Assembly: GCF_029318685.1 (NCBI RefSeq)
Contig: NZ_CP119677.1
Span: forward strand, 1,977,001 to 2,041,000
From: Ruminiclostridium papyrosolvens DSM 2782
Lineage (GTDB): Bacteria; Bacillota; Clostridia; Acetivibrionales; DSM-1351
Length of the DNA stretch: 64,000 nucleotides
Direction: 5' to 3'
Below, one piece after another: positions 1 through 64,000 of this stretch. The notes below the pieces were generated by a model. That model saw only the letters and a program-made list of their open reading frames with translations. It did not search any database and was not told the origin of the DNA. Both the position numbers and the translations under genes were made by a program. The number at the start of each line of letters is the position of its first letter. The first letter of the stretch is position 1.

Positions 1-3000
1 ACACCTGACGAAAAAAAATACGATACATTAAAGGGTTTGCTTGATGAATTAATAGCAAAGAAAGCAAAGGCCACAACCAATGATGAAATTAAGGCACTTG
101 AAAATGACATTGAAAAGGTTAGAATAAACCTTCAGCTATTCGCTCAAAATTCAAGTAAGGCTCTTACAGGTGAACAGGCAGTAAGTGATTTTTATAAAAA
201 CAGTGTGCTGAAATCCTATATTGTCCCTGAAAATGTTAAGAGTACTTTAGATGAATTAAATTACCTGTACGATATGGAAAGTAATGCCGGTCAACTTGAA
301 CAGGCAGTAATAAACATCAACAAGGATATGCCGGAAGTAATAAATAGATTAAAAAGTCAGAAGTCGTTGCAAAGTGGTACAGACACAGCCGAAGCCTTGA
401 TAATCGAAAAGATATTTATTGAACAGGCAAAAGATACCGGGGATTTTTCAGAACTTGACAATTGGTTGCAGATAGTAAGAGAAAGGGTAACACCGACAGC
501 ACAGGCATTACAGGCAATGAATATGTTCAAACGATTCACCCCGGAAAACACTCTCTTACAGGCTAAAAAAATTGTTGATGAATCGAGGACACCAGCGGAT
601 AACAAAGAGATAGACAATAAAGCCAAAAGGCTAAAAGATGAACTTGATAATATTCAGGACGATACCGGAGAAGTTGCAAAAGATGCCGTAAAAAAAGCCA
701 AGGAGTTAGAGCGAAAATCACGTGCTAAAAAGCAAGCTATAGAAGGTAAGGACAATCCAAATGGGATATCACAGAAAGATATTGACGATATGGATCCTGC
801 AGAACTTCTAATGGTGAAAATTGAAAGTACATTAAAAGAACCAAAAGCCAAAGAACACGATTTTGTTAATGACATGGTTAATGAGCTATTTAATGTAGCC
901 AAAGAATCTCCTTTACCTGAGAGAGTTACACAGAAGGACGAGCCGTTAAATTTCATGGCACAGGCTATTCAAAATAGGGAGCAGTATAGAAATATATGGC
1001 TTAAAGCAAAGGAAGGTTTAAAGGCTAAATACGAAGGTACGGAGCAATTCAAAATGTTATCGGACTACTTTGAAAAGGGTATCAAACCTACTTTTTCCGT
1101 AAAAACCTTAGATGCTGCAATAGGTAGATACGTTTCCTCTCTGAAATCAAGTAATGGCGAAGGAACTGTCAAAGAAACGAAAACAAGTCTTGATGATATT
1201 GTTAAGAACTACTACAAGGTTGGAGAAAAAACTATTTCAAATATGGTTAATGAAATGGTGGAACGTGCCGGACTTAATAAGCAGGATGCTGCTACACTTG
1301 AAAAATATGTCCGTAACCGTATGCATGTACTGACAAAGGCAAAAAGAGAATCTATTCTTGCTAGTATTTTTAATGAAAAACCACCGCAGGAGGTTGACAG
1401 GCTTAGAACTGTAAGGCAGCTGTCAAACTTGGGAGCATTCAAACATGAAACTTATGCCAACAAAGCTTTTAAAAAATTAAGTGCTGAAGCTAAAAAGATT
1501 GTTGCAAAATCCGGTATTGATTTTGGAAAGGTTGCTTTAAGTAGTGTTGAGAATGAACAATTAAATAAAGTTAAACTTTTAAAGGAAGTCAGCGAGAAGT
1601 TAGACATAAACGATACTGATTTGAAGCTTGTTGTAAATGCCATAAGTGATGAATTTGACAGGGTTCTTGAGAAGAAGAAGGACAGTATAGCTAATGTATT
1701 CTCCAAAAGAGAGATTAAGAAAAAGGCCTTTTATGATAAACTTCTTGATTACTACGATAAAGGATATTTCAACAATCCAAGACTGAGAGAGATTATCGCT
1801 GAAAAAATGGGATTACCAAGTCTTACTGATGGAGCTATGGAAAAGCTTATATCAGAGACAGAACAACTGGCAAAGTTACCAAAGCAAGGTTTTAATAACT
1901 TTGTACAGAGGGAAGAAATTGAAACCCGTATACTCACGGACTTAAAGAACATTGTGCCTGCAAGTTGGTCTAAGAAGGTATCTACAGTACAAGCTATAAT
2001 GCAGCTCTTGAATCTTAAAACGGCAACCAGAAACATATTAGGAAACGAAGGAGCCTACAGGTCAGAACGTGCTGCAAGAAATATAATGGGCTTTATAGAT
2101 TGGGGTAAATCCTTTGTAACCGGACAAAGAGAAATAACATTCAAGAAGGGAACTGATTTATTTAGGGATACGGAAGGCAGATGGAGGTTCGCTAAAGATT
2201 TATTAAAAGCTACAAAGGCAGCATGGAAAGGATATAATCTCTATGGGTTTGAAGCAGATAAGGACGTTAAGCATTTGACAACTTCTTCAAACACATTTAA
2301 GTCAAACATAAACCCATTCAAGTGGATGGAAAAGAGTCTCAATGTTACTCTTAGGGGATTTGATTATGCTGCATACATGAGAGGTTTAAGGGATATGGCC
2401 GGAGAATCCGCATATGTTGCAGGCTTGAATATGGGCTTAAAAGGTAAAGAACTTAAAACCTATGCTGCGGATTATCTTAAAAATATGGACAAAACAGCTT
2501 TTGAGGCAGCTAAAGAATATGGACGAAGGATAACTTTTCAGGACAGTGTAAGTGGAATAGGTGATGCACTTGGGGAGCTTAAAGCTTGGATGAATAAAGC
2601 CGGTACAGGGAATAAGGTTAATAAGCGAGGTATGAAAACCCATGAATTTGGAATGGGTGATGTTATGTTGAAGTATGGCCGGACGTTGGGTGTCATGCTC
2701 CAAAGGTCGCTTGAATTTTCTCCTGCCGGATTTGTAATGAGTGCTATGGACGTACACAACGCTATATCAGCTAAAAGAAGGGGAGAACCTGTAAACAGTA
2801 AGGCAATTACTGAAAGTATATCCAGAGCCGTATTTGGAACAGCAGGCTTTACCCTGATGGGTGCATTGCTTGAATCCCTGGGAATTATTAGCGGTGGAGA
2901 AGATGATTACGAAATGGAGGATTTACAAAGGAAGATAGGCCTTGGGAAATACCGTATAAATACAAGTGCTTTGTTTAGGTATATAATTTCTGGATTTGAT

Positions 3001-3876
3001 AAAAAAGAAGCAAAACCCAAAGATGGAGATTTTATATATACATATGATTGGATACAACCTGTAGCTATGTCTTTTGCATTTGGTGCCAACATGAGTAAGG
3101 ATATTCGTAATAAGAAAAGGTTAACAGCTACTGGGATTTTGGATACTGCCGGAGCAGGAGTAAGTGGAATGATGGACACCATAGGAGAACAGGGAGGATT
3201 CACAGGTATAACCAGATTCATGCAGAAAAAGGATATCGGCGATGCAGTTCAATATTCTGCTCAAAACATGATTACCGGGTTTACGGGAACCTTTAATAAT
3301 CAGTTGAGACAGCTAACAGATAATACCACCCGTGATACTTCCGGAGATAATTTTAATAAGACTTTATTAAATATGATTGCAAACAGACTTCCCGGATTGT
3401 CCAAGAAACTTCCTGAGAAGATAGACGAAACAGGTGAAGTCAAGCAAGTATACAGCGGTGACACAAATTCTCCTTTAAATGTATTTCTTAATCCTGCATT
3501 TGTTTCAAGGTATAAACCAACTGATGGTATGAAGCTTTTAATTGATATTTATGCCAATACCGGAGAAACTAAAATAGCTCCAAGGCAAGTTGAAAAAAGT
3601 GTTACTAAAAACGGTATTAAAATAAATCTTACAAAAGATGAAATTGTTCAGTTCCAGAAGGATGCAGGAAAGTCAACCATGGCAAGATTGGATACTCTTA
3701 AAGATAATGATGCATTTAATAGTCTCAAAACAGACTATGCAAAAGCTGAATACGTTTACCGATTTATGAACAGGGAAATGGAAATAGCACGTAAAAAGAT
3801 TTTGAGAAATATTCCGAACGATGACCCAAGATATATTGAAGGGCTTAATGAAAGAAATAAGAAACTGGGGAGGTAA
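1..3876 (+). CDS. Giant internal virion protein, C-terminal 1,291 residues
   Basis: This is the downstream part of one 1,998-residue reading frame that begins at 60651. Bases 62772-64000 repeat bases 1-1229 and the frame is continuous across the join. No enzyme motif is visible. The first ~750 residues here are lysine/glutamate-rich and mostly helical, and a glycine-rich hydrophobic segment lies near 2820-2900. Size, position behind the tail genes and directly before the lysis genes fit a protein packed in the head and ejected with DNA in short-tailed phages (the role of T7 or P22 gp16). That role is inferred from position, not homology. The TTG at 37 is mid-frame and has no ribosome binding site, so it is not a start. 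The gene ends in a terminator. Confidence 0.85.
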   Translation, partial: TPDEKKYDTLKGLLDELIAKKAKATTNDEIKALENDIEKVRINLQLFAQNSSKALTGEQAVSDFYKNSVLKSYIVPENVKSTLDELNYLYDMESNAGQLEQAVININKDMPEVINRLKSQKSLQSGTDTAEALIIEKIFIEQAKDTGDFSELDNWLQIVRERVTPTAQALQAMNMFKRFTPENTLLQAKKIVDESRTPADNKEIDNKAKRLKDELDNIQDDTGEVAKDAVKKAKELERKSRAKKQAIEGKDNPNGISQKDIDDMDPAELLMVKIESTLKEPKAKEHDFVNDMVNELFNVAKESPLPERVTQKDEPLNFMAQAIQNREQYRNIWLKAKEGLKAKYEGTEQFKMLSDYFEKGIKPTFSVKTLDAAIGRYVSSLKSSNGEGTVKETKTSLDDIVKNYYKVGEKTISNMVNEMVERAGLNKQDAATLEKYVRNRMHVLTKAKRESILASIFNEKPPQEVDRLRTVRQLSNLGAFKHETYANKAFKKLSAEAKKIVAKSGIDFGKVALSSVENEQLNKVKLLKEVSEKLDINDTDLKLVVNAISDEFDRVLEKKKDSIANVFSKREIKKKAFYDKLLDYYDKGYFNNPRLREIIAEKMGLPSLTDGAMEKLISETEQLAKLPKQGFNNFVQREEIETRILTDLKNIVPASWSKKVSTVQAIMQLLNLKTATRNILGNEGAYRSERAARNIMGFIDWGKSFVTGQREITFKKGTDLFRDTEGRWRFAKDLLKATKAAWKGYNLYGFEADKDVKHLTTSSNTFKSNINPFKWMEKSLNVTLRGFDYAAYMRGLRDMAGESAYVAGLNMGLKGKELKTYAADYLKNMDKTAFEAAKEYGRRITFQDSVSGIGDALGELKAWMNKAGTGNKVNKRGMKTHEFGMGDVMLKYGRTLGVMLQRSLEFSPAGFVMSAMDVHNAISAKRRGEPVNSKAITESISRAVFGTAGFTLMGALLESLGIISGGEDDYEMEDLQRKIGLGKYRINTSALFRYIISGFDKKEAKPKDGDFIYTYDWIQPVAMSFAFGANMSKDIRNKKRLTATGILDTAGAGVSGMMDTIGEQGGFTGITRFMQKKDIGDAVQYSAQNMITGFTGTFNNQLRQLTDNTTRDTSGDNFNKTLLNMIANRLPGLSKKLPEKIDETGEVKQVYSGDTNSPLNVFLNPAFVSRYKPTDGMKLLIDIYANTGETKIAPRQVEKSVTKNGIKINLTKDEIVQFQKDAGKSTMARLDTLKDNDAFNSLKTDYAKAEYVYRFMNREMEIARKKILRNIPNDDPRYIEGLNERNKKLGR

Positions 3877-3904
3877 GAGCTTAGAAATAAGCTCTTCTTT
3901 TTTG
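3875..3904 (+). terminator. Terminator after giant virion gene
   Basis: The arms AAGAGCTT and AAGCTCTT form a perfect 8-bp stem with a 6-base loop, followed by a C-interrupted T tract. The stem begins inside the stop codon of the giant gene. The T tract runs straight into TTTTGACTAT, a member of a motif repeated behind other late terminators (see findings). Confidence 0.8.
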
Positions 3905-3968
3905 ACTATTCAAAGGTATATGAAGTGTTAGTTTTAAGATAATAAAACATCTCTGGGAGGACAAATAT

Positions 3969-4373
3969 ATGGATAAATTCAGTGTTAATTCTATAGTAGC
4001 ATTGGTCGCAACAATTTTTACATGGTTATTTGGAACTTGGGATATAGCAATATCTGTACTAGTCACTTTTATGGCACTTGACTATTGTACAGGGCTTATC
4101 AAAGGATACGTACTTAAAAAACTTAGTAGCAATATTGGACTTAAAGGATTGGCACGTAAAGCGGTAATATTTATAGTCTTGATTGTAGCTGTTTCATTAG
4201 ACAGGCTGTCAGGAAGTGGACAATGGGTATTCAGAACTTTAGTTTGTTATTTTTATATTGCCAATGAAGGGTTAAGCATTGTTGAAAACTGTGCCCAGTT
4301 GGGATTACCTATACCCAAAAAAATCAAAGAAGCTTTAATTCAACTAAAGGAAGGGGGGAAGAAAAGTGTATAG
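3969..4373 (+). CDS. Phage holin (toxin-secretion/phage-lysis holin family)
   Basis: A 134-residue membrane protein that would permeabilise the host membrane at the end of infection so that the endolysin reaches the cell wall. It has three or four hydrophobic segments (about residues 7-25, 27-40, 63-77 and 85-100) and a short charged tail ending in KEGGKKSV, as in the clostridial/Bacillus holin family that includes TcdE-like proteins. The start at 3969 has GGGAGG seven bases upstream. Its stop overlaps the GTG start of the endolysin, so the two are translationally coupled, the usual holin-endolysin pair. Confidence 0.85.
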   Translation: MDKFSVNSIVALVATIFTWLFGTWDIAISVLVTFMALDYCTGLIKGYVLKKLSSNIGLKGLARKAVIFIVLIVAVSLDRLSGSGQWVFRTLVCYFYIANEGLSIVENCAQLGLPIPKKIKEALIQLKEGGKKSV

Positions 4374-5070
4374 TGTTAAATTCAAGTACTCGGACGAATC
4401 ATACGTGTACCACAAACTTATTACAGCAGTAAATGTCTTGTGTGCTGCAAAAGGCAAAAACTGTTTATGTACCTCTGGTTACAGGAGTTTGGCAAAGCAA
4501 AAAGTGATTAATGCTCAGTCGTTGGCTCAGAGAAAAAGTCAAGGTGGATATCAATTGTCAAATGGTGCGGTATATACTCCTGATGGCAAGTGTTGGGCAG
4601 CACCTTTTGGTAAATCAAATCATTGCTTTTGTATAGCTATGGATATTACTGATGAGTGGTTCAATAAACTTAGTAATTCAGAATTGAAGAAATATGGTCT
4701 TATTAAGCCCATGTCATACGAACCGTGGCATGTCGAGCTAATAGAAACCCGTGGACTTAGCCAGTTACAAAAAGAAGCAATCAGAGACAGTGTATTGAGA
4801 GGAACAGGTGAAAATGATATGAACGTAAAAGAATTTCAAGCTATGACAGGGTTAAAAGATGATGGAATCGTGGGGCCTGTGACAAAAGCAAAGGCAAAAG
4901 AAATGTTGCAAGTGTGTCAGGAGATACTTGGAAATAAATTTGATAACCCTGAATCTGTTATAAAAGCTTGCATGTCTAATCCGGGCATGTGGACTAAAAA
5001 ATTGAGCGAAGTACCTCACTTGGGGGATTATACTATGAACATAGTAAAAATGATGGGAGGTCGTACATAA
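4366..5070 (+). CDS. Endolysin: M15 (VanY-type) peptidase with peptidoglycan-binding domain
   Basis: A 234-residue lysin. The N-terminal ~135 residues resemble D-Ala-D-Ala carboxypeptidase/L-Ala-D-Glu peptidases of family M15: SNHCFCIAMDI corresponds to the zinc-binding SxHxxGxAxD motif and EPWHVEL supplies the last zinc histidine. The usual glycine of the first motif is a cysteine here. Residues about 151-181 (VKEFQAMTGLKDDGIVGP and following) match a peptidoglycan-binding repeat of the PG_binding_1 type. It starts with GTG at 4366, with AAGGGGGGAA upstream, and overlaps the holin stop. No signal peptide is visible, so release depends on the holin. Confidence 0.85.
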   Translation: MYSVKFKYSDESYVYHKLITAVNVLCAAKGKNCLCTSGYRSLAKQKVINAQSLAQRKSQGGYQLSNGAVYTPDGKCWAAPFGKSNHCFCIAMDITDEWFNKLSNSELKKYGLIKPMSYEPWHVELIETRGLSQLQKEAIRDSVLRGTGENDMNVKEFQAMTGLKDDGIVGPVTKAKAKEMLQVCQEILGNKFDNPESVIKACMSNPGMWTKKLSEVPHLGDYTMNIVKMMGGRT

Positions 5071-5071
5071 T

Positions 5072-5245
5072 ATGAAAGAAAAAATTGCAAAGCTCATAGA
5101 TGTTAAAACAATCGTAACCTTTATTCTGGTTGGTGCCTTAATCGGGTTTATAGCTACAGGAAAATTAGAAGCAAAAGAAATTACACCATTGGCTACTATG
5201 GCTGTATCTTTCTTTTTTGCTGTAAAACTTACGGATAAAAAGTAG
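5072..5245 (+). CDS. Small membrane protein in lysis cassette
   Basis: A 57-residue protein with GGGAGG upstream and an ATG two bases past the endolysin stop. Two hydrophobic stretches (about residues 12-26 and 36-50) separated by KLEAKE suggest two membrane passes with a charged C-terminus (KLTDKK). Position and size suggest a second holin or a lysis modulator. The family is not recognised. Confidence 0.6.
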   Translation: MKEKIAKLIDVKTIVTFILVGALIGFIATGKLEAKEITPLATMAVSFFFAVKLTDKK

Positions 5246-5273
5246 CGTACTAATATATTTTTAATAAAATGTG

Positions 5274-5301
5274 TTTACTTTTCCGGAAAGTGGTATATAA
5301 T
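5274..5301 (+). promoter_or_regulatory. Promoter for antisense RNA
   Basis: TTTACT and TATAAT are separated by 16 bases in an AT-rich stretch. Transcription would start near 5308 and run into the terminator at 5355-5388 without passing any gene, which is the pattern expected for a small antisense RNA facing the toxin-like ORF. Confidence 0.5.
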
Positions 5302-5307
5302 ATAATA

Positions 5308-5388
5308 TAAAGCAAGAGAGCAGTTTATATAAACCACTCTCTTACTCGGCGATTAAGAATGTCCATTATTGGCATTCTTTTCTTTTTT
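5308..5388 (+). ncRNA. Candidate antitoxin antisense RNA
   Basis: About 80 nt run from the predicted start to the T tract after the hairpin AAGAATG...CATTCTT (5355-5379). It contains a second hairpin (5314-5343) and is complementary to the 3' end of the mRNA of the 36-residue peptide on the other strand, including its last nine codons. This convergent, 3'-overlapping layout is that of Firmicutes type I toxin-antitoxin pairs such as txpA/ratA and bsrG/SR4. No expression data are available, so this is a prediction. Confidence 0.45.
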
Positions 5389-5463
5389 ATATGTAACGTA
5401 TAGGGTCACAGTATACATTACAATTCCAAGGGTATAATATACCACTCTAAGAAATATCTCCAT
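5353..5463 (-). CDS. Small membrane peptide, candidate type I toxin
   Basis: A 36-residue peptide with one hydrophobic segment (VVYYTLGIVMYTVTLYV) followed by a charged tail (YKKEKNANNGHS). The start is supported by a very strong ribosome binding site, AAAGGAGGTGAT, and by a stable stem-loop in the leader (5488-5527). Single-span peptides of this size with a basic tail, an excellent Shine-Dalgarno and a convergent small RNA are typical of type I toxins in low-GC Gram-positives. It is the only leftward gene between the lysis genes and 5775. It could instead be a small holin-like or phage membrane peptide. Confidence 0.55.
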   Translation of the reverse strand: MEIFLRVVYYTLGIVMYTVTLYVTYKKEKNANNGHS

Positions 5464-5487
5464 ATAATATCACCTCCTTTTGATAGC

Positions 5488-5527
5488 TTATGAGATAAAG
5501 TGAGGTTTACTTTGTGACATCTCATAA
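5488..5527 (-). promoter_or_regulatory. Leader stem-loop upstream of the small toxin-like peptide
   Basis: The nine-base arms TTATGAGAT and ATCTCATAA enclose a second stem (AAAGT/ACTTT). It lies just upstream of the Shine-Dalgarno in the predicted leader of the leftward peptide gene. Structured leaders that limit translation are common in type I toxin mRNAs; that role here is inferred. A weak leftward promoter (TTGCAA at 5595, GATAAT at 5574-5579, 15-base spacing) lies further upstream. Confidence 0.5.
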
Positions 5528-5657
5528 ACAGTCAATGAGGCGTGATTGACATTTTCTTTCGCCTGTTCTATATATTATCACTTATGGAAAATAATTGCAA
5601 TATATACAAACAAAAAACGAGCCGAAGCCCGTATTTTGTAAAAAATAATATACTAAC

Positions 5658-5699
5658 ACCAAAAGGAGCGTTAGCCCATAGACCACGCTCCTTTTGGAT
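5658..5699. terminator. Strong symmetrical hairpin, probable terminator
   Basis: CCAAAAGGAGCGT and ACGCTCCTTTTGG form a perfect 13-bp stem with a short loop. The A/T ends could act in both directions. It separates the toxin-like locus from the leftward gene at 5775. Confidence 0.6.
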
Positions 5700-5774
5700 G
5701 ACTTCTCTCACGAAACATTTTTTTATGTTTATAATCAAATTATACAATGTATTACAAAATAATACAATCCTATT

Positions 5775-6065
5775 TTAATGATTAATGTACCACTGCTTTC
5801 CCGTGAAGTATAGATAAAACCGTGTACGTCCTGCTATACATTCATATCTGATTCCTGTAAATCCATTCTTTAAAGAGCTGCCACTACAACTTTTAATTAC
5901 TTTATTAATTTTTATTCTTCGACCTTCCCATACAAATGCAGTAGGAATAACTTGCCCGTTTGTTTTTATTACTGCATCTACTTCCAAAAACTCTTTACCT
6001 TCGGTTGTAAGTGAATCATTTTGACTACTATCCTCCCATTGTCTCTGTTCAAACCCAAATGGCAT
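5775..6065 (-). CDS. Hypothetical protein
   Basis: A 96-residue protein with a strong AAGGAGG ribosome binding site. The central part (VIKTNGQVIPTAFVWEGRRI) reads like a small beta-barrel found in short proteins that pair a variable region with 'AFVWEGRRY'-type strands. No catalytic motif is visible. It is a single leftward gene between the lysis locus and the integrase, so it may be expressed in the lysogen. Confidence 0.7.
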   Translation of the reverse strand: MPFGFEQRQWEDSSQNDSLTTEGKEFLEVDAVIKTNGQVIPTAFVWEGRRIKINKVIKSCSGSSLKNGFTGIRYECIAGRTRFYLYFTGKQWYINH

Positions 6066-6271
6066 ACAAAACCTCCTTAATCGAACATGTGTTTGATAAT
6101 ATTATATGACTATACTTTGAAATTATCAATGGAAGGTAATTGGATTCTATTTCTCTATTTATTATACTGAGCCAATATGATACATTAATTGGAATTAAAT
6201 CAATAGCGTGTAAAGTATGGACTTATATGGTATACTTTTCATTGAGTGAATAGACTTCGCGGGTCGACAAG

Positions 6272-6295
6272 AGCGGTGTTCCTGACCGCTTTTTC
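6272..6295 (+). terminator. Terminator upstream of integrase
   Basis: AGCGGT and ACCGCT enclose a 7-base loop, followed by five T. It would stop rightward readthrough into the integrase from the lysis side. Confidence 0.65.
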
Positions 6296-6345
6296 ACTTT
6301 TGAAAATCAGGAATAAAACCTAATACTACAGGAGGTATTAAAATA

Positions 6346-7797
6346 ATGATAGGAAGTATCGAAAAACGTGGGAAGAATAGTTGTCGTTTAATTGTAAGTG
6401 GAGGGATTGGACAAGATGGGAAATATATAAAATATCAAAAAACAATCAAATTCAACTATGACGATGAAAAGAAAAGACAAAAAGAAGCTGAAAAAGAATT
6501 ATCACTCTTCATTGCTGAGATTGAAAAAAATCAGTACATTGAACCTTCAAGATTAACTTTATCAGACTTTGCTGAAAAATGGATAAAAGATTATGGTAAA
6601 ACTAATTTAGCACCAAAAACTTTATACAGGTATGAAGAAATGTTAAATAGCAGAATTTTGCCTGCTCTAGGACATTTAAAAATTGAAAAAATTAAACCTA
6701 CACACTTGCTTGAATTCTATAACAACTTATCTGAAGATGGAATAAGATTAGATTCAAAATATAAGGCAAAAAAAGAATTCAATGAATTACTGAAAACTTT
6801 AGAAATATCTCTTTATGATTTACAGAAAATTAGCCTTGTAGATATTAGAACATTAAAAAGGGTTGCTAAATCTGAAACGATTAGTATGTCTACAGCAGTA
6901 AAAATTATTGATTCATTAAAGCAAAATATTAAAAAAATTAAAATAGAAGATTATTTTGAGGTGATAGAAACGGGAAAACTATCAGATCAGACAATAAAAC
7001 ATCATCATAGGCTTATTTCTGCAATGCTAGAAAAAGCAGTTAAGTGGCAATTATTACTTAACAATCCGGCTGAAAGAGTAGAACCTCCCAAAGTAGTAAA
7101 GGGCGAGGTTCCACATTATGATGAGTCTCAGGCCGTTACTTTATTGAATTATTTGGAGAAAGAGCCTATAAAATTTCAAGCTATGGTTAATCTAGCATTA
7201 TATGCCCAAATGCGAGAAGGAGAAATAATGGGGCTTGAATGGAAAGATATAAATATGAAAGAAAGAACTATTAATATTAGACAAGCAGCTCAGTATATCC
7301 CTAAAAGGGGAGTATTTATTAAAGAACCAAAGAACGAATCTTCAAAAAGAACTGTTACGGTTCCTAAAAACGTTATGGAAATTCTAAAAGAACTTAGAAA
7401 AATACAGATGCAAGAAGAAAAAGAGGCCGGCACTCGTTGGAAGAAAAATAATAATGAGCAAAATACTGATGCAAACGAAGTAAGAAAATTTATTTTTACA
7501 ACATGGGATGGTGAATTAATGCATCCGTATACTCCTACTAAGCAATTTAAAAAGTTCATTGATTTATATGGTTTGCCCAAATTAACTTTTCACGGACTGA
7601 GACATACTGGTATTACGCTACTTCTTGGAAATGGTGCAGATATAGATTCAGTTAGCAGAAGGGCAGGACATAGCCAAAGGTCAACTACATTGAATATCTA
7701 CTCTCACAGTCTGAGAAGTAAGGATGTAGCTAACGCAAATAAATTAGGAAATATTCTTAACAAGAGCAAAAAGGAAAAGCTTGGTAAAAAGGCTTGA
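6346..7797 (+). CDS. int: Tyrosine-family integrase
   Basis: A 483-residue site-specific recombinase expected to integrate and excise the phage at attP. The N-terminus has the AP2-like arm-binding beta-strands (GSIEKRGKNSCRLIVSGG), followed by a SAM-like core-binding domain and the catalytic domain. Catalytic residues read as R in LYAQMREGEIMGLEW, HxxR in FHGLRHTG, H in AGHSQRSTT and Y in LNIYSH. It is longer than most phage integrases (about 360-400) because of an insertion of roughly 75 residues in the core-binding domain (about 145-220) that looks like a helix-turn-helix (LYDLQKISLVDIRTLKRVAK). The start has AGGAGG upstream, and attP follows directly. Confidence 0.95.
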   Translation: MIGSIEKRGKNSCRLIVSGGIGQDGKYIKYQKTIKFNYDDEKKRQKEAEKELSLFIAEIEKNQYIEPSRLTLSDFAEKWIKDYGKTNLAPKTLYRYEEMLNSRILPALGHLKIEKIKPTHLLEFYNNLSEDGIRLDSKYKAKKEFNELLKTLEISLYDLQKISLVDIRTLKRVAKSETISMSTAVKIIDSLKQNIKKIKIEDYFEVIETGKLSDQTIKHHHRLISAMLEKAVKWQLLLNNPAERVEPPKVVKGEVPHYDESQAVTLLNYLEKEPIKFQAMVNLALYAQMREGEIMGLEWKDINMKERTINIRQAAQYIPKRGVFIKEPKNESSKRTVTVPKNVMEILKELRKIQMQEEKEAGTRWKKNNNEQNTDANEVRKFIFTTWDGELMHPYTPTKQFKKFIDLYGLPKLTFHGLRHTGITLLLGNGADIDSVSRRAGHSQRSTTLNIYSHSLRSKDVANANKLGNILNKSKKEKLGKKA

Positions 7798-7830
7798 CTT
7801 TTATTTGTATATAATTAGTTTTATTAACAC

Positions 7831-8127
7831 TTATTTGTTCTTAGTTTTTCCCCAAATTTTCCCCAACACTTAAAAACACCGTAATTTATGATAACATACA
7901 AAAAGCCTAGAAGCTTTACAGCTCTAGGCTTTTCTGTGGCAGGGGAGACAGGACTTGAACCCGCAGCCGACGGTTTTGGAGTGCGCAAAATATATTTATT
8001 TCTTTTTATTTTAAATCGTATATTCTTGATATATCAAGTGTTACATGGAATTCAATTTATTTGTTCTTATCTTTAATATGTAATATTTAATTAAATATTT
8101 TCCCCGAATTTTCCCCAAGTTTTCCCC
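7831..8127. other. attP: attP region with core in tRNA-Trp 3' half and flanking arm repeats
   Basis: The core is 7937-7981: read leftward it is the 3' half of a tRNA-Trp gene, with anticodon loop CTCCAAA (anticodon CCA), the T arm containing GGGTTCAAGTCC, and the discriminator plus CCA. The 5' half of the tRNA is absent, so this is an attachment site and not a tRNA gene. Probable integrase arm sites flank it: TTATTTGTTCTTA at 7831 and again at 8057, and TTTTCCCC repeats at 7846-7864 (two) and 8098-8127 (three). Integration would rebuild an intact host tRNA-Trp. Confidence 0.85.
7901..7936. terminator. Terminator beside attP core
   Basis: AAAAGCCTAGA and TCTAGGCTTTT form a perfect 11-bp stem. 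It can end integrase transcription rightward. Read leftward it sits just after the tRNA-Trp CCA, where the host tRNA terminator would be, so it may be part of the sequence shared with the bacterial site. Confidence 0.7.
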
Positions 8128-8153
8128 GATATCTTTCGATGTATTAAACTAGT

Positions 8154-8181
8154 TTGATTTATTTAATACATGCTATATAAT
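8154..8181 (+). promoter_or_regulatory. Promoter of agrB
   Basis: TTGATT and TATAAT with 16-base spacing lie about 35 bases before the agrB start codon and inside the prophage end next to attP. AgrB therefore appears to have its own promoter, independent of the leftward repressor-receptor-peptide operon. Confidence 0.6.
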
Positions 8182-8214
8182 TATTTTATTAATGATTTTA
8201 AATAGGAGTATAGA

Positions 8215-8832
8215 ATGAGAATAATAGAGAAATTATCATATAAAAGTGCTAATTATTTTGCTAAACAGCTCGGTCTAAATCATCAACAAAGAACAATACG
8301 CTATTTCGGGTTTCAATCATTGTATGGAGATGTAGTTAAAATCTTGATTATGGCAATAGTATCTTTAATAATAAAATCATTTTTAGCAACTATGTTAGTT
8401 GCTTTTTCATTTGCTATTCTAAGAAGAAATGCAGGCGGGTTTCACATGAAAACTGAAATAGGTTGTATAATATTTACAACTTTAATTTGTGTAATTCCCG
8501 GAACCATAATCAGCTACTTTCAATTATTATCAAATATATTAACCATAATCATTTTAATAATTATATTTATTTTTTGCCATATATGCTTATTCAAATATGC
8601 TCCTAAGGGTTCTAAAAACAATATGATAACAGATAAAGATGAAATTCTAAAATTTAAAAAGAAGTCTATAACAACACATCGGTTTTTATATATATGGGTT
8701 ATTTTATTTCTTGTACTAAATAAAAATTACATATCTATATCAATAAGCATTGGTTGTATGTTGGAAGTTCTTACAATTTTACCGATAATTCAAAATACAA
8801 ACAGAATGAAAAAGACAATCAAACTATATTGA
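8215..8832 (+). CDS. agrB: AgrB-family peptide-processing membrane protease
   Basis: A 205-residue integral membrane protein of the accessory gene regulator B family. AgrB cleaves the AgrD precursor at its C-terminal side and forms the thiolactone ring of the autoinducing peptide. The catalytic pair is intact: H77 in NAGGFHMK and C84 in TEIGC, the same residue numbers as in Staphylococcus aureus AgrB, preceded by the family's RRNAGG motif. Five or six hydrophobic segments are visible. The start has AGGAGT upstream. The gene points toward, and converges with, an AgrD-like peptide gene on the other strand, ending in a terminator between them. It lies between attP and the repressor operon, so it would be at the very end of the integrated prophage. 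Confidence 0.92.
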   Translation: MRIIEKLSYKSANYFAKQLGLNHQQRTIRYFGFQSLYGDVVKILIMAIVSLIIKSFLATMLVAFSFAILRRNAGGFHMKTEIGCIIFTTLICVIPGTIISYFQLLSNILTIIILIIIFIFCHICLFKYAPKGSKNNMITDKDEILKFKKKSITTHRFLYIWVILFLVLNKNYISISISIGCMLEVLTILPIIQNTNRMKKTIKLY

Positions 8833-8883
8833 CTGTCTAGCGTAAATTTGGTATTATTAATCGACAAGAAATTATATTTATTG

Positions 8884-8913
8884 GCAACTTTCTCCGTAAA
8901 GTTGCTTTTTTTT
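8884..8913 (+). terminator. Terminator between agrB and agrD
   Basis: GCAACTTT and AAAGTTGC enclose a 6-base loop, followed by eight T on the rightward strand. The T tract touches the stop codon of the leftward agrD gene. It ends agrB transcription before it runs antisense into the peptide gene. Confidence 0.8.
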
Positions 8914-9049
8914 ACTTTTTAATCTTTTTTAATGCTTTTGGAGTTTTAGGTTGATATCCCCAAAGGAAACAAAAATTGTCTGCTTTTGTTTCTGCAACTT
9001 TAGTAACTCCTGAATCAATAAGTGATAATATTTTTTTAGTGTTGTCCAT
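8912..9049 (-). CDS. agrD: AgrD-like autoinducing peptide precursor
   Basis: A 45-residue peptide with a strong AAAGGAGTG ribosome binding site eight bases before the ATG. The N-terminal half (KKILSLIDSGVTKVAETKA) is an amphipathic helix; then comes a single cysteine in NFCFLWGYQPKTPKAL and a lysine-rich tail. Clostridial AgrD peptides share C-(4 residues)-x-QPxxPKxL, with cleavage before the QP segment, so the likely signal is a thiolactone ring CFLWG with a short N-terminal tail. Exact ends are inferred. The ATG overlaps the end of the receptor gene by 14 bases, so it is the last cistron of the repressor-receptor-peptide operon. Confidence 0.8.
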   Translation of the reverse strand: MDNTKKILSLIDSGVTKVAETKADNFCFLWGYQPKTPKALKKIKK

Positions 9050-9785
9050 TTTCAACACTCCTTTCTATATGATATTTTGAAACCTTTGTTATAACCTTTA
9101 TATAATGATATAATATCACAAAATTTAGAAGTCCACTACATGCACAACATAAACCTAGCAATATTTTTGTATCCAAGCTAAATACTGGGAAATAAGCAAT
9201 CACAATTTTAGTAAGATTTAGTTCAATGAAAAATAAAGTGAAAACAATAAATATAAATCCTTTAAGCCCAATTTGATATTGCTTTAATTTTTGTATTACT
9301 GAGCTAAAGTTCCAAAAAGAAATTATAGCAATTATTTGTACGATTCTTTCAGGTATAAAACATAAAAATATCTTTAGTGCCGGAGAGTTTAATAAATTAG
9401 CTTCGCTACCATTATAAAAATAGCGAATGCAGTAGGGGACATATAATGATTCAAAACTAATAATAAGAATGGAAAAAGCTGCTACACCTAACAACGATTC
9501 CATCCATGTAGTATTGTAGAAATATTTCAGTATTATGCAATATACTACCATATATGCAATTGATACTATATTCATGCTAGGAATAAAAGTACCAATAAAA
9601 GAGCCAATAAATGAAACTATGCTCGCCAAAAATAATATTTTCAGTAAACTAATGATAAATTTGTTTGAATCACATTTAAAAGGGACTTCACTTCCCTTGC
9701 CGATAACGACTAAAGAAAACATAAAACAAAGGAAAAATTGCGGTATTGATAAAATACAAGTGTTTAATATACTAAAATTCTCCAT
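9036..9785 (-). CDS. AgrC-like membrane receptor lacking a histidine kinase
   Basis: A 249-residue protein with six or seven hydrophobic segments filling almost its whole length, and a short cytoplasmic tail (KVITKVSKYHIERSVENGQH). Layout and position next to agrD match the sensor half of AgrC receptors, but there is no DHp helix, no H-box and no ATPase domain, and the next gene begins at once, so the kinase is absent rather than split off. The start at 9785 is chosen because GGAGGTT lies just upstream; an in-frame ATG 21 bases earlier has no such site. It lies 44 bases after the repressor gene in the same operon. Peptide sensing is inferred; it could also be a peptide immunity or export protein. 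Confidence 0.65.
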   Translation of the reverse strand: MENFSILNTCILSIPQFFLCFMFSLVVIGKGSEVPFKCDSNKFIISLLKILFLASIVSFIGSFIGTFIPSMNIVSIAYMVVYCIILKYFYNTTWMESLLGVAAFSILIISFESLYVPYCIRYFYNGSEANLLNSPALKIFLCFIPERIVQIIAIISFWNFSSVIQKLKQYQIGLKGFIFIVFTLFFIELNLTKIVIAYFPVFSLDTKILLGLCCACSGLLNFVILYHYIKVITKVSKYHIERSVENGQH

Positions 9786-9829
9786 AACAAACCTCCGTAA
9801 ATTCATTTACATGACAAGAAATAAATTAA

Positions 9830-10402
9830 TTAAAGTTTTCTTGCAATAATTATATTATCCAATGGTATTCCAGAGTTTTTTATTCTTATTGCAATATTCA
9901 TAAATTCTCTATTATCTAAATTTGCAGCGAATTTTATTAATTTGTTTTTTTCAGTGTTATCTTCAGAGTATGGTTGATTCTGACCTAATAATTTATAAAT
10001 ACTAACACCAGAAAGATTAGCAATTTGGTTAATTGTATTTATATCTACTGACTTACCGTCTTCAATGTCTTTAATTTCTTTTACTTTTAAATCATTATAT
10101 AAAGCAAATTCTTTCTGGGATAAATTCATGGTTCGTCTTAATTCTTTTATAGCTGAAGCTATATAAGTTACATCAACTGTATTTAACATATCATTAATGT
10201 CTTCAATATCACATCCTAACAAATAATCAATACTAACATTAAAAATCCTCCTTAGCTTTTTTAAATTTTCAATACTGGGATACCTGCCTTCTTCTGCCAA
10301 TAGTTTACTTATCGCTGATGGAGTAACTCCCAATTCGTTGGCTAAGTCGGCTGGCTTTAAATTAAACTTTTCCATCAACAATGCAAGTCTTCGAGAAAAC
10401 AT
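9830..10402 (-). CDS. Lysogeny repressor with two HTH_XRE domains
   Basis: A 190-residue DNA-binding protein. Residues about 3-64 form one XRE helix-turn-helix (KPADLANELGVTPSAISKLL) and residues about 76-140 a second, degenerate one (IKELRRTMNLSQKEFALYN). The last ~50 residues have no DNA-binding signature and no visible Ser-Lys peptidase of the LexA/CI type, so SOS self-cleavage is unlikely. It is transcribed leftward from a consensus promoter whose spacer holds an operator, with a rightward Cro-like gene opposite: a classic genetic switch. The peptide receptor and AgrD follow in the same operon, which suggests that repression is tuned by the peptide signal. Confidence 0.85.
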   Translation of the reverse strand: MFSRRLALLMEKFNLKPADLANELGVTPSAISKLLAEEGRYPSIENLKKLRRIFNVSIDYLLGCDIEDINDMLNTVDVTYIASAIKELRRTMNLSQKEFALYNDLKVKEIKDIEDGKSVDINTINQIANLSGVSIYKLLGQNQPYSEDNTEKNKLIKFAANLDNREFMNIAIRIKNSGIPLDNIIIARKL

Positions 10403-10435
10403 TTCAACTCCTCCATATATTATACTTTAAGTATA

Positions 10436-10464
10436 ATAATAGACTGGCAGTCAATAAATGTCAA
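10436..10464 (-). promoter_or_regulatory. Repressor operon promoter
   Basis: Leftward TTGACA (10459-10464) and TATTAT (10436-10441) are separated by exactly 17 bases. The palindrome GACTGGCAGTC sits in the spacer, so a protein bound there would block this promoter, as expected for autoregulation. Confidence 0.75.
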
Positions 10465-10546
10465 GAAAAAATGAACTATAGTCAAAGAATGTTTAAAAAA
10501 ATGGAATAATATTCATAAATCATCCATAATTATGAATTATAGTCAA
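10442..10546. promoter_or_regulatory. Three phased repressor operators
   Basis: Three related sites are each followed by AA: GACTGGCAGTC (10442-10452), GAACTATAGTC (10473-10483) and GAATTATAGTC (10534-10544). Start-to-start distances are 31 and 61 bp, close to three and six helical turns. A fourth half-site (TTGACT) lies at 10566. They occupy the gap between the divergent repressor and Cro-like genes. Confidence 0.6.
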
Positions 10547-10609
10547 TATTCAAAATTGCTAATAATTGACTGATAGGATAATATGTTAATGAAAGGAAGT
10601 GATAAACAT

Positions 10610-10882
10610 TTGAGGAAAACAAAGGTAGATAAGTTAAATGCTTTAGGCAGACTTCGAGAAAATGTTGGATTAAAAAGGGAGGATGTTGAATCTAAAGTAA
10701 AAGCCCTACAAAGTGCAGAATTGAGTTGTTCTATCTCTTATCTTTGCAAATTAGAAAAACTAGGAACAGACAAAAAACCTTCGTTACAGTTAGCTTTAGA
10801 GTTGTGTAAAATGTACGGTTGCAAGCTCGAGGATATATATCCAGATTTGAAAGAAAAACTTAGAGAGTATCAAGCTAGTTGA
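10610..10882 (+). CDS. Cro-like HTH regulator
   Basis: A 90-residue protein with an XRE-type helix-turn-helix (LGRLRENVGLKREDVESKV, then a recognition-helix region around SISYLCKLEKLG). It is divergent from the repressor and is the first gene of the early rightward block, the usual place for a Cro-type lytic regulator. The TTG at 10610 is chosen because AAAGGAAGTG lies eight bases upstream; the ATG at 10583 has no ribosome binding site and would sit in the promoter region. Confidence 0.75.
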   Translation: MRKTKVDKLNALGRLRENVGLKREDVESKVKALQSAELSCSISYLCKLEKLGTDKKPSLQLALELCKMYGCKLEDIYPDLKEKLREYQAS

Positions 10883-10907
10883 TGAATCTTAGAAAGCAGG
10901 TTAGATT

Positions 10908-11156
10908 ATGGAAGAAAAAAACTTAACAAAGGAACGTGTAACCTGGGATGCAAAGACTGCATCAAATTATTTAGGAATATCCTATGGATTCTTACTGAAA
11001 TTGGCTAGACAAAAGGAAATACCGTTCATTCATGTCGGAAGAATATACTTGTTTCGCAAAGAATCATTGGATATATGGTTAAGAAATCAAGAAACACAGG
11101 CAATCCAAACTGAATCCACACAGCTATACGGAAAGTTAAGAAAAGTTCAAGAATAA
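10908..11156 (+). CDS. xis: Excisionase-like MerR-fold DNA-binding protein
   Basis: An 82-residue protein matching the excisionase family: WDAKTASNYLGISYGFLLKLARQKEIPFIHVGRIYLFRKE is the winged-helix that binds DNA, with FRKESLDIWL as the closing strand and helix. Such proteins bind attachment-site DNA to favour excision, or act as small regulators. Its place directly after the Cro-like gene in the lytic transcript fits excision at induction. Confidence 0.75.
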   Translation: MEEKNLTKERVTWDAKTASNYLGISYGFLLKLARQKEIPFIHVGRIYLFRKESLDIWLRNQETQAIQTESTQLYGKLRKVQE

Positions 11157-11188
11157 TTTCAATGCAAGCGAGAAAGGAGGCGATTTAA

Positions 11189-11338
11189 ATGTTAACTATT
11201 AAAATAAAAGAATTGAAGGAAGTACTTCATTGTGATGAAGCTAACCTCCTTCTTAACAGGGGATGGGTACTCCTTGATGTTACTATCAATGCTAATATAG
11301 TGTACATGATGGGAAGACCTGAAAACGTGGAGTATTAA
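11189..11338 (+). CDS. Small hypothetical protein
   Basis: A 49-residue protein with AAAGGAGGCGAT upstream of its ATG. It contains LLLNRGWVLLDV and ends in VYMMGRPENVEY. The same 'xxGWxL...VYxxG' pattern occurs in the 69-residue product encoded on the opposite strand immediately downstream, so the two appear related. Function unknown. Confidence 0.7.
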   Translation: MLTIKIKELKEVLHCDEANLLLNRGWVLLDVTINANIVYMMGRPENVEY

Positions 11339-11544
11339 TCCTTTTGATTTTGAAGGATTTCAACATTTACTTTTCCGGGGACTATTTTCTTAGTGTTTCC
11401 TAAGATGTACACGGTTTCGGAATATTCCTTATTGGTTCTAAATCCGGCATTTATAAGATGCCAACCTTCATTAATACGCTGCTGTGCAATTTGACAACTA
11501 CTAACTTCAGTGATGGTTTGGTATAAAGCGTTTAATTCAGTCAT
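11335..11544 (-). CDS. Small hypothetical protein, relative of the 49-residue neighbour
   Basis: A 69-residue protein with GGAAG before its start. INEGWHLINAGF and ETVYILGNTKK mirror the GW and VY-G segments of the convergent 49-residue protein; the genes overlap by four bases tail to tail. Function unknown. Confidence 0.65.
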   Translation of the reverse strand: MTELNALYQTITEVSSCQIAQQRINEGWHLINAGFRTNKEYSETVYILGNTKKIVPGKVNVEILQNQKD

Positions 11545-11655
11545 AGAACATCTTCCTTTCTATTTACTCGGCTACTGCAATAGCCTGTGAAAGGATTATA
11601 CCACAAAATACAAAAGATTGAAAATTTAGGAATTTAAAGAAAGGAGGCGAGCTAG

Positions 11656-11799
11656 ATGGATTATAAATCAGTAATTGAAGAACAGATAAGAACCCTTCAA
11701 AAGCTACAGGATAATGCAACTAAAAATGAGTGTTTTGAAATTTCCTGTAAGTTAGCTGAAACAATATCAAAACTTTGTTTTCAGGCAAGAGATATTTAG
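11656..11799 (+). CDS. Small hypothetical protein
   Basis: A 47-residue helical protein (SVIEEQIRTLQKLQDNATKN) with AAAGGAGGCGA upstream. It contains three cysteines without zinc-site spacing. It is one of a run of short early genes with near-identical ribosome binding sites. Not recognised. Confidence 0.65.
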   Translation: MDYKSVIEEQIRTLQKLQDNATKNECFEISCKLAETISKLCFQARDI

Positions 11800-11814
11800 A
11801 AAGGAGGCAGTTTA

Positions 11815-12021
11815 ATGGGATTCAATAGAAATTTATTACATGATGGCATTTGCAGTATGGTAAAAGGTTCTGAACTTCCTGTAAGTACAGTATTAAGTGT
11901 CCTTGAATCTGTAAAGGATACAGTGTTAGCTGAAACCGTGGCATTTGATGGAGAAACTGAAAGACAAATTGTTGTAGTAAGTAAAGAAGAAAATTTAACG
12001 GCAGCGGACATTGGTAAGTAA
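11815..12021 (+). CDS. Small hypothetical protein
   Basis: A 68-residue protein with AAAGGAGG and a start 15 bases after the previous stop. The sequence suggests alternating strands and helices (VLSVLESVKDTVLAETVAF) with no motif I recognise. It converges with the leftward gene at 12022. Confidence 0.65.
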   Translation: MGFNRNLLHDGICSMVKGSELPVSTVLSVLESVKDTVLAETVAFDGETERQIVVVSKEENLTAADIGK

Positions 12022-12234
12022 TTATTTTTTCAAAGTTTTAATTGTAAGTTTTGTTGGTTCAGGAGTGTATATCTCTTTTACCAACCTACGTACTTCTAAA
12101 TATTGGTCACAATAAGATTTTGTTAATTCCTCAATATCGCTAGTTTTATTGAAGTCAAAGCGATTGAGAATTTCAGTAATAATGCTGTGAAAGTTTTCGT
12201 TTAAAATTTCAATATTAGTTTTTTCTCTCTCCAT
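12022..12234 (-). CDS. Small hypothetical protein, leftward
   Basis: A 70-residue mostly helical, acidic protein (TEILNRFDFNKTSDIEELTK) with AAGGAGGA before its start. It is encoded against the early block, adjoining its neighbour's stop codon. Leftward single genes here (also 11335) may be expressed in lysogens. Not recognised. Confidence 0.65.
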   Translation of the reverse strand: MEREKTNIEILNENFHSIITEILNRFDFNKTSDIEELTKSYCDQYLEVRRLVKEIYTPEPTKLTIKTLKK

Positions 12235-12312
12235 ATAAATCCTCCTTGGTAGTCCGCTGCCAAGTACATTTTACCATTAATTGTTAAATACTAAAAGAAA
12301 GGAGGAAACCCC

Positions 12313-13008
12313 TTGAACGAATTATCAGAATTAAACCAAATGACTTCAATGGAAATCGCAGAGGTAACTGGGAAACAACACCCACATGTAATGAGAGATA
12401 TAAGAGATGAAATCGAAAAGCTTGTATCCGGTGGGATTGAGTACCAATCCAAATTTGGATTGGTTGAATACAAAGATGCAAAAGGTGAAAAAAGACCATA
12501 CTACATACTTACCAAAGAAGGAGTACTTCAATTAGCAGCCCGGTATGATGCTGTAGTCAGAGCGAAATTAATTGAACTGGCCATGAAACATGAGCCTAAA
12601 CCACAATCAATAGAAGACCTGATTATAATGCAAGCTCAGTCAATGAAAGATTTGAAATCCCAAGTCAATACGTTGCAGTTAACTACTCAGACAATAAAAG
12701 ATACTGTAATAAGCACACCGGATAAGTGGAGAGATGATATAAACCGTATGCTCAATAAGATTGTAAAGGCCGTTGGGAACTCGAAGTACCGGGAGTTAAA
12801 AACAGAGAGCTACAAACTACTGGAAGAACGTGCTCATGTTGATTTAAACCGCAGGCTTAACAATCAAAGATACAGGATGAAGATTGAAGGAGCTGCGAAA
12901 TCAGCAATAGATAAAGTAAATAAGATGGACATTGTTGAATCAGACCCAAAGCTTCGTGAAATATATTCAGCAATTGTAAAAGAGTACACAATCAAATTTG
13001 TAGCCTGA
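12313..13008 (+). CDS. rha: Rha-family phage regulatory protein
   Basis: A 231-residue protein with a TTG start preceded by AAAGGAGGAAA. The N-terminal ~90 residues match the Rha (pRha) domain: SMEIAEVTGKQHPHVMRDIR, then YYILTKEGVLQLAARYDAVVRAKLIEL. The C-terminal part is helical and basic. Rha-type proteins are small phage regulators or antirepressors; the exact target is unknown. Confidence 0.8.
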   Translation: MNELSELNQMTSMEIAEVTGKQHPHVMRDIRDEIEKLVSGGIEYQSKFGLVEYKDAKGEKRPYYILTKEGVLQLAARYDAVVRAKLIELAMKHEPKPQSIEDLIIMQAQSMKDLKSQVNTLQLTTQTIKDTVISTPDKWRDDINRMLNKIVKAVGNSKYRELKTESYKLLEERAHVDLNRRLNNQRYRMKIEGAAKSAIDKVNKMDIVESDPKLREIYSAIVKEYTIKFVA

Positions 13009-13022
13009 AAGGAGCCACCACC

Positions 13023-13124
13023 ATGTTAAAGAAAATCGAAACAAAATGTCGTGAATCAAATTCTTTCGCTTGGGGATTTACCGGATTCGGTATCTTACTG
13101 ATGATTCTAATTTACTTACTGTAG
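13023..13124 (+). CDS. Very small membrane protein
   Basis: 33 residues with AAAGGAG upstream; the second half (WGFTGFGILLMILIYLL) is a single membrane span. Not recognised. Confidence 0.55.
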   Translation: MLKKIETKCRESNSFAWGFTGFGILLMILIYLL

Positions 13125-13133
13125 GAGGGTAGT

Positions 13134-13397
13134 ATGAAGTATCGCAAAAAGCCTGTAGTGGTTGAAGCTTTTAACCAGAATCAAGAAGAAACGCCAGATT
13201 GGTTTATCGAGGCAATAATAAGCGGTGCAATTAAATATATAACGGTAGCCTCTGGTATTAAAGTACTTATTAAAACGTTAGAAGGGCCTATGTTAGCCGA
13301 TAGTAACGACTACATAATCAAAGGTGTTAACGGTGAATTTTACTCATGCAAGCCTAATGTCTTTGAAAAAACATACGAACCAGTAACAAACGAGTAA
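13134..13397 (+). CDS. Conserved small phage protein (MKYRKKPVVVEAF type)
   Basis: An 87-residue protein that starts MKYRKKPVVVEAFNQN and ends with SNDYIIKGVNGEFYSC followed by PNVFEKTYEPV. This start and end are characteristic of a small beta-rich protein found in many Firmicutes phages and prophages; its function is not known. GGAGGGT precedes the ATG. Confidence 0.8.
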   Translation: MKYRKKPVVVEAFNQNQEETPDWFIEAIISGAIKYITVASGIKVLIKTLEGPMLADSNDYIIKGVNGEFYSCKPNVFEKTYEPVTNE

Positions 13398-13467
13398 CCA
13401 TCAATTTACTTCTGACAAGAGCTAAAGAAACCAAAGAACTATATTAATTTTGTCAGGAGTCGGAACA

Positions 13468-13734
13468 ATGAAAATTCTAAGTCAAGACAAGGATTTAATC
13501 TTTAATTTCAATTCATTTTCAAAAATTTATGCACAAGACAAATACATAAACGGCAGGTACTACGGGACTAACATATTTGGCAAATCATTATTTAAGAAGC
13601 ACCTTTTAGGTACATATGAGGACGGCGAAGCTCAACTTGTAGTGACTGAGATTTATAAGCTGTTAAAAGCAAACAGCAAAGTTTTTTACACAATGCCGGA
13701 GGTAGCATTGGATTTAACAGAACTATTTTTGTAA
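13468..13734 (+). CDS. Conserved small phage protein
   Basis: An 88-residue protein beginning MKILSQDKDLIFNF, a form seen in small phage proteins that carry a 'LGTYEDGEAQLVVTEIY'-type segment; function unknown. The ATG at 13468 with CAGGAGT upstream is preferred to the TTG at 13450. Confidence 0.7.
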   Translation: MKILSQDKDLIFNFNSFSKIYAQDKYINGRYYGTNIFGKSLFKKHLLGTYEDGEAQLVVTEIYKLLKANSKVFYTMPEVALDLTELFL

Positions 13735-13747
13735 GGGAGGTATCAGG

Positions 13748-14269
13748 ATGAAAGATTTTAAAGTTAGGTGTGTAAAAGGTGATTGTCCATATTTCACTAA
13801 AGGTAAAGTTTATAAAATAGAAAACGGCCATTTCATTACCAACCAAGGAATTAAAAGTTTTAAATCATATAACAATGTCGAAGAAATAAACGAGTCTTGT
13901 TGTGCCAAATTCGAACTTGTCCCCGAACCGCAAAAGTTCACAAAGGATATGTTGAGGACGGGAGATTTAGTTATTTCAAGGGATGGCACATTTAATAAAG
14001 TAATTTTAGACCCTGCAAACGTTCTTTTAGATGTAGATGAGTGTTACTTAAATATTTCTTTATTAACTGATGATTTAACAGTAGATTCTAATCACACTTT
14101 GGACATTGTTGAGGTGTTAAGGCCAAATCGTCATTACTATAGTTTATCTTTTGACAAATCAAAACATCATCTTCTCTGGCAACGTCCCGAACCCCGGAAA
14201 ATTAATAAATCTGAAGCTGAAAAGTTGCTTTCAGAACACTTGGAAGAATTGATTCAGATTGAGGGGTGA
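13748..14269 (+). CDS. Hypothetical protein
   Basis: A 173-residue protein with GGGAGG upstream. The first ~60 residues (FKVRCVKGDCPYFTKGKVYKI) look like a small beta-barrel. A second part (FTKDMLRTGDLVISRDGTF, later VEVLRPNRHY) resembles a repeated 'DMLKTGDxVxxRxG' domain found in other phage early proteins. No enzymatic motif. Confidence 0.65.
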   Translation: MKDFKVRCVKGDCPYFTKGKVYKIENGHFITNQGIKSFKSYNNVEEINESCCAKFELVPEPQKFTKDMLRTGDLVISRDGTFNKVILDPANVLLDVDECYLNISLLTDDLTVDSNHTLDIVEVLRPNRHYYSLSFDKSKHHLLWQRPEPRKINKSEAEKLLSEHLEELIQIEG

Positions 14270-14276
14270 TTGGAAT

Positions 14277-14450
14277 ATGAAATGTCCGTATTATGAGAAC
14301 TCTTGCGACAAGCTCAAGAAGATAAATTGCAAACGTGGAACAGAGCGGACAAATTTTCAAGGAAAGGGATACGATAATCAGCTTAAAAGCTACTGTGATA
14401 ATACATATAACAAGTGTTGGTGTTATCAACATTTAGAGGGCTTGTGGTAA
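14277..14450 (+). CDS. Cysteine-rich small protein
   Basis: A 57-residue protein with seven cysteines (KCPYYENSC, INCK, SYCD, KCWCYQ), possibly metal binding. GGGGTGAT precedes the ATG at 14277. Not recognised. Confidence 0.6.
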   Translation: MKCPYYENSCDKLKKINCKRGTERTNFQGKGYDNQLKSYCDNTYNKCWCYQHLEGLW

Positions 14451-14467
14451 TGAAAGGAGGTCTATAG

Positions 14468-14728
14468 TTGGGTGGCGGAAGAAATTATGATAGCAAAATA
14501 TTTCAAACAAGTTGTCCGGAATGTTATTCAACAGCTGAATTAGTTCAACTTCTTAAAATTGATGTTTCATGTATAACTATGAATCAACTTAAACAGCTGT
14601 GGAACTGTACGGATATATACATTTACAATTGCATGGTAGAAGGGATGCCACACACTGGTACCGGTAATAAAAGCACGTTTAATCTTGATAAGTGCCAACG
14701 GTGGCACAGAGGTGAAGAAGTTATTTAA
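14468..14728 (+). CDS. Small putative winged-helix DNA-binding protein
   Basis: An 86-residue protein, TTG start with AAAGGAGG upstream. LKQLWNCTDIYIYNCMVEGM followed by a TFNLDKCQRW segment resembles the winged helix of Nu1-type phage proteins (choose-helix, G-M-P turn, then F-D-L and a tryptophan). A cysteine pair (SCPEC) lies near the N-terminus. DNA binding is inferred. Confidence 0.5.
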   Translation: MGGGRNYDSKIFQTSCPECYSTAELVQLLKIDVSCITMNQLKQLWNCTDIYIYNCMVEGMPHTGTGNKSTFNLDKCQRWHRGEEVI

Positions 14729-14765
14729 ACAAAAAAATATTTTTGAAAGGTAAAGGTGAATGATT

Positions 14766-15011
14766 ATGAAAAGTACAGGAGTAGTAAGGAAAGTAGATGA
14801 ATTGGGAAGGGTTGTTCTGCCAGTTGAACTCAGGAGAACAATGACTATTGAAGAGAAAGACCCGTTGGAAATCTTTACAGAAGGTGATTGCATAATTCTG
14901 AAAAAGTATACTCCCGGATGCGATTTCTGCGGAAATGTTGACGAAAATTTGAAAACATTTAAGGGTAAAAATTTCTGTCCTGCTTGCTTAAAGGAGCTGA
15001 AAAAGCTGTGA
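14766..15011 (+). CDS. AbrB/SpoVT-type regulator with zinc ribbon
   Basis: An 81-residue protein. The N-terminal half (STGVVRKVDELGRVVLPVEL, then IEEKDPLEIFTEGDCIIL) is a swapped-hairpin AbrB domain, which binds DNA as a dimer or tetramer. The C-terminal half has two CxxC pairs (CDFCG, CPACL), a small zinc ribbon. The ATG at 14766 has AGGTGA upstream; the ATG at 14760 is also possible. Confidence 0.85.
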   Translation: MKSTGVVRKVDELGRVVLPVELRRTMTIEEKDPLEIFTEGDCIILKKYTPGCDFCGNVDENLKTFKGKNFCPACLKELKKL

Positions 15012-15217
15012 GAAAGCGAAGATTCAGGATTAAAAAGCCAGTAGCCCTAATTATTGCATTTGTCTTAGGAGTTTTATTATTACCTTGGGCGGTGGATTAT
15101 GCAGACAAAGTTAGAGGATATGATGGCACAGGTAGTGAGTTTTTATTGCCTTTGGTATTTGTGGCAGCTGTTGTATTGATTTATGAGGTAAGGCCAGAAC
15201 AAAAAGAAAACACCTAA
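15008..15217 (+). CDS. Small membrane protein
   Basis: A 69-residue protein, GTG start overlapping the previous stop with AAAGGAG upstream. It has a basic N-terminus (RKRRFRIKKP) and two membrane spans (VALIIAFVLGVLLLPWAV and FLLPLVFVAAVVLIYEV). A hairpin AACACCT/AAGGTGTT follows the stop. Not recognised. Confidence 0.65.
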   Translation: MRKRRFRIKKPVALIIAFVLGVLLLPWAVDYADKVRGYDGTGSEFLLPLVFVAAVVLIYEVRPEQKENT

Positions 15218-15278
15218 TTTAAGGTGTTAAGAAAATAAATTCAAACAGATTATATATCGAAAGGACGGTAATGTAAAG

Positions 15279-16454
15279 ATGGATATTATGAAAGAGGCTA
15301 ACAATGCTATTAATAAAATGAGTAAAGAGGACTTGAAAGAAAATGTGATGCAACAGTTTAAGGTGCATTTTTTAACTATTGGATTAGGGTTAATGCTCAT
15401 ATCAGATGAAAATGGGAAAAAAGAAATTATTAACAGTACTGCGGATAAGTTTGATGGAGAGCTTAAAGCACTTGGATTTAATCCCCCAGAAAGCATGGTT
15501 GCATGTTTATTAATGGCTGCAATTGCTAGAGCAGGACGAAGAGACAGGGAAAATTTATTTCAGAACGGAGGAATTATAGTGATTGGGAAAAACATAAAAA
15601 AGGCTTTAACTGCAAAAATAGAGGATTGGTTGAAATATGTGGACGATACAGAAATAGTTAAAATCCTTCGTGAAAACATTATTATTACAGGTGGTTGTAT
15701 TGTTTCAATGCTTAATGGAGAAGAAGTTCACGACTATGATGTGTATTTTAGAACAAAAGAAGCATGTCAAAAAGTTGCTGAATACTATGCTAAAAAGTTC
15801 AATGATACGCATTGTAGCGAAGTAAAAATTGAGGATAGAGATGATAGAATACAGTGCTTTATTCGAAGTGAAGGTATTGCAAAGGACGAAGAATTCGAGG
15901 AAGAACAGGAATCAAATGGGATATCTGATGAAACTGAACCTTATGCCGAATCACCAACAATAAATGATGATAAGCCCAAATATAGACCAGTTTTCTTTTC
16001 TACTAATGCTATATCTTTATCAGACAAAATTCAACTAGTAATAAGATTCTACGGTTCGCCGGAAGAAATACATAAAAACTATGATTTTGTTCATTGCACA
16101 TGCTGCTATTCATTTTTTGATAATGAATTAACTCTGCCATCCCGGGCTTTAGAATCAATTATTAATAAAGAACTGTACTATATTGGTTCCAAGTACCCTG
16201 TATGCTCGATTATACGCACAAGAAAATTCATTTCAAGGGGTTGGACTATCAATGCAGGTCAGTATCTAAAAATGTGTTTACAGGTCGGTGAATTAAATCT
16301 GAAAGATTTTAAAACATTCAAAGACCAGTTAGCCGGGGTAGACAGTGCATATTTTTCTCAGGCAATCGCTTGTATGGAAAAAAAGGCAGAGGAAGATTCT
16401 AATTTCAAAATTGATAACACATACCTTTTTGAAGTAATAAATAGGATTTTTTAA
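15279..16454 (+). CDS. Nucleotidyltransferase-fold phage protein
   Basis: A 391-residue protein. ITGGCIVSMLNGEEVHDYDVYF has the GG...DxD pattern of the polymerase-beta nucleotidyltransferase fold. A long acidic linker (about residues 205-230) is followed by a conserved block (YDFVHCTCCYSFF, LPSRALESI, TRKFISRGW) that I associate with phage early proteins of this family. The substrate is unknown. It is first in the recombination block, with the SbcC-like ATPase directly downstream. Confidence 0.6.
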   Translation: MDIMKEANNAINKMSKEDLKENVMQQFKVHFLTIGLGLMLISDENGKKEIINSTADKFDGELKALGFNPPESMVACLLMAAIARAGRRDRENLFQNGGIIVIGKNIKKALTAKIEDWLKYVDDTEIVKILRENIIITGGCIVSMLNGEEVHDYDVYFRTKEACQKVAEYYAKKFNDTHCSEVKIEDRDDRIQCFIRSEGIAKDEEFEEEQESNGISDETEPYAESPTINDDKPKYRPVFFSTNAISLSDKIQLVIRFYGSPEEIHKNYDFVHCTCCYSFFDNELTLPSRALESIINKELYYIGSKYPVCSIIRTRKFISRGWTINAGQYLKMCLQVGELNLKDFKTFKDQLAGVDSAYFSQAIACMEKKAEEDSNFKIDNTYLFEVINRIF

Positions 16455-16582
16455 TTATGATTCTCCATGATACAGAAGGTGCTCCTGTGCCGGTATTGTG
16501 TGTAATGAACTGTAAGAAATATGAGATATGTAGGCTTAAATATAGAGCTAAAACATGTGAATTTGTGAAGGAGGTTCGAACA

Positions 16583-18535
16583 GTGAGGATAACACTCAAG
16601 CAATTGATAATAAAGAACTTTAAAGGTTTAAAAGAGTTCACCCTAAATGTGGACGGCAAAAATGCTGACATTTACGGAAATAACGGTAAGGGAAAGACCA
16701 CAATTAAAGATGCTTTAAACTGGCTGTTATTCGATAAGGATAGCCAGAATAAAAAGGACTTTGCAATCAAGCCACAGGATGAAGCAGGAAATGCAATTCA
16801 CTTTCTGGATACAGAGGTTGAAGCTGTCATGGACTGTGACGGTAAAGAAGTCAAGCTAAAAAAGACATTCCGTGAAAAGTGGGTAAAGAAAAAACGGCAG
16901 GAGTTGCAGGAGTTTTCCGGCCATGAAACTGATTACTGGTGTGATGATGTTCCTTTGAAAAAAGGTGAATATACAGCCAAAATTGACAGTCTGATAAATG
17001 AAAACCTTTTCAAACTGATTACGGACCCATTGTACTTCAATACTCAACTTAAATGGGAGAAAAAAAGAGAAATATTATTTGAGCTTGCCGGAGCCAATAT
17101 TTCGGATGAAGATGTAATTTTCTCAAACCCGGATTTAAAAGACTTATCAGTAATCCTGAATGGGAAATCAATCGAGGACTATAAAAAGATAGTATCTGCA
17201 AGATTAAAAGCCTTCAATGAACAAATGACCAAAATTCCGACCAGAATAGATGAAGTTACAAAAAGTATGCCGGTTGAAGTTGATTTATCCGAAGTCGAAA
17301 AGGATATTCAACAACAACAAATTGCTTTGCAGGCAGTTGAAGCAAAACTAATGAACTTTGATGAAGCAGCTAAGGAATACATAGAGAAGCAGCAGAAATT
17401 GAGCAACCTAAAAATTCAGCTCCAACAGAGGGAAATTGATTTAACAAATGCAGCTAATAAAGCTGCTAATGAAACAATTCTAAAGAAAAACCAACTTCAA
17501 TCAACAATTTCATCGGTGAAATCAGAAATTAAGAATCTTGTATCCGACAATGAAAGATATGGTGTTGAAATTGAGGACTTGGAGAAAAAGAACTCTGAAC
17601 TGAGGAATCAATGGATTGAGGAAAATGCAAAGAAATTTGTTGAGCCTACAGGGTTAACATGTCCTACATGCAGTCAGAATTTACCCGATGATATGGCAGG
17701 AGCTAAGACGGAAGAACTTAGAGTAAAATTTGAAAAACAAAAGTCAGCAACACTTGATTTAATTAACAATTCAGGAGTACCAAATAAAAAGAGAATAGAA
17801 ACTTTGAAAGAACTTATTCAAAAAAATCAGGAAAGCATGGTTGTTAAACAGGGTGGACTTGATAAATTTACAGAAACATTGAATAGCCTTCCTGACGTTC
17901 AAAAGGTAGATGTAGACCTTGATTCTGACGAGGAATATAAGAATATTTCCGAACAGATAAAAACCTTGCAGACAGAATTACAGAAGCCTGCGGAGGACAA
18001 TACCTCTGAATTGAAACAGTCAAAGGCAGTAATAGAAAGTAAAATTGCAATTCTTAATCAACAGCTTGGAAACAAAGACACAATTGATAAGGCGAAAGCT
18101 AGGATTGAAGAGTTAAAGCAGGAGCAAAAGAACACTGCTCAACAGATTGCTGACCTTCAAAAAGACGAATTCCTTATTGAAAAGTTCACAAGGTCAAAAT
18201 GTAATCTCTTGGAGGATTGCATAAACAATAAATTCTCTCTTGTTAAATTCAAGTTGTTTGACACACAAATTAACGGAGCTGTGGTTGAATGTTGCGAAAC
18301 TCTTATTAATACAAACGGCTCTTACGTTGAGTTTAACAGTGCAAACAATGCCGGAAGGATAAATGCAGGACTAGATATTATAAAAGTTCTTAACGGATTC
18401 TACAATGCATCAGCACCGATTTTTATTGATAATGCTGAAAGTGTAGTTGATTTAGCACCTGTAAATGCACAGGTTATAAGGTTGGTTGTTAGTGATACTG
18501 ATAACAATTTAAGAGTAGAAGGGAGGGATATATAA
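16583..18535 (+). CDS. SbcC/Rad50-like AAA ATPase
   Basis: About 650 residues. Walker A is YGNNGKGKTT near the N-terminus; a long coiled coil (about residues 230-550) carries a CPTC zinc-hook-like motif in its middle; the C-terminal IFIDNAE segment is in the Walker B position. Rad50/SbcC-type ATPases work in DNA end processing, often with a nuclease. The GTG at 16583 is chosen because GAAGGAGG lies just upstream. The frame stays open back to an ATG at 16457, adding 42 cysteine-bearing residues; which start is used is uncertain. RecT and SSB are encoded nearby. Confidence 0.85.
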   Translation: MRITLKQLIIKNFKGLKEFTLNVDGKNADIYGNNGKGKTTIKDALNWLLFDKDSQNKKDFAIKPQDEAGNAIHFLDTEVEAVMDCDGKEVKLKKTFREKWVKKKRQELQEFSGHETDYWCDDVPLKKGEYTAKIDSLINENLFKLITDPLYFNTQLKWEKKREILFELAGANISDEDVIFSNPDLKDLSVILNGKSIEDYKKIVSARLKAFNEQMTKIPTRIDEVTKSMPVEVDLSEVEKDIQQQQIALQAVEAKLMNFDEAAKEYIEKQQKLSNLKIQLQQREIDLTNAANKAANETILKKNQLQSTISSVKSEIKNLVSDNERYGVEIEDLEKKNSELRNQWIEENAKKFVEPTGLTCPTCSQNLPDDMAGAKTEELRVKFEKQKSATLDLINNSGVPNKKRIETLKELIQKNQESMVVKQGGLDKFTETLNSLPDVQKVDVDLDSDEEYKNISEQIKTLQTELQKPAEDNTSELKQSKAVIESKIAILNQQLGNKDTIDKAKARIEELKQEQKNTAQQIADLQKDEFLIEKFTRSKCNLLEDCINNKFSLVKFKLFDTQINGAVVECCETLINTNGSYVEFNSANNAGRINAGLDIIKVLNGFYNASAPIFIDNAESVVDLAPVNAQVIRLVVSDTDNNLRVEGRDI

Positions 18536-18537
18536 CA

Positions 18538-18930
18538 ATGGACGGATTAAATATTTTAAACCTTGCAAAAGGTGCATTGGTAGAACAAGCAGATATTGAG
18601 ATTCAAAAAGTACTCGAGAATATTGCAGACCCAAATACTGATGATAAAAAGGCTAGAAAGTTAACCATAACGATGACTTTCAAGCCACTTGACAGGGAAT
18701 CCGCAGCAATTGAAGTTGTAACGAAGTCTACAGTCGCACCTTATAAGCCTGTTACAACTCAGGTGTTCATTGGCAGGGATGATGATAGTGGAGTGGTAAC
18801 TGCTAAGGAATACATTAAAGGTCAGGTGAAAGGCCAAATGAGAGTTGTTGACGAGGACACCGGGGAAATTCTCGAAGATAATGCCGAGAAGCAAAGTTCA
18901 GGTAAGAAAATCTTAAACATAAATAGATAA
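18538..18930 (+). CDS. Conserved phage protein of the recombination block
   Basis: A 130-residue protein starting two bases after the ATPase stop. It has an N-terminal helix (VEQADIEIQKVLENIADP), a beta-rich middle (KLTITMTFKPLDRE) and a charged tail. Proteins of this form accompany RecT/ATPase genes in Firmicutes phages. No catalytic motif, function unknown. Confidence 0.7.
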   Translation: MDGLNILNLAKGALVEQADIEIQKVLENIADPNTDDKKARKLTITMTFKPLDRESAAIEVVTKSTVAPYKPVTTQVFIGRDDDSGVVTAKEYIKGQVKGQMRVVDEDTGEILEDNAEKQSSGKKILNINR

Positions 18931-18947
18931 TGATGGAGGTATGAAAA

Positions 18948-19661
18948 ATGATTAAGGCAGCATTACAGTATTTGATGAGTTTGAAAGACACTAAGGTTAT
19001 GGAAGTAAACGGGGAATCGTATTCTACGGAAGAACTTCACCGTATCGGTAAGGTGTATGACCCAACACCGATTGTAAGTCCAGTCAGAATTTCTACTCTT
19101 ACCGGGCTAGTTGATTACATAAAGGAAAATGTTGATAAGCTCACCGGGCCACTCGTTGTACATGTAAACTCACCAATAAGTGTAAGTGTATATTCCGAAC
19201 TCAGGGACGATGCACGTAGGCATCAATATATTGAGTGCGAAGCGTGGACACCAAGGATTCGTTATGGGGAATTTATGGACGTTGAAAATTTCAATATTAT
19301 GTTACAGTCTTGCTTTTTGGAAAACCCGGACCGTGCAGCTATATTAAAGGTTGCCGGAAATATTGTTGAGGAAAACAATGTAACCACTAAGGACGATGGA
19401 GTATCACAAAAAGTTGTTGCAAAAGCTGGTATAGCAAGAGTTGAAGAAGTTGAAGTTCCTAACCCTGTTACCCTCTGCCCATTCAGGACTTTTGCAGAGG
19501 TTGAACAACCCGAAAGTAATTTTATATTCCGTATACAGGCAGGCCCCAGAGCTGCAATATTTGAAGCAGACGGCGGTATTTGGAGATTGTATGCAATGCA
19601 GAATGTAAAGGCCTATTTGAATGAAAAGCTTGAGGAATGCAACGTAAAGATTATTTCTTAA
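18948..19661 (+). CDS. DUF2303/YfdQ-like protein
   Basis: A 237-residue protein, GGAGGT upstream. The start (ALQYLMSLKDTKVMEVNGES) and the segment TLTGLVDYIKENVDKLTGPL resemble the DUF2303/YfdQ family found next to phage recombination genes; biochemical role unknown. A short hairpin (GGGGAG/CTCCCC, 19667-19683) follows and may attenuate downstream transcription. Confidence 0.65.
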   Translation: MIKAALQYLMSLKDTKVMEVNGESYSTEELHRIGKVYDPTPIVSPVRISTLTGLVDYIKENVDKLTGPLVVHVNSPISVSVYSELRDDARRHQYIECEAWTPRIRYGEFMDVENFNIMLQSCFLENPDRAAILKVAGNIVEENNVTTKDDGVSQKVVAKAGIARVEEVEVPNPVTLCPFRTFAEVEQPESNFIFRIQAGPRAAIFEADGGIWRLYAMQNVKAYLNEKLEECNVKIIS

Positions 19662-19718
19662 AGGGATGGGGAGTATATCTCCCCCTTAACCCTTCTTATT
19701 GAAAGAGAGGTTATATAA

Positions 19719-19958
19719 ATGTCGCAGGTTAAGAAAATAGTAAACTACTATGTTGTATTACCAAAAGATATATTTGTTTTTTTGGTAAGTAATAATGCAA
19801 ACGGACTGGAATTTACAAAATTTAGTGAGAACGCTACATGTTTTTCTAAAGATGAAGCTTTTAAAATTGCTAGTGATTACGGACTCGCTGTTCTCGAAAG
19901 AACTGTAACTACAACAATAGAAACATGGGATAACGTAATAAAAGTGGAGGATAAATAA
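19719..19958 (+). CDS. Hypothetical protein
   Basis: A 79-residue protein with AGAGAGG upstream and a mixed alpha/beta composition (KKIVNYYVVLPKDIFVFLVS). It is coupled to the next gene, whose ATG abuts its stop. Not recognised. Confidence 0.65.
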   Translation: MSQVKKIVNYYVVLPKDIFVFLVSNNANGLEFTKFSENATCFSKDEAFKIASDYGLAVLERTVTTTIETWDNVIKVEDK

Positions 19959-20186
19959 ATGGATAAGGAAACATTAAGGCCTGTAATAGTTGATATTCCT
20001 GATTGGTCAGGTTATACGCAAAAAGGTATTAACACAGGTATTCAAGAGGGATATTTTCATGGATTCTCTGAGGAAGGTACTAGAGAAGATGGCTTAAACA
20101 GTATTGCCATAGTCGAATTGAGAAATGGCAATATTGTAACGGTAATCTCTGAAAGAATAAAATTTGCAGACAGGAAGGATACGTAA
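19959..20186 (+). CDS. Hypothetical protein
   Basis: A 75-residue protein (RPVIVDIPDWSGYTQKGINT) read directly after the previous stop, with the RecT start directly after its own stop. The tight packing suggests a shared transcript with RecT. Not recognised. Confidence 0.65.
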   Translation: MDKETLRPVIVDIPDWSGYTQKGINTGIQEGYFHGFSEEGTREDGLNSIAIVELRNGNIVTVISERIKFADRKDT

Positions 20187-21224
20187 ATGACAGAACAAAA
20201 CGCAACAACGGCGGTTACAAAAGCTGCACCAAAGAAGTTGAATGCAAGTGAAAGATTTACGGCAATGGTTATGAAAGAGTTTTCAAGTGGTGTCGGTGAA
20301 ATACAACTTACAGACTTCCAGAAAAGGTTAGCTCGGAACTATTTTATTGTGCTTGATGCAACTTTAAAAACAGCTGAGGCAAAGAGAATAGTAAAAAATG
20401 AAAAGACTACAAATGAGAAGTATAAAGAAACATTGTCTTTTTCATGGGAAAACATCAATATGGAAATCTTAGCAAGGAATGTTGTCTCATATGCACGAAT
20501 AGGTCTTGACCCTGCTCAAAAGAATCATATCAATATGATTCCCTACAAGAACAATACTACAAAAAAATATGATATCGGTTTTATTGAAGGATACCGAGGG
20601 CTTGAATTGAAGGGTAAAAAGTACGGCCTTGATATTCCTGACAGTGTAATTGTTGAACTTGTTTTTTCAAAAGATGTTTTTAAACCCATCAAAAAGAGTG
20701 CTTCAAATAAAATTGAAAGTTACGAATTTGAAATTACAAGTCCTTTTGACCGCGGGGAAATAGTCGGTGGTTTTTACTATCATATTTTTTCAGGAAATCC
20801 CGAACATAACAAACTTGTTATATTTAATTTACATGATATTGAAAAAAGAAAGCCTCAATATGCAAGCGTTGAGTTCTGGGGCGGTGAAAAGGATAAATGG
20901 GAAAACGGTAAGAAGGTCGGCACAGAGAAAGTCGAAGGTTGGTATGAACAGATGTGCCACAAAACGATTTCAAGAGCTGCCTACTCTGATATTACAATTG
21001 ACAGCCAAAAAATTGATGATGATTACATGAGATTGAAGCAAAATGAAATTGCCTTTGCTGAAGCTGAACTTGCAGAGGAAGTTGACAAAGAAATGTGTTC
21101 TGAAACAATTGACGTTTCCGGTGCTGTAGATGTTGAATCTCAACCAGTTAATGATTCAGGACCCGAACCAGAACTACAATCAGAGAATACACAAGACGGC
21201 TCACAGAATGGACCCAAATTTTAA
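20187..21224 (+). CDS. recT: RecT-family single-strand annealing protein
   Basis: A 345-residue protein. SFSWENINMEILARNVVSYA, LDPAQKNHINMIPYKNN and DIGFIEGYRGLELKGKKYGL are the conserved RecT blocks; the last ~45 residues are acidic and disordered. RecT anneals complementary single strands in phage recombination together with an exonuclease. No YqaJ-type exonuclease is visible; an MBL-fold protein follows and an SbcC-like ATPase precedes. Confidence 0.9.
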   Translation: MTEQNATTAVTKAAPKKLNASERFTAMVMKEFSSGVGEIQLTDFQKRLARNYFIVLDATLKTAEAKRIVKNEKTTNEKYKETLSFSWENINMEILARNVVSYARIGLDPAQKNHINMIPYKNNTTKKYDIGFIEGYRGLELKGKKYGLDIPDSVIVELVFSKDVFKPIKKSASNKIESYEFEITSPFDRGEIVGGFYYHIFSGNPEHNKLVIFNLHDIEKRKPQYASVEFWGGEKDKWENGKKVGTEKVEGWYEQMCHKTISRAAYSDITIDSQKIDDDYMRLKQNEIAFAEAELAEEVDKEMCSETIDVSGAVDVESQPVNDSGPEPELQSENTQDGSQNGPKF

Positions 21225-21259
21225 CTGAGGGGTGAAAACCCCCTCCCCGTGGAGGGATT

Positions 21260-21406
21260 ATGGATGTTTTATTAAATCTAATTGGAGTCGTTATATTCTT
21301 TGCAATACTTACTGTTGGTGTCGTAATTGCAGCTATTATTGCAGCAAATAAAACAAATAAGATTACGGAGGATTCAGACGATGAAAATAAAAGTAGTTGG
21401 AAGTAG
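21260..21406 (+). CDS. Small membrane protein
   Basis: A 48-residue protein with GGAGGG upstream; one span (LIGVVIFFAILTVGVVIAAIIAA) and a charged tail. Its end overlaps the start of the MBL gene by 26 bases in another frame. Not recognised. Confidence 0.55.
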   Translation: MDVLLNLIGVVIFFAILTVGVVIAAIIAANKTNKITEDSDDENKSSWK

Positions 21407-22106
21407 TTCTTCTGGCAACTGCTATATATTACAATCCCCAACTGGAAAGTTAATTTTTGACTGTGGAATGCCATGGAAGGACACGTTAAAAGCCTTAAAT
21501 TTTGATTTAAGTAATGTGGTGGGGTGTTTAGTAACCCATTGTCATAAAGACCACTCAAAAGCTATTTTGGACGTTCTGAACAATGGCATAACAGTTTTAA
21601 CGGATAAAAATACCGCTTCAATCACTGGGACACAGTACAGCCTTATAGGAGTAGAACATAATAGTCAACATGTAATGGGTGATTTTCTGGTAATTCCATT
21701 TAATATTGAACATGATGTGCCTAGTCTTGGATACATAATCAAGTATATTCCTACCGGGGAAACAATTCTCTTTGCTACTGATACATACATGATTCGATAC
21801 AACTTCAAGGGACTTAATTATATTTTGCTAGAGACAAATTACTGCAAAGATACCTTGGATAAAAATGTAGCTGACGGATTTATTGATGTATCAATGAAAA
21901 AGAGGCTTCTAAAATCTCATTTCAGCCTTGAAAACGTAAAAATATTTCTGGATAGAACAGATTTAAGCAAAGTACAAAAGATTGTCTTATTACACCTTTC
22001 AGACCGTAACAGCGATTCTGACAGGATTTTGAGAGAGGTTAGCAAATATGCTGACACTGTAATTGCAGAGCCGGGTATGGAGATTATTTTGGGGTGTGAG
22101 TGGTAA
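21381..22106 (+). CDS. MBL-fold metallohydrolase
   Basis: A 241-residue metallo-beta-lactamase-fold protein. The zinc motif is THCHKDHSKA (HxHxDH); further metal ligands are the histidine in NIEHDVPS, the aspartate in FATDTY and a late histidine in LLHLSDRNSDSD. It resembles YycJ-type enzymes, a branch that includes nucleases. The start has CGGAGG upstream; the longer frame from 21327 lacks one. Next to recT and without another exonuclease nearby, it is a candidate end-processing nuclease for the recombinase. That pairing is inferred. Confidence 0.85.
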   Translation: MKIKVVGSSSSGNCYILQSPTGKLIFDCGMPWKDTLKALNFDLSNVVGCLVTHCHKDHSKAILDVLNNGITVLTDKNTASITGTQYSLIGVEHNSQHVMGDFLVIPFNIEHDVPSLGYIIKYIPTGETILFATDTYMIRYNFKGLNYILLETNYCKDTLDKNVADGFIDVSMKKRLLKSHFSLENVKIFLDRTDLSKVQKIVLLHLSDRNSDSDRILREVSKYADTVIAEPGMEIILGCEW

Positions 22107-22157
22107 AGGAGAAATGACGGTGGTTGATGTAATCGGTTATGGAGGTTGATAGGGAAT

Positions 22158-22469
22158 ATGCCAATAGAATATAAAGTTTATGGTTGTAAGTTCAAATGTG
22201 GATATAGACACAAAAGCAATATTAAAGATATAGAAGAACATGAAAAAATATGTTGGTACAATCCAGACAATAAAACTTGTATAACTTGTGCACATGGAAG
22301 TATTGTCCATGATTATTGCGACCATCCGGAATTACCGGGAGGAGATACAGAACATTGGTTGTACAGAGAATGTAAGATAAATTCAGAATTAGAGTTTGAG
22401 AATAATATCTATAAGCAACCTATAAAACCTAAAGTGAATTGCAAAAATTGGGAACCAAAGGAGGAATGA
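22158..22469 (+). CDS. Cysteine/histidine-rich protein
   Basis: A 103-residue protein with ten cysteines and several histidines in zinc-like spacing (GCKFKCGYRH, CITCAHGS, HDYCDHPE). The ATG at 22158 follows GGAGG at 12 bases; a TTG at 22146 overlaps that site. Probably a metal-binding small phage protein; function unknown. Confidence 0.6.
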   Translation: MPIEYKVYGCKFKCGYRHKSNIKDIEEHEKICWYNPDNKTCITCAHGSIVHDYCDHPELPGGDTEHWLYRECKINSELEFENNIYKQPIKPKVNCKNWEPKEE

Positions 22470-22472
22470 CGT

Positions 22473-22757
22473 ATTAAAATATCATTTAAATTATTTTTAT
22501 GGAGAGTTTCCATAAGTACAAAAAAATTGGATGAAGATGAAAAGATAAAATACCTTGCAAATGAATTGGTAAAGTCGATTCAAGCCAGTGGAAGAATAGT
22601 ATCACTCCAAAATGTGGGAGAAGGTTTTGGCAGAATCGATATAAATTTATTCAATATAGGTACGAAAAAGGAAGAATTATGTGTTGAAAACATACTTAAC
22701 AAATGGTCAATTTCAACCAAACCTACTTTTGGAAAACTGGAGGTACGTAATGAATAA
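22473..22757 (+). CDS. Hypothetical protein, start uncertain
   Basis: The open frame runs from 22470 to 22757. The only good ribosome binding site (AAAGGAGG, 22457-22464) points to an ATT codon at 22473, giving 94 residues; the first common start is a TTG at 22527 with nothing upstream, giving 76. The product is acidic (DEDEKIKYLANELVKSI) and overlaps the ssb start by eight bases. Not recognised. Confidence 0.5.
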   Translation: MKISFKLFLWRVSISTKKLDEDEKIKYLANELVKSIQASGRIVSLQNVGEGFGRIDINLFNIGTKKEELCVENILNKWSISTKPTFGKLEVRNE

Positions 22758-23190
22758 ATCAATACTTATGGGCCGATTGACTAAAGACACCGACCTGAGA
22801 TACACCAGTGGAAACAATACAGCGGTTGCGAGCTTTACTCTTGCCGTAAACAGGCGTTTTGCAAAAGAAGGGCAGCCACAGGCAGATTTTATTAATGTAG
22901 TTGCATGGGGGAAAACTGCCGAATTTGTAGGCAAATACTTCACAAAAGGACTACAGGTTGTTGTGGTTGGTAGGATTCAGACCAGAACATGGGACGATAA
23001 TGAGGGTAAAAAACATTATGTTACAGAGGTTGTTGCAGAGGAAACTTATTTTGCAGACAGCAAGAGAACAGCTCCAATTGCTAATAAGCCGGATAGTTCA
23101 GAACCTACTGTAAGTGAATCCGGGGACGGCTTCTATCCTCCTATGGAAGATGATGATTTGCCTTTTAACGGAGGGTTAGACTTCCCGTAA
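22750..23190 (+). CDS. ssb: Single-stranded DNA-binding protein
   Basis: A 146-residue OB-fold SSB: NKSILMGRLTKDTDLRYT, FTLAVNRRF, DFINVVAWGKTAEFV and VVVVGRIQTRTW are the family blocks. The disordered tail ends with an acidic stretch (MEDDDLPF) that recruits replication and repair partners. The ATG at 22750 has CTGGAGG upstream. It protects phage ssDNA during replication and RecT annealing. Confidence 0.95.
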   Translation: MNKSILMGRLTKDTDLRYTSGNNTAVASFTLAVNRRFAKEGQPQADFINVVAWGKTAEFVGKYFTKGLQVVVVGRIQTRTWDDNEGKKHYVTEVVAEETYFADSKRTAPIANKPDSSEPTVSESGDGFYPPMEDDDLPFNGGLDFP

Positions 23191-23275
23191 ATAAAAAGTT
23201 AACATAAATCTTTTTGACCGCCAAACATTATTTATAGTAGTAGGATTAATAGCAATAGGAAGGAGGAATACGACT

Positions 23276-23440
23276 ATGAATTTAAAGGAACTCAGAAATA
23301 AAAAGGGACTTACACAGATTGAGGTAGCGGTAAAAGTTGGTGTTTCTGTTTCAGCATATATTTTGTGGGAAAAAGGCGGTTGCTCTCCATCTCCTGAAAA
23401 TCTGGAGAAGTTGAAGGCAGTTTTAGGGGTTGAGGGGTGA
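23276..23440 (+). CDS. Small HTH_XRE regulator
   Basis: A 54-residue protein that is little more than one XRE helix-turn-helix (LKELRNKKGLTQIEVAVKVG, then VSVSAYILWEKG). The SD is AGGAGGAA. The usual acidic start of the recognition loop is replaced by an unusual GGCSPSPENL segment. It probably regulates the replication operon that follows. Confidence 0.75.
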   Translation: MNLKELRNKKGLTQIEVAVKVGVSVSAYILWEKGGCSPSPENLEKLKAVLGVEG

Positions 23441-23445
23441 GATGA

Positions 23446-24270
23446 TTGATTCAACCCGTTGGATATTTTAAAACTTGGCGAGAGTTATTTACCAAACCTA
23501 TATGGCTGAAAAGTACACCTGAACAAAAAGCTATATTAGTTACTTTATTAGCAATGGCAAATTTTAAGCCAAAACAATGGGAATGGGAGGGTAGAAAGTT
23601 TGAAGTAAGTATAGGTCAATTTGTTACAAGTGCAAATTCAATTATTGATTGTTGTGGTGTTGGAATCACACGACAGAATGTAAGAACTGCTCTAGAAAGA
23701 TTTAGAAAACTTGATTTTTTAACCTACAAAACAACCAAGACAGGAATCCTTGTAACCATTATAAATTGGGAGTTATACCAAAGTGATAATGAAGAAGCTA
23801 ACCAACCAATTAACCAAGACCTAACCAACAGCCAACCAAGACCTAACCAAGACCTAACCACTAGAGAAGAAAGAAAGAAAGATAAGAAGGTAAAGAAGGT
23901 AAATAATAATATACCTTTCCAGTCTATTATTGATTACCTCAATCAAAAAGCAAATAAGAATTATAAACATACTTCAGCCAAAACACAAACCCTTATATCA
24001 GCTCGGTGGAATGAAGGATTTACGGTACAAGACTTTTATACAGTAATAGATAACAAAGTAGACACATGGCTTAATGACCCCGTGATGAATAAGTATCTTA
24101 GACCGGAAACTCTATTTGGTACAAAGTTTGAAGGGTACTTGAATGAGAAAGGGAGTAAGAATGGATCCAATAGCGGAAATAATCAACAAAATACAGAAGG
24201 GGAGTATGACTTTGCTAAAGTCATGTTTAACGGAGACACAAGTGCAGCAGACGAAGAAGTCGACTTTTGA
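23446..24270 (+). CDS. Phage replisome organizer (replication initiation protein)
   Basis: A 274-residue protein with a TTG start. The N-terminal ~110 residues form the winged-helix of phage replisome organizers (GYFKTWRELFTKPIWLKSTP, GQFVTSANSIIDCCG, RQNVRTALERFRKL); a polar linker rich in N, Q and K follows; the C-terminus (FQSIIDYLNQKANKNYKHTS, then a LRPETLFG segment) is the conserved phage C-terminal domain. Such proteins bind the origin and load the helicase with a DnaC/DnaI-type partner, encoded next. The origin usually lies in the linker-coding region, rich here in AACCAA repeats (23803-23860). Confidence 0.85.
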   Translation: MIQPVGYFKTWRELFTKPIWLKSTPEQKAILVTLLAMANFKPKQWEWEGRKFEVSIGQFVTSANSIIDCCGVGITRQNVRTALERFRKLDFLTYKTTKTGILVTIINWELYQSDNEEANQPINQDLTNSQPRPNQDLTTREERKKDKKVKKVNNNIPFQSIIDYLNQKANKNYKHTSAKTQTLISARWNEGFTVQDFYTVIDNKVDTWLNDPVMNKYLRPETLFGTKFEGYLNEKGSKNGSNSGNNQQNTEGEYDFAKVMFNGDTSAADEEVDF

Positions 24271-24976
24271 TTGTGAATTGTGTCAGGATACAGAGTTTAT
24301 ATTCAATGCGGAATCTAATAGTGCTGCTCCATGTAAGTGCCGAGAGTTGAAGTTTTACAAAAGAATCATGGCAGCAAGTGGAATATCTGACAGTGATAAA
24401 TCTAAAACAGTTAATGCTTATAAGCCTAAACTTGATAGCGAGGGCAAAGAACACATTGAACAAAAAAAGGCTAGAACAATAGCAACTGAGTATTTACATA
24501 ACTTTCAGACTATCAAATTAGGACGAAATAATTCTATTGCTCTGTTAGGTCAACCCGGCTCAGGTAAAACACATTTAACAATAGCAATAGCAAATGAACT
24601 GCTGAAACGTGGCATTGGAGTGCTATATATGCCTTATCGTGAGGTGGTAACACAGCTCAAGCAGATAATAAACGATGAAGAAGAATACCAATCACGAATG
24701 GATAAATTTAAAATGGCCCCGGTTTTGCTGATAGATGATTTATTTAAAGGAGCAACTAAAGACGGAAAAATGAATGAATCAGAAATGCGAATAATGTTTG
24801 AACTTATTAACCACAGATATCTGAAGCAATTACCTATACTCGTTTCTTCTGAGTATTATTCTAGACAATTAGTTGACTTTGATGATGCAACCGGGAGCAG
24901 GATTATTGAAATGTGTAAGGGACGAATTGTTGAATTAAAGGGAAAGGAATTAAATCACAGAATGGAGGGCTTATAA
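24161..24976 (+). CDS. dnaC: DnaC/DnaI-type helicase loader
   Basis: An approximately 271-residue AAA+ ATPase. A zinc-like segment (CELCQDTEFIF...CKCREL) precedes Walker A GQPGSGKTHL and Walker B VLLIDDLFK, with a sensor-type SSEYYSRQL. It loads the host replicative helicase at the phage origin together with the organizer. The ATG at 24161 follows AAAGGGAG and overlaps the upstream gene by 110 bases; a start at 24206 would also keep all domains. Confidence 0.9.
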   Translation: MDPIAEIINKIQKGSMTLLKSCLTETQVQQTKKSTFDCELCQDTEFIFNAESNSAAPCKCRELKFYKRIMAASGISDSDKSKTVNAYKPKLDSEGKEHIEQKKARTIATEYLHNFQTIKLGRNNSIALLGQPGSGKTHLTIAIANELLKRGIGVLYMPYREVVTQLKQIINDEEEYQSRMDKFKMAPVLLIDDLFKGATKDGKMNESEMRIMFELINHRYLKQLPILVSSEYYSRQLVDFDDATGSRIIEMCKGRIVELKGKELNHRMEGL

Positions 24977-25290
24977 TGCGACAAGGACTAATCAATGATG
25001 CGGAAATGTTAATACATAATGAACTGGTTTGGAGCTACGATGAACACGGAAAGTTTCCAAGTCAATATCACGGGATAGCTATAATTTATGAGGAATTGCA
25101 GGAATCTCAAGAAGAATTACAGAGAGTAATGGACGGCTTTGAAAAGGCATGGGAACTTATAAGAAATAATTTGGACGCAGCTGAACAAATTAAACAACTT
25201 GGGGAAAATGCAAAGCTTTTAGCCTGCGAAGCAAGTCAAATGAGTGCCATGGCTCTGAAATTTATTGAAAGTTCGGAGGGGTGGAAGTGA
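24976..25290 (+). CDS. Hypothetical phage protein
   Basis: A 104-residue helical acidic protein (YEELQESQEELQRVMDGFEK) with its ATG overlapping the previous stop. This form is common beside replication genes of clostridial prophages; no function is assigned. Confidence 0.65.
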   Translation: MRQGLINDAEMLIHNELVWSYDEHGKFPSQYHGIAIIYEELQESQEELQRVMDGFEKAWELIRNNLDAAEQIKQLGENAKLLACEASQMSAMALKFIESSEGWK

Positions 25291-25526
25291 GCGAGATACA
25301 AAGAGCCCAAAAAGTAATGGAACAACACAAAGGTCATTGGGAGGATGATATTGTAAAAGTTATATTTGATTCTCTTGAAAAGCAAGTGCCAAAAAAAATA
25401 CTAGACATAGATAATAGGAATGCATGTCCACACTGCCGCAAAAAATTACCAAACATAGTATTTGAAAATTTGAGCTGTTGTTCACATTGCGGGCAAAAAC
25501 TAGATTGGAGTGAGCCAAATGAGTAA
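25287..25526 (+). CDS. Small zinc-ribbon protein
   Basis: A 79-residue protein, GTG start with GGAGGGG five bases upstream. The C-terminal half has two pairs of cysteines (CPHCRKKLP and CSHCGQKL) forming a zinc ribbon. It overlaps both neighbours by a few bases. Function unknown. Confidence 0.65.
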   Translation: MSEIQRAQKVMEQHKGHWEDDIVKVIFDSLEKQVPKKILDIDNRNACPHCRKKLPNIVFENLSCCSHCGQKLDWSEPNE

Positions 25527-25926
25527 TAGATTTATCGACACTATCCGTGAAAATGTTAAATACCCTAACTCAGACGGAGTATATGGAAATTGGGATATTT
25601 TAAACATAGGACAACGGAAATTCATGATTGAATGTGCGGATTACATGGAAAGTATGGAACATGTGATTGAACAATTATTCAAAGAACAGCAGCAACAAAG
25701 GTGGATACCTGTAAGCGAGAGGTTGCCGGGTAATCCTAATCCTGAAAACGGAGAGCCTAAAGCATATTTGGTAACAATCAATAAGTTTGCGATAGTGCCA
25801 ACTACTTTGTACTACATGGGTGATGGCAGATGGGTTAGAGAGTGGGATGAACCGTCAGAAATATACACCAATATATTAGCCTGGCGGGAACTACCAGAAC
25901 CATACAAGGAGGGCAACCATGAGTGA
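25519..25926 (+). CDS. DUF551 domain protein
   Basis: A 135-residue protein. RWIPVSERLPGNPNPENGEP, then TLYYMGDGRWV and ILAWRELPEPY, are the DUF551 signature, common in phages and of unknown function. The N-terminal 50 residues are a separate helical part. The ATG at 25519 has GGAGTGAG upstream. Confidence 0.8.
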   Translation: MSNRFIDTIRENVKYPNSDGVYGNWDILNIGQRKFMIECADYMESMEHVIEQLFKEQQQQRWIPVSERLPGNPNPENGEPKAYLVTINKFAIVPTTLYYMGDGRWVREWDEPSEIYTNILAWRELPEPYKEGNHE

Positions 25927-26068
25927 CACATTGCAGATTATCGGAATCGGATTGATGATGCTTTTCATGTTAATAGCGGGATTATATGCCTATGGGCAAA
26001 AAATTAAATGGTTAAGGGCTTTATGGTGCATGATGACTGCTTTAATCCTGGGGGTGATTTTGTTTTGA
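25919..26068 (+). CDS. Small membrane protein
   Basis: 49 residues with two membrane spans (IIGIGLMMLFMLIAGLYAYG and LWCMMTALILGVILF). GGAGGG precedes the ATG. It overlaps DUF551 and RusA in different frames. Not recognised. Confidence 0.55.
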   Translation: MSDTLQIIGIGLMMLFMLIAGLYAYGQKIKWLRALWCMMTALILGVILF

Positions 26069-26499
26069 TAAAACTGACAATACCGGGTGAGCCGTGTGCA
26101 AAAGGTAGGCCAAGAGTAGGTAAGTTTGGTACATATACACCTGAAAAGACACTTAACTATGAAACATTAGTTAAAGAATTATACATTATTCAACACGCCA
26201 ATAAGAAACTTCAAGGACAACTCAAAATTGATATAAAAGCATATTTCAAAATCCCACAAGGCGAAATTCCCAAGGCTAAAAAACCAAAGCCCCAGACATT
26301 ACAAAGATATAACGATATTCTTAACGGCAAGATAAGGCATACGAAAAAGCCTGATTGGGATAATGTCGGGAAAATTATATCTGATGCCCTCAACGGTCTT
26401 GCATATGATGATGATAGCCAGATTGTAAGTGCTATAGTTGAAAAATTCTATAGCAATGACCCAAGGGTTGAAGTAGAAATTTCAGAGGTAGCAGTATGA
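26065..26499 (+). CDS. rusA: RusA-family Holliday junction resolvase
   Basis: A 144-residue endonuclease with the RusA layout: PGEPCAKGRPRVGKFG at the start, then KKPDWDNVGKIISDALNG and LAYDDDSQIV, whose aspartates bind metal. It cuts branched DNA before packaging. The TTG at 26065 has GGGGGTGAT upstream; the longer frame back to 26008 overlaps the small membrane gene and lacks a site. Confidence 0.9.
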   Translation: MIKLTIPGEPCAKGRPRVGKFGTYTPEKTLNYETLVKELYIIQHANKKLQGQLKIDIKAYFKIPQGEIPKAKKPKPQTLQRYNDILNGKIRHTKKPDWDNVGKIISDALNGLAYDDDSQIVSAIVEKFYSNDPRVEVEISEVAV

Positions 26500-26924
26500 T
26501 TACTGAACAGCAGAAAACAGACTTAATTCTCTTTGCTGCAATTTGCGGATATCTGACCGAAGGAGTAATGCAGTTAGGATTAAAAGGCAATGAAGTCGAA
26601 GAAGCTCAAGAACTCGGGAAGCATGGTTTAGAGTTGTTTCAGGCGATTGTTAACAGGATACCGGCTCAGGACTGTAAGAAGATATTGAAAGCAACTAAGA
26701 CCTGTGAGATTGCTGTAATTCCACCGGATAAGGTTAAAAAGAAGGTTGGAGAGAAGGAGCTCACTGTAAAACGTGAACATCTCGATGAACTGACGGAGCA
26801 GGCGTTGACTGTCTGTGAGACTTGTACCAGAGATTACAAACGGTGCAATTTGAGGAAGACATTGAAGAAATTAGAAGTTGCACCTTGCCACGATGAAAAA
26901 GGCAAGTGTGAGTTTAAGGTGTAG
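26496..26924 (+). CDS. Hypothetical phage protein with cysteine-rich tail
   Basis: A 142-residue protein whose ATG overlaps the rusA stop. The N-terminal half is helical (FAAICGYLTEGVMQLGLKGN); the end has CETCTRDYKRCNLR and CHDEKGKC, a possible metal site. Proteins like this often follow rusA in clostridial phages. Function unknown. Confidence 0.65.
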   Translation: MITEQQKTDLILFAAICGYLTEGVMQLGLKGNEVEEAQELGKHGLELFQAIVNRIPAQDCKKILKATKTCEIAVIPPDKVKKKVGEKELTVKREHLDELTEQALTVCETCTRDYKRCNLRKTLKKLEVAPCHDEKGKCEFKV

Positions 26925-26964
26925 TAGACAATAGCAAAATATTACGCACAAAGAAGGTGATAAA

Positions 26965-28146
26965 TTGAATGTTGCAATAGCAGATGCAGACTTAATTGCA
27001 AATGTAAATCATAGATTCCCCAATTCATGTTGCATGCGAATAAGCGGGTACCACTTGGGGCTAGGAGATACAACGGAACTTATAACCGAATGGAAACAAG
27101 TACACAAGTTTGACAAAGTATACATATCAAAGGTATTCACTGGAACAATTGTACCTGATGAAATATTAAATTTACCAAATGTAGTATACGGCGGTACTGG
27201 CTTTTATTATCCTAAGACAGCCCCGAGACTGCCACCCGAGATTGAGCACCATATGCCGGATTACAATTTATATTCTGAATGGGTTAAAAGAATGATTGAT
27301 AAAGGTTATAAAAAATCAGAATTTTTCTTTTACACTAGCTGCTCAATCGGGAAACTAACAGATGGTTGTTTTATGGGTTGCTCATTCTGTGTAAACAAGG
27401 ATTGTACAAAGGTACGTTTCAATGCTCATATAGAGGAATTCCACAACAAAGATTACGGGGTATTCATTTTTCTGGATGACCAGTTTCTTGGGTATAAAGA
27501 TTGGGAGCCCTTGTTGGACGAAGTAATAAAGACAGGCAAGCCGTTTCAATTTAAACAGGGCTTAGACATAAGGCTAATGACTGACAAGAAAGCCGAGAAG
27601 CTCACAAATGCAAATTATTACAAGGATTTTATTTTTGCTTTTGACAATATAAATGATGAACCAATTATAAGAGAAAAGTTGGCATTGTGGAGGAAATACA
27701 CTCAGAAACGAACTAAGTTATACACTTTCTGCGGATATGAGGAAAAAAGAAACAAACTCCAAGAATATGAAACTGAATTTTGGGTAAAGGACTTGAACAG
27801 CGTTTTTAAAAGGATTTTTATTCTAGCTGAATATGATTGTGTTCCTTACATAATGCGGCATTTAGACTACAAACTAAGTCCATTTTCAGCTATCTACAAT
27901 GAAATAGCAAGTTGGTGTAATCAGCCTTGGGCGTTAAGAACAATGACATATAGACAATTCTGCATCGGACGGGGTATGGGCAAAAGATATAAGCAGTACA
28001 AACATGACCCTGAAAGATACTTGCAAGACGGACATAAAAAAGGTTCTTCTTGGGTTCAGATGGAGAAGTTTGAACAGATGTATCCCGAAATTGCGGCAAA
28101 GTATTTTGACAAAAAGTATTCGGATGCATGCATGAAAGCAGCATAG
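26965..28146 (+). CDS. Radical SAM protein
   Basis: A 393-residue protein, TTG start with GAAGGTGAT upstream. The N-terminal ~110 residues resemble a B12-binding-like Rossmann domain as in MiaB/B12-type radical SAM proteins; CFMGCSFC (CxxxCxxC) then binds the 4Fe-4S cluster that cleaves S-adenosylmethionine. Large aromatic-rich segments follow. The reaction is unknown. It heads a block with a second CxxxCxxC protein, ASCH, Nmad1, MazG-like and PAPS-reductase-like genes, which suggests nucleotide or nucleic-acid modification. Confidence 0.8.
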   Translation: MNVAIADADLIANVNHRFPNSCCMRISGYHLGLGDTTELITEWKQVHKFDKVYISKVFTGTIVPDEILNLPNVVYGGTGFYYPKTAPRLPPEIEHHMPDYNLYSEWVKRMIDKGYKKSEFFFYTSCSIGKLTDGCFMGCSFCVNKDCTKVRFNAHIEEFHNKDYGVFIFLDDQFLGYKDWEPLLDEVIKTGKPFQFKQGLDIRLMTDKKAEKLTNANYYKDFIFAFDNINDEPIIREKLALWRKYTQKRTKLYTFCGYEEKRNKLQEYETEFWVKDLNSVFKRIFILAEYDCVPYIMRHLDYKLSPFSAIYNEIASWCNQPWALRTMTYRQFCIGRGMGKRYKQYKHDPERYLQDGHKKGSSWVQMEKFEQMYPEIAAKYFDKKYSDACMKAA

Positions 28147-28162
28147 AAAGGGGCGTGAAACC

Positions 28163-28459
28163 ATGAATTTAATACCTCAGTTACAAAAGCGGTTAGACAG
28201 GTTTGTAAAACAGTCTGAGAAAAACGACAAGGAATACACCGAAAACAAAAAAAGTTTTGAATGCTATTTTTCCGACAGATTCGAAATTGATAAGAAGATC
28301 AACGGAGTGTTTGAGCTTCAGAGAAAGAAAATTCGAGAACAGGAATTCTCTGACAAGCAACTGGATATATGGTTGATGAAAATAGCGAACGAGAAGAAGC
28401 CGGGTAAGTTAGTACGGAATATAGAGGAAGTGCGAAAGGAAGTGAACGACATTGGGTAG
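28163..28459 (+). CDS. Hypothetical protein
   Basis: A 98-residue highly charged helical protein (LQKRLDRFVKQSEKNDKEYT) with GAAAGGGG upstream. Its 3' end lies over a repeated leader element (28421-28436 recurs at 30930-30945). Not recognised. Confidence 0.6.
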   Translation: MNLIPQLQKRLDRFVKQSEKNDKEYTENKKSFECYFSDRFEIDKKINGVFELQRKKIREQEFSDKQLDIWLMKIANEKKPGKLVRNIEEVRKEVNDIG

Positions 28460-28721
28460 TAAAAAATGGGAGCAGAGTGGAGACAGGTACGTATTGTATT
28501 TTCGCCCATTCTACGATGATGAAAAAGTAGCGGAATTATTTAAGGATGAAGATGGAGATTGGTGTTATTCTTCGCCAGTTACTGACTCAACAGAGGAATT
28601 TGTTTCTGACGGGAATCGCTGTTTGCATGATGTAAAAATTGAAGTAGAAGATGCAATATATAAACACTATGAGGATGAAAGAAATTACTATCAAGACATA
28701 TTAGACAGATTTAGTGAATGA
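28452..28721 (+). CDS. Hypothetical acidic protein
   Basis: An 89-residue protein, TTG start with AAAGGAAGTG upstream, rich in D/E and aromatics (DGDWCYSSPVTDSTEEFVSD). Its stop codon is the first triplet of a 35-base repeated element. Not recognised. Confidence 0.6.
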   Translation: MGSKKWEQSGDRYVLYFRPFYDDEKVAELFKDEDGDWCYSSPVTDSTEEFVSDGNRCLHDVKIEVEDAIYKHYEDERNYYQDILDRFSE

Positions 28722-28753
28722 TAGGCCAGAGGCCGGAAAGTGAGGATTTTATG
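28719..28753 (+). repeat. Repeated stop-RBS-start cassette, copy 1
   Basis: 35 bases from the upstream TGA through GGCCAGAGGCCGG and the ribosome binding site to the next ATG recur at 31079-31113 with one difference (GTGAGG against GGGAGG). Both copies begin in the stop codon of one gene and end in the start codon of another. Confidence 0.85.
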
Positions 28754-28978
28754 AGAGTAAATGACACCGCAAAAATAAAAACTGGGCCTTGTGCAGGTAT
28801 TGAAGGTCTTGTTACAGGAGCTGATTTTCAATTATACAGGGTTACAATGAGACTTTCAGATGGAACATATATAGAGACTAATTGGGAAAACGTCCAGCAA
28901 AAAAGTGAGGACACTGATACAGGTGAATCCTTGTGTAGAATTTGCGGGAAACCAGTGAGTCAATGTGACCGAGGATAA
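28751..28978 (+). CDS. Small KOW-like protein
   Basis: A 75-residue protein. VNDTAKIKTGPCAGIEGLVT resembles a KOW/SH3-type beta-barrel, and CRICGKPVSQC at the end could bind zinc. The ATG at 28751 comes at the end of the repeated cassette. Function unknown. Confidence 0.6.
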   Translation: MRVNDTAKIKTGPCAGIEGLVTGADFQLYRVTMRLSDGTYIETNWENVQQKSEDTDTGESLCRICGKPVSQCDRG

Positions 28979-29000
28979 AGAGAGGGAGTGAGGACGTTGA
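28979..29000 (+). repeat. Repeated RBS-TTG cassette, copy 1
   Basis: 22 bases (AGAGAGGGAGTGAGGACG plus the TTG start and an A) recur exactly at 31729-31750. Each copy provides the ribosome binding site and a TTG start codon for the gene that follows. Confidence 0.85.
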
Positions 29001-29944
29001 ACAAAAGTAAAATTGAGTGGTGCGACAGCACTTGGAACCCGGTAACGGGGTGTCTGCATGGTTGTGATTACTGCTATGCTAAAAGAATAGCTGAAAGATT
29101 TGGGCAAGTGCCTTGTGAAAACGGCAATTGTAACATAAGCGGTGATTGCGAGATTGAACCATCGTTTAACTGCAAAAGATATTTACAATATGAAAAAATT
29201 CATGATTTAGAAGTAGCTATTAGAAATTTTAAGAAAAGGACACAACATGGGAAAGGGATAATACAAGCTTACCCTTATGGCTTTGACCCAACCTTCCACA
29301 AATACCGCCTCCTAGAACCATCCCAAAAGACCAAACCTCAAAACATTTTTGTTGTTAGCATGGGCGACCTGTTCGGGGATTGGGTGCCGGATTCATGGAT
29401 AGACGAAGTATTTCAGGCTTCCTTTAATGCAGACCACCACAGGTATTTGTTTTTAACCAAAAACCCAAGTAGATATAAAAGGTCAGTACAACACTATGAA
29501 AGTGAATACAATCCATATGAGACTGAAAATTGGGATAATATCTGGTTTGGAACGACTATAAATAGCCAAAAGGATGAAAGAAGAGTTGTTGAGCTATTGA
29601 ACTTTGATGAAGGACACAAATTTTTAAGCATTGAGCCTTTATTGGGTGAAATAGATTTGACTGATATTCCGGGGCTAAGTTATCCGGGCTGTACTACACA
29701 TGATTCGCTTGAAGGAAAACTATACCACCTTGATGATGATGGAAAATGGACACCAGATAATAAAATTGAATGGGTAATAGTCGGAGCAGAGACAGGGCCG
29801 GGAGCAAAGCCGCCGGAACCAGAGTGGGTGCAATCAATAATAGACCAGTGCCGGGATGCCGGGATACCATTATTTTTAAAAAATAATCTTAACTGGCCCA
29901 TGAAAATACAAGAATATCCATGGGAGAAGGAGAAAGCAAAATGA
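28997..29944 (+). CDS. Gp37/Gp68 (DUF5131) family protein, radical-SAM-like
   Basis: A 315-residue protein with TTG start supplied by the repeated cassette. SKIEWCDSTWNPVTGCLHGC followed by DYCYAKRIAERFG is the family start and contains CxxxCxxC, as in radical SAM enzymes; later blocks (FVVSMGDLFGDWVPDSW, RYLFLTKNPSRY, WFGTTINSQ, FLSIEPLLGEI, WVIVGAETGPGAKP) are all DUF5131 hallmarks. It is common in phages next to other modification genes; the substrate is unproven. Confidence 0.9.
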   Translation: MNKSKIEWCDSTWNPVTGCLHGCDYCYAKRIAERFGQVPCENGNCNISGDCEIEPSFNCKRYLQYEKIHDLEVAIRNFKKRTQHGKGIIQAYPYGFDPTFHKYRLLEPSQKTKPQNIFVVSMGDLFGDWVPDSWIDEVFQASFNADHHRYLFLTKNPSRYKRSVQHYESEYNPYETENWDNIWFGTTINSQKDERRVVELLNFDEGHKFLSIEPLLGEIDLTDIPGLSYPGCTTHDSLEGKLYHLDDDGKWTPDNKIEWVIVGAETGPGAKPPEPEWVQSIIDQCRDAGIPLFLKNNLNWPMKIQEYPWEKEKAK

Positions 29945-30426
29945 AAGCAATAACACTTTATGAACCTTGGGCAACACTGGTTGCTATGGGTGAAAAGAAA
30001 ATTGAAACTAGGTCATGGGCTACAAGTTATAGAGGCCCATTAGCAATTCACGCAGCGGCTTCAATGCCGAAGTGGGTAAGAGAACTCTGTCCCAAGTTTG
30101 CGAAGATACTCAAAATAAAGGATTATAATGGCTCATGGCTTTACTATCTGGAACATGGAACTGGCCCTTTTGGGAAGGTAGTTGCGACTTGTGACCTAGT
30201 TGCTTGCCTACCTATTAGGACAAAAGACGAACTCAATGAAATGGCCTATGCAGACATGGGTGAAAATTGGTATGTAATAGACGGCAATGAGTATCATTTT
30301 GGAGATTATACGCCAGGAAGGTATGCATGGATACTCAAAAACATTAAACCACTTCCCGAACCAATCCCGGCAAAAGGGATGCAAAGAATATGGAACTGGA
30401 ATAATGAAAGGATGTGTAAAGGATGA
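29941..30426 (+). CDS. ASCH domain protein
   Basis: A 161-residue PUA-like ASCH protein (AITLYEPWATLVAMGEKKIE, TRSWATSYRGPLAIHAA, FGKVVATCDLVACL, GDYTPGRYAWIL). ASCH domains bind RNA or modified nucleotides and some act as nucleases or amidohydrolases. The ATG at 29941 overlaps the DUF5131 stop, so the two are coupled. Its precise job is unknown. Confidence 0.85.
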   Translation: MKAITLYEPWATLVAMGEKKIETRSWATSYRGPLAIHAAASMPKWVRELCPKFAKILKIKDYNGSWLYYLEHGTGPFGKVVATCDLVACLPIRTKDELNEMAYADMGENWYVIDGNEYHFGDYTPGRYAWILKNIKPLPEPIPAKGMQRIWNWNNERMCKG

Positions 30427-30590
30427 AGAAACTGAAAATAGTCTTTAAGGATAAATCACAGATTACATACACAATAAAGGATTATGGTCCGTGGGAACCG
30501 TACTTCGAGAGACATTTAAAATCAGATATGGAAAGTGCTATATTGCAGCAGTACCCGATAAAAAATAATGAAACAGTAGTGTTAGTTTGA
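30423..30590 (+). CDS. Small hypothetical protein
   Basis: 55 residues (KLKIVFKDKSQITYTIKDYG) starting inside the stop of the ASCH gene, preceded by AAAGG. Beta-rich, no motif. Not recognised. Confidence 0.55.
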   Translation: MKKLKIVFKDKSQITYTIKDYGPWEPYFERHLKSDMESAILQQYPIKNNETVVLV

Positions 30591-30606
30591 AAGGAAGGTG
30601 TAAAGC

Positions 30607-30921
30607 ATGAGGAAAGCAAGATGGAAAGCGTTTGCAATGGATGATATGAATACCGTAGCAGCTAGGACTATGCATGAGGCGGTTGAATGGTATTGTAATG
30701 AGTTTGGAATTGACAAAGAAGATACATATCCTTATGAAGTTGATATGAAAAGCCAGTACATGGAGTACCCGATAAGCGAGATACCATCTAACCGCAAGAG
30801 AAGGGCAACATGCAACGGAGAAGGTGGACCATGTGTTGAAATTCCACTTAAAAAAGCTCTGAAATATCAGTTAAGGCTACATAAGTATAAAGAACCGTTT
30901 ATATTGTGTGTTAGTCCGTAG
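30607..30921 (+). CDS. Hypothetical phage protein
   Basis: A 104-residue protein (KARWKAFAMDDMNTVAARTM) with AAGGAAGGTG upstream. The middle motif CNGEGGPCVEIPL is unusual and may be a small metal or loop site. Not recognised. Confidence 0.6.
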   Translation: MRKARWKAFAMDDMNTVAARTMHEAVEWYCNEFGIDKEDTYPYEVDMKSQYMEYPISEIPSNRKRRATCNGEGGPCVEIPLKKALKYQLRLHKYKEPFILCVSP

Positions 30922-30964
30922 TTCAGCAAATAGAGGAAGTGCGAACCAAGAAAGGGTGAAAGAA

Positions 30965-31081
30965 ATGGTTTGTCCAAAATGTAGCAGCCCCGTGATTGAA
31001 ACAGATGCAGATGAAGATTATGAGGGTAGAGAAATCAAACGGTATGAATGTATAGAATGTGATTGGTACACATGGGAGTGA
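30965..31081 (+). CDS. Tiny zinc-ribbon protein
   Basis: 38 residues with two cysteine pairs, MVCPKCSSPVIE and YECIECDWYTWE, a complete zinc ribbon. AAAGGGTGAAAG precedes the ATG. Its stop is the first triplet of repeat cassette copy 2. A small nucleic-acid or protein-binding role is possible. Confidence 0.65.
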   Translation: MVCPKCSSPVIETDADEDYEGREIKRYECIECDWYTWE

Positions 31082-31113
31082 TAGGCCAGAGGCCGGAAAG
31101 GGAGGATTTTATG
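31079..31113 (+). repeat. Repeated stop-RBS-start cassette, copy 2
   Basis: Matches 28719-28753 at 34 of 35 bases, again from one gene's TGA to the next gene's ATG. The two flanking gene pairs are unrelated, so the junction, not the genes, was duplicated. Confidence 0.85.
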
Positions 31114-31434
31114 GGTAAAGAAATAGAGGCACAACAAGAAAATGTTAAAAACTTATTAAATCTAGTACAGGAAAATCCAGAATTAAGAATACTACCGCTA
31201 GTAGACACCGAATGTGTAGTGAGTGATGATTACGGTTCATGGGTTGCAAGATGGGACACAACTGAGATTGATTTTGTTTTTGTAAAGGACGAAAGAATGT
31301 ACCGAAAATCGGCTGATTTTGAAGATTTGGTAGACGAAGCAATGCATGATTTTGATTTCTCCGATGAAAAGGCTAGAAAAATTGTTGACGGTTACGAATG
31401 GGAGAAAGTAATACTTGTAAACATTGTGCCATAG
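31111..31434 (+). CDS. Hypothetical acidic protein
   Basis: A 107-residue protein (EIEAQQENVKNLLNLVQENP, later DDYGSWVARWDTTEIDFVFV) with AAAGGGAGG upstream within the repeated cassette. Mixed alpha/beta, no catalytic motif. Not recognised. Confidence 0.6.
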   Translation: MGKEIEAQQENVKNLLNLVQENPELRILPLVDTECVVSDDYGSWVARWDTTEIDFVFVKDERMYRKSADFEDLVDEAMHDFDFSDEKARKIVDGYEWEKVILVNIVP

Positions 31435-31445
31435 AAAGGGTGATT

Positions 31446-31754
31446 ATGATGAAAAATAACAATAAATTTGATAGACATAAACAATTGTGCGAAGAACTGA
31501 ACGAAGTCTACAAGGCTAAAAACATAGCCTACGGGGACAGCTTCGGGAAGACGTTTCAGGAACTTGGAGTTATCTCGGCTGTAACCCGTATGTACGATAA
31601 ATTCAACAGAATTAAGGCACTTTCTACCGGGGCAGAAAATAAGGTCATGGATGAAAGCCTGAAAGACACGTTTAAAGACATGGCAAATTACTGCCTTATG
31701 ACGTTGATAGAGTTGGAAATACAGGAGCAGAGAGGGAGTGAGGACGTTGAGTAA
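31446..31754 (+). CDS. Nmad1-like (DUF1599) nucleotide-modification-associated protein
   Basis: A 102-residue protein. YKAKNIAYGDSFGKTFQELG, VTRMYDKFNRIKALSTG and LKDTFKDMANYCLMTLIELE match the nucleotide modification associated domain 1, an all-helical family related to MazG-type folds and found near DNA-modification genes of phages. The adjacent ATG ATG start has GAAAGGGTGAT upstream. It overlaps the MazG-like gene by eight bases. Confidence 0.85.
   Translation: MMKNNNKFDRHKQLCEELNEVYKAKNIAYGDSFGKTFQELGVISAVTRMYDKFNRIKALSTGAENKVMDESLKDTFKDMANYCLMTLIELEIQEQRGSEDVE
31729..31750 (+). repeat. Repeated RBS-TTG cassette, copy 2
   Basis: Exact 22-base copy of 28979-29000. Here it lies inside the 3' end of the Nmad1-like gene, so the sequence is coding in one context and intergenic in the other. 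Confidence 0.85.
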
Positions 31755-32031
31755 AATGAATGAAATATTAAAAAAGGCAATAGAGACATGGGGCAAAGAT
31801 GCACAACTAGACATGGTTATAGAGGAAATGTCAGAACTCACAAAAGAGATATGCAAGCACAAAAGAGGTAAGTCAAACAGGGCTGAAATAATCGAAGAAA
31901 TAGCAGACGTTGAAATAATGATTGAACAACTTATAATTATGTTAGAAATTGATGAGGGCGAAATTGGACTTTTTAAAAGAGAAAAAATAAATCGGTTGGC
32001 TGACAGGCTTGGAATAGAAAGGACGGTGTAA
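31747..32031 (+). CDS. MazG-like nucleotide pyrophosphohydrolase
   Basis: A 94-residue all-helical protein with the MazG metal motif: MVIEEMSELTKEICKHKRGK gives ExxE, and IIEEIADVEIMIEQL gives ExxD. Such enzymes hydrolyse (d)NTPs to monophosphates and are frequent in phages that remodel nucleotide pools. The TTG at 31747 comes from the repeated cassette; an ATG at 31756 is the alternative. Confidence 0.85.
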   Translation: MSKMNEILKKAIETWGKDAQLDMVIEEMSELTKEICKHKRGKSNRAEIIEEIADVEIMIEQLIIMLEIDEGEIGLFKREKINRLADRLGIERTV

Positions 32032-32034
32032 AGG

Positions 32035-32304
32035 ATGAAATTCTTTGATTTCATTGATTTTCCATATTACGCATTGATATGCGACGAAACAGAAGAACAG
32101 GCAATAAAATTCTACGAAGAACAGGTGTGTGACATAGAAGAAGGCAACGGACCACCTAAGGAACTTACACTTGAAGAAGCAAAAGAAAAGTTTCTTAGTT
32201 GTTGTACATCTGAGGCAGACAAGCAAAAAGTACTTGATGAATTTAATATGCTAATTAGTTTTAAAGAACCAACATTATTACTGATTGATGGATGTTTGGT
32301 ATAG
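32035..32304 (+). CDS. Hypothetical acidic protein
   Basis: An 89-residue protein (FFDFIDFPYYALICDETEEQ) that starts three bases after the MazG-like stop. It contains a CC pair but no motif. A TAGTTCAGC string around its stop also occurs at 30919, another fragment of the repeated junctions. Confidence 0.6.
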   Translation: MKFFDFIDFPYYALICDETEEQAIKFYEEQVCDIEEGNGPPKELTLEEAKEKFLSCCTSEADKQKVLDEFNMLISFKEPTLLLIDGCLV

Positions 32305-32359
32305 TTCAGCGAATGAATAAATGTATAGCCTAAAATGGCGGAAAGTTGAGGGAAATTTT

Positions 32360-32758
32360 ATGAAAAGAATTATTACACTTTTAATGGTTGCAGTGATGAT
32401 TATTGGGTTATTTGTATTGACAGGATGCACAGAGGCAGAAAGAGTGTCCCAAAATTTATCACAAGAAGCAGACAATTTTAATGTAGTTAGGCAATTAACA
32501 GTTATAAATTGCATACAGGGTGATGTATTGTTTCAAATGACGGGGAAGATGTCTATAACATCCGATAATACAGACCATCAACTTGAAGTAATTGTAGAAG
32601 ATGAAAACGGGTTATATCAAAAGCATTTTATTGGGTTAAGTGATAATGTTACATATGTTGTTGAACAGAAAAACTTTAAAAATGTTGATAAATACAAGTA
32701 TACCTTAAACTACAATCCTAAAATGTGGATTCCTGTTGGAGTTAAAAACATTGACTAA
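32360..32758 (+). CDS. Small beta-sandwich-type lipoprotein
   Basis: A 132-residue secreted lipoprotein. Signal peptide and lipobox are clear (LFVLTGCTEAERVSQN), so the cysteine at residue 23 would be lipidated and anchor it outside the membrane. The rest (LTVINCIQGDVLFQMTGKMS, LEVIVEDENGLYQKHFIGL) is beta-rich and matches a lipoprotein type common in Clostridia phages and prophages. A surface role such as superinfection exclusion is possible but unproven. Confidence 0.8.
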   Translation: MKRIITLLMVAVMIIGLFVLTGCTEAERVSQNLSQEADNFNVVRQLTVINCIQGDVLFQMTGKMSITSDNTDHQLEVIVEDENGLYQKHFIGLSDNVTYVVEQKNFKNVDKYKYTLNYNPKMWIPVGVKNID

Positions 32759-32802
32759 TACTTAAAAATAAGTCTATTACGCACCAACAGGAGGTGGGAT
32801 TG

Positions 32803-33744
32803 ATGTTAACAGCAAAGCAATTATCACTAATTGATATAAAAAGTTACGACGTTGAATCAAAATCAATAGAATTGATTAAATACTTTGAACCATTAGCTTT
32901 GCAGCATGATCCCAGAGGTTATTGTGTTGCAATGTCTTGGGGCAAGGATAGCATGGCTAACCTAAAATTATTTATTAAAGCCGGAGTTAAATTTTTTATA
33001 CAGTGGAATATTACAGGCATTGACCCTCCAGAGCTGATTTACTTTGGACGAAGGCAAGCTTATGAACTTGAACTAAAAGGATATAAAGTTATACCCATAC
33101 ATCCAGAAAAGTCTATGATTCAAATGATTGTAGACCATTGTACTCCACCAACAGCATTAATGCGATATTGTTGTGATGAATTAAAAGAAAAACGTCCTGA
33201 GATAAATAAAAATTGCATACATTCCTTTGGAGTCAGATGGGATGAAAGTCCTTCAAGAAGCAACGGAAGAGAAGCGATGGAAGTAATATCGAAAAACAAG
33301 GAAAATATAAGATTATTCAATGACAATGGCGAAAACCGAAAGCAATTTGAGGTTTGCATGGCGAAGGGGGTTAAAGCTCTAAATCCTATAATTTCATGGA
33401 CTACAGAACAGATTTGGGATTATCATAAAGCCGAAAGGATAACGTATTGCAAGTTATATGATTGTGGCTTTGATAGGTTAGGTTGTGTCGGCTGTCCGCT
33501 AGCAAATAAACCAAATAGAGAATTTGAATTTAAGATGTTCCCTGAGTTCAAAAAGTATTACATGTTGGCCTTTGAAAAAATGGTAGTTGAAAGAAAAAGG
33601 CGAAAAGTTGATGAAAAAAGGATTGCTAAAGGGAAAAAGCCTATGCCTTTTGATACTGCAAAGAATGTATGGAATTGGTGGATAGAAAGAAAATCATTAC
33701 CGGCATTTAATCCAAATCAAATGTACTTAGAGCCGGATGATTAG
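32803..33744 (+). CDS. PAPS-reductase-family protein
   Basis: A 313-residue adenine-nucleotide alpha hydrolase. The PP-loop is VAMSWGKDSMANLKLF, and GCVGCPLANKP plus RYCCDELK supply cysteines that could hold an iron-sulfur cluster. Phage members are used near modification genes, and relatives include DndC of DNA phosphorothioation, but no dnd partners are here. GGAGGTGGGA precedes the ATG at 32803. Confidence 0.85.
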   Translation: MLTAKQLSLIDIKSYDVESKSIELIKYFEPLALQHDPRGYCVAMSWGKDSMANLKLFIKAGVKFFIQWNITGIDPPELIYFGRRQAYELELKGYKVIPIHPEKSMIQMIVDHCTPPTALMRYCCDELKEKRPEINKNCIHSFGVRWDESPSRSNGREAMEVISKNKENIRLFNDNGENRKQFEVCMAKGVKALNPIISWTTEQIWDYHKAERITYCKLYDCGFDRLGCVGCPLANKPNREFEFKMFPEFKKYYMLAFEKMVVERKRRKVDEKRIAKGKKPMPFDTAKNVWNWWIERKSLPAFNPNQMYLEPDD

Positions 33745-33860
33745 TACGCATTATGAATAAATTATGTACTTATTATCTGTAATGTGATATCATAAAAACG
33801 AACAAAACATTCAATTAGTGAATCAGATAGAACAAATTATGCATGTAAAAGAGGGAACCT

Positions 33861-34805
33861 ATGGCTAAAAAGTACTTAACTCCTGAAGAGCAGCAGGAAG
33901 TAATAAAAATGTACCAAACCACAAAATACTCTTATCAGCAGATAGCAGATAATTTCTATGTAAGCAAGGGAACAATTATAAATGTTGTTAAAGGATATCC
34001 TTACAACTGCGATAAGCAAGCCGTATACAGTCGTCTACAACAGGAGGCAAAGGGCAACCTTGATGATTGTATTACCAGAGAAATAAAAAAGGCTCAGGAG
34101 GCGAACAGAAGGGGAAGTATGACGGCGTATAGTCTACATCTTGAAAGGTTGAAAGAATTATACAAGTATCAGGTGCAAGATAATATATACGAACCAATTA
34201 AGCAGCGAAGGTTACAGTGTGAGCAGACAGCATGGCAAGGATTAGCCGATAGTAATTACATAGAGTTTGCAACCAATGCTGATATGTGGGAGATACTGAC
34301 TGAGATTATCGGGGATTCCCGGAAAAGTCCTTTTAAGATAATGATTCAGGATTCCAACGCCCGACACAAAAGCAAGTCTGTGAGGTATAGTAATCTAATA
34401 CCGCATACGGTATTTAATTCACGAACAGTAGATTATACAAGGATTTCAGACGATAGTTGGCAATTAATATCAAGGGTATTGCCAGAGCATAAGCCGTTCC
34501 GTGGTAAACAATATGCAGGAGATAGGAGTTATTTCAATGCAATTTATAATTCAATCACCACCGGTTCATCTTGGAGGTTATCCGGGAAAAAATATAAACT
34601 CGACCCTGACAACCTGAGAAAAGCATTCATTCGATGGTATCAGGCAGGTATTTTTAAAGACCTCTTGGAGCTATGCAGTGTTTGCCGGAAATTACAGGCA
34701 ATAGAACCCCAATTGATTGAGCTTGAAAGAATACGGCAGGAGAAAGGAACTGTACCAAGGATGAAGGATTTACAGAGCAATAAAATAAGCCCCGGCGATT
34801 GCTAG
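33861..34805 (+). CDS. HTH regulator fused to an IS5-type DUF4096 domain
   Basis: A 314-residue protein. The N-terminus is a helix-turn-helix (SYQQIADNFYVSKGTIINVV). Residues about 195-275 read RISDDSWQLISRVLPEHKP, AIYNSITTGSSWRL and LRKAFIRWYQAGIFKDLLE, the pattern of DUF4096, the DNA-binding N-terminal domain of IS5-family transposases. No DDE catalytic part follows; the gene ends in a terminator. It appears to be a domesticated transposase DNA-binding domain in a phage regulator. Confidence 0.65.
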   Translation: MAKKYLTPEEQQEVIKMYQTTKYSYQQIADNFYVSKGTIINVVKGYPYNCDKQAVYSRLQQEAKGNLDDCITREIKKAQEANRRGSMTAYSLHLERLKELYKYQVQDNIYEPIKQRRLQCEQTAWQGLADSNYIEFATNADMWEILTEIIGDSRKSPFKIMIQDSNARHKSKSVRYSNLIPHTVFNSRTVDYTRISDDSWQLISRVLPEHKPFRGKQYAGDRSYFNAIYNSITTGSSWRLSGKKYKLDPDNLRKAFIRWYQAGIFKDLLELCSVCRKLQAIEPQLIELERIRQEKGTVPRMKDLQSNKISPGDC

Positions 34806-34814
34806 GGCTTTTTC
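34787..34814 (+). terminator. Terminator at end of the early block
   Basis: AAGCCC and GGGCTT with a 12-base loop, followed by TTTTTCC. It overlaps the stop codon of the DUF4096 fusion gene and ends the long rightward early region. Confidence 0.75.
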
Positions 34815-34910
34815 CATTTTGATTATATTAAATTATTGCACAAGTGGTTAGTAATAAAATTTACATTCCAAATTGATTATATTAACCATAACAATATTAT
34901 ACAATTTTTA

Positions 34911-34944
34911 CATAAAAGTCAAGCCGGAATTAACCGCCCCGGCT
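34911..34944 (-). terminator. Terminator of the leftward DUF3560 operon
   Basis: Leftward AGCCGG and CCGGCT arms followed by TGACTTTTATG, just past the stop of the DUF3560 gene. Confidence 0.65.
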
Positions 34945-34956
34945 CGGCTTATGGGG

Positions 34957-36204
34957 TTATATTGCTTTTGGTTCGTATTTATGTAATTGCCAATCATCGT
35001 CATATACGCCAACAAAATCGCTCCATTTGTTTTTGACGATTTTTTTCTGCTTTGCAGCTTCTCCGGTGAACTTATCCGGAATTGGAAGACCATTTTCAAC
35101 AGCTATCTGTTGCAACTTAACGCCAGTTTTAGTAGTTTTAATTACCTGATAAGCTTTGTATATGCTATTGTCAGCAGGACGGCACTTACACAGAATATCA
35201 CCTACTACAAAAGGATTTTTGATTTCCTCTGTCTTTTCTTTGGCTTCTACAATTTCCACAATGGCAGCGTAAGGGTCAGTCAATACCATTCCGGCAGCTC
35301 CACCATAAAGAATTTTATAAGTTACATTAACAGGTCCACACGATACAACTTCACATTGCCTTCCTGAATTTCTGATACTGACTATAAACCCCGGCTTTAT
35401 ATTTGCCCGACTGAATTGAATTCCGCCCAAGTCAGATAAAGCCTTTTCAAAAAATTCTAGTTTGTCGTGCTCCCATTCGTATTTTTCAAGTCTTTCAGAG
35501 ATGCGTTGTTCAATATAGTCAGGCGTCAACGGTTCCCCAGAACGTTTTTTTAAGATTTCTCCTTGTTGAACTTTATACAGTGCATTTTCGTATTTTGCAA
35601 TGTTTTCTTGATGAAATTTAAGGGTTTTATTGCACTCTTTTATTTTATTATCAAGATATACCTTGTCATTCAATTTTGCATTATTTGCGGTCGTTCTGGC
35701 TGTTGCTGCTCTATCCTGATAATATTCAGACTTTTTATATTCTTCAAAACCTCTTTCATATCGTGCAATAACTTTGTTTCTGTGTCTGGCGAACGCCTGA
35801 CTTCCTGCATGACCGGCAATTATCGGCTGAGTTAACCACGACCAATCTTTACGGTATTTATTAAAGTCAGCCTGTAAGGTTACGGCTCTTTTTTCTGCAT
35901 TCTCAGAATATTGTTCGTATCTTTCGGCCCTTGATTCAGCTCTCTCAGATTTACGTTCAAGTTCTTCAGCATATGAAAGCCTTTCACCAATTGTTCCTGC
36001 ATCTTCAAGACCTAATTTTTGAGCTGTTTGGATAGCCCAGTAATGATTGTTTATGCTTCGGCTTACCCATGCCCCGGCTGTACGTGACCATAAGAAGCTA
36101 GATTTTATTTCCCTTTTCTGCTGTTCTGATAAAGCCATATATTCGGTCTTGCCGAAATGAAGTTCAATTTTCTGTGTTTCCTTGTTTAATAAATATTTAC
36201 CCAT
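34957..36204 (-). CDS. DUF3560 protein
   Basis: A 415-residue cytosolic protein. Residues about 75-160 (ERKSERAESRAERYEQYSEN, LTQPIIAGHAGSQAFARHRN) form the DUF3560 domain, a long helical hairpin; more helix follows to ~260, then a beta-rich C-terminal half. The start at 36204 has GAAAGGGGA upstream. It is the last and largest gene of a leftward operon of five small genes. DUF3560 proteins occur on plasmids, ICEs and phages; function unknown. Confidence 0.75.
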   Translation of the reverse strand: MGKYLLNKETQKIELHFGKTEYMALSEQQKREIKSSFLWSRTAGAWVSRSINNHYWAIQTAQKLGLEDAGTIGERLSYAEELERKSERAESRAERYEQYSENAEKRAVTLQADFNKYRKDWSWLTQPIIAGHAGSQAFARHRNKVIARYERGFEEYKKSEYYQDRAATARTTANNAKLNDKVYLDNKIKECNKTLKFHQENIAKYENALYKVQQGEILKKRSGEPLTPDYIEQRISERLEKYEWEHDKLEFFEKALSDLGGIQFSRANIKPGFIVSIRNSGRQCEVVSCGPVNVTYKILYGGAAGMVLTDPYAAIVEIVEAKEKTEEIKNPFVVGDILCKCRPADNSIYKAYQVIKTTKTGVKLQQIAVENGLPIPDKFTGEAAKQKKIVKNKWSDFVGVYDDDWQLHKYEPKAI

Positions 36205-36232
36205 GATATTACATTCCCCTTTCGAATTTACC

Positions 36233-36265
36233 GGGAATGTGCTAAAATTATAGTTGCACATTCCC
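36233..36265 (-). promoter_or_regulatory. Inverted repeat around a -10 box, candidate operator
   Basis: GGGAATGTGC and GCACATTCCC are perfect 10-base arms separated by 13 bases. Read leftward the spacer contains TATAAT, about 40 bases before the DUF3560 start. A dimeric regulator bound to the arms would cover the promoter. It could also fold as an mRNA hairpin. Confidence 0.45.
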
Positions 36266-36330
36266 ATTGTGGTTGTGTGTTCGTGGTACCTCATTACAAA
36301 GCTTTGGTCGGTTGTGTAATGGGGTATTTG

Positions 36331-36495
36331 CTATTTGCTCATACTTTCGATTTTTACACACTGTTGCATGTTGTCAACTACTGTACCTATATTAAAATAC
36401 TGATTCAAAAAATATTGGTTTGCATCATCGACAGTTCCGTTAAAGCTAGTTGTAATTGTATCGCCGTTTGAATAGATACATTTTACAGTAATCAT
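36331..36495 (-). CDS. Small hypothetical protein
   Basis: A 54-residue protein (MITVKCIYSNGDTITTSFNG, then DDANQYFLNQYFNIG) with GAAAGGTGGG upstream of its ATG. A beta-hairpin followed by a helix; resembles small phage proteins that precede DUF3560-type genes. Not recognised. Confidence 0.65.
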   Translation of the reverse strand: MITVKCIYSNGDTITTSFNGTVDDANQYFLNQYFNIGTVVDNMQQCVKIESMSK

Positions 36496-36588
36496 ATTTA
36501 ACCCACCTTTCGATTAAATTTGCCTGCAGCGTTTGGACTGCATACCTTACGGTATCGGCATTAACCGGATTTCTCCGGCCCATCTGCA

Positions 36589-36819
36589 TTAAATCAAAAA
36601 ATCCAATGTCAGTATACGAATAAGCTTCGCTCGCTCTCTTTGTTTCTGCTCATATTCAGTGTTTATATCAGAGCCAGAAGTATATCTTATTTGGTTTGCC
36701 TGTTTAATGTGTGCATCTGCAAGATGTTCTAATGCCTGCCTAATTGTATCAAGTTCAGCGTTTGTAAAATGCTTTGCTATTTCAATACCTCTCTCGGATT
36801 TTAAATAATTGTTATCCAT
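36589..36819 (-). CDS. Small hypothetical protein
   Basis: A 76-residue helical charged protein (FTNAELDTIRQALEHLADAH) with AGGAGGTGTT upstream. It is a member of the leftward operon. Not recognised. Confidence 0.65.
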   Translation of the reverse strand: MDNNYLKSERGIEIAKHFTNAELDTIRQALEHLADAHIKQANQIRYTSGSDINTEYEQKQRERAKLIRILTLDFLI

Positions 36820-36830
36820 TCCAACACCTC

Positions 36831-37004
36831 CTATAATAATTTATCAAAGTCAGCTAAACTTTCAACAATACTTTCAAAAGCTTTTTTAAATGCTAACATA
36901 TAATCAAGGTTGTTAGCATCACAGCATATGTCATATTGCTCCCTAAATTCTTCCTCTAAAATTTCTCTCATTTCATTTAACTTTTTGCTTTTATACATTT
37001 TCAT
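36831..37004 (-). CDS. Small hypothetical protein
   Basis: A 57-residue helical protein (KSKKLNEMREILEEEFREQY) with GGAGGA before the ATG. It is a member of the leftward operon. Not recognised. Confidence 0.65.
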   Translation of the reverse strand: MKMYKSKKLNEMREILEEEFREQYDICCDANNLDYMLAFKKAFESIVESLADFDKLL

Positions 37005-37038
37005 TCCTCCATTCTCCCAAATTACGGGAATTAAAATA

Positions 37039-37272
37039 CTACTGAATCCTTACTATTCCTAAATTTTCCTTAAATCTGGTATTCGTAAAATCAATATATT
37101 CTCCGGCCTCATCTACACAGACTGTCATGCAACAGTTGTGTATTAAAGGTGTACCGCCTTGGCGGTTTTCCTGAATTTTTACTGATATGCTTTTGTGCAT
37201 TTTTCCGTGTGTCAGTATATTTGGTACGTCGCTTTTACTGCCTATTCCGAGTAAAGTGTAATATCCTTTCAT
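37039..37272 (-). CDS. Small hypothetical protein
   Basis: A 77-residue beta-rich protein (KGYYTLLGIGSKSDVPNILT, CCMTVCVDEAGEYIDFTNT) with GGAGGACT upstream of the ATG at 37272. It is the first gene of the leftward operon behind a consensus promoter. Not recognised. Confidence 0.65.
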   Translation of the reverse strand: MKGYYTLLGIGSKSDVPNILTHGKMHKSISVKIQENRQGGTPLIHNCCMTVCVDEAGEYIDFTNTRFKENLGIVRIQ

Positions 37273-37334
37273 GTTTGAGTCCTCCATTCTTCTTAAATTC
37301 AAGTTTATAATTTAAATCTCAACTCCATAATTGA

Positions 37335-37363
37335 ATTATATTCCACGTACTTTAAATTGTCAA
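37335..37363 (-). promoter_or_regulatory. Consensus promoter of the DUF3560 operon
   Basis: Leftward TTGACA (37358-37363) and TATAAT (37335-37340) with 17-base spacing: a perfect sigma-A promoter, about 65 bases before the first start codon. Such strength suggests expression by host polymerase, either very early in infection or in the lysogen. Confidence 0.85.
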
Positions 37364-37453
37364 ATATATTTTTAAAATATTATTAATAATTTTAAAATAG
37401 ATAGTTGAATCGTATAATCAAATGTGTTATTCTATACTCAGGAGGTGGTAGTA

Positions 37454-37672
37454 TTGTCTTTAAAGGGAGAATTAAAAGCCTTAATAATCAAATCAGGATG
37501 GACAATGACGCAAGTTGTTGATTCCTTAAACAAAAAGCATGATAGAGATACAACAGTTCAGAATTTTAGTTCAAAATTAATTCGGGGAACCTTAAAATAT
37601 AGTGAGGTTTGCGAAATTTTAGATTTAATAGGATATAAAATTGAATGGGTTCCGAAAGGGGAAAAAGTATGA
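37454..37672 (+). CDS. DUF6471-like small HTH protein
   Basis: A 72-residue protein, TTG start with CAGGAGGTGG upstream. ALIIKSGWTMTQVVDSLNKK, then QNFSSKLIRGTLKYSEVCEI and LDLIGYKIEW, have the layout of DUF6471-type XRE-like proteins. It is divergent from the DUF3560 operon, so it may regulate the shared intergenic region. Confidence 0.65.
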   Translation: MSLKGELKALIIKSGWTMTQVVDSLNKKHDRDTTVQNFSSKLIRGTLKYSEVCEILDLIGYKIEWVPKGEKV

Positions 37673-37830
37673 TTACTGCCAAAAGGGCTATCAAAATTAC
37701 TACTGAGACTGATGATAATAAGCGTAATGAGTTGATTGATAAACTATCAGAGGAAGATGCAAAAATGCTACTAAAACGCTGCTTAAAGGCCGTTATGGAT
37801 AATTCAAAGCCGGATTTTGAGATTAATTAA
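37669..37830 (+). CDS. Small hypothetical protein
   Basis: A 53-residue helical protein (MITAKRAIKITTETDDNKRN) with an ATGA overlap to the preceding HTH gene; the two are coupled. Not recognised. Confidence 0.6.
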   Translation: MITAKRAIKITTETDDNKRNELIDKLSEEDAKMLLKRCLKAVMDNSKPDFEIN

Positions 37831-37848
37831 ATATATGCTCGAGTACAA

Positions 37849-37880
37849 CAAAAAAAGCAAGGGAATTATCACCCTTGCTG
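37849..37880. terminator. Bidirectional terminator between convergent genes
   Basis: AGCAAGGG and CCCTTGCT form a perfect 8-bp stem. The leftward side has a seven-T tract; the rightward side is weaker. It separates the HTH pair from the leftward gene at 37892. Confidence 0.75.
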
Positions 37881-37891
37881 ATTTAGTCATT

Positions 37892-38086
37892 TTATATTTC
37901 AACTTCTCCCTTGAGCCATTTCTCAAGGAGCTTTATTAAAACATCTGATTCCCGAATAGGTCCGTACACTTCATTGCTATTATTCAGCGATTCTATTTTA
38001 CGGGTTACAGCTTCTTTCATTCTCGGCGTAACTCTTGCACGTACGTCCTTGTTTTTTGTTGCTTTTTTCTTTGCTTCTGGCATCAT
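37892..38086 (-). CDS. Small basic protein, possibly ribbon-helix-helix
   Basis: A 64-residue protein with a lysine-rich start (EAKKKATKNKDVRARVTPRM) and helices (EAVTRKIESLNNS, VLIKLLEKWLKG). The strand-helix-helix order (VRARVTPRM then two helices) fits an Arc/CopG-like DNA-binding fold, tentatively. GGGGTGAT precedes the start. Confidence 0.55.
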   Translation of the reverse strand: MMPEAKKKATKNKDVRARVTPRMKEAVTRKIESLNNSNEVYGPIRESDVLIKLLEKWLKGEVEI

Positions 38087-38169
38087 ATCACCCCAATATT
38101 ATTCTATTTGACTTCCTGCGACCGCCGAAGCGGTTTCGGGTGGTAGTCAGCCACCCATCATCAGGCAGA

Positions 38170-38388
38170 CTAGAAAATCTCATATCCTGTAACATCACAG
38201 TCACGGGATAATATTTCATTGTATATGTCCTCAGCATCTTCTTTGTTGAGTTCGCCATTTTCGATTACTTGTGTTGTAAGGTCGCTAGTAAAGGATACAA
38301 ATACTTTACCATTGTCTAGTGTTTCAAATTCAACATTCCCAGTATGTTCTTGCCCTTCAAAATCCCAATGTACATTCAATTTCTTCAT
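38170..38388 (-). CDS. Small hypothetical protein
   Basis: A 72-residue acidic protein (NVHWDFEGQEHTGNVEFETL) with GGAGGT upstream; beta-strands then a helix (NKEDAEDIYNEILS). Transcribed leftward from its own promoter. The 83-base gap after its stop holds GC-rich inverted repeats (for example GGGTGG/CCACCC at 38139-38155). Not recognised. Confidence 0.6.
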   Translation of the reverse strand: MKKLNVHWDFEGQEHTGNVEFETLDNGKVFVSFTSDLTTQVIENGELNKEDAEDIYNEILSRDCDVTGYEIF

Positions 38389-38448
38389 GCATTACCTCCA
38401 ATGTAGCCGACACCTTGTTGTGTCTGTCGCTCTGTTGTCTATGCTCAT

Positions 38449-38478
38449 ATTGTAGCACGAATGTAGCACAAAAGTAAA
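38449..38478 (-). promoter_or_regulatory. Promoter of the leftward gene at 38170
   Basis: Leftward TTTACT and TACAAT with 18-base spacing and a TG just before the -10. GTGCTACA is repeated twice across the spacer and -10, a possible regulator site. Confidence 0.5.
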
Positions 38479-38646
38479 TAGGGAATCGTTAGACATCTTT
38501 CGACAAATTGACCTCAAACCCTTGCAGGAGTAAGTAAAGAAATTTTGAAATTAATGGGAATAGTGCTTTTTCAGGGTTTTTGACTTGGTGTTTTAATCTG
38601 TTGTGCATAATAAGATTATAGACAGCAGGAAAGTGAGGGAACTTTG

Positions 38647-39237
38647 ATGGCTAGACGTATGAAATGGGGCAGTTTGGAGGATTTAAGAATTAAAATAGAT
38701 ACTTACTTTGAAACTGAGTCAATACCTACAGACGCAGGATTTTGCTTGTTTATGGGAATAACAAAAGACTGCTTTAATTATTACAAAAATGATAGATATA
38801 AGTATAAACACAAATCCGAGGATGAAAAAGCTGAAATATTAAAAGAAATAGAAACAGAAGCGGATGAAAAAGCTGAAATGGAAGCGTTAGAGGACTTTTT
38901 AACCATTGCACCCGATATGGAAGTTATTGACAATTACGATGCTTGCAGTAAGTACGATAAAAACGTAGAAGATACTATAAAACGGCAATTGTCCGCAGAA
39001 TTTAAAAAGGTGTTTTTAAGATTAGAGGATTTTAATCAAAAAGCAGGATACACAGCTAAAAACCCAGCTTATGCTATATTTACTGCAAAAGCACTATTTG
39101 GCTACCGCGAAACAGCACCGGAGCAGTCAAACAGCAATCAACTTCCTTCAAAAATTACTATTCAGATTATGCCAGCTCCAGATAAAACAGAGCTTCAGCA
39201 ACCAACAAAAGTGAGTATAAATGCAAGTAGTGAGTAA
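38647..39237 (+). CDS. terS: Putative small terminase subunit
   Basis: A 196-residue protein. The N-terminal part reads as a DNA-binding helical domain (GSLEDLRIKIDTYFETESIP, GFCLFMGITKDCFNYY), a charged coiled middle follows, and the end contains KNPAYAIFTAKALFGYRET, a segment typical of gp3-like small terminases, then a proline-rich tail. It would recognise the packaging site and activate the large subunit. Unusually, the large subunit lies 5.1 kb downstream. GTGAGGGA precedes the ATG. Confidence 0.65.
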   Translation: MARRMKWGSLEDLRIKIDTYFETESIPTDAGFCLFMGITKDCFNYYKNDRYKYKHKSEDEKAEILKEIETEADEKAEMEALEDFLTIAPDMEVIDNYDACSKYDKNVEDTIKRQLSAEFKKVFLRLEDFNQKAGYTAKNPAYAIFTAKALFGYRETAPEQSNSNQLPSKITIQIMPAPDKTELQQPTKVSINASSE

Positions 39238-39283
39238 TTACTACGAAATTGCTATTTCGTGTAATTGATTGCGTTAAAGTACT

Positions 39284-39328
39284 AAAGTAGCCTAGAACCA
39301 TAAGGGTTTCGGGTTACTTTATTTTTTC
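39284..39328 (+). terminator. Terminator after small terminase
   Basis: AAAGTAGCC pairs with GGTTACTTT (one G-T) with a second short stem inside, followed by ATTTTTTC. A smaller hairpin (ACGAAAT/ATTTCGT, 39243-39260) precedes it. Confidence 0.7.
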
Positions 39329-40070
39329 AGCATTTTCCAAAGCGTAATTAAAATGTATTTATACAGTATATTTATACAAGTATTACCCTATAATGTGTAT
39401 ACTTATACATAATAGTACATATATCACAACCACATGGGTGAGTTATAGTATCGTAACATTAAGCCAGAGCTCAGCCGGATTTATGCATCAAGCAGGAGCA
39501 GACAGCAGCAACAAACATACCTAATCCAACATACAAGGTTATAGGGGAGGGGGTACACTTAAAACGGGCCAGTCGCAGGATAGGACAGTCCACGTACGTA
39601 GTATCCACCAACCAATGTTTAACCGTATAAAAAAGCAGCCCAAAAAGAGTCCACTTGACACCAGAGTGAGAATCTTCCGTCCCACTTTACAAAACAGCCT
39701 TAAACTTGCAAGATAATTTCACGTTATAGTGTCAAGCCGGTTGCCAAATTCAATAGCTTTTCTCCTTCTGGTTGCATTCATATTTCTGATAGGGGGAGGG
39801 ATACCCTTGAAAATGCCTAATGCCTCTGAAAAAGACCTGCCAATTTTAAAATAAAATCAATAAAAAGACCAAAAACATTTATTTTCACATATTATTTTGA
39901 CCAAAAACATTAAATTTAAGATTTATTATGAGAGTGAAGGAAAACCAAAAGCCTTTTGTGCCTGTTTCAAGTTTTTTCGTTCCAGTCAGAGTTGTATATA
40001 TAATATATTATACGTATCTGTCTGGCGATTTCCTTGTAAACCACTAATAACAAATATTTCGGGAGTTTTG
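39329..40070. other. Long non-coding stretch, candidate packaging-site region
   Basis: About 740 bases without a supportable gene on either strand. It holds two similar purine-rich boxes (ATAGGGGAGGGGGTAC at 39541 and ATAGGGGGAGGGATAC at 39789), a direct repeat GACCAAAAACATT at 39867 and 39899, and scattered TATACA strings near 39360-39415. Lying directly behind the small terminase gene, it is a possible pac/cos or origin-related region; this is inference from position. Confidence 0.4.
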
Positions 40071-40071
40071 G

Positions 40072-40120
40072 AGTGACCCTGTAGGGTCGCAATTTCTTCA
40101 AAAGTGACCTTTTAGGGTCG
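40072..40120. promoter_or_regulatory. Two palindromic operators before the RepL-like gene
   Basis: GACCCTGTAGGGTC (40075-40088) is a perfect palindrome; GACCTTTTAGGGTC follows 31 bases later (three helical turns). Both sit inside AGTGACC...AGGGTCG. They end 30 bases before the RepL-like start codon and are probably its autoregulatory sites or iterons. Confidence 0.6.
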
Positions 40121-40150
40121 TTTTATTATCAAGGAATTGGAGATATCAAG

Positions 40151-40723
40151 ATGGATACATACTACAAGCGGGAAAGTGTATCAAGTGATGGTGAATTACT
40201 CGCTCAAAGGACACAGAAGTTCTATAACCCAATGAAAGAAGGGTATGGATACAACTTCAAATACAAGTCAGCAATGACAAAAAGCTACTTGTCGATTTCG
40301 TTGCCGGAATGTTTCTCGGATGCGGAACTGGGCAGGATATATAAAATATCCAGAATGATATATTCCAAGTCCAATTTACTTGCCAAGAGAACCAATGGCG
40401 GTATAGTTCCTTTAACACGGGAAGAAATACATGAAAAAATAGGTCTGCATAGAACAAAGTTCGTTCAGTTCTGGAAGAAACTCATTGAAAACAAGATTAT
40501 TAAATCAATTCCTATCAGCGGAAAAAACTTTTTTTGCATAAGTCCACTTTATTTCAATTCCACAGTTTATATTCCTGTAGATATCTTCATTGCCTTTCAG
40601 GAAGAATTAAGGGAACACCTGAGCAATAGAGTATTTGAAGCCTATATGGACATGCATGCAAGCGGAAACTACATGCCAATTATTATGACGGACGGAGATG
40701 TGGAAGGAGAAGAATATTTATAA
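40151..40723 (+). CDS. RepL-like plasmid-type replication initiation protein
   Basis: A 190-residue winged-helix protein: YLSISLPECFSDAELGRIYK, LTREEIHEKIGLHRTKFVQF (helix-turn-helix), then KSIPISGKNFFCISPLYF. Order and motifs resemble the RepL/plasmid replication family of Firmicutes, also found in some phages. Paired palindromes upstream and four DnaA-like boxes 90 bases downstream support a replication role. It could instead be a transcriptional regulator with the same fold. Confidence 0.6.
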   Translation: MDTYYKRESVSSDGELLAQRTQKFYNPMKEGYGYNFKYKSAMTKSYLSISLPECFSDAELGRIYKISRMIYSKSNLLAKRTNGGIVPLTREEIHEKIGLHRTKFVQFWKKLIENKIIKSIPISGKNFFCISPLYFNSTVYIPVDIFIAFQEELREHLSNRVFEAYMDMHASGNYMPIIMTDGDVEGEEYL

Positions 40724-40800
40724 TTCTGCCTCATTTCCAGATAAAAATAAATAAAAGTATAAATTTAATACGTTGTACTTGATTATGATAATAACCCGGT

Positions 40801-40870
40801 TTATAATAAAGTTATCCACAGATATGTGTGGATAAAATGTTAATAAGTGAAGTTATTCACATGTGGAAAA
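40801..40870. other. DnaA-box cluster 1, candidate origin
   Basis: Four boxes in about 60 bases: TTATCCACA (40812-40820), TGTGGATAA (40827-40835, opposite strand), TTATTCACA (40853-40861) and the weaker TGTGGAAAA (40862-40870). The flank is AT-rich. The first 22 bases (from 40801) recur exactly at 58344, at the head of a second cluster. Confidence 0.65.
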
Positions 40871-40909
40871 CTTGAACAATAGAAGTTTAGGAGGAGGAAC
40901 ATTAAATCA

Positions 40910-41296
40910 ATGAGAAAACATAAATTCAGAGGCAAGAGAGTAGATACGGGTGAGTGGGTGTATGGGTGCTACATAAAAGTTACTCCATATAAAGATAGTG
41001 ATGGACATAGGATTTGCACTCAGGATACTTGGCTCATAATTCCTGTTATCCCGGAAACAGTAGGACAATACATAGAAACCATAAATGGGCATGAAATATA
41101 TCATCACGACATTGTGAAAGCCTATAAATACGGAGATACAGAAACTAGTCCATTTATATACGATATAACATATAGAAATGGCACATGGTGGTTTGGAAAT
41201 TGGACTTGGATTGAATTCTTACAATCATTCAGATGTGTTGAAGTTATCGGCAACATACACGACAATCCGGAGATGATGGAGGTACCTCATGAATAA
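40910..41296 (+). CDS. YopX-family protein
   Basis: A 128-residue protein matching YopX: KFRGKRVDTGEWVYGCYIKV, IPVIPETVGQYIETINGHEI, YHHDIVKAY and VEVIGNIHDNPEMM. These proteins are abundant in Firmicutes phages, beta-rich, of unknown function. GGAGGAGG precedes the ATG. Confidence 0.9.
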   Translation: MRKHKFRGKRVDTGEWVYGCYIKVTPYKDSDGHRICTQDTWLIIPVIPETVGQYIETINGHEIYHHDIVKAYKYGDTETSPFIYDITYRNGTWWFGNWTWIEFLQSFRCVEVIGNIHDNPEMMEVPHE

Positions 41297-41858
41297 CGAT
41301 AAGCCACTTTTTGATGTATCAAAAATAGTTATGGATAAAACTGTGCTTTATAATTCGCTTTCAGGTAAAACTTTTAGAGCAGCAGTTGGACAAGTTGACA
41401 ATATGGTCCTATTCTTATTACAAGATATAGATACCGGGAACATATATGTGATTGACGAAATTGAAATTGACAAAGAGAATAAGCCTGAAAACATAAATCC
41501 ATACTTCTTCGGACACCCGCATAACGGTACAAGTATACATAGCCCACAAGACAACATACTATCCCTTAAAATACGTCTACCCAACAATGAAGTAGCCATA
41601 ATTGACGATAAAAAAGTTGCAAAAGTCCAGGAGATTCCTGACTTAATACCGTTTTTTACTGAGCTTGTTACCTTCCACACTGACTATTCCACGGGACAAG
41701 TAAAGTCATTACCCACTATTTACGGCATAACTAAAACTAAAAAGTGTGTTAGGCAGCTTCGAGAACTTCGTATAATGAGGTCTAAAAGGTCAAGGAGAGT
41801 AAGCCAATATGTACTAATGGATGGGGTTTACAAGGTGGAGGAAGAAGGAGGAATATAA
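41289..41858 (+). CDS. Hypothetical protein
   Basis: A 189-residue protein overlapping the YopX stop by eight bases. It is mixed alpha/beta (TFRAAVGQVDNMVLFLLQDI, NNEVAIIDDKKVAKVQEIPD) with a basic C-terminal section (LRIMRSKRSRRVSQYV). Not recognised. Confidence 0.6.
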   Translation: MNNDKPLFDVSKIVMDKTVLYNSLSGKTFRAAVGQVDNMVLFLLQDIDTGNIYVIDEIEIDKENKPENINPYFFGHPHNGTSIHSPQDNILSLKIRLPNNEVAIIDDKKVAKVQEIPDLIPFFTELVTFHTDYSTGQVKSLPTIYGITKTKKCVRQLRELRIMRSKRSRRVSQYVLMDGVYKVEEEGGI

Positions 41859-42185
41859 GTGAAGATGGAGCAATATTATGATGCTGCTACTAGTAAAGAT
41901 GTATACGTTACAAAAATAAGTGAGCAAGAAAAATATCAAAATTTATATGAACCTATAATGCTGACTGTGATTGAAAAAGTAGCACACCAAATAGCTTGTG
42001 ATATTTTGGAAAAAAACTATTCTGAAATAGTTAGCAAAATTTCACCAGATGCAATAGCAAATATGGCAATTGCAGAAGCAGGAGCTAAAATTCATGAAAC
42101 ATTAAACAAAAAACTACCAGACAAAATATTGGAAATAGAAAAAACACAACAAAAATATATAAACAGGGAATCTTCGGAGGTTTAA
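41859..42185 (+). CDS. Hypothetical helical protein
   Basis: A 108-residue protein, GTG start with GGAGGAATATAA upstream. Long amphipathic helices (VIEKVAHQIACDILEKNYSE, AKIHETLNKKLPDKILEIEK). Not recognised. Confidence 0.6.
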   Translation: MKMEQYYDAATSKDVYVTKISEQEKYQNLYEPIMLTVIEKVAHQIACDILEKNYSEIVSKISPDAIANMAIAEAGAKIHETLNKKLPDKILEIEKTQQKYINRESSEV

Positions 42186-42192
42186 CAAAATT

Positions 42193-42540
42193 ATGAAAAC
42201 ACTTAACGAAATCATTGAACAATGTAAAACCAACGGCAGACCAGAGTATGACGAATTGCGGTATTCAGTTCTGGTAATGACTGGAATACTAAATCTTGTA
42301 AACAGTGAATTAACAAAGCTTTACGTCAAAGGTGAAATGCCAAATGAATTTATACGGAAATTAAAGCTTGATGGCGGTATATGCTCAATGTATGGAAAGG
42401 CCTTGAATAAATCTCCAAAGGAATACCTTGGATGGAATAATGACCCTGAAAACCCGGCATATCAAAAGTTTTATGCTATGGGAAATAAGCTACTAGATAA
42501 AGTCATTAAGAAGATGGAGGACAGCAATGAAAATACCTGA
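42193..42540 (+). CDS. Hypothetical protein
   Basis: A 115-residue protein (LNEIIEQCKTNGRPEYDELR, VLVMTGILNLVNSELTKL) with TCGGAGG upstream. All-helical with a polar end; similar proteins occur in Firmicutes phage accessory regions. No motif recognised. It overlaps the metallopeptidase-like gene by 14 bases. Confidence 0.6.
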   Translation: MKTLNEIIEQCKTNGRPEYDELRYSVLVMTGILNLVNSELTKLYVKGEMPNEFIRKLKLDGGICSMYGKALNKSPKEYLGWNNDPENPAYQKFYAMGNKLLDKVIKKMEDSNENT

Positions 42541-42835
42541 GAAAGTAAGAATTGGATATATGGATTATGATGTAATTCAGACTGAAAACAATTTGTGTCT
42601 GGAGGGTAGAGAATGTCTAGGAATTATTCATTATGAAGATGCAAAAATAGAACTCAATACAAACCGAAATATTCAGAAACAGCAGCAAGCATTTCTACAT
42701 GAAGTTGTCCATGGAATAGTTAGGGATAGAGGTATTGAATGGGGAGAAAACAATGAATTGTACACTGATGAAATAGCAAAAGGCATTTACTGCTTAATCA
42801 GAGATAACCCCGAAATATTTAAGGAGTGTGAGTAA
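42527..42835 (+). CDS. Small HExxH metallopeptidase-like protein
   Basis: A 102-residue protein with a gluzincin-type helix, QAFLHEVVHGIVRDRGI (HExxH), preceded by IIHYEDAKIELNTNRN. The compact fold and motif fit the ImmA/IrrE-like or SprT-like small phage metallopeptidases. ImmA-type proteins cleave repressors, but no repressor is adjacent; the target is unknown. Confidence 0.75.
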   Translation: MKIPEKVRIGYMDYDVIQTENNLCLEGRECLGIIHYEDAKIELNTNRNIQKQQQAFLHEVVHGIVRDRGIEWGENNELYTDEIAKGIYCLIRDNPEIFKECE

Positions 42836-42961
42836 ATGAAATGTTTTCTATGGCTCAAACATAAAGTCCGGTACAAGAATGGCAAAGGTTACATATGTAT
42901 AAGATGCGGTAAAACCGCTCTTGAATGTCAAAAAGATGAAAGGAGGAAAGCCGATGCCTGA
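42836..42961 (+). CDS. Tiny zinc-finger-like protein
   Basis: 41 residues (KNGKGYICIRCGKTALECQK) with one CxxC pair plus two more cysteines, enough for one zinc. AAGGAGTG precedes the ATG. Not recognised. Confidence 0.55.
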   Translation: MKCFLWLKHKVRYKNGKGYICIRCGKTALECQKDERRKADA

Positions 42962-43229
42962 AACTGATTTATACCAGTTGGCAATAAAAACAATGGATAA
43001 AAAGTGGGAAAATGAATTAATGGAACATGATGAAATAGTCCAATACATGAAATCATACGGATTCACACAAGTTTCTCCACTGATAAATAATCCCGGGCGT
43101 TATTTATGCATTACCAAAGAAGGCATAGCTTTAATTACAAAAGATGGTAAAAACTTTGAGCTAAGTGAAGAAATAACCAAAATAAAGCAACATATTCTTA
43201 GCCAACAAAATGAAGGGAGAAAAGCATAA
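42954..43229 (+). CDS. Hypothetical protein
   Basis: A 91-residue protein (DEIVQYMKSYGFTQVSPLIN, PGRYLCITKEGIALITKDGK) with AGGAGGAAAG upstream of the ATG at 42954. It looks like a small winged or beta-hairpin fold. Not recognised. Confidence 0.6.
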   Translation: MPETDLYQLAIKTMDKKWENELMEHDEIVQYMKSYGFTQVSPLINNPGRYLCITKEGIALITKDGKNFELSEEITKIKQHILSQQNEGRKA

Positions 43230-43495
43230 TGGGAATGGGAAATGAAAATTTATGTGTAGCAGTAGATTGCAAATCTGAAAACCTTAGTAAACTTGCAGAT
43301 AGTGTAGAAATCAAGGCATGTGACATTTTGAATGGTGTTGTATCCATCTACTCGAAGCTGTTTACTGGGACACAAGAAACAAAAGGCAATGCACCGGTAT
43401 CAAACGGTGCAAGTATTTTAATGTCTATTAAAAGAACAGACGAAACACTTGCTCAAGTACTACATGCGTTAGCCACAATTGAAGATAACTTATAA
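43229..43495 (+). CDS. Hypothetical protein
   Basis: An 88-residue protein (NLSKLADSVEIKACDILNGV) sharing one base with the previous stop codon; AAGGGAGAAAAG lies upstream. Mostly helical. Not recognised. Confidence 0.6.
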   Translation: MGMGNENLCVAVDCKSENLSKLADSVEIKACDILNGVVSIYSKLFTGTQETKGNAPVSNGASILMSIKRTDETLAQVLHALATIEDNL

Positions 43496-43507
43496 GGAGA
43501 AGAGTAC

Positions 43508-43966
43508 ATGATTTTTAAACAAGCATTTGAAGCAATGAAACAAGGAATGGCAGTAAAACTTCCAAGTTGGAAAGGTTACTGGAAATGGCAAGACGGCACA
43601 ATCAAGATGTATTGCAAGGACGGAAGGATACTAGATATAAGAGAAAGCGAAGAAATGCTTTTTACTTTAACCAATATCTGTAGTGATGAATGGGAAGTAG
43701 TCGGAGAGATACCTACAGACCTGAATATCCAGACATTCACATTTGGTGAAGCAATCAGGAATATGAAAAATGGTAAAAAGGTAGCCCGTAAAGGTTGGAA
43801 CGGTAAAGGAATGTGTTTACAAGCGCAAATTCCTGATGAACACAGCAAAATGACATTCCCTTATCTTTACATGACAATACCTGACTGCTCAGAAGGAATC
43901 AGAAAACTTCCTTGGCAACCGGCACAAGTAGATGTATTTAGTGAAGATTGGGTTATAGTAGAATAG
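43508..43966 (+). CDS. tad2: Tandem DUF2829 protein, Tad2-like anti-Thoeris candidate
   Basis: A 152-residue protein made of two related halves. The second (FGEAIRNMKNGKKVARKGWN, GKGMCLQAQIPDEHSKMTFP, ending SEDWVIVE) carries all the hallmarks of DUF2829/Tad2, the phage protein that sequesters the signalling molecule of Thoeris defence. The first half (FKQAFEAMKQGMAVKLPSWK, ending SDEWEVVGE) keeps the same frame of residues but has diverged. AAGGAGAAG precedes the ATG. Inhibition of Thoeris here is inferred from the family. Confidence 0.8.
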   Translation: MIFKQAFEAMKQGMAVKLPSWKGYWKWQDGTIKMYCKDGRILDIRESEEMLFTLTNICSDEWEVVGEIPTDLNIQTFTFGEAIRNMKNGKKVARKGWNGKGMCLQAQIPDEHSKMTFPYLYMTIPDCSEGIRKLPWQPAQVDVFSEDWVIVE

Positions 43967-43974
43967 GAGGACTT

Positions 43975-44079
43975 ATGTTGACAAACGTATTAGCTTTTAT
44001 TATTAGCGTTGCAATGCTTGAAGTATACAGCAGAATTACAATGAAACAAAGATGTCGTAATTGTCAGAAGAGTAAATAA
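43975..44079 (+). CDS. Very small membrane protein
   Basis: 34 residues: one hydrophobic segment (NVLAFIISVAMLEVY) then a basic cysteine-bearing tail (MKQRCRNCQKSK). AGGAGG upstream. Last gene of the accessory cassette. Not recognised. Confidence 0.5.
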   Translation: MLTNVLAFIISVAMLEVYSRITMKQRCRNCQKSK

Positions 44080-44100
44080 AAACTACATACTCAAGGGACT

Positions 44101-44135
44101 AACAGCACCGGGACGGATACTCGGTGTTGTTTTTT
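44101..44135 (+). terminator. Terminator ending the accessory cassette
   Basis: AACAGCACCG pairs with CGGTGTTGTT over ten bases, followed by six T. TTTTGACCAT follows at 44139. Confidence 0.8.
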
Positions 44136-44214
44136 ATATTTTGACCATCTGAACATATCCTGTCTGATATCCTACAATTGACTTCAATATTCACACTATA
44201 TACCTCCTATTCAT

Positions 44215-44244
44215 GAGCTTACCTTCGGGTAGGCTCTTTTTTTT
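44215..44244 (+). terminator. Second terminator before large terminase
   Basis: GAGCTTACC pairs with GGTAGGCTC (one G-T), followed by eight T. TTTTGACCAT follows directly at 44241. Confidence 0.8.
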
Positions 44245-44335
44245 GACCATTCGTATTGCTGATTTGTTGCAGTATGTAAATATGAAATCTGGCTTCTGAG
44301 TAATCAGCAGAAGAATATGGGGGGTGGTTCATCCG

Positions 44336-45820
44336 GTGGCTAAACAAAGAAAACCAACACCAGGGCAAAAACAAAAGGAAACAATTATTACATTAACTGA
44401 AAAGCAAGGAATTTTTGTTAATTGTGAAGCAGACGAAGTTTTATATGGTGGAGCTGCCGGGGGTTAACTGGGCGGAAAAAGTTTTGTTCAGTTGGTTGAT
44501 GCTATGATTTTTGCTATCAACCACCCCGGAAGTAAGCAGTTGATACTGCGTGAAACATTTCCAGAGCTTGAACGTTCGTTAATAATGACTTCCTTGACAA
44601 TGTACCCTAGCGACCAATTTCAGTATAATGCCGGGGAACATAGATGGTATCACCTGAATGGCAGCACAATTGAATTCGGGTACTTGGAAAGCTATACAGA
44701 TGTGTCTAAATATCAATCTGCGGAATATGACATTATCCGAATTGATGAAGGTACGCATATGGATGAAGCAAGAATCACGTATATGAAATCCCGTATTCGT
44801 GGTGCCAACGGTTATCCAAAACAAATGAAAATATCAACAAATCCGGGAGGCATAGGACATAAGTTCCTTAAAAAAAGGTTTAGAATCGGGGTTGAAAATG
44901 AAAACGAGATATTCACAGATTATGTTGGCAAGGATAAAAACGGCGTTGATAGGTATATAACACGATGCTACATTCCGGCAAAAGTGTACGACAACATATT
45001 CTTAATGGAGAAGGACCCAAACTACATAACAAACCTTATGCAGTTACCTGAACGTGAAAGGGATGCCTTGCTAGAAGGCTCATGGGATATATTTGACGAC
45101 CAAGCATTTCCTGAATTTGACCCGGATATACACACTTATGACCCAGAAAAGACGTTTAAGAATGGGCAAATTCCTAAACACTGGAAACGATGGCGGTCTG
45201 CTGATAATGGGTATGACGACCCATTTGCTTTTTATTGGCACGCTATAGACGAACATGGACATGTATGGACATATCGTGAATACACCCGTAGTGAGAAAGA
45301 CCCCAAGGTAGCATATAAAGACCAAGCTGCGGAAGTTGTTTCCCGGTCAACATACCTAAACGAAGAAACGGGATTATTAGAACCAGAAAAAATACTATAT
45401 ACAGTTATTGGACATGATGCTTTCTTTTCGAATGAAAGGTTAGATGCAAAGAGTATTGAGGAATTTTACAACGAGGGAGGTCTATACGGCTTTGTCCCAA
45501 CTGCTACGGACCGTAAGCTAAGAACTATAGTTGCACACGAATATTTAAAACCTTATTTTGATGAGAATATTGGGAAAATGACAGCTAAATGGCATATATC
45601 AAAAAACTGCAAGGTATTAATTGAGAAATTACCGGATGCAATTAAAGACCCAAAGGATAATGAAAAGTATTTAGATAAAGACGACCACCAGTTAGATGGT
45701 GCATTTTACGGAATATTATCGCACCATTCCAAAAAAACCAGACCATTACCGAGCGAAAAAACCGAGCTTCAAAAGCATAAGGAAAAAGCATTAAAAAAAT
45801 TAAAACGCCAGAGGCGATAA
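44336..45820 (+). pseudogene. terL: Large terminase subunit interrupted by an in-frame TAA
   Basis: The frame from GTG 44336 (GGGGGGTGG upstream) to 45820 would encode about 493 residues, the normal size of a large terminase. The N-terminus ends in LYGGAAGG, then TAA at 44465-44467, then LGGKSFVQLVDAM in the same frame: the stop lies inside Walker A. Removing the three codons TAA-CTG-GGC restores GGAAGGGKSF. The rest is intact: Walker B IIRIDEGTHMD, nuclease aspartates in DNGYDDPF, GHDAFF and HQLDGAFYG. As read, only a fragment starting at 44492 without the ATP site could be made. Confidence 0.85.
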
Positions 45821-45834
45821 GGAGGAATAAACCC

Positions 45835-46323
45835 ATGTTAGAAATTAAAAAGTTTCCGCACAAACACAAATGTCAAGTAAGAAGCTGCAAGAATCTTGAC
45901 GTATACACAATTGGTGAAGAAAACGAACACCCGGCATTTACACAGTTATACTGTAAGGACACCTTACTTGAAATGGCAGAGGTTATAAATCAGTTCTTTT
46001 CTTCTGATGGAGAAACAAAGCGAATCAATCCGGAAGAACTCCAAGCTAGAATTGATGAATTAACTTCCCAAAACGAAGAGTTGCAAAAACAAGCTGATGG
46101 ACTTGAACAGATTAAGGCAGAATTTGAATCTGCAAAAGCTTCAGCTGACTTATTCAAGGAAAAGTTGGGTGAACTTGAATCTGAGAACGAGAAACTTAAA
46201 AAAGAAAACAAGTCTCTTAAAAAGAAAGCGGAAACCGTTGAAGACAAGAAAACCGACTCTAAAACGGAAGAAAGCCCGGTAAATTCCAATGAAGGGAAGA
46301 ACGCAAATGGAGACAGCAATTGA
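45835..46323 (+). CDS. Coiled-coil virion-region protein
   Basis: A 162-residue protein. The first 50 residues hold a cysteine pattern (HKCQVRSCKNLDVY, TQLYCKD), then one long coiled coil (residues about 70-135, ELTSQNEELQKQADGLEQIK) and a polar tail. GGAGGAATAA precedes the ATG. It lies between terminase and portal, where small head-assembly proteins are encoded. Not recognised. Confidence 0.65.
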   Translation: MLEIKKFPHKHKCQVRSCKNLDVYTIGEENEHPAFTQLYCKDTLLEMAEVINQFFSSDGETKRINPEELQARIDELTSQNEELQKQADGLEQIKAEFESAKASADLFKEKLGELESENEKLKKENKSLKKKAETVEDKKTDSKTEESPVNSNEGKNANGDSN

Positions 46324-46624
46324 AAAAGCACTTAAACAGATAAAAGGTAAATCTGTAAAGGTTGATAAAATTGAAGAACCAAAAAAGAGTAAGAGTAAAG
46401 GTGACCCAATTGTTTATTCATCCGACCCACGACCCACCCTATACTTGGACGATAAGGAATTTACATCAATTCCAAAACTTACAGTTGGGGATAAGGTTGT
46501 ACTAGTAGTCGAATGTGAGGTAAAGAGTGTCAGCAATTATTCAAGGCTTGATGATAAGAACAAACCTAAACAATCATATAACTGCGACCTTGCCATTAAT
46601 GCTATTTCGGACATAACGGGGTGA
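46307..46624 (+). CDS. Hypothetical protein between terminase and portal
   Basis: A 105-residue protein; helical lysine-rich start (EKALKQIKGKSVKVDKIEEP) then beta-rich (DKVVLVVECEVKSVSNYSRL), suggestive of a capsid-decoration or small OB-like fold. The ATG at 46307 follows GAAGGGAAG and overlaps the previous gene by 17 bases. Confidence 0.6.
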   Translation: METAIEKALKQIKGKSVKVDKIEEPKKSKSKGDPIVYSSDPRPTLYLDDKEFTSIPKLTVGDKVVLVVECEVKSVSNYSRLDDKNKPKQSYNCDLAINAISDITG

Positions 46625-46630
46625 TAAGCC

Positions 46631-46819
46631 ATGCAGACAATCATCATAGTATTTTTGTGTGTTGTAATCTTAGTACAAAATATAACTCACAGGATAGAAC
46701 GTAAAGACCTGTATAACCGCATTATGGCAAATGACCTTACGGAGTATAATCAAAAGCCAATAAAGCATAAGTCAGTGAAATGTGCAATCAGAAAAAACCA
46801 TGATGGAAGGAGGGAATAA
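46631..46819 (+). CDS. Small membrane-anchored protein
   Basis: 62 residues: N-terminal span (TIIIVFLCVVILVQNI) and a basic tail (KSVKCAIRKNHDGRRE). It ends one base before the portal start. Not recognised. Confidence 0.55.
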   Translation: MQTIIIVFLCVVILVQNITHRIERKDLYNRIMANDLTEYNQKPIKHKSVKCAIRKNHDGRRE

Positions 46820-46820
46820 C

Positions 46821-48803
46821 TTGAAATTATTAGACTATTTCAAAGACCTATTCAGTAATAAAAATCCTATTGACGATAAATTAACTGAAAATAGCTATTA
46901 TAATACAGTTGAAGTTGAAGAAGTTGTATCTTTTCTTAAAAAAGAATTTAAGCGGAGGCAAGAAGATAGAAGACCTTTTGAACTCCAATGGATTCTTAAC
47001 ATGAACTTCCTAAATAACAACCAATATTGCGATATTAATCTTACAGCCGGTGAAGTATCGCAAATTAGTAGGGATTTTGAATGGGAGGAAAGGGAAATAT
47101 ACAACCATATAGCCCCTATTTATGAAACCAGACTAGCAAAGCTCTGTAAAATTGCTCCTTCCCCTCATGTTATTCCTGCAAATTCTTCAACAAAATCTCA
47201 GGCTGCCGCTAAAATGAGTAAATGTATACTTGAAGGTGTTGACAAAGACCAAGACATGCAGAAAAAAAGGGCTACTGCCACGGCGTGGAGCGAATTGTGC
47301 GGTTGTGTTTTTTATGGTGACAGATGGGAATCTGGTGAGGGAAGGCCTCTGTTTTACGATGAAAACGGCAATATAATACACGAAGGTAATCTTGAAAAAG
47401 ATGTTATTACTGCATTTGAAATATTTCCGGACAGTTCTTTTTCACAGGGGATTACAGGCTGCGAAAGCATAATAAGAGCAAAAGCCATTAAGGTTAATAG
47501 TATATATGATAGGTGGGGCGTAAGAGTAAAAGGCAGAGAAGTAGATGTATTTACCCTTGACCAAACAAATGTTGGTGTAGGTGGATTTAACCGTAATTCC
47601 GTGGTATCTCAGTTCAAATCAACAAAGATAGAAAAGGCTGAAATTGTTATTGAGTACATGGAACTACCAAATAGACGGCATCCAAAAGGCTTACACATAA
47701 TCATGGCCGGAGATAATTTACTTCATTATGGTGAGTTTATATATCGGGTTGGAAACGATGGCAAATATGGATTTCCCTTGGTGATGCAAGTTTGTGTTGA
47801 AACACCCGGACGATTCTGGCCTGTTAGTATCATTGAAAGACTAATACCTATTCAAAGAAGTTTTAATGCTTTAAAGAATAGAAAAAAGGATATATTAAAC
47901 CGTAAAGCAATAGGAAATTGGGCTGTAGAGGATGATGGAAATGTAGATGTTGATGATTTAGAGGAAGAAGGTTTCTACCCTGGGAAAATACATTTCTACT
48001 CACGGGGAGGAAAACCACCGCAAGAAATACAAAACCGTTCTTCAATAACAGATTTTGATGTTGAGGAACAAAGGTTATTAGACGAATTTACAACAATCAG
48101 TGGAGTATCTCCATTTGCTTCACAGAGCCTGCCCCCTACCGGGAGTAATAGCGGTGCTACACTGGAAAAAATCAAGGAATCAGACGATACAAGAATAGGG
48201 CTTACCGCTGAGAATATCAATATTGCTGCTATAGCCAGTTATAAAATTGACTTGAGAATGTATCGGCAATTTGCAAAGACTCCAAGGCTCCTGAGACATG
48301 TAGGGAAAAATGATGAAGTGCAAATAATCGAATGGCAGGCAAGCGACCTTACTTCCGATGATATCATTATCGAAAAAGAAGACGAACTCAGTCAGACCCC
48401 GGCACAGCGTAGACAAATGGTTCTTGACTTACTACAATACAAATTATTTTCAAATGATACAGACCCAAAAATAAGAAATAAAGTTATTAATCAATTGCAA
48501 ATGGGTGACTGGGAGAATGTTGACGACATAGAAGATGCACATGTCAGTAGGGCATTAAGAGAAAACATGTTTATTAAACAGGGAAAACCTATTCAAGTTA
48601 AAGAATATGATATGCACGACCTACATATTCAGGAGCATAACAGGTGGAGGCTTGATGTAGATTTTGAGGAATTTGAAGCAACTCAGCCGGAATTGGCACA
48701 AGCCTTTAATCAACATGTAGCCGAACATGAAGCATTAGCACAACAAAAAGTGCAGCAGCTCATAGCAATACAACAAGGACAGCAATTACAACAGGCTCAG
48801 TAA
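46821..48803 (+). CDS. Portal protein (P22-type)
   Basis: A 660-residue protein forming the dodecameric ring through which DNA enters and leaves the head. FLKKEFKRRQEDRRPFELQW, then NNNQYCDINLTAG, IPIQRSFNALKNRKKDILNR and the C-terminal region GVSPFASQSLPPTGSNSGAT have the layout of P22-like podovirus portals; the last ~40 residues are glutamine-rich (barrel-like tail). The TTG at 46821 is preferred to the ATG at 46782 because GGAAGGAGGG lies directly before it. Confidence 0.85.
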   Translation: MKLLDYFKDLFSNKNPIDDKLTENSYYNTVEVEEVVSFLKKEFKRRQEDRRPFELQWILNMNFLNNNQYCDINLTAGEVSQISRDFEWEEREIYNHIAPIYETRLAKLCKIAPSPHVIPANSSTKSQAAAKMSKCILEGVDKDQDMQKKRATATAWSELCGCVFYGDRWESGEGRPLFYDENGNIIHEGNLEKDVITAFEIFPDSSFSQGITGCESIIRAKAIKVNSIYDRWGVRVKGREVDVFTLDQTNVGVGGFNRNSVVSQFKSTKIEKAEIVIEYMELPNRRHPKGLHIIMAGDNLLHYGEFIYRVGNDGKYGFPLVMQVCVETPGRFWPVSIIERLIPIQRSFNALKNRKKDILNRKAIGNWAVEDDGNVDVDDLEEEGFYPGKIHFYSRGGKPPQEIQNRSSITDFDVEEQRLLDEFTTISGVSPFASQSLPPTGSNSGATLEKIKESDDTRIGLTAENINIAAIASYKIDLRMYRQFAKTPRLLRHVGKNDEVQIIEWQASDLTSDDIIIEKEDELSQTPAQRRQMVLDLLQYKLFSNDTDPKIRNKVINQLQMGDWENVDDIEDAHVSRALRENMFIKQGKPIQVKEYDMHDLHIQEHNRWRLDVDFEEFEATQPELAQAFNQHVAEHEALAQQKVQQLIAIQQGQQLQQAQ

Positions 48804-48817
48804 GATATTCTTTCCAT

Positions 48818-48850
48818 AAAAGTACTCAAAATAATGAGTGCTTTTTCTTT
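48818..48850 (+). terminator. Terminator between portal and scaffold
   Basis: AAAAGTACTC pairs with GAGTGCTTTT (one G-T) followed by TCTTTTT; TTTTGACCAT begins at 48849. It splits the late operon, so scaffold and capsid may have their own promoter. Confidence 0.75.
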
Positions 48851-48914
48851 TTGACCATCCGCACATTTACTTTGTTTTACTCTGAAAACAAGAAATTTAT
48901 TGCGGAGGTATAAC

Positions 48915-49955
48915 ATGAAAGAAAAAAATATCGACACACGCACACATGACCTAATACTCAATTATCAGCTTTTTGCTGAACCTAGCAATCAGAGCCAGAA
49001 TCCAGAAGATGGACACGCTGCTCTTAATGTTAGTCAAAGAATTGCAGCAATACTAAATAGTGCGTCCGATAACAATCAACCAACAAATCAAGTTCAGCAG
49101 CCAACAGGTGAGGGAAATCAAGCATCGGCTCCTACAGATGGTACACAAAATCAACAGCCCTCACAATCTGCGCAGTCTGCTTCACAAACTCCTGCACAGA
49201 ATACCGACACTCCACCATCAAGTGGAACCGGGGAACCAAGTACTGGAACAGGGAACGAACCTGTAGTACCTGAAAAGCGTTATAAAGATGTTCAGGCTTG
49301 GGCAACAAGATTGAGTCAGGAAAATTCACAGTTAAAACAGGCTATTGAACAGTATCAGCAGCAACAGCAAACTTCACAGCCTCAAACACAGCAGCAGGAA
49401 CAAACTATTGACCCACAGGCTTTCTTGGATTCGCTTTACGAAAAACCTCAACAGGTTTTAGGTGGGGTGGCAAAGTCGGTAATCGATAAGGAATTGGCAC
49501 CCATCATTGACTTTGTAAAGAATCAAATGAAAGTTGACAGTTGGGGTAACGCTTTAAAACAGTTTCGAAGCAGTGTTCCAGATTATGCAGACAATGAACA
49601 GTCCATTATTCAGTACATTAATGACAATGGCCTTGGGGATAGTGACAATCCAGATATTGTTTTAAAAGATGCTTACATAGCTGCAAGACAACAGAATTAC
49701 CAACCTCCGCAACAGGTAGACCCAACAAGCTACCTTCAAGATGAAGATTTTGTAACTCAGAACATACTTAGCAATCCAGATATTGTTAACCGTGTTATAA
49801 AAGCTCAGGCCGAAAAAATGCAGCAAGGACAACCACCAGTTTCCATAGCATCAACAGGCGGTCAACCTATTGCTACACCAGTTGAAAAGCCTAAGAACAC
49901 AGATGAATTTAGAGCTAGAGCACGGGCAATATTAGGTGGAAATTTTGGTGGATAA
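48915..49955 (+). CDS. Scaffolding protein
   Basis: A 346-residue protein, very rich in Q, N, P and S with acidic stretches and a helical C-terminus (AEKMQQGQPPVSIASTGGQP, then TDEFRARARAILGG). Low complexity, absence of catalytic motifs and position just before the capsid gene mark a scaffold that guides procapsid assembly and then leaves. GCGGAGGT precedes the ATG at 48915. Confidence 0.8.
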   Translation: MKEKNIDTRTHDLILNYQLFAEPSNQSQNPEDGHAALNVSQRIAAILNSASDNNQPTNQVQQPTGEGNQASAPTDGTQNQQPSQSAQSASQTPAQNTDTPPSSGTGEPSTGTGNEPVVPEKRYKDVQAWATRLSQENSQLKQAIEQYQQQQQTSQPQTQQQEQTIDPQAFLDSLYEKPQQVLGGVAKSVIDKELAPIIDFVKNQMKVDSWGNALKQFRSSVPDYADNEQSIIQYINDNGLGDSDNPDIVLKDAYIAARQQNYQPPQQVDPTSYLQDEDFVTQNILSNPDIVNRVIKAQAEKMQQGQPPVSIASTGGQPIATPVEKPKNTDEFRARARAILGGNFGG

Positions 49956-49974
49956 CTAAAAGGAGTGAAATAAT

Positions 49975-51159
49975 ATGCCAATCACAACGGAATCAATAAA
50001 TCAGGTTTTTAAGACGGTATACCTTCCTATGGTAAGCGAACAGATTAATGTAAGCTTGGCAGCGGTAGCACAGAAGATTGAATCAACTACTACAGATATT
50101 GAGACTACGGGAACAGTCGTAAAATGTGTACCGTATGGACTTAACGGTGGAACAGGTTCTATAAATGAAAATGACCCTTTGCCGATGAGTGGCTCTAATA
50201 AAAGAGAGAATTTCAGAAGTGAGTTAAAAACTCTGGCCGGTACTTTGGAAATTACAGATAAAGCTTGGAAATCATCTATTTCCAACGTAGCTGCTTTTGA
50301 AAATCTTTTAACTTCAAATATGGACGGACTTAAAAAGTCTTGCCAGTTCTCAGCAGGAAGACAGTATTATGGTGACGGAACTGGTGAGCTTACACGCTGT
50401 GGTACTACCACCGATTCGTTAACGGTAGAGGTAGCAAGTACTCAGTATCTTGTAGAAGGTATGATAGTTGATTTAATAACCAATTCAACAGGAGCAGAAA
50501 TAACAAACGGATCTAAAAGACGTATCAAGTCCATTGATAGAGCTAATAAAACCATTACTCTCGAAGGAACAGCAACGGTTACAACTGCATCAACTGTAAG
50601 TGTGTATGAACAGGGTTCTAAAGATAAAGAAATGACTGGACTTGGCAAAGTATTTGCAAAGGTAGGCTCTCTCTATGGCCTTGAAAAAGCTAGTTACAGT
50701 TGGCTTGTCCCTCAGCTTTTTGAAAATGTCGGCACTTTGACAAGCAGAAAGTTTGTAACAGCTATGAGACAGGTGAGAGATTATGCCGGAGGTAATGTTG
50801 ATTTCATTGCAACTGCTCCTGCTGTATACGAAGAATACTATGAATACTTGGAAACTATGCAAAGACAAGTCAATGTTGTTGACTTACAGGGTGGATTCAA
50901 GTCTTTGAGTGTAAATGGTATTCCTCTGACATCAGACAGGTTTATAAAGGATGGCGAAGCTCACGGCTTAACCTCAAATGAATGGAAACTGCATCAGTTA
51001 GATGATTGGAACTGGATGGAAGATGATAAAGGAGCAATCATAACGTTGATTAAAGGATATGCAAAGTATACTGCTTCTCTTATCAAATATGCTGAACTGA
51101 TTTGCGACCATCCCGGAGCTAATTTCAAAATGTCCGGTATTACTGTTACAGGCGGTTAA
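49975..51159 (+). CDS. Major capsid protein
   Basis: A 394-residue protein with HK97-fold features of P22-type coat proteins: a long N-terminal helix (NQVFKTVYLPMVSEQINVSL), SELKTLAGTLEITDKAWKSS, an inserted beta domain (residues about 145-205, TVEVASTQYLVEGMIVDLIT), and CDHPGANFKMSGITVTGG at the end. AAGGAGTG precedes the ATG. It lies right after the scaffold and is followed by a terminator-like hairpin. Confidence 0.85.
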   Translation: MPITTESINQVFKTVYLPMVSEQINVSLAAVAQKIESTTTDIETTGTVVKCVPYGLNGGTGSINENDPLPMSGSNKRENFRSELKTLAGTLEITDKAWKSSISNVAAFENLLTSNMDGLKKSCQFSAGRQYYGDGTGELTRCGTTTDSLTVEVASTQYLVEGMIVDLITNSTGAEITNGSKRRIKSIDRANKTITLEGTATVTTASTVSVYEQGSKDKEMTGLGKVFAKVGSLYGLEKASYSWLVPQLFENVGTLTSRKFVTAMRQVRDYAGGNVDFIATAPAVYEEYYEYLETMQRQVNVVDLQGGFKSLSVNGIPLTSDRFIKDGEAHGLTSNEWKLHQLDDWNWMEDDKGAIITLIKGYAKYTASLIKYAELICDHPGANFKMSGITVTGG

Positions 51160-51179
51160 TTAAAAATGTATTCCCATTA

Positions 51180-51224
51180 AAGGGGAGGGAAAATTAAACT
51201 TCCCTTCCCTGATTTTATTTTTGG
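51180..51224 (+). terminator. Hairpin after the capsid gene
   Basis: AGGGGAGGGAA pairs with TTCCCTTCCCT across an 8-base loop, with a broken T tract (GATTTTATTTTT). A partial terminator here would make capsid mRNA more abundant than that of downstream connector genes. Confidence 0.65.
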
Positions 51225-51234
51225 AGGTAATTTG

Positions 51235-51663
51235 ATGTTTGATTTAACTTATTTCAAAAATCGTGGTGATGTAGAACCACAATGTATACTTGTTGAAAAT
51301 GACGTTTATGGGATTGTTGACAGGTTACGTGAAATTGACAGTGGATACTTTGTTGTATTTAATCCGGATACACAGAGGTTTGAACTTCACCATTCAGAAC
51401 AAATAGACGGTTCGTATTGTTTGACATTCCCATATGAAGAGCTTGACGAAAGAGCAGTAACAAAAACATTAGAGACTTCATCAGCCAGAGCTAAGATAAT
51501 ACGTGCTGAAATGATAGCTCACAACGAAAAAATAGAACGTGACAGAAATAATAAAATTCAGGATGAAACATCATGGAAAACTAGAGAAATGTATCATTAT
51601 GCTTTAAGGCATGGAGTTGACGGAGAAATTGACAGTGCAGCCTATTCTACAAAATGGGCATAA
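51235..51663 (+). CDS. Structural-region hypothetical protein
   Basis: A 142-residue protein (MFDLTYFKNRGDVEPQCILV, DSGYFVVFNPDTQRFELHHS), beta-rich first half and a helical second half rich in E and R. TTGGAGGT precedes the ATG. It lies between capsid and connector genes, where small head-completion proteins are common. Not recognised. Confidence 0.65.
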   Translation: MFDLTYFKNRGDVEPQCILVENDVYGIVDRLREIDSGYFVVFNPDTQRFELHHSEQIDGSYCLTFPYEELDERAVTKTLETSSARAKIIRAEMIAHNEKIERDRNNKIQDETSWKTREMYHYALRHGVDGEIDSAAYSTKWA

Positions 51664-51684
51664 GTTTAGGAGGAGATTATAAAA

Positions 51685-52224
51685 ATGACATTAAATCCAT
51701 TAAGAGAAATTTTAAACAAAGCATCATATGAAGCAGGAATGCCGATTTCTGATAAGGATTTTATTAAACATTATAATAAATGCCTTAGTGATTTAAGCGA
51801 CTTATATGATACTGCTAAAGCCACGCAGGAGCAAACTATTGTTTGTGAGGATATAAACAATAAGTTTCCTCTTTTAAATAACTGCACAGGTATAAATCAG
51901 GTACTGTCTCCTGAAGGATTTAATATAAGAAACTTCAAAATAATAGACGGAAAATACATTCAGTTCTATTGGCGTGGCACATATACGGTAAGAGAATATA
52001 TTTTAAACACTCAAATTGCTAGTTTGAATGAAGATTTTGAATTAAATCCGGTATACGAAAGATGTATTCCTATTTACATAGCAGCCCAAATGGTTAAAAA
52101 AGTTGATAAAGATAATTACAAAGAATTAATGTCAGAGTTTACAGAGCTTGCAGCATTAGCCAATAGCAGCATCAGGAAAGTATCAAATAGATATAGACAG
52201 ATAAAAGCTCCAAGATTCCGCTAA
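51685..52224 (+). CDS. Head-tail connector/adaptor protein
   Basis: A 179-residue protein (LREILNKASYEAGMPISDKD, IKHYNKCLSDLSDLYDTAKA, LNPVYERCIPIYIAAQMVKK). Its helical ends with a beta middle resemble gp4/gp6-type adaptors that sit under the portal. GGAGGAGA upstream. Assignment rests on position and overall form. Confidence 0.6.
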   Translation: MTLNPLREILNKASYEAGMPISDKDFIKHYNKCLSDLSDLYDTAKATQEQTIVCEDINNKFPLLNNCTGINQVLSPEGFNIRNFKIIDGKYIQFYWRGTYTVREYILNTQIASLNEDFELNPVYERCIPIYIAAQMVKKVDKDNYKELMSEFTELAALANSSIRKVSNRYRQIKAPRFR

Positions 52225-52236
52225 GGGGGAAGGCTT

Positions 52237-52824
52237 ATGGAAATTGAAAAAGTGTACTACATAGCACTTGATATCAAAACCCGGTTAAAGTTCGAATTTA
52301 TGGAGTTTGTAAGAGGGGATACGCTTAATAAAATTAGTTTTACTATTACAAATAATGGGCAGAAAGTTAAATTATCTGACTACGCATTTAAAATATTACT
52401 AAAACGGCCGGACGGACAGATTGTACAAAGTAGCCCTACTGTTGTCGTAGATAAATTAGTTTATAGCATTGGGACTACAGAGCTTGAAAAGTGCGGATTA
52501 GTTATAGGTACCGTAGAAATATATGAGGGTTTGGACAAGATTACAACAAAGAACTTTACGTACCGGGTTGTGAACTCATTTAATGTTGAGAATATGTTGG
52601 ACAGCGAGACTGAATACCCCATAAATGAAATTACAAACTATACCCATACACAAGTAGTTCCGGCGAAAATTTGGACAGTACACCATACCTTAAATAAAAA
52701 ATGTAGTGTCATTGTGGTAGATTCTGCTGACAATACGGTTTTAGGTGACATTACATACATAGACATGCAGACAATAGAAATCAAATTTCAGGCTGAATTT
52801 TCAGGCAAGGCTTATTTAAATTAA
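52237..52824 (+). CDS. Tail/fibre protein with BppU-like N-terminus
   Basis: A 195-residue protein. EFVRGDTLNKISFTITNNGQ followed by LSDYAFKILLKRPDGQIVQS resembles the N-terminal domain of BppU-type phage proteins; the end (WTVHHTLNKKCSVIVVDSAD, QAEFSGKAYLN) is a beta domain repeated in phage fibres. AGGGGGAAGG upstream. Probably part of the adsorption apparatus. Confidence 0.65.
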   Translation: MEIEKVYYIALDIKTRLKFEFMEFVRGDTLNKISFTITNNGQKVKLSDYAFKILLKRPDGQIVQSSPTVVVDKLVYSIGTTELEKCGLVIGTVEIYEGLDKITTKNFTYRVVNSFNVENMLDSETEYPINEITNYTHTQVVPAKIWTVHHTLNKKCSVIVVDSADNTVLGDITYIDMQTIEIKFQAEFSGKAYLN

Positions 52825-52839
52825 ATGGAGGACAGAGAA

Positions 52840-53442
52840 ATGCTTGTATTAACAAATCTTAATCTTAATAAAAATGAATTACAGAATGTCAGACTTCAAA
52901 ATCTTGCAACAGGGCCTTCATCACCTTTAAGCGGTATAGTATATTTTAATACTGCTGACTCGAAATTCTACGGGTGGAATGGTAGTGGATGGATTAATCT
53001 TGGTGGAACAGGAACCGGCACAATTCCGACTAAAGTCAGTGACTTAGAAAATGATAGTGGCTTTATAACATCAACTATTACTGACCAACTTAACACTGAA
53101 ATCCAAAATATAAAAAATGTATTGGATGATGATACTGACGGGAGCATTACGGATTTTATTGCAAATTTAAAGGCACAGTGGGAAACTGCTGACAGCAATC
53201 TACAAACGCTGATAACTCAAAAAACTAATAAATATACTCAAGCAATTGGTGACGGGACGGCAACACAATTTAATGTGACTCATAATCTGAATACCCTTGA
53301 TGTAAATACATCTCTTAGGTCTAATCAAGCCCCATACGATGTAGTGTTTACAGATATTACAATAGTTGATGCTAACAATATAACAGTAACCTTTGCACAA
53401 GCTCCCACTGAAAACCAGTTCAAAGTAGTTGTAATAGGGTAG
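52840..53442 (+). CDS. Fibre protein
   Basis: A 200-residue protein. LQNLATGPSSPLSGIVYFNT, DSKFYGWNGSGWINLG and KVSDLENDSGFI are repeat-type segments of head or tail fibres; a helical bundle (TDQLNTEIQNIKNVLDDDTD) and a C-terminal beta domain (FNVTHNLNTLDVNTSLRSNQ) follow. The ATG at 52840 is preceded by GGAGGACAGAG. Confidence 0.7.
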   Translation: MLVLTNLNLNKNELQNVRLQNLATGPSSPLSGIVYFNTADSKFYGWNGSGWINLGGTGTGTIPTKVSDLENDSGFITSTITDQLNTEIQNIKNVLDDDTDGSITDFIANLKAQWETADSNLQTLITQKTNKYTQAIGDGTATQFNVTHNLNTLDVNTSLRSNQAPYDVVFTDITIVDANNITVTFAQAPTENQFKVVVIG

Positions 53443-53452
53443 GTGAGTTCTA

Positions 53453-53734
53453 TTGAAACTATTTGGAAGAGAATTTAAGTTCAACGAATTTGATGTAATA
53501 CATAAAGGAAATTTAATTGTTTGGGAGGGTGTACCTTCCGAGCCTGACGAAAACGGATTTACAACCGTGATTGATTATAAGCGTGGCGATGGAAGGAAAT
53601 ATCTTCAGATAAGATTTTTAAATCCAGTAGATGGTGTATATCAGAACTATAGCTTAACGTATTACGAAAATGACGGGATAACTGTAAAGTCGGAGTACAC
53701 TTATGATATTGCATTGGGAGAAGGGAGCGTTTAA
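53453..53734 (+). CDS. Small structural-region protein
   Basis: A 93-residue beta-rich protein, TTG start with TAGGTGAG upstream (KLFGREFKFNEFDVIHKGNL, DGVYQNYSLTYYENDGITVK). It lies between fibre and connector genes and is probably a minor structural protein. Not recognised. Confidence 0.6.
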   Translation: MKLFGREFKFNEFDVIHKGNLIVWEGVPSEPDENGFTTVIDYKRGDGRKYLQIRFLNPVDGVYQNYSLTYYENDGITVKSEYTYDIALGEGSV

Positions 53735-53736
53735 AA

Positions 53737-54318
53737 GTGCCACAAACCATTAATGAAATAAAAATATTCCTTCAAAGCATTAAACCAGATTCCATTATAG
53801 TAAATGACCAAACAATTATACAGTTTGTGAATGAGGTTGACGGCTCAATTCATTATGAAATATACAAAGAAAAAACAAGTGTTGATTTCGCATTAGTCGA
53901 AGGCCAGTCAGAATATAACCTTCCTGATGGGGTGGTCTTTGATTATATTGACCAGGTATATGTTAATGATGAAAGTCTACAAAAAATAGATGAATCATAC
54001 AAAGACACCACGGGCTTTTTAAAAGGTTCAACATCATCCAAGGTAAGAATATACCCTGTCCCTAATGATAGTGACGAGACGGGCGAAACAAACCTAACAA
54101 TAGTATATCTCAAGCCATATGTAAAACATACATCTCTATTCGATACAGTGTTTGTAGATTCACCTCATGACAAGATGTATTATGAGTACCTGTCTGCAAA
54201 GATAGGCCTATTTAAGGAGGATACTGAAACCTTCAATAATATGATAACTCTGTACAATACATCAAAGGCTGAATATACAGCATGGTATAACGAGAGACAC
54301 ACAAATAGAAAGGCATAA
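53737..54318 (+). CDS. Tail adaptor protein
   Basis: A 193-residue protein: N-terminal helices (LQSIKPDSIIVNDQTIIQFV), a beta domain (EGQSEYNLPDGVVFDYIDQV) and a helical C-terminus (YYEYLSAKIGLFKEDTETFN). The same helix-beta-helix layout as the 51685 product suggests a second connector ring. GGGAGCG precedes the GTG start at 53737. Confidence 0.6.
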   Translation: MPQTINEIKIFLQSIKPDSIIVNDQTIIQFVNEVDGSIHYEIYKEKTSVDFALVEGQSEYNLPDGVVFDYIDQVYVNDESLQKIDESYKDTTGFLKGSTSSKVRIYPVPNDSDETGETNLTIVYLKPYVKHTSLFDTVFVDSPHDKMYYEYLSAKIGLFKEDTETFNNMITLYNTSKAEYTAWYNERHTNRKA

Positions 54319-54332
54319 GGCGGTGTAAACTT

Positions 54333-55703
54333 ATGGATACTCCAAAATTAAAATCAAAATCCAAAATTCTTTCTGAGAATACAGATGTAATCACATTTAA
54401 GGGACTGAATAGGATGCCACATATAGAAAAAGGCGAACTCAGGAGCATGGTGAACGTATGTTCAGACTATCCCACCTGTATTTCTCCAAGACCTCCAAGG
54501 TATCTGTATAATTGGCTGTACAATCCAAATAAAGATGCTTGTAATATGATTGCATTAAGCAATGGCAAGTTTTGTTGGACTATAGGCAGCACTTTTTTTT
54601 ATGACGGGATAGGGTTTCCCAGTACAGTAATAAATGGGACTAAAAGTATGTGTGAGTTTGGAAACTATGTACTAATTTTCCCTGATAAAAAATATTTTGA
54701 TATAAACTCAGAGACAATAAATTCATTGGGTAGTGGTACATATCCGGCAGCAGGTTCATGCCCTGATATTAAATGGGCATGTGTTTTTAATAACAGAGTA
54801 TGGGGAGTAGGTGGGAACGGCGTTTATGGAAGTAAATTTAAAGACCCGTTTACATGGACAAAGTTCAGTAATCCAGTAGAGGAATCTGATAGTATTTATT
54901 TTGAGATTGATAAGACTTACGGGGAATTAACTGGGATTAAGCCCCTTGAAAATCATATGGTATTTACAACAAGTACCACCGTATTTGAACTCTATGGGAA
55001 TAAACCAACAAACTATATTCCTAGACTTGTAACTAACTCAAGTGGTTGTATATCACATAAGAGTATGGCAGAAATAGACGGAAGGGTTTTTATGCTTGAC
55101 CGAAAAGGTATAAGTGTTTATGGTGGTTCTTTCCCACAACCTATTTCACTACAGCTTCAAGAAAAAGTTGAAAACTATCCGGGAGTGGGAATAGCATTCA
55201 ATCATAAGTATTATATTAATTTTTCTTCAAGTGCAAACAATCAACCAACATACCCGTTATATGTTTATGACACCCTACTTGGCTACTGGTATCAGGAAGA
55301 TTCAAATCTTCGTATTTTTGATTTTTGTGTATCAAACAATGCACTATATGCCCTTACTACAAACTCTATTATGAAGTTATCTGGTAATTCGGATTACGAT
55401 GAAACGGTTGCATGGCAAGTAGAAACAGATAGGTTTACGGAGCAGTACCTCGGCATGAAGGCTACAAGTAAGATAAAAATCGAGGTTGAATTGGAATCCG
55501 GTTCTGATATGTCAGTATTCATAAAAACAGATGGCAGCAATTACAGACCTTTAGGAACCGATACTCAATCAGGGTATCATTATTTCACTACATATGAAAT
55601 TCCAAGACATGCATTTTGGTTTCAACTGAAATTGGCAGGCAATGGCAAATGCAAAGTATACTCAATTATAAGAGAAATTATTGTAAAAAGTGATATTGAA
55701 TAG
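54333..55703 (+). CDS. gp10-like tail stabilization/nozzle protein
   Basis: A 456-residue protein rich in short beta strands (NMIALSNGKFCWTIGSTFFY, CEFGNYVLIFPDKKYFDI, WACVFNNRVWGVGGNGVYGS, MVFTTSTTVFELYG), matching the beta-propeller nozzle proteins of P22 gp10 / T7 gp12 type. Such proteins form the short tail tube below the connector. Its presence with no tape-measure gene is the main argument for a podovirus. Confidence 0.75.
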   Translation: MDTPKLKSKSKILSENTDVITFKGLNRMPHIEKGELRSMVNVCSDYPTCISPRPPRYLYNWLYNPNKDACNMIALSNGKFCWTIGSTFFYDGIGFPSTVINGTKSMCEFGNYVLIFPDKKYFDINSETINSLGSGTYPAAGSCPDIKWACVFNNRVWGVGGNGVYGSKFKDPFTWTKFSNPVEESDSIYFEIDKTYGELTGIKPLENHMVFTTSTTVFELYGNKPTNYIPRLVTNSSGCISHKSMAEIDGRVFMLDRKGISVYGGSFPQPISLQLQEKVENYPGVGIAFNHKYYINFSSSANNQPTYPLYVYDTLLGYWYQEDSNLRIFDFCVSNNALYALTTNSIMKLSGNSDYDETVAWQVETDRFTEQYLGMKATSKIKIEVELESGSDMSVFIKTDGSNYRPLGTDTQSGYHYFTTYEIPRHAFWFQLKLAGNGKCKVYSIIREIIVKSDIE

Positions 55704-55715
55704 GAGGATTTTATT

Positions 55716-56492
55716 ATGGCATTAGTATTTTTACCACGGGTTTCATTGGACAAGGACGATAAAAAGTCAATTCAGAATCTTTATGATGCGTACAACAAGA
55801 TGAGAAAGGAAATGGAATTTCTTCTTGAGAACTTGGACGAGGATAACGTTGATTCAAGATTTATCAAAAAACTCATAGCCGACTATATAAAGGCTGATTT
55901 AGTTGTAACCAATACAATAATTACTCAGAACCTGTATGCAGATTTAGGAGATATAGCGAGGCTCACAGTTAACAGACTGCTTTCAAGTAATATTCTGACT
56001 GACCCGGCAGTAATGAATTACATAGATATAAAAGACCAGTATATTGTTTTCAAAAAAGGTGTAAGAGATGATACTCAGCCAAAGGCACAGTATAAAAACG
56101 AGGATGGCGACCCATTGTACTGGACTATAAATAAGACTTCGGGAGAACAGGAAATAACTACAGAGGTAACAGACAATCCAGTAATGGTATATCAATACAA
56201 AACGTCTGAACGATTAAAGATTTTCTTTGATGAAAACACGGCTACCAGTTACCCTAAAATAGTATGGGGAGAAGGTAACGGGACAGGTGATGAACAAAAA
56301 GCTTTCATGTATAAGGACGATACAGGAATGTCAATAGATTATATAACTTCATCAAATGAAACTTTGTCAATTAAACTCGGAGAGAGTGGCATATTGATAA
56401 ACGGTTCACCATATCACCAAATTACATATGGAACCGGTGAACCTCCTGTGGATGGCAAGGAAGGCGATATATATTTTAAGGTGGTGGGCTAA
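55716..56492 (+). CDS. Tail fibre/structural protein
   Basis: A 258-residue protein: N-terminal coiled coil (DDKKSIQNLYDAYNKMRKEM), a long helix region, then a beta-rich C-terminus (QITYGTGEPPVDGKEGDIYF). GGAGGATT precedes the ATG. The tip segment GEPPVDGKEGDIYFKV is typical of phage fibre C-termini. Not recognised more precisely. Confidence 0.6.
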   Translation: MALVFLPRVSLDKDDKKSIQNLYDAYNKMRKEMEFLLENLDEDNVDSRFIKKLIADYIKADLVVTNTIITQNLYADLGDIARLTVNRLLSSNILTDPAVMNYIDIKDQYIVFKKGVRDDTQPKAQYKNEDGDPLYWTINKTSGEQEITTEVTDNPVMVYQYKTSERLKIFFDENTATSYPKIVWGEGNGTGDEQKAFMYKDDTGMSIDYITSSNETLSIKLGESGILINGSPYHQITYGTGEPPVDGKEGDIYFKVVG

Positions 56493-57506
56493 ATGTCAGG
56501 ACTTACCCCGTTAACTGAATATCCCGGAGGATTAAATATATATAATGATAGTGCTTTTTCTATCGAAACAAAGATATTCGCAACATCAAATAACAGCACT
56601 TGGTATCAATATGACCTTAACACAAATACGTGGACATTGATTCCTTTATCATGGAACAAATCTTATATAATGGCCTACGACAACGATAGAATTTACATTT
56701 GGGGATATGACTACAATAGCTATTATTATGATATAAACACAGGTGATGTAACACCAAATAGTGGACTTCCTCTTGATCATAAAGCGTCAGTTATCGTGAA
56801 TGGTATTATTTACTCGTTTTTTTATTTTAATAGTAATGGGATAGACAGATTTTGCAAGCTTCAAAATAACTCATGGGTTAGTCTTTCAAAACCAGATATG
56901 GGGAACACGTCTAATTTTAGATACCTGCACGTATGGAACAATTATATTTATTTGTTTAATATTAATGGAACTTATAGGTATGATGTTCTTACAAATACAT
57001 GGGTAACATTAACCCTTCCGACTGGTACGTACTCCCAATATTACGGTAACAATGAAAAACCAATAGAATACAATGGCAAACTATACTTTTTGTTTTATAT
57101 CTTTTTATTTATTTTTGATTTGGTGACAGAAACGTGGCAACAATCCATAAGACCAACACTACCTCGTTATTATGATACATACGGAGCCTCGTATTTGTCT
57201 TGTGTCAATGGGTTATTTGCCATTAATGAACAGAACAGTTGCTTAATGCAATTAAACTTACAGACAAATACTTGGAGCTTTGTAGACACTACAAATATTA
57301 TTACAGAATTGCACAACTATTCTACAACAAGTTTGTTTGCAATAAAAGGAAAAACAATACTAATGTATGGTTCAAGCGGAAATCCAAACATAATATTTTT
57401 ACGCTCATCAGGTGTTTGGAAAGAACCAGTACCATATTTAAAAACAAATACTGCTTGGAAAAATAGTATAACACCAAATATCAGAATTAACGGAACTTGG
57501 AAATAA
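56493..57506 (+). CDS. Kelch-like beta-propeller receptor-binding protein
   Basis: A 337-residue protein made of repeats such as STWYQYDLNTNTWTLIPLSW, GTYRYDVLTNTWVTLTLPTG and CLMQLNLQTNTWSFVDT: strand-rich blades with the 'YDxxTNTW' signature of kelch-type propellers. The last residues end in TAWKNSITPNIRINGTWK. Placed last in the tail operon, it is the best candidate for host-surface recognition. The start is coupled to the previous stop. Confidence 0.75.
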   Translation: MSGLTPLTEYPGGLNIYNDSAFSIETKIFATSNNSTWYQYDLNTNTWTLIPLSWNKSYIMAYDNDRIYIWGYDYNSYYYDINTGDVTPNSGLPLDHKASVIVNGIIYSFFYFNSNGIDRFCKLQNNSWVSLSKPDMGNTSNFRYLHVWNNYIYLFNINGTYRYDVLTNTWVTLTLPTGTYSQYYGNNEKPIEYNGKLYFLFYIFLFIFDLVTETWQQSIRPTLPRYYDTYGASYLSCVNGLFAINEQNSCLMQLNLQTNTWSFVDTTNIITELHNYSTTSLFAIKGKTILMYGSSGNPNIIFLRSSGVWKEPVPYLKTNTAWKNSITPNIRINGTWK

Positions 57507-57519
57507 CCTTTAAAAACAA

Positions 57520-57548
57520 AAAGCAGGGGGATTAACCCTCTGCTTTAA
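57520..57548. terminator. Bidirectional terminator
   Basis: AAAGCAG and CTGCTTT arms with extra G-C pairs in the loop (GGGG/CCCT). It ends the tail operon rightward and overlaps the 3' end of the convergent stalk-domain gene. Confidence 0.75.
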
Positions 57549-58215
57549 TTATTGGTAACATTGTGTTTTCGTAATAATCAAGTGTAAAATATTCTAAATC
57601 ATTTATATAAAGGTATTCAACTTCGTAAATTAACTCTTTCTTGTCAGATGTACGTTTTAAAGCAAGAATATATTTTTGTGGAATCGTACCATCTGCTGTT
57701 TTAAACCTAATTGAATGGTATTTTGAAAGTATATCATTTGATAAAACAAATTTCTGAGGATTATTTTTATAAGTGTAAACATATAAACCATCAGAAGTTT
57801 TTTCCTCACATAGGTTTAATTTACCAAACAACTTAGTATGCCTATCCATATTATCATTCGGAATAATATCATCTTTAGAGGTCTTTGGAATTATAGGAGC
57901 TTCGGTATTGGTTTGGCTGCCATTTGTAGATGTACCGGGAGAAGGTACCGCAGTATTGTCAGAAATATTAACAGTACTGGTTTTTCCATCCCATTGAACT
58001 TTAGCTCCTAAAGCTTCAGCAACATATTTGGCAGGAACGTAGGTTCTGCTGTTTATTGTTACTGGTTCTTCACCATTTGCAAATGATACTTTCTCACCAT
58101 TTATAACAACTTTTACCCCGTTGAATATTGCCTGAACTGTATCGGTTTTAGCCAAAGAGGGTATTGCACACATTAGCACTGCACCCATTATAAAGCCCAA
58201 TATAAATTTTTTCAT
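57532..58215 (-). CDS. Secreted stalk-domain protein (copper-amine-oxidase N-terminal domain)
   Basis: A 227-residue protein with a signal peptide (KKFILGFIMGAVLMCAIPSL then AKTD) and one copper-amine-oxidase-N/stalk domain (GVKVVINGEKVSFANGEEPV, INSRTYVPAKYVAEALG, VQWDGKTSTVNI), a linker rich in T/S/P/N, and an unassigned C-terminal domain. These domains are very common on exported clostridial proteins. Encoded against the late genes, it is a probable moron expressed in the lysogen and exported to the cell surface. AAGGAGA precedes the start at 58215. Confidence 0.8.
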   Translation of the reverse strand: MKKFILGFIMGAVLMCAIPSLAKTDTVQAIFNGVKVVINGEKVSFANGEEPVTINSRTYVPAKYVAEALGAKVQWDGKTSTVNISDNTAVPSPGTSTNGSQTNTEAPIIPKTSKDDIIPNDNMDRHTKLFGKLNLCEEKTSDGLYVYTYKNNPQKFVLSNDILSKYHSIRFKTADGTIPQKYILALKRTSDKKELIYEVEYLYINDLEYFTLDYYENTMLPIIKAEG

Positions 58216-58343
58216 ACTCATTTCTCCTTACATATAAAAAATATACCTCTAATTACATTATATCCCATAAGTGTTACTAAATAAACAGTCTTATAAAATT
58301 TTTAAAGTATAAACGTCATACTTGCTAATGGATAAAATAGGAC

Positions 58344-58406
58344 TTATAATAAAGTTATCCACAGAATTATCAACAGGGAGGTTGTGGATAAGTGAAATAA
58401 TCCACA
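58344..58406. other. DnaA-box cluster 2
   Basis: TTATCCACA (58355-58363), TTATCAACA (58367-58375), TGTGGATAA (58383-58391, opposite strand) and TAATCCACA (58398-58406). The first 22 bases are identical to 40801-40822. It lies immediately upstream of the BRO gene. It may be a second origin, a regulatory DnaA site or a copied part of cluster 1. Confidence 0.6.
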
Positions 58407-58429
58407 AGAAAATAATGGGAGGAAAATAG

Positions 58430-59185
58430 ATGCAATTAATTAAGTCAGAAAGCTTTGGTTCAGTTCAATGTGACGTATGGAAGGATGAAAATGGCGAAAT
58501 GTGGTTTACCAGAGAACAGATAGGCCAAGCCTTGGAGTATGGTACGCCAAGAATAGCTATTGCAAATATTCACGAAAGAAACGCAGATAGGATTGATAAA
58601 TTTTCAGCTGTAGTCAAATTGAGTACACCTTCAGGAATACAAGAAACGTATATTTATAGCCACAAAGGTTTAAACGAAATATGCCGTTTCAGTAGACAGC
58701 CAAAAGCAGATGCTTTTATGGATTGGGTATGGGAAGTAATTGAATCTATCCGTAAACATGGCATGTATGCTAAGGATGAATTGTTAGATAATCCTGATTT
58801 AATGATAGAGGTAATAACACAGCTTAAAAAAGAGCGTGAAGAAAAGAAACTTCTTCAAACAGAAAATAAGTTGTTGTCACAGGAAAAACTTACTTGGGCA
58901 GACAGGAAGGTTATTGAAGCTATTGTCAAAAAGATAGGGAGTAACATTGGCTATGACGTAGCTTGGAAAGAGTTTAAAAAGGAGCTTCTTTACTCACATG
59001 GAATATGCCTTAATTCAAGGATTACGAATTGGAGAAATTCTACTGGGAAAAAGACTGGTCCCAGAACATTGGACATGATAGATGATGATGAATTACAGGC
59101 ATGTCTTGCTACAGCGACTGCATCTGCAAGGCACCACGGTATAGATATTTCTGACATCATTAAAAAATTTGAGAAGTCGGCTTAA
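58430..59185 (+). CDS. BRO-family antirepressor
   Basis: A 251-residue protein. The N-terminal BRO-N domain reads SVQCDVWKDENGEMWFTREQ, IGQALEYGTPRIAIANIHER and HKGLNEICRFSRQPKADAFM; a coiled segment and a C-terminal domain with TWADRKVIEAIVKKIGSNIG follow. Such proteins act as antirepressors or DNA-binding regulators. Its position, 48 kb from the repressor and beside the stalk-domain gene, suggests a separate cassette. GGAGG precedes the ATG. Confidence 0.85.
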   Translation: MQLIKSESFGSVQCDVWKDENGEMWFTREQIGQALEYGTPRIAIANIHERNADRIDKFSAVVKLSTPSGIQETYIYSHKGLNEICRFSRQPKADAFMDWVWEVIESIRKHGMYAKDELLDNPDLMIEVITQLKKEREEKKLLQTENKLLSQEKLTWADRKVIEAIVKKIGSNIGYDVAWKEFKKELLYSHGICLNSRITNWRNSTGKKTGPRTLDMIDDDELQACLATATASARHHGIDISDIIKKFEKSA

Positions 59186-59325
59186 ATGGGATAAATAAAT
59201 CTACTCTTGGAAGGGTTGTATTTAAAAAGGAATCCTAAAAACAAACAAAGGTTGGATACCAGAACCAAGCTTATATATATGGAAAACATAAATAACTAAA
59301 TTGAACATATTTGACCAAACATTAC

Positions 59326-59354
59326 AAGCTACTGTGTAACAATGACAGTAGCTT
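59326..59354 (+). terminator. Hairpin before ejection-protein genes
   Basis: AAGCTACTGT and ACAGTAGCTT form a perfect 10-bp stem with a 9-base loop; the following T tract is weak. TTTGACCA lies just before it at 59310. Confidence 0.55.
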
Positions 59355-59380
59355 AATTTATGTTTTAAGGAGGGCTAAAT

Positions 59381-60646
59381 ATGGCAGTACTAACCAACAC
59401 GAATAATATAACTACCGCAAAAAAAGCCGTTACTTCTACTGTGAGTAATCCACAAACTCCCAAAAAAACTACTGCTCCAACCGGGCTGTCAGCAATGCAA
59501 AAGGCATATGTAAACTTGACTCCTGAGGAAGAAGCAGCAATAACGGATGCTCAAATAAGGTATGGAAATGCTACGACCGACAAAGATAGACAGAAGGCTC
59601 ACGCTGATGCGGAACAAATACGTGCAAAGCATGATTTCAGCGGAGGTGCAAGCGGTACGGATTATGTAAAAATTCCGTCTGCAATGGAAAAAGCATTAGG
59701 AAGTACATTAAGTGAAGGTGGGTATACATCAACACTTACACCTGAAATCGCTTCGTTGCTTAAATCAATTAATACAAGTTCATTTAACTACGACCCTACT
59801 AAAGATGAACAGTTTCAAAAGTACAAAGGACAAATGATAGATGCAGGACAAAAAGCATATACCAATTCTGTAGCAGGAGCAAGTATTCCGGGAGTATCAA
59901 CAAATAGTGTCGCTGAACAAATAGCCCAAGGTGCAAATACACAGTACTTGAATAAAATTGGTGATGCTGAATCTACATACATGGACAAAGCATATCAGCG
60001 GTTTATGGATGATAGGACAAATAACTATAACCAAGTCAACGCACTTTTGGGAATAGATAATACCGGGTATAGTCGCTATGCCGATAACAGGAACTTTAAT
60101 CAGGACGTAAAACAACAGAACTGGCAGAACGGATTTAGCCAAAAACAATTTGACGAAAACGTAAGACAGTTTGACAAGAATTTCTCTGAAAATCAAAGGC
60201 AATTTAATAAGAGCTATGCTTTTGACGAAAGAAAGCAAAGCTTTGCCGAAAGGCAGGCACTAGTTCAAAATGCAATGCAGCAAGGACAGTTAAGCGTACA
60301 ACAGGGACAGTTGCAACTAGAAAGGGATAAATATAAGTCCGACAATAATCCTGATAGTTTTGATAACCAGTTGAAATTAAAGTCGGCCGGCATGACTGCA
60401 ACAAAAAATAAAAACGGCGGTTATACTATTTCTACTGACCCGGCAGCAACACTAGGCAGCAAAAATAGTCTGGCATATAAGGATTACAACACAATAGGTA
60501 GAGGTATGTTGGATAAAGCGACATATGATACTTATACCGGTTCATACAAGAAATTGTATTCTCCAGACCAAGTTAAGCAATGGGCGTTGGGATTACCGCT
60601 GACAGATGCAGAAATAGCAAGATTACTGTCTGACTTAGGAGTGTGA
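59381..60646 (+). CDS. Glutamine-rich ejection-type structural protein
   Basis: A 421-residue protein. The middle (residues about 225-305) has regular polar helical repeats (NFNQDVKQQNWQNGFSQKQF, DENVRQFDKNFSENQRQFNK), and the ends are threonine- and serine-rich. Position directly before the giant protein, after the tail genes, suits an internal virion protein such as those ejected by P22 or T7. AAGGAGGG precedes the ATG. No homology is claimed. Confidence 0.6.
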   Translation: MAVLTNTNNITTAKKAVTSTVSNPQTPKKTTAPTGLSAMQKAYVNLTPEEEAAITDAQIRYGNATTDKDRQKAHADAEQIRAKHDFSGGASGTDYVKIPSAMEKALGSTLSEGGYTSTLTPEIASLLKSINTSSFNYDPTKDEQFQKYKGQMIDAGQKAYTNSVAGASIPGVSTNSVAEQIAQGANTQYLNKIGDAESTYMDKAYQRFMDDRTNNYNQVNALLGIDNTGYSRYADNRNFNQDVKQQNWQNGFSQKQFDENVRQFDKNFSENQRQFNKSYAFDERKQSFAERQALVQNAMQQGQLSVQQGQLQLERDKYKSDNNPDSFDNQLKLKSAGMTATKNKNGGYTISTDPAATLGSKNSLAYKDYNTIGRGMLDKATYDTYTGSYKKLYSPDQVKQWALGLPLTDAEIARLLSDLGV

Positions 60647-60650
60647 TAAC

Positions 60651-63600
60651 ATGGCAAGGTATACAGCCGATGATATAAAAAATTTAAGAGAAGGTTCAGC
60701 AAATACATATCGTCAAGCTTATACGGCAGATGATGTTATAAAAATGCGTGAAGAATTGAAAGCTAAACCGTCAAAGCCAGTAGAGACAATAAAGCCGACT
60801 GTAGATTTATTAAAAAAAGACCAGGATATTAAGAATTTTATGCTTGATGATTTGGGGAAAATGGCTGCTGTTAAATCTCCTGAAACAAATACAACGGTTA
60901 AACCTTCTTTCATTGATAATGTAAAAAGCCTTTTTTCTAGTAACTTGGGTTCTATAACTAAGGATATTATTGGTGGTAAGGCTCATATAAAGTCGGATGA
61001 AGAAGTATATAAGGGTATGAACCCGTTTCAAGCAGCACTTGAAAAAGGAACGACAGAATTTCTTACTGGTTTAAATAATGCTCCCAGAGCTGTCTTGAAA
61101 GCAACTGGAATAGAAACCCCGGAACTTGATAAGATTGCGGTAAGTGGTGATAAGCGACTTGAAAATATCCAGAACTATAGCGGATTAAAAGATGTTTCGG
61201 GTTTTAAGAAAACTGCTACAGATATGGTTGAATCAGTCGGAAATATGCTGCCATCAATGGTACTTCCCGTAGCGAAACTTGCTTCAATTGGGATATCATC
61301 CGGCGGTAATTCCGCAAGAAAAGCAGAACTTGAAGGAGCTACACCACAGCAAGCACTGGCTTACGGTGCATTATCTGGAGGGATTGAGGCAGGAACTGAA
61401 AAAATGTTCAGTGCAATTCCCTTCTTAAATAAATCGGGTGTTGCGGATAATGCTATTAAAAGAATTATAGAACCTATCGACAACAAGATTGTAAAAACTC
61501 TGGCAAATAGGGCGGTAGGAGCAGCCGGAGAAGGTATCGAAGAAGTAGTGTCAACAGCTTTAGACCCTTTAGCACAGAAAATTACATATAATGAAAATGC
61601 AAAGCCTGCAAGTGCAGGAGATTTGGTTAATTCATTTACAACGGGTGCTGCTCTGGCAGGTGTTTTGGGTTTGCCTTCTACAGTTGTTGATATTTACAAT
61701 ACCCGTGACAGTTCAACCCCTCAAAAGGCACAGGAAATCGCTCAGACATTACCAGATACTTACGAGAGTAAAAATATAACTGTTCCTGTTTCTGAAATGT
61801 CTGTGCCGGAGCAAACCGCTTATGTTGATAAAGTAAAGGCAGATGTACAGGATTATGCGACAAATAAGGTAAATCAGCTTGCTAATCTGGATGAACAGGA
61901 GGAATTTAAAAGGATACAATCAACACAACCAGTTACACCAGTCGTACAAAATACCGATATTTTATACCCTGTACAGGAAATAACGTCCGTAGCTCAGCCA
62001 ACTATTGAAACCCCGGTGTCTGTAGGGACAGTAAATAACATAGAACCTGCTGCCCAAACTATACCAACAGTCGAACAGTCGACGGTAAGAGCCAATACAC
62101 AATCCGTTATTACCCCGGTTGAATCATCCGTTGCAAACAACAATATCCAAGCTCCTGAAACAAGCCCTATAAATCAAGTGCAAGCAGAGAATCAACCGAC
62201 TTCAAATGGTGTCACCCTTACAGAACGTGGTTATAGTACTGCCGGGAAAGATGCCTTAATAAGCAAAAAGAATGTTAAAGCATATCAATTTGATAATCCG
62301 GAAGTTAAGCCTTTTTATCAAGACTACGCAAAATACATACTTGATAATGAATTTGTTCCTAACAAAAATCTTAATCGTGATACTAAAGTAATGAAAATGC
62401 TTAGAGAAGATACAGGTCTTACACCAAAGGACATTAAAACAGGACTTGAGAAGTTAGTTGTGAATCAAGGACAGGAAAATGTTGCAGCTGCAAAAAGGAT
62501 TGAATTAGTTATTGATGATATGCTCACTAAAGGATTTGATTCGGTTGTAGCCGGGAATATTCCACCAGTTCAAGATTATATTGACATTAAAAACAAACTT
62601 GAAGGTACAAACTACACAGTACCAATACAGGAGGATGAAGATTTACCGATTCCAGATATAAATAATAATCTAGTAAAGTCAACAGTGCCTGAAAATGTTC
62701 AGGAACCCCAACCCGTTTCTGTAGTAAATGAACCTGTGAAGAATACTATCAATAATTCAAAGCAGCAGAAAACACCTGACGAAAAAAAATACGATACATT
62801 AAAGGGTTTGCTTGATGAATTAATAGCAAAGAAAGCAAAGGCCACAACCAATGATGAAATTAAGGCACTTGAAAATGACATTGAAAAGGTTAGAATAAAC
62901 CTTCAGCTATTCGCTCAAAATTCAAGTAAGGCTCTTACAGGTGAACAGGCAGTAAGTGATTTTTATAAAAACAGTGTGCTGAAATCCTATATTGTCCCTG
63001 AAAATGTTAAGAGTACTTTAGATGAATTAAATTACCTGTACGATATGGAAAGTAATGCCGGTCAACTTGAACAGGCAGTAATAAACATCAACAAGGATAT
63101 GCCGGAAGTAATAAATAGATTAAAAAGTCAGAAGTCGTTGCAAAGTGGTACAGACACAGCCGAAGCCTTGATAATCGAAAAGATATTTATTGAACAGGCA
63201 AAAGATACCGGGGATTTTTCAGAACTTGACAATTGGTTGCAGATAGTAAGAGAAAGGGTAACACCGACAGCACAGGCATTACAGGCAATGAATATGTTCA
63301 AACGATTCACCCCGGAAAACACTCTCTTACAGGCTAAAAAAATTGTTGATGAATCGAGGACACCAGCGGATAACAAAGAGATAGACAATAAAGCCAAAAG
63401 GCTAAAAGATGAACTTGATAATATTCAGGACGATACCGGAGAAGTTGCAAAAGATGCCGTAAAAAAAGCCAAGGAGTTAGAGCGAAAATCACGTGCTAAA
63501 AAGCAAGCTATAGAAGGTAAGGACAATCCAAATGGGATATCACAGAAAGATATTGACGATATGGATCCTGCAGAACTTCTAATGGTGAAAATTGAAAGTA

Positions 63601-64000
63601 CATTAAAAGAACCAAAAGCCAAAGAACACGATTTTGTTAATGACATGGTTAATGAGCTATTTAATGTAGCCAAAGAATCTCCTTTACCTGAGAGAGTTAC
63701 ACAGAAGGACGAGCCGTTAAATTTCATGGCACAGGCTATTCAAAATAGGGAGCAGTATAGAAATATATGGCTTAAAGCAAAGGAAGGTTTAAAGGCTAAA
63801 TACGAAGGTACGGAGCAATTCAAAATGTTATCGGACTACTTTGAAAAGGGTATCAAACCTACTTTTTCCGTAAAAACCTTAGATGCTGCAATAGGTAGAT
63901 ACGTTTCCTCTCTGAAATCAAGTAATGGCGAAGGAACTGTCAAAGAAACGAAAACAAGTCTTGATGATATTGTTAAGAACTACTACAAGGTTGGAGAAAA
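60651..64000 (+). CDS. Giant internal virion protein, start and N-terminal part
   Basis: ATG four bases after the previous stop; the frame is open to the end of the window and continues at base 1. The first ~40 residues contain two copies of a YTADDI/V motif (RYTADDIKNLREG, AYTADDVIKMREE). Residues about 190-330 alternate hydrophobic glycine-rich stretches (NMLPSMVLPVAKLASIGISS, LSGGIEAGTEKMFSAIPFL, TGAALAGVLGLPSTVV) that could insert in or cross a membrane; a proline/threonine/glutamine-rich linker follows (about 400-520). Total length 1,998 residues. Membrane-active and helical regions fit a protein ejected with DNA, but no lytic motif is seen. Confidence 0.85.
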   Translation, partial: MARYTADDIKNLREGSANTYRQAYTADDVIKMREELKAKPSKPVETIKPTVDLLKKDQDIKNFMLDDLGKMAAVKSPETNTTVKPSFIDNVKSLFSSNLGSITKDIIGGKAHIKSDEEVYKGMNPFQAALEKGTTEFLTGLNNAPRAVLKATGIETPELDKIAVSGDKRLENIQNYSGLKDVSGFKKTATDMVESVGNMLPSMVLPVAKLASIGISSGGNSARKAELEGATPQQALAYGALSGGIEAGTEKMFSAIPFLNKSGVADNAIKRIIEPIDNKIVKTLANRAVGAAGEGIEEVVSTALDPLAQKITYNENAKPASAGDLVNSFTTGAALAGVLGLPSTVVDIYNTRDSSTPQKAQEIAQTLPDTYESKNITVPVSEMSVPEQTAYVDKVKADVQDYATNKVNQLANLDEQEEFKRIQSTQPVTPVVQNTDILYPVQEITSVAQPTIETPVSVGTVNNIEPAAQTIPTVEQSTVRANTQSVITPVESSVANNNIQAPETSPINQVQAENQPTSNGVTLTERGYSTAGKDALISKKNVKAYQFDNPEVKPFYQDYAKYILDNEFVPNKNLNRDTKVMKMLREDTGLTPKDIKTGLEKLVVNQGQENVAAAKRIELVIDDMLTKGFDSVVAGNIPPVQDYIDIKNKLEGTNYTVPIQEDEDLPIPDINNNLVKSTVPENVQEPQPVSVVNEPVKNTINNSKQQKTPDEKKYDTLKGLLDELIAKKAKATTNDEIKALENDIEKVRINLQLFAQNSSKALTGEQAVSDFYKNSVLKSYIVPENVKSTLDELNYLYDMESNAGQLEQAVININKDMPEVINRLKSQKSLQSGTDTAEALIIEKIFIEQAKDTGDFSELDNWLQIVRERVTPTAQALQAMNMFKRFTPENTLLQAKKIVDESRTPADNKEIDNKAKRLKDELDNIQDDTGEVAKDAVKKAKELERKSRAKKQAIEGKDNPNGISQKDIDDMDPAELLMVKIESTLKEPKAKEHDFVNDMVNELFNVAKESPLPERVTQKDEPLNFMAQAIQNREQYRNIWLKAKEGLKAKYEGTEQFKMLSDYFEKGIKPTFSVKTLDAAIGRYVSSLKSSNGEGTVKETKTSLDDIVKNYYKVGE
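62772..64000 (+). repeat. Window overlap: exact copy of bases 1-1229
   Basis: Base 62772 onward reads as base 1 onward to the end of the window (1,229 bases, offset 62,771). The repeat begins mid-gene and keeps the frame, so it reflects circular or circularly permuted DNA rather than a biological duplication. Confidence 0.95.

Follow-up and report, generated by a model that had tools for sequence, protein, structure and literature searches.

The Clostridioides difficile phage phiCDHM1 carries agrB, agrD and an agrC-like gene, and its description states that no response regulator was found (PMC3901668). According to the same description the phiCDHM1 AgrC has a HATPase_C kinase domain with no receptor domain identified, and an endolysin gene adjoins agrD (PMC3901668). 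In the arbitrium system the peptide AimP enters the cell and is sensed by AimR, which is the transcription factor itself (PMC7790227, PMC11945551). The LytTR regulatory systems HdrRM and BrsRM consist of a membrane protein and a DNA-binding LytTR regulator and are placed outside known phosphosignalling (PMC6193735). These three were the closest systems found in a literature search, which returned nothing resembling an agr circuit that is carried by a phage, lacks a kinase and is linked to a repressor.

The locus analysed here is in a Ruminiclostridium prophage, within a stretch of 64,000 nucleotides referred to as the window. Like phiCDHM1, which is known here from its paper, the prophage has agrB, agrD and an agrC-like gene; in contrast to phiCDHM1 as described, it keeps the receptor half of AgrC, without the kinase, and its genes are in line with a repressor (PMC3901668). 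AgrB, AgrD and an AgrC-type sensor region are shared with bacterial agr (AgrBDCA), whereas the kinase and response regulator of that system are absent and an HTH repressor is in their stead. Arbitrium has been shown to inform the lysis-lysogeny decision through a phage-encoded peptide, as is proposed for this prophage (PMC7790227, PMC11945551). The initial annotation had called the architecture different from arbitrium, and this holds. The receptor is an AgrC-type multi-span membrane protein rather than a cytoplasmic AimR-type protein, the DNA-binding protein is a separate HTH_3 repressor, the phage has its own AgrB, and the signal is probably a cyclic peptide of the AgrD type. The pairing of a membrane protein with a DNA-binding regulator is also seen in the LytTR systems, but those regulators belong to the LytTR family and no peptide signal is mentioned in the abstract (PMC6193735), while the prophage regulator is an HTH_3 protein and not a LytTR one. 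New here is a kinase-free membrane protein whose match is to the sensor half of AgrC. That the phage carries an agr circuit without a kinase, and that this circuit is tied to a repressor, is well supported, and control of lysis-lysogeny by the circuit is predicted as likely.

The tandem prophage and its agr genes

A prophage of 62.8 kb occupies the tRNA-Trp site of the Ruminiclostridium genome, with the agr module near one of its ends. It is tandemly duplicated, with a repeat length of 62,771 bp and a 45 bp core common to both repeat ends. The two copies are identical, having 0 base differences across 1922166 to 1984981 and alignment gaps confined to the flank. The attachment core, which is the 3' end of tRNA-Trp, is at 7937..7981 of the window at the junction of the two copies, between int and agrB. 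An intact tRNA-Trp is at 2047708-2047783 (G000), and the R. hungatei prophage is flanked by the same 45 bp. The features of the initial annotation are all located where it placed them, however their context required correction: the tyrosine integrase gene at 6346..7797 (+ strand; Pfam Phage_integrase, 91 bits) belongs to the preceding prophage copy (copy 1), of which it forms the right end, and adjoins agrB in the circular phage.

The AgrB peptide-processing membrane protease is encoded at 8215..8832 (+ strand). Its proposed identity is confirmed by a Pfam AgrB match of 116 bits (cut-off 23), and both H77 and C84, which we take to be the catalytic residues, are intact. A promoter-like site, TTGATT-16-TATAAT with 10/12 matches, is present at 8154..8181 (+ strand). 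The convergent ends of agrB and agrD are separated by a terminator-like hairpin at 8883..8906 (+ strand). The AgrD pre-peptide at 8912..9049 (- strand), previously described as AgrD-like, matches NCBIfam TIGR04223 at 47.5 bits (cut-off 19) and retains the ring nucleophile and the downstream QPxxP processing motif; the ring would be CFLWG, followed by YQPKTP. There is no AgrA response regulator in the module, the neighbours of which are the repressor, Cro-like and HTH_17 genes.

The 249 aa protein encoded at 9036..9785 (- strand) had been proposed as a membrane receptor of the peptide, and profile comparison supports a receptor of the AgrC type. In one-to-one hhalign comparisons its family matches the AgrC sensor region over 198 columns at 98.4% (E 8.5e-15), against 0.1–0.3% for five control families, these being AgrB and four other multi-span families. 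The AgrC profile was built from 18 proteins (L141–L159 considered, out of 30 loci, with L147 dropped), and HATPase_c is present in 4/4 of those scanned. The receptor itself has no Pfam or NCBIfam match, no kinase family and no histidine-kinase domain, and its sole PHROG match has an E value of 0.049. The missing kinase is the most unusual feature of the receptor and was not remarked upon in the initial annotation. No sequence relative was found among solved structures, and the AlphaFold model, built from two sequences, has a mean pLDDT of 52.5, which is too poor for a fold search.

The host genome has agr-type genes of its own. There are four other AgrB places, three other AgrD places above the cut-off and two further kinase-less receptors, and a host agrB has a kinase gene and a possible short peptide next to it. 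With such targets available, the phage peptide, its receptor or both could act in lysogenic conversion, jamming or hijacking host agr as decoy or competitor, with the site behind the repressor merely providing expression in the lysogen. The location fits, since conversion genes usually sit between int and the repressor. This is nevertheless an improbable account: the phage is equipped with an AgrB and a receptor of its own, the ring inferred for its peptide (CFLWG) is unlike those of the two kinase-less systems in the host (CMSSY and CYGYY), and an HTH gene belongs to the unit at many other loci.

The repressor and the proposed switch

The two-HTH repressor gene is at 9830..10402 (- strand), co-directional with the receptor and AgrD genes, and matches HTH_3 at 63.5 bits in two stretches. 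No second full-length CI-like HTH protein is found in the prophage by HTH models, which also pick up a 54 aa HTH gene at 23276-23440. No S24 domain was found in the repressor, and no S24 or M78 match within the prophage. The window segment 57532-58221 was considered as a second repressor and rejected, being a copper-amine-oxidase N-terminal domain. Relatives of the repressor are beside the receptor in R. hungatei (71%) and in genome G006 (45%). The claim of a Cro-like gene opposite the repressor is sustained by the divergent layout and by relatives in the same position. This gene, at 10583..10882 (+ strand), matches HTH_31 at 20.2 bits, under the cut-off of 27, but its relatives of 74% in R. 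hungatei and 43% in G006 adjoin the repressor relatives there. Next to it, at 10908..11156 (+ strand), is an HTH_17 protein (Pfam, 36.7 bits) with weak PHROG excisionase matches, possibly excisionase-like, which has a 39-residue match of 74% in R. hungatei.

Upstream of the repressor a promoter-like site, TTGACA-17-TATTAT with 11/12 matches, is at 10436..10464 (- strand). The promoters reported earlier are both present as sequences, yet are weak alone because 35 promoter-like sites were found in the region, where shuffled sequence gave 20.1 on average. The single leftward transcript reported with them is a suggestion of the layout, by which the three genes would form one operon. A palindrome, TAGACTG-G-CAGTCAA, at 10440..10454 within the repressor promoter is a candidate operator, and is identical at R. 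hungatei L037 10856-10870. A second, degenerate copy is directly before the Cro-like gene at 10566..10580, the R. hungatei counterpart of which is TTGACTGGCAGTATA (L037 10982-10996). The palindrome is conserved between the window and R. hungatei at both places; it is poorly kept in G006 and is not enriched in the window, with 4 matches against 3.0 expected when up to 3 mismatches are allowed. The divergent layout and conserved palindromes may point to a CI/Cro-type switch with shared operators; the Cro-like match is weak and the palindrome unenriched. The second palindrome was also considered as a promoter and dropped, as by eye its spacing does not fit.

The evidence is evenly poised on whether the prophage has a private agr-type circuit that feeds a DNA-binding repressor without a phosphorelay. 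In such a circuit AgrB would cut AgrD and cyclise a five-residue thiolactone around CFLWG, and the released peptide would then bind the receptor. The receptor would alter the repressor through direct contact; most simply, the empty receptor would hold the repressor at the membrane and the peptide-bound receptor would free it. Many nearby lysogens would then give stronger repression and a silent prophage, while a lone infected cell would tend to lyse, the sign of the peptide effect on repression being a guess. The virus may, through a kinase-less receptor in line with a likely lysogeny repressor, sense its fellow lysogens by an unfamiliar route. If true, phages would possess, besides arbitrium, another way of informing lysogeny by peptide, here through a cyclic signal read by a membrane receptor. 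Agr sensing would also gain a phosphorelay-free branch, and the question that phiCDHM1 raised, what agr genes do in phages, would have a clear test case.

Relatives in clostridial genomes and in viruses

Of 58 genomes of the order, 38 carry the receptor family, as do at least 24 of the 391 genomes of the class-wide search, a lower bound because no more than 7 candidates per genome were scored. An AgrD-type peptide is directly after 62 of 65 distinct receptor copies and an HTH gene adjoins 44/66 receptor genes, compared with 0/50 control genes under the same HTH models; these counts are biased towards linkage, since some of the loci scored had also served to train the HTH, AgrD and receptor models. 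By HTH models, 20/66 receptor genes are without an HTH gene (22 less L036 and L098). The two copies belonging to the window are not among the 66 genes; one locus is counted twice (L048, L070) and one, L044, is from outside the order. Five receptor places were left out (G040:C51, G011:C277, G043:C93, G027:C789 and G055:C28), the first three being short frames. The ring position of the 62 peptides is Cys in 36, Ser in 25 and Ala in 1. As many clostridial genomes carry relatives, control of an HTH protein by a kinase-less receptor is directly testable.

The linkage to the repressor suggested in the initial annotation extends beyond the window. Regulator, receptor and AgrD in line with a convergent AgrB are found in five genomes of the genus, in two lineages, with the first three in line in 5/5 and the regulator opposite a Cro-like gene in three. 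In the 11 genus genomes searched, the repressor has full-length relatives only beside the receptor (5/5 places), four other places matching the N-terminal HTH alone. The data could reflect a separate signalling class, widespread in clostridial chromosomes, acquired by prophages in at least two lineages and itself the lysogeny switch in one of these, in which a kinase-less AgrC receptor serves quorum sensing by a cyclic peptide and controls an HTH repressor directly. We offer this tentatively, at slightly under even confidence.

In the loci read, most receptor relatives with peptide and HTH genes are outside recognised prophages, and a recombinase was found by models in 5 of these loci. The module could be an autonomous bacterial signalling cassette carried as cargo, its HTH regulator mainly governing the agr genes of the cassette and perhaps genes of the host, the pairing with a Cro-like gene being a by-product and other regulators deciding lysogeny. 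In G008, which like G006 carries terminase, portal and tape-measure genes, int separates the cassette from another divergent gene pair, so termed with the reservation that only one gene has an HTH match, sub-threshold (HTH_3, 21.0 bits, cut-off 23), and its partner none. R. hungatei likewise has two switches, a second int/CI/Cro/Rha set being present. Cargo is however a rather unlikely explanation, as the repressor gene is the sole full-length CI-like gene that HTH models detect in the window prophage, the divergent repressor and Cro-like gene are kept together in three prophages otherwise sharing few genes, and the palindromes are conserved in two of those three.

Public viruses yielded few relatives, and since the virus scans require conserved stretches, distant relatives are missed. 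The receptor had no match in 50,697 public phage records or in GenBank phages and plasmids. For AgrB there was one weak Staphylococcus phage record match in GenBank phages and plasmids, and one PHROG of unknown function. In IMG/VR, neither the receptor nor AgrB had a match when scanned as a single protein, and alignments of two other receptor groups gave none either. An alignment of three close receptors found one IMG/VR contig, the receptor and AgrD of which equal those of R. hungatei. A peptide DNA pattern, covering the Cys form only with Tyr before QP, was found in 13 contigs, 0 with the receptor and two with weak short peptide matches.

This absence of the receptor from the 50,697 phage records is what would be seen if the genes were decaying or neutral passengers with no present role. 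The same could be said of G006, where an insertion element of about 1.3 kb with an IS3-type transposase separates the repressor from the receptor. A passenger role is very improbable given the state of the genes. The frames are open with plausible ribosome-binding sites (by eye), the catalytic residues are retained, and Cys or Ser is at the ring position in 61/62 peptides. For agrB, receptor, agrD and repressor genes, dN is less than dS in every pair with an estimable dS.

The agr module and the prophage that carries it

All of the genes of the module lie where the initial annotation had placed them: agrB (8215–8832, forward strand), agrD (8912–9049, reverse), the membrane receptor (9036–9785, reverse), the repressor (9830–10402, reverse) and a Cro-like gene (10583–10882, forward). 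The identity of the window AgrB is certain (Pfam, 116 bits), with H77 and C84 intact as had been claimed, and so is that of AgrD (NCBIfam, 47.5 bits; cut-off 19). The agrD frame overlaps that of the receptor, and plausible ribosome-binding sites are visible by eye before the module frames. A profile scan of the repressor found HTH_3 in two stretches and no S24 domain. The profile match of the Cro-like gene is weak; its relatives in Ruminiclostridium hungatei (74%) and the compared genome G006 (43%) adjoin relatives of the window repressor.

The 5.03 Mb host genome, a single contig of which the window is part, carries at 1922166–2047752 a 62,771-bp prophage in two tandem copies at a tRNA-Trp gene, the window from 7937 onward being copy 2. 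No bases differ between the copies over 1922166 to 1984981, and the pair may be a true double lysogen or an assembly effect. A 45-bp core (7937–7981) lies between the copy 1 integrase and the copy 2 agr module. Circularised, the phage would read int, attP, agrB, agrD, receptor, repressor, Cro-like. That the element is a phage is confirmed by its PHROG hits for terminase, portal and internal virion protein. There is no S24 or M78 match in the prophage, so there is no sign of the usual SOS or ImmA route; the antirepressor-type genes Rha (12313–13008) and Bro-N (58430–59185) are an alternative to it. A radical SAM protein is also encoded within the phage (26965–28146).

Identity of the receptor

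None of the libraries searched names the receptor family, whether for the window protein or for ten relatives scanned with Pfam, and seven relatives gave weak matches or none against NCBIfam. The closest named relative is from R. hungatei DSM 14427. The receptor-family profile aligns over 198 columns, at 98.4% probability, with the AgrC-type sensor region as represented by 18 proteins from the order; the controls give 0.3% (AgrB) and 0.1% (four other multi-span families). Since the E-value compares one profile to one other, the controls carry more weight than it does. HATPase_c and GHKL matches are present in all four of these 18 proteins that were scanned, and the window receptor ends where the sensor region ends. 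By these comparisons the window protein is an AgrC-type receptor without a kinase.

Because the module has no kinase and no response regulator, and the repressor is directly upstream, the simplest reading, we infer, is that the receptor would control the repressor by direct contact. The LytTR regulatory systems provide a precedent, in that a membrane protein can inhibit its partner regulator outside known phosphosignalling (PMC6193735). The known phage agr is that of phiCDHM1 (PMC3901668). Two reviews, in the sections covered, both mention agr genes in C. difficile phages and one mentions Bacillus phages; neither ties the phage agr genes to a repressor in that text (PMC11945551, PMC7790227). 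No title or abstract opening in the literature searched on the subject reports an AgrC that lacks a kinase and is paired with an HTH regulator.

The receptor family across the order and class

Receptor profile matches were found in 38 of the 58 genomes of the order, and all but five of the matched places were examined, giving 66 receptor genes at 65 loci, one locus being counted twice. Of the 65 distinct copies, 62 are followed, on the receptor strand, by a gene for a short AgrD-type peptide. The residue five before the Q of QPxxP is Cys in 36, Ser in 25 and Ala in one of these peptides (Cys or Ser in 61/62), Cys or Ser at this ring position being a requirement for a cyclic thiolactone or lactone signal. 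The motif reads HPxxP in one of the peptides, and the ring between the fixed residues varies.

An HTH gene adjoins 44 of the 66 receptor genes (19 upstream on the same strand, 25 convergent downstream), compared with 0 of 50 control genes of the same loci by the same count. At loci L036 and L098 the HTH gene lies beyond the adjacency limits used, and for 20 of the 66 no HTH neighbour was found by our HTH models. AgrB is within 4.5 kb of the receptor in 13/66. Class-wide, at least 24 of 391 genomes have a receptor match. At six loci without an HTH neighbour (L099, L104, L107, L108, L111 and L114), the translations by eye show receptor and peptide flanked by amidotransferase-like and MscS-like genes.

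The phage arrangement and the proposed lysogeny control

Regulator, receptor and AgrD are co-directional, with AgrB convergent, in five genomes of the genus: the window (twice), R. hungatei (L037), G006 (L036), G008 (L091) and G003 (L095). Terminase, portal and tape-measure genes are near the module in G006 and G008, and att repeats flank at 76 kb spacing in R. hungatei; G003 is counted by gene arrangement. In the receptor tree, window, R. hungatei and G006 form one clade and G008 and G003 a second, each with support of 100/100, and neither adjoins the host chromosomal copies L045 and L070. A further multi-span protein (by eye) of about 180–195 aa is encoded 3' of agrB in the second clade (L091 5002–5544, L095 3195–3782), with no counterpart seen in the modules of the first clade.

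Across the genus (11 genomes), the window repressor has full-length relatives in five places, all five beside the receptor, at a limit that did not recover the G003 regulator; four further places match the N-terminal HTH alone. The regulator is opposite a Cro-like gene throughout the first clade. The palindrome TAGACTGGCAGTCAA lies inside the repressor promoter in both the window and R. hungatei, is poorly conserved in G006 and is not enriched across the window.

This lack of enrichment counts against the initial proposal that the agr module is built into the lysogeny switch, as do three features of the related elements. In G008, int separates the cassette from another divergent gene pair, one gene of which has HTH_3 just below the cut-off and the other no HTH match. 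The prophage of R. hungatei carries an additional int/CI/Cro/Rha set, and in G006 an IS3-type transposase with rve and HTH_21 domains (L036 10079–10891) lies between repressor and receptor. The R. hungatei prophage also has, at L037 11478–12632, a single frame that combines a MazF/PemK toxin domain with the antirepressor domains P22_AR_N and KilAC.
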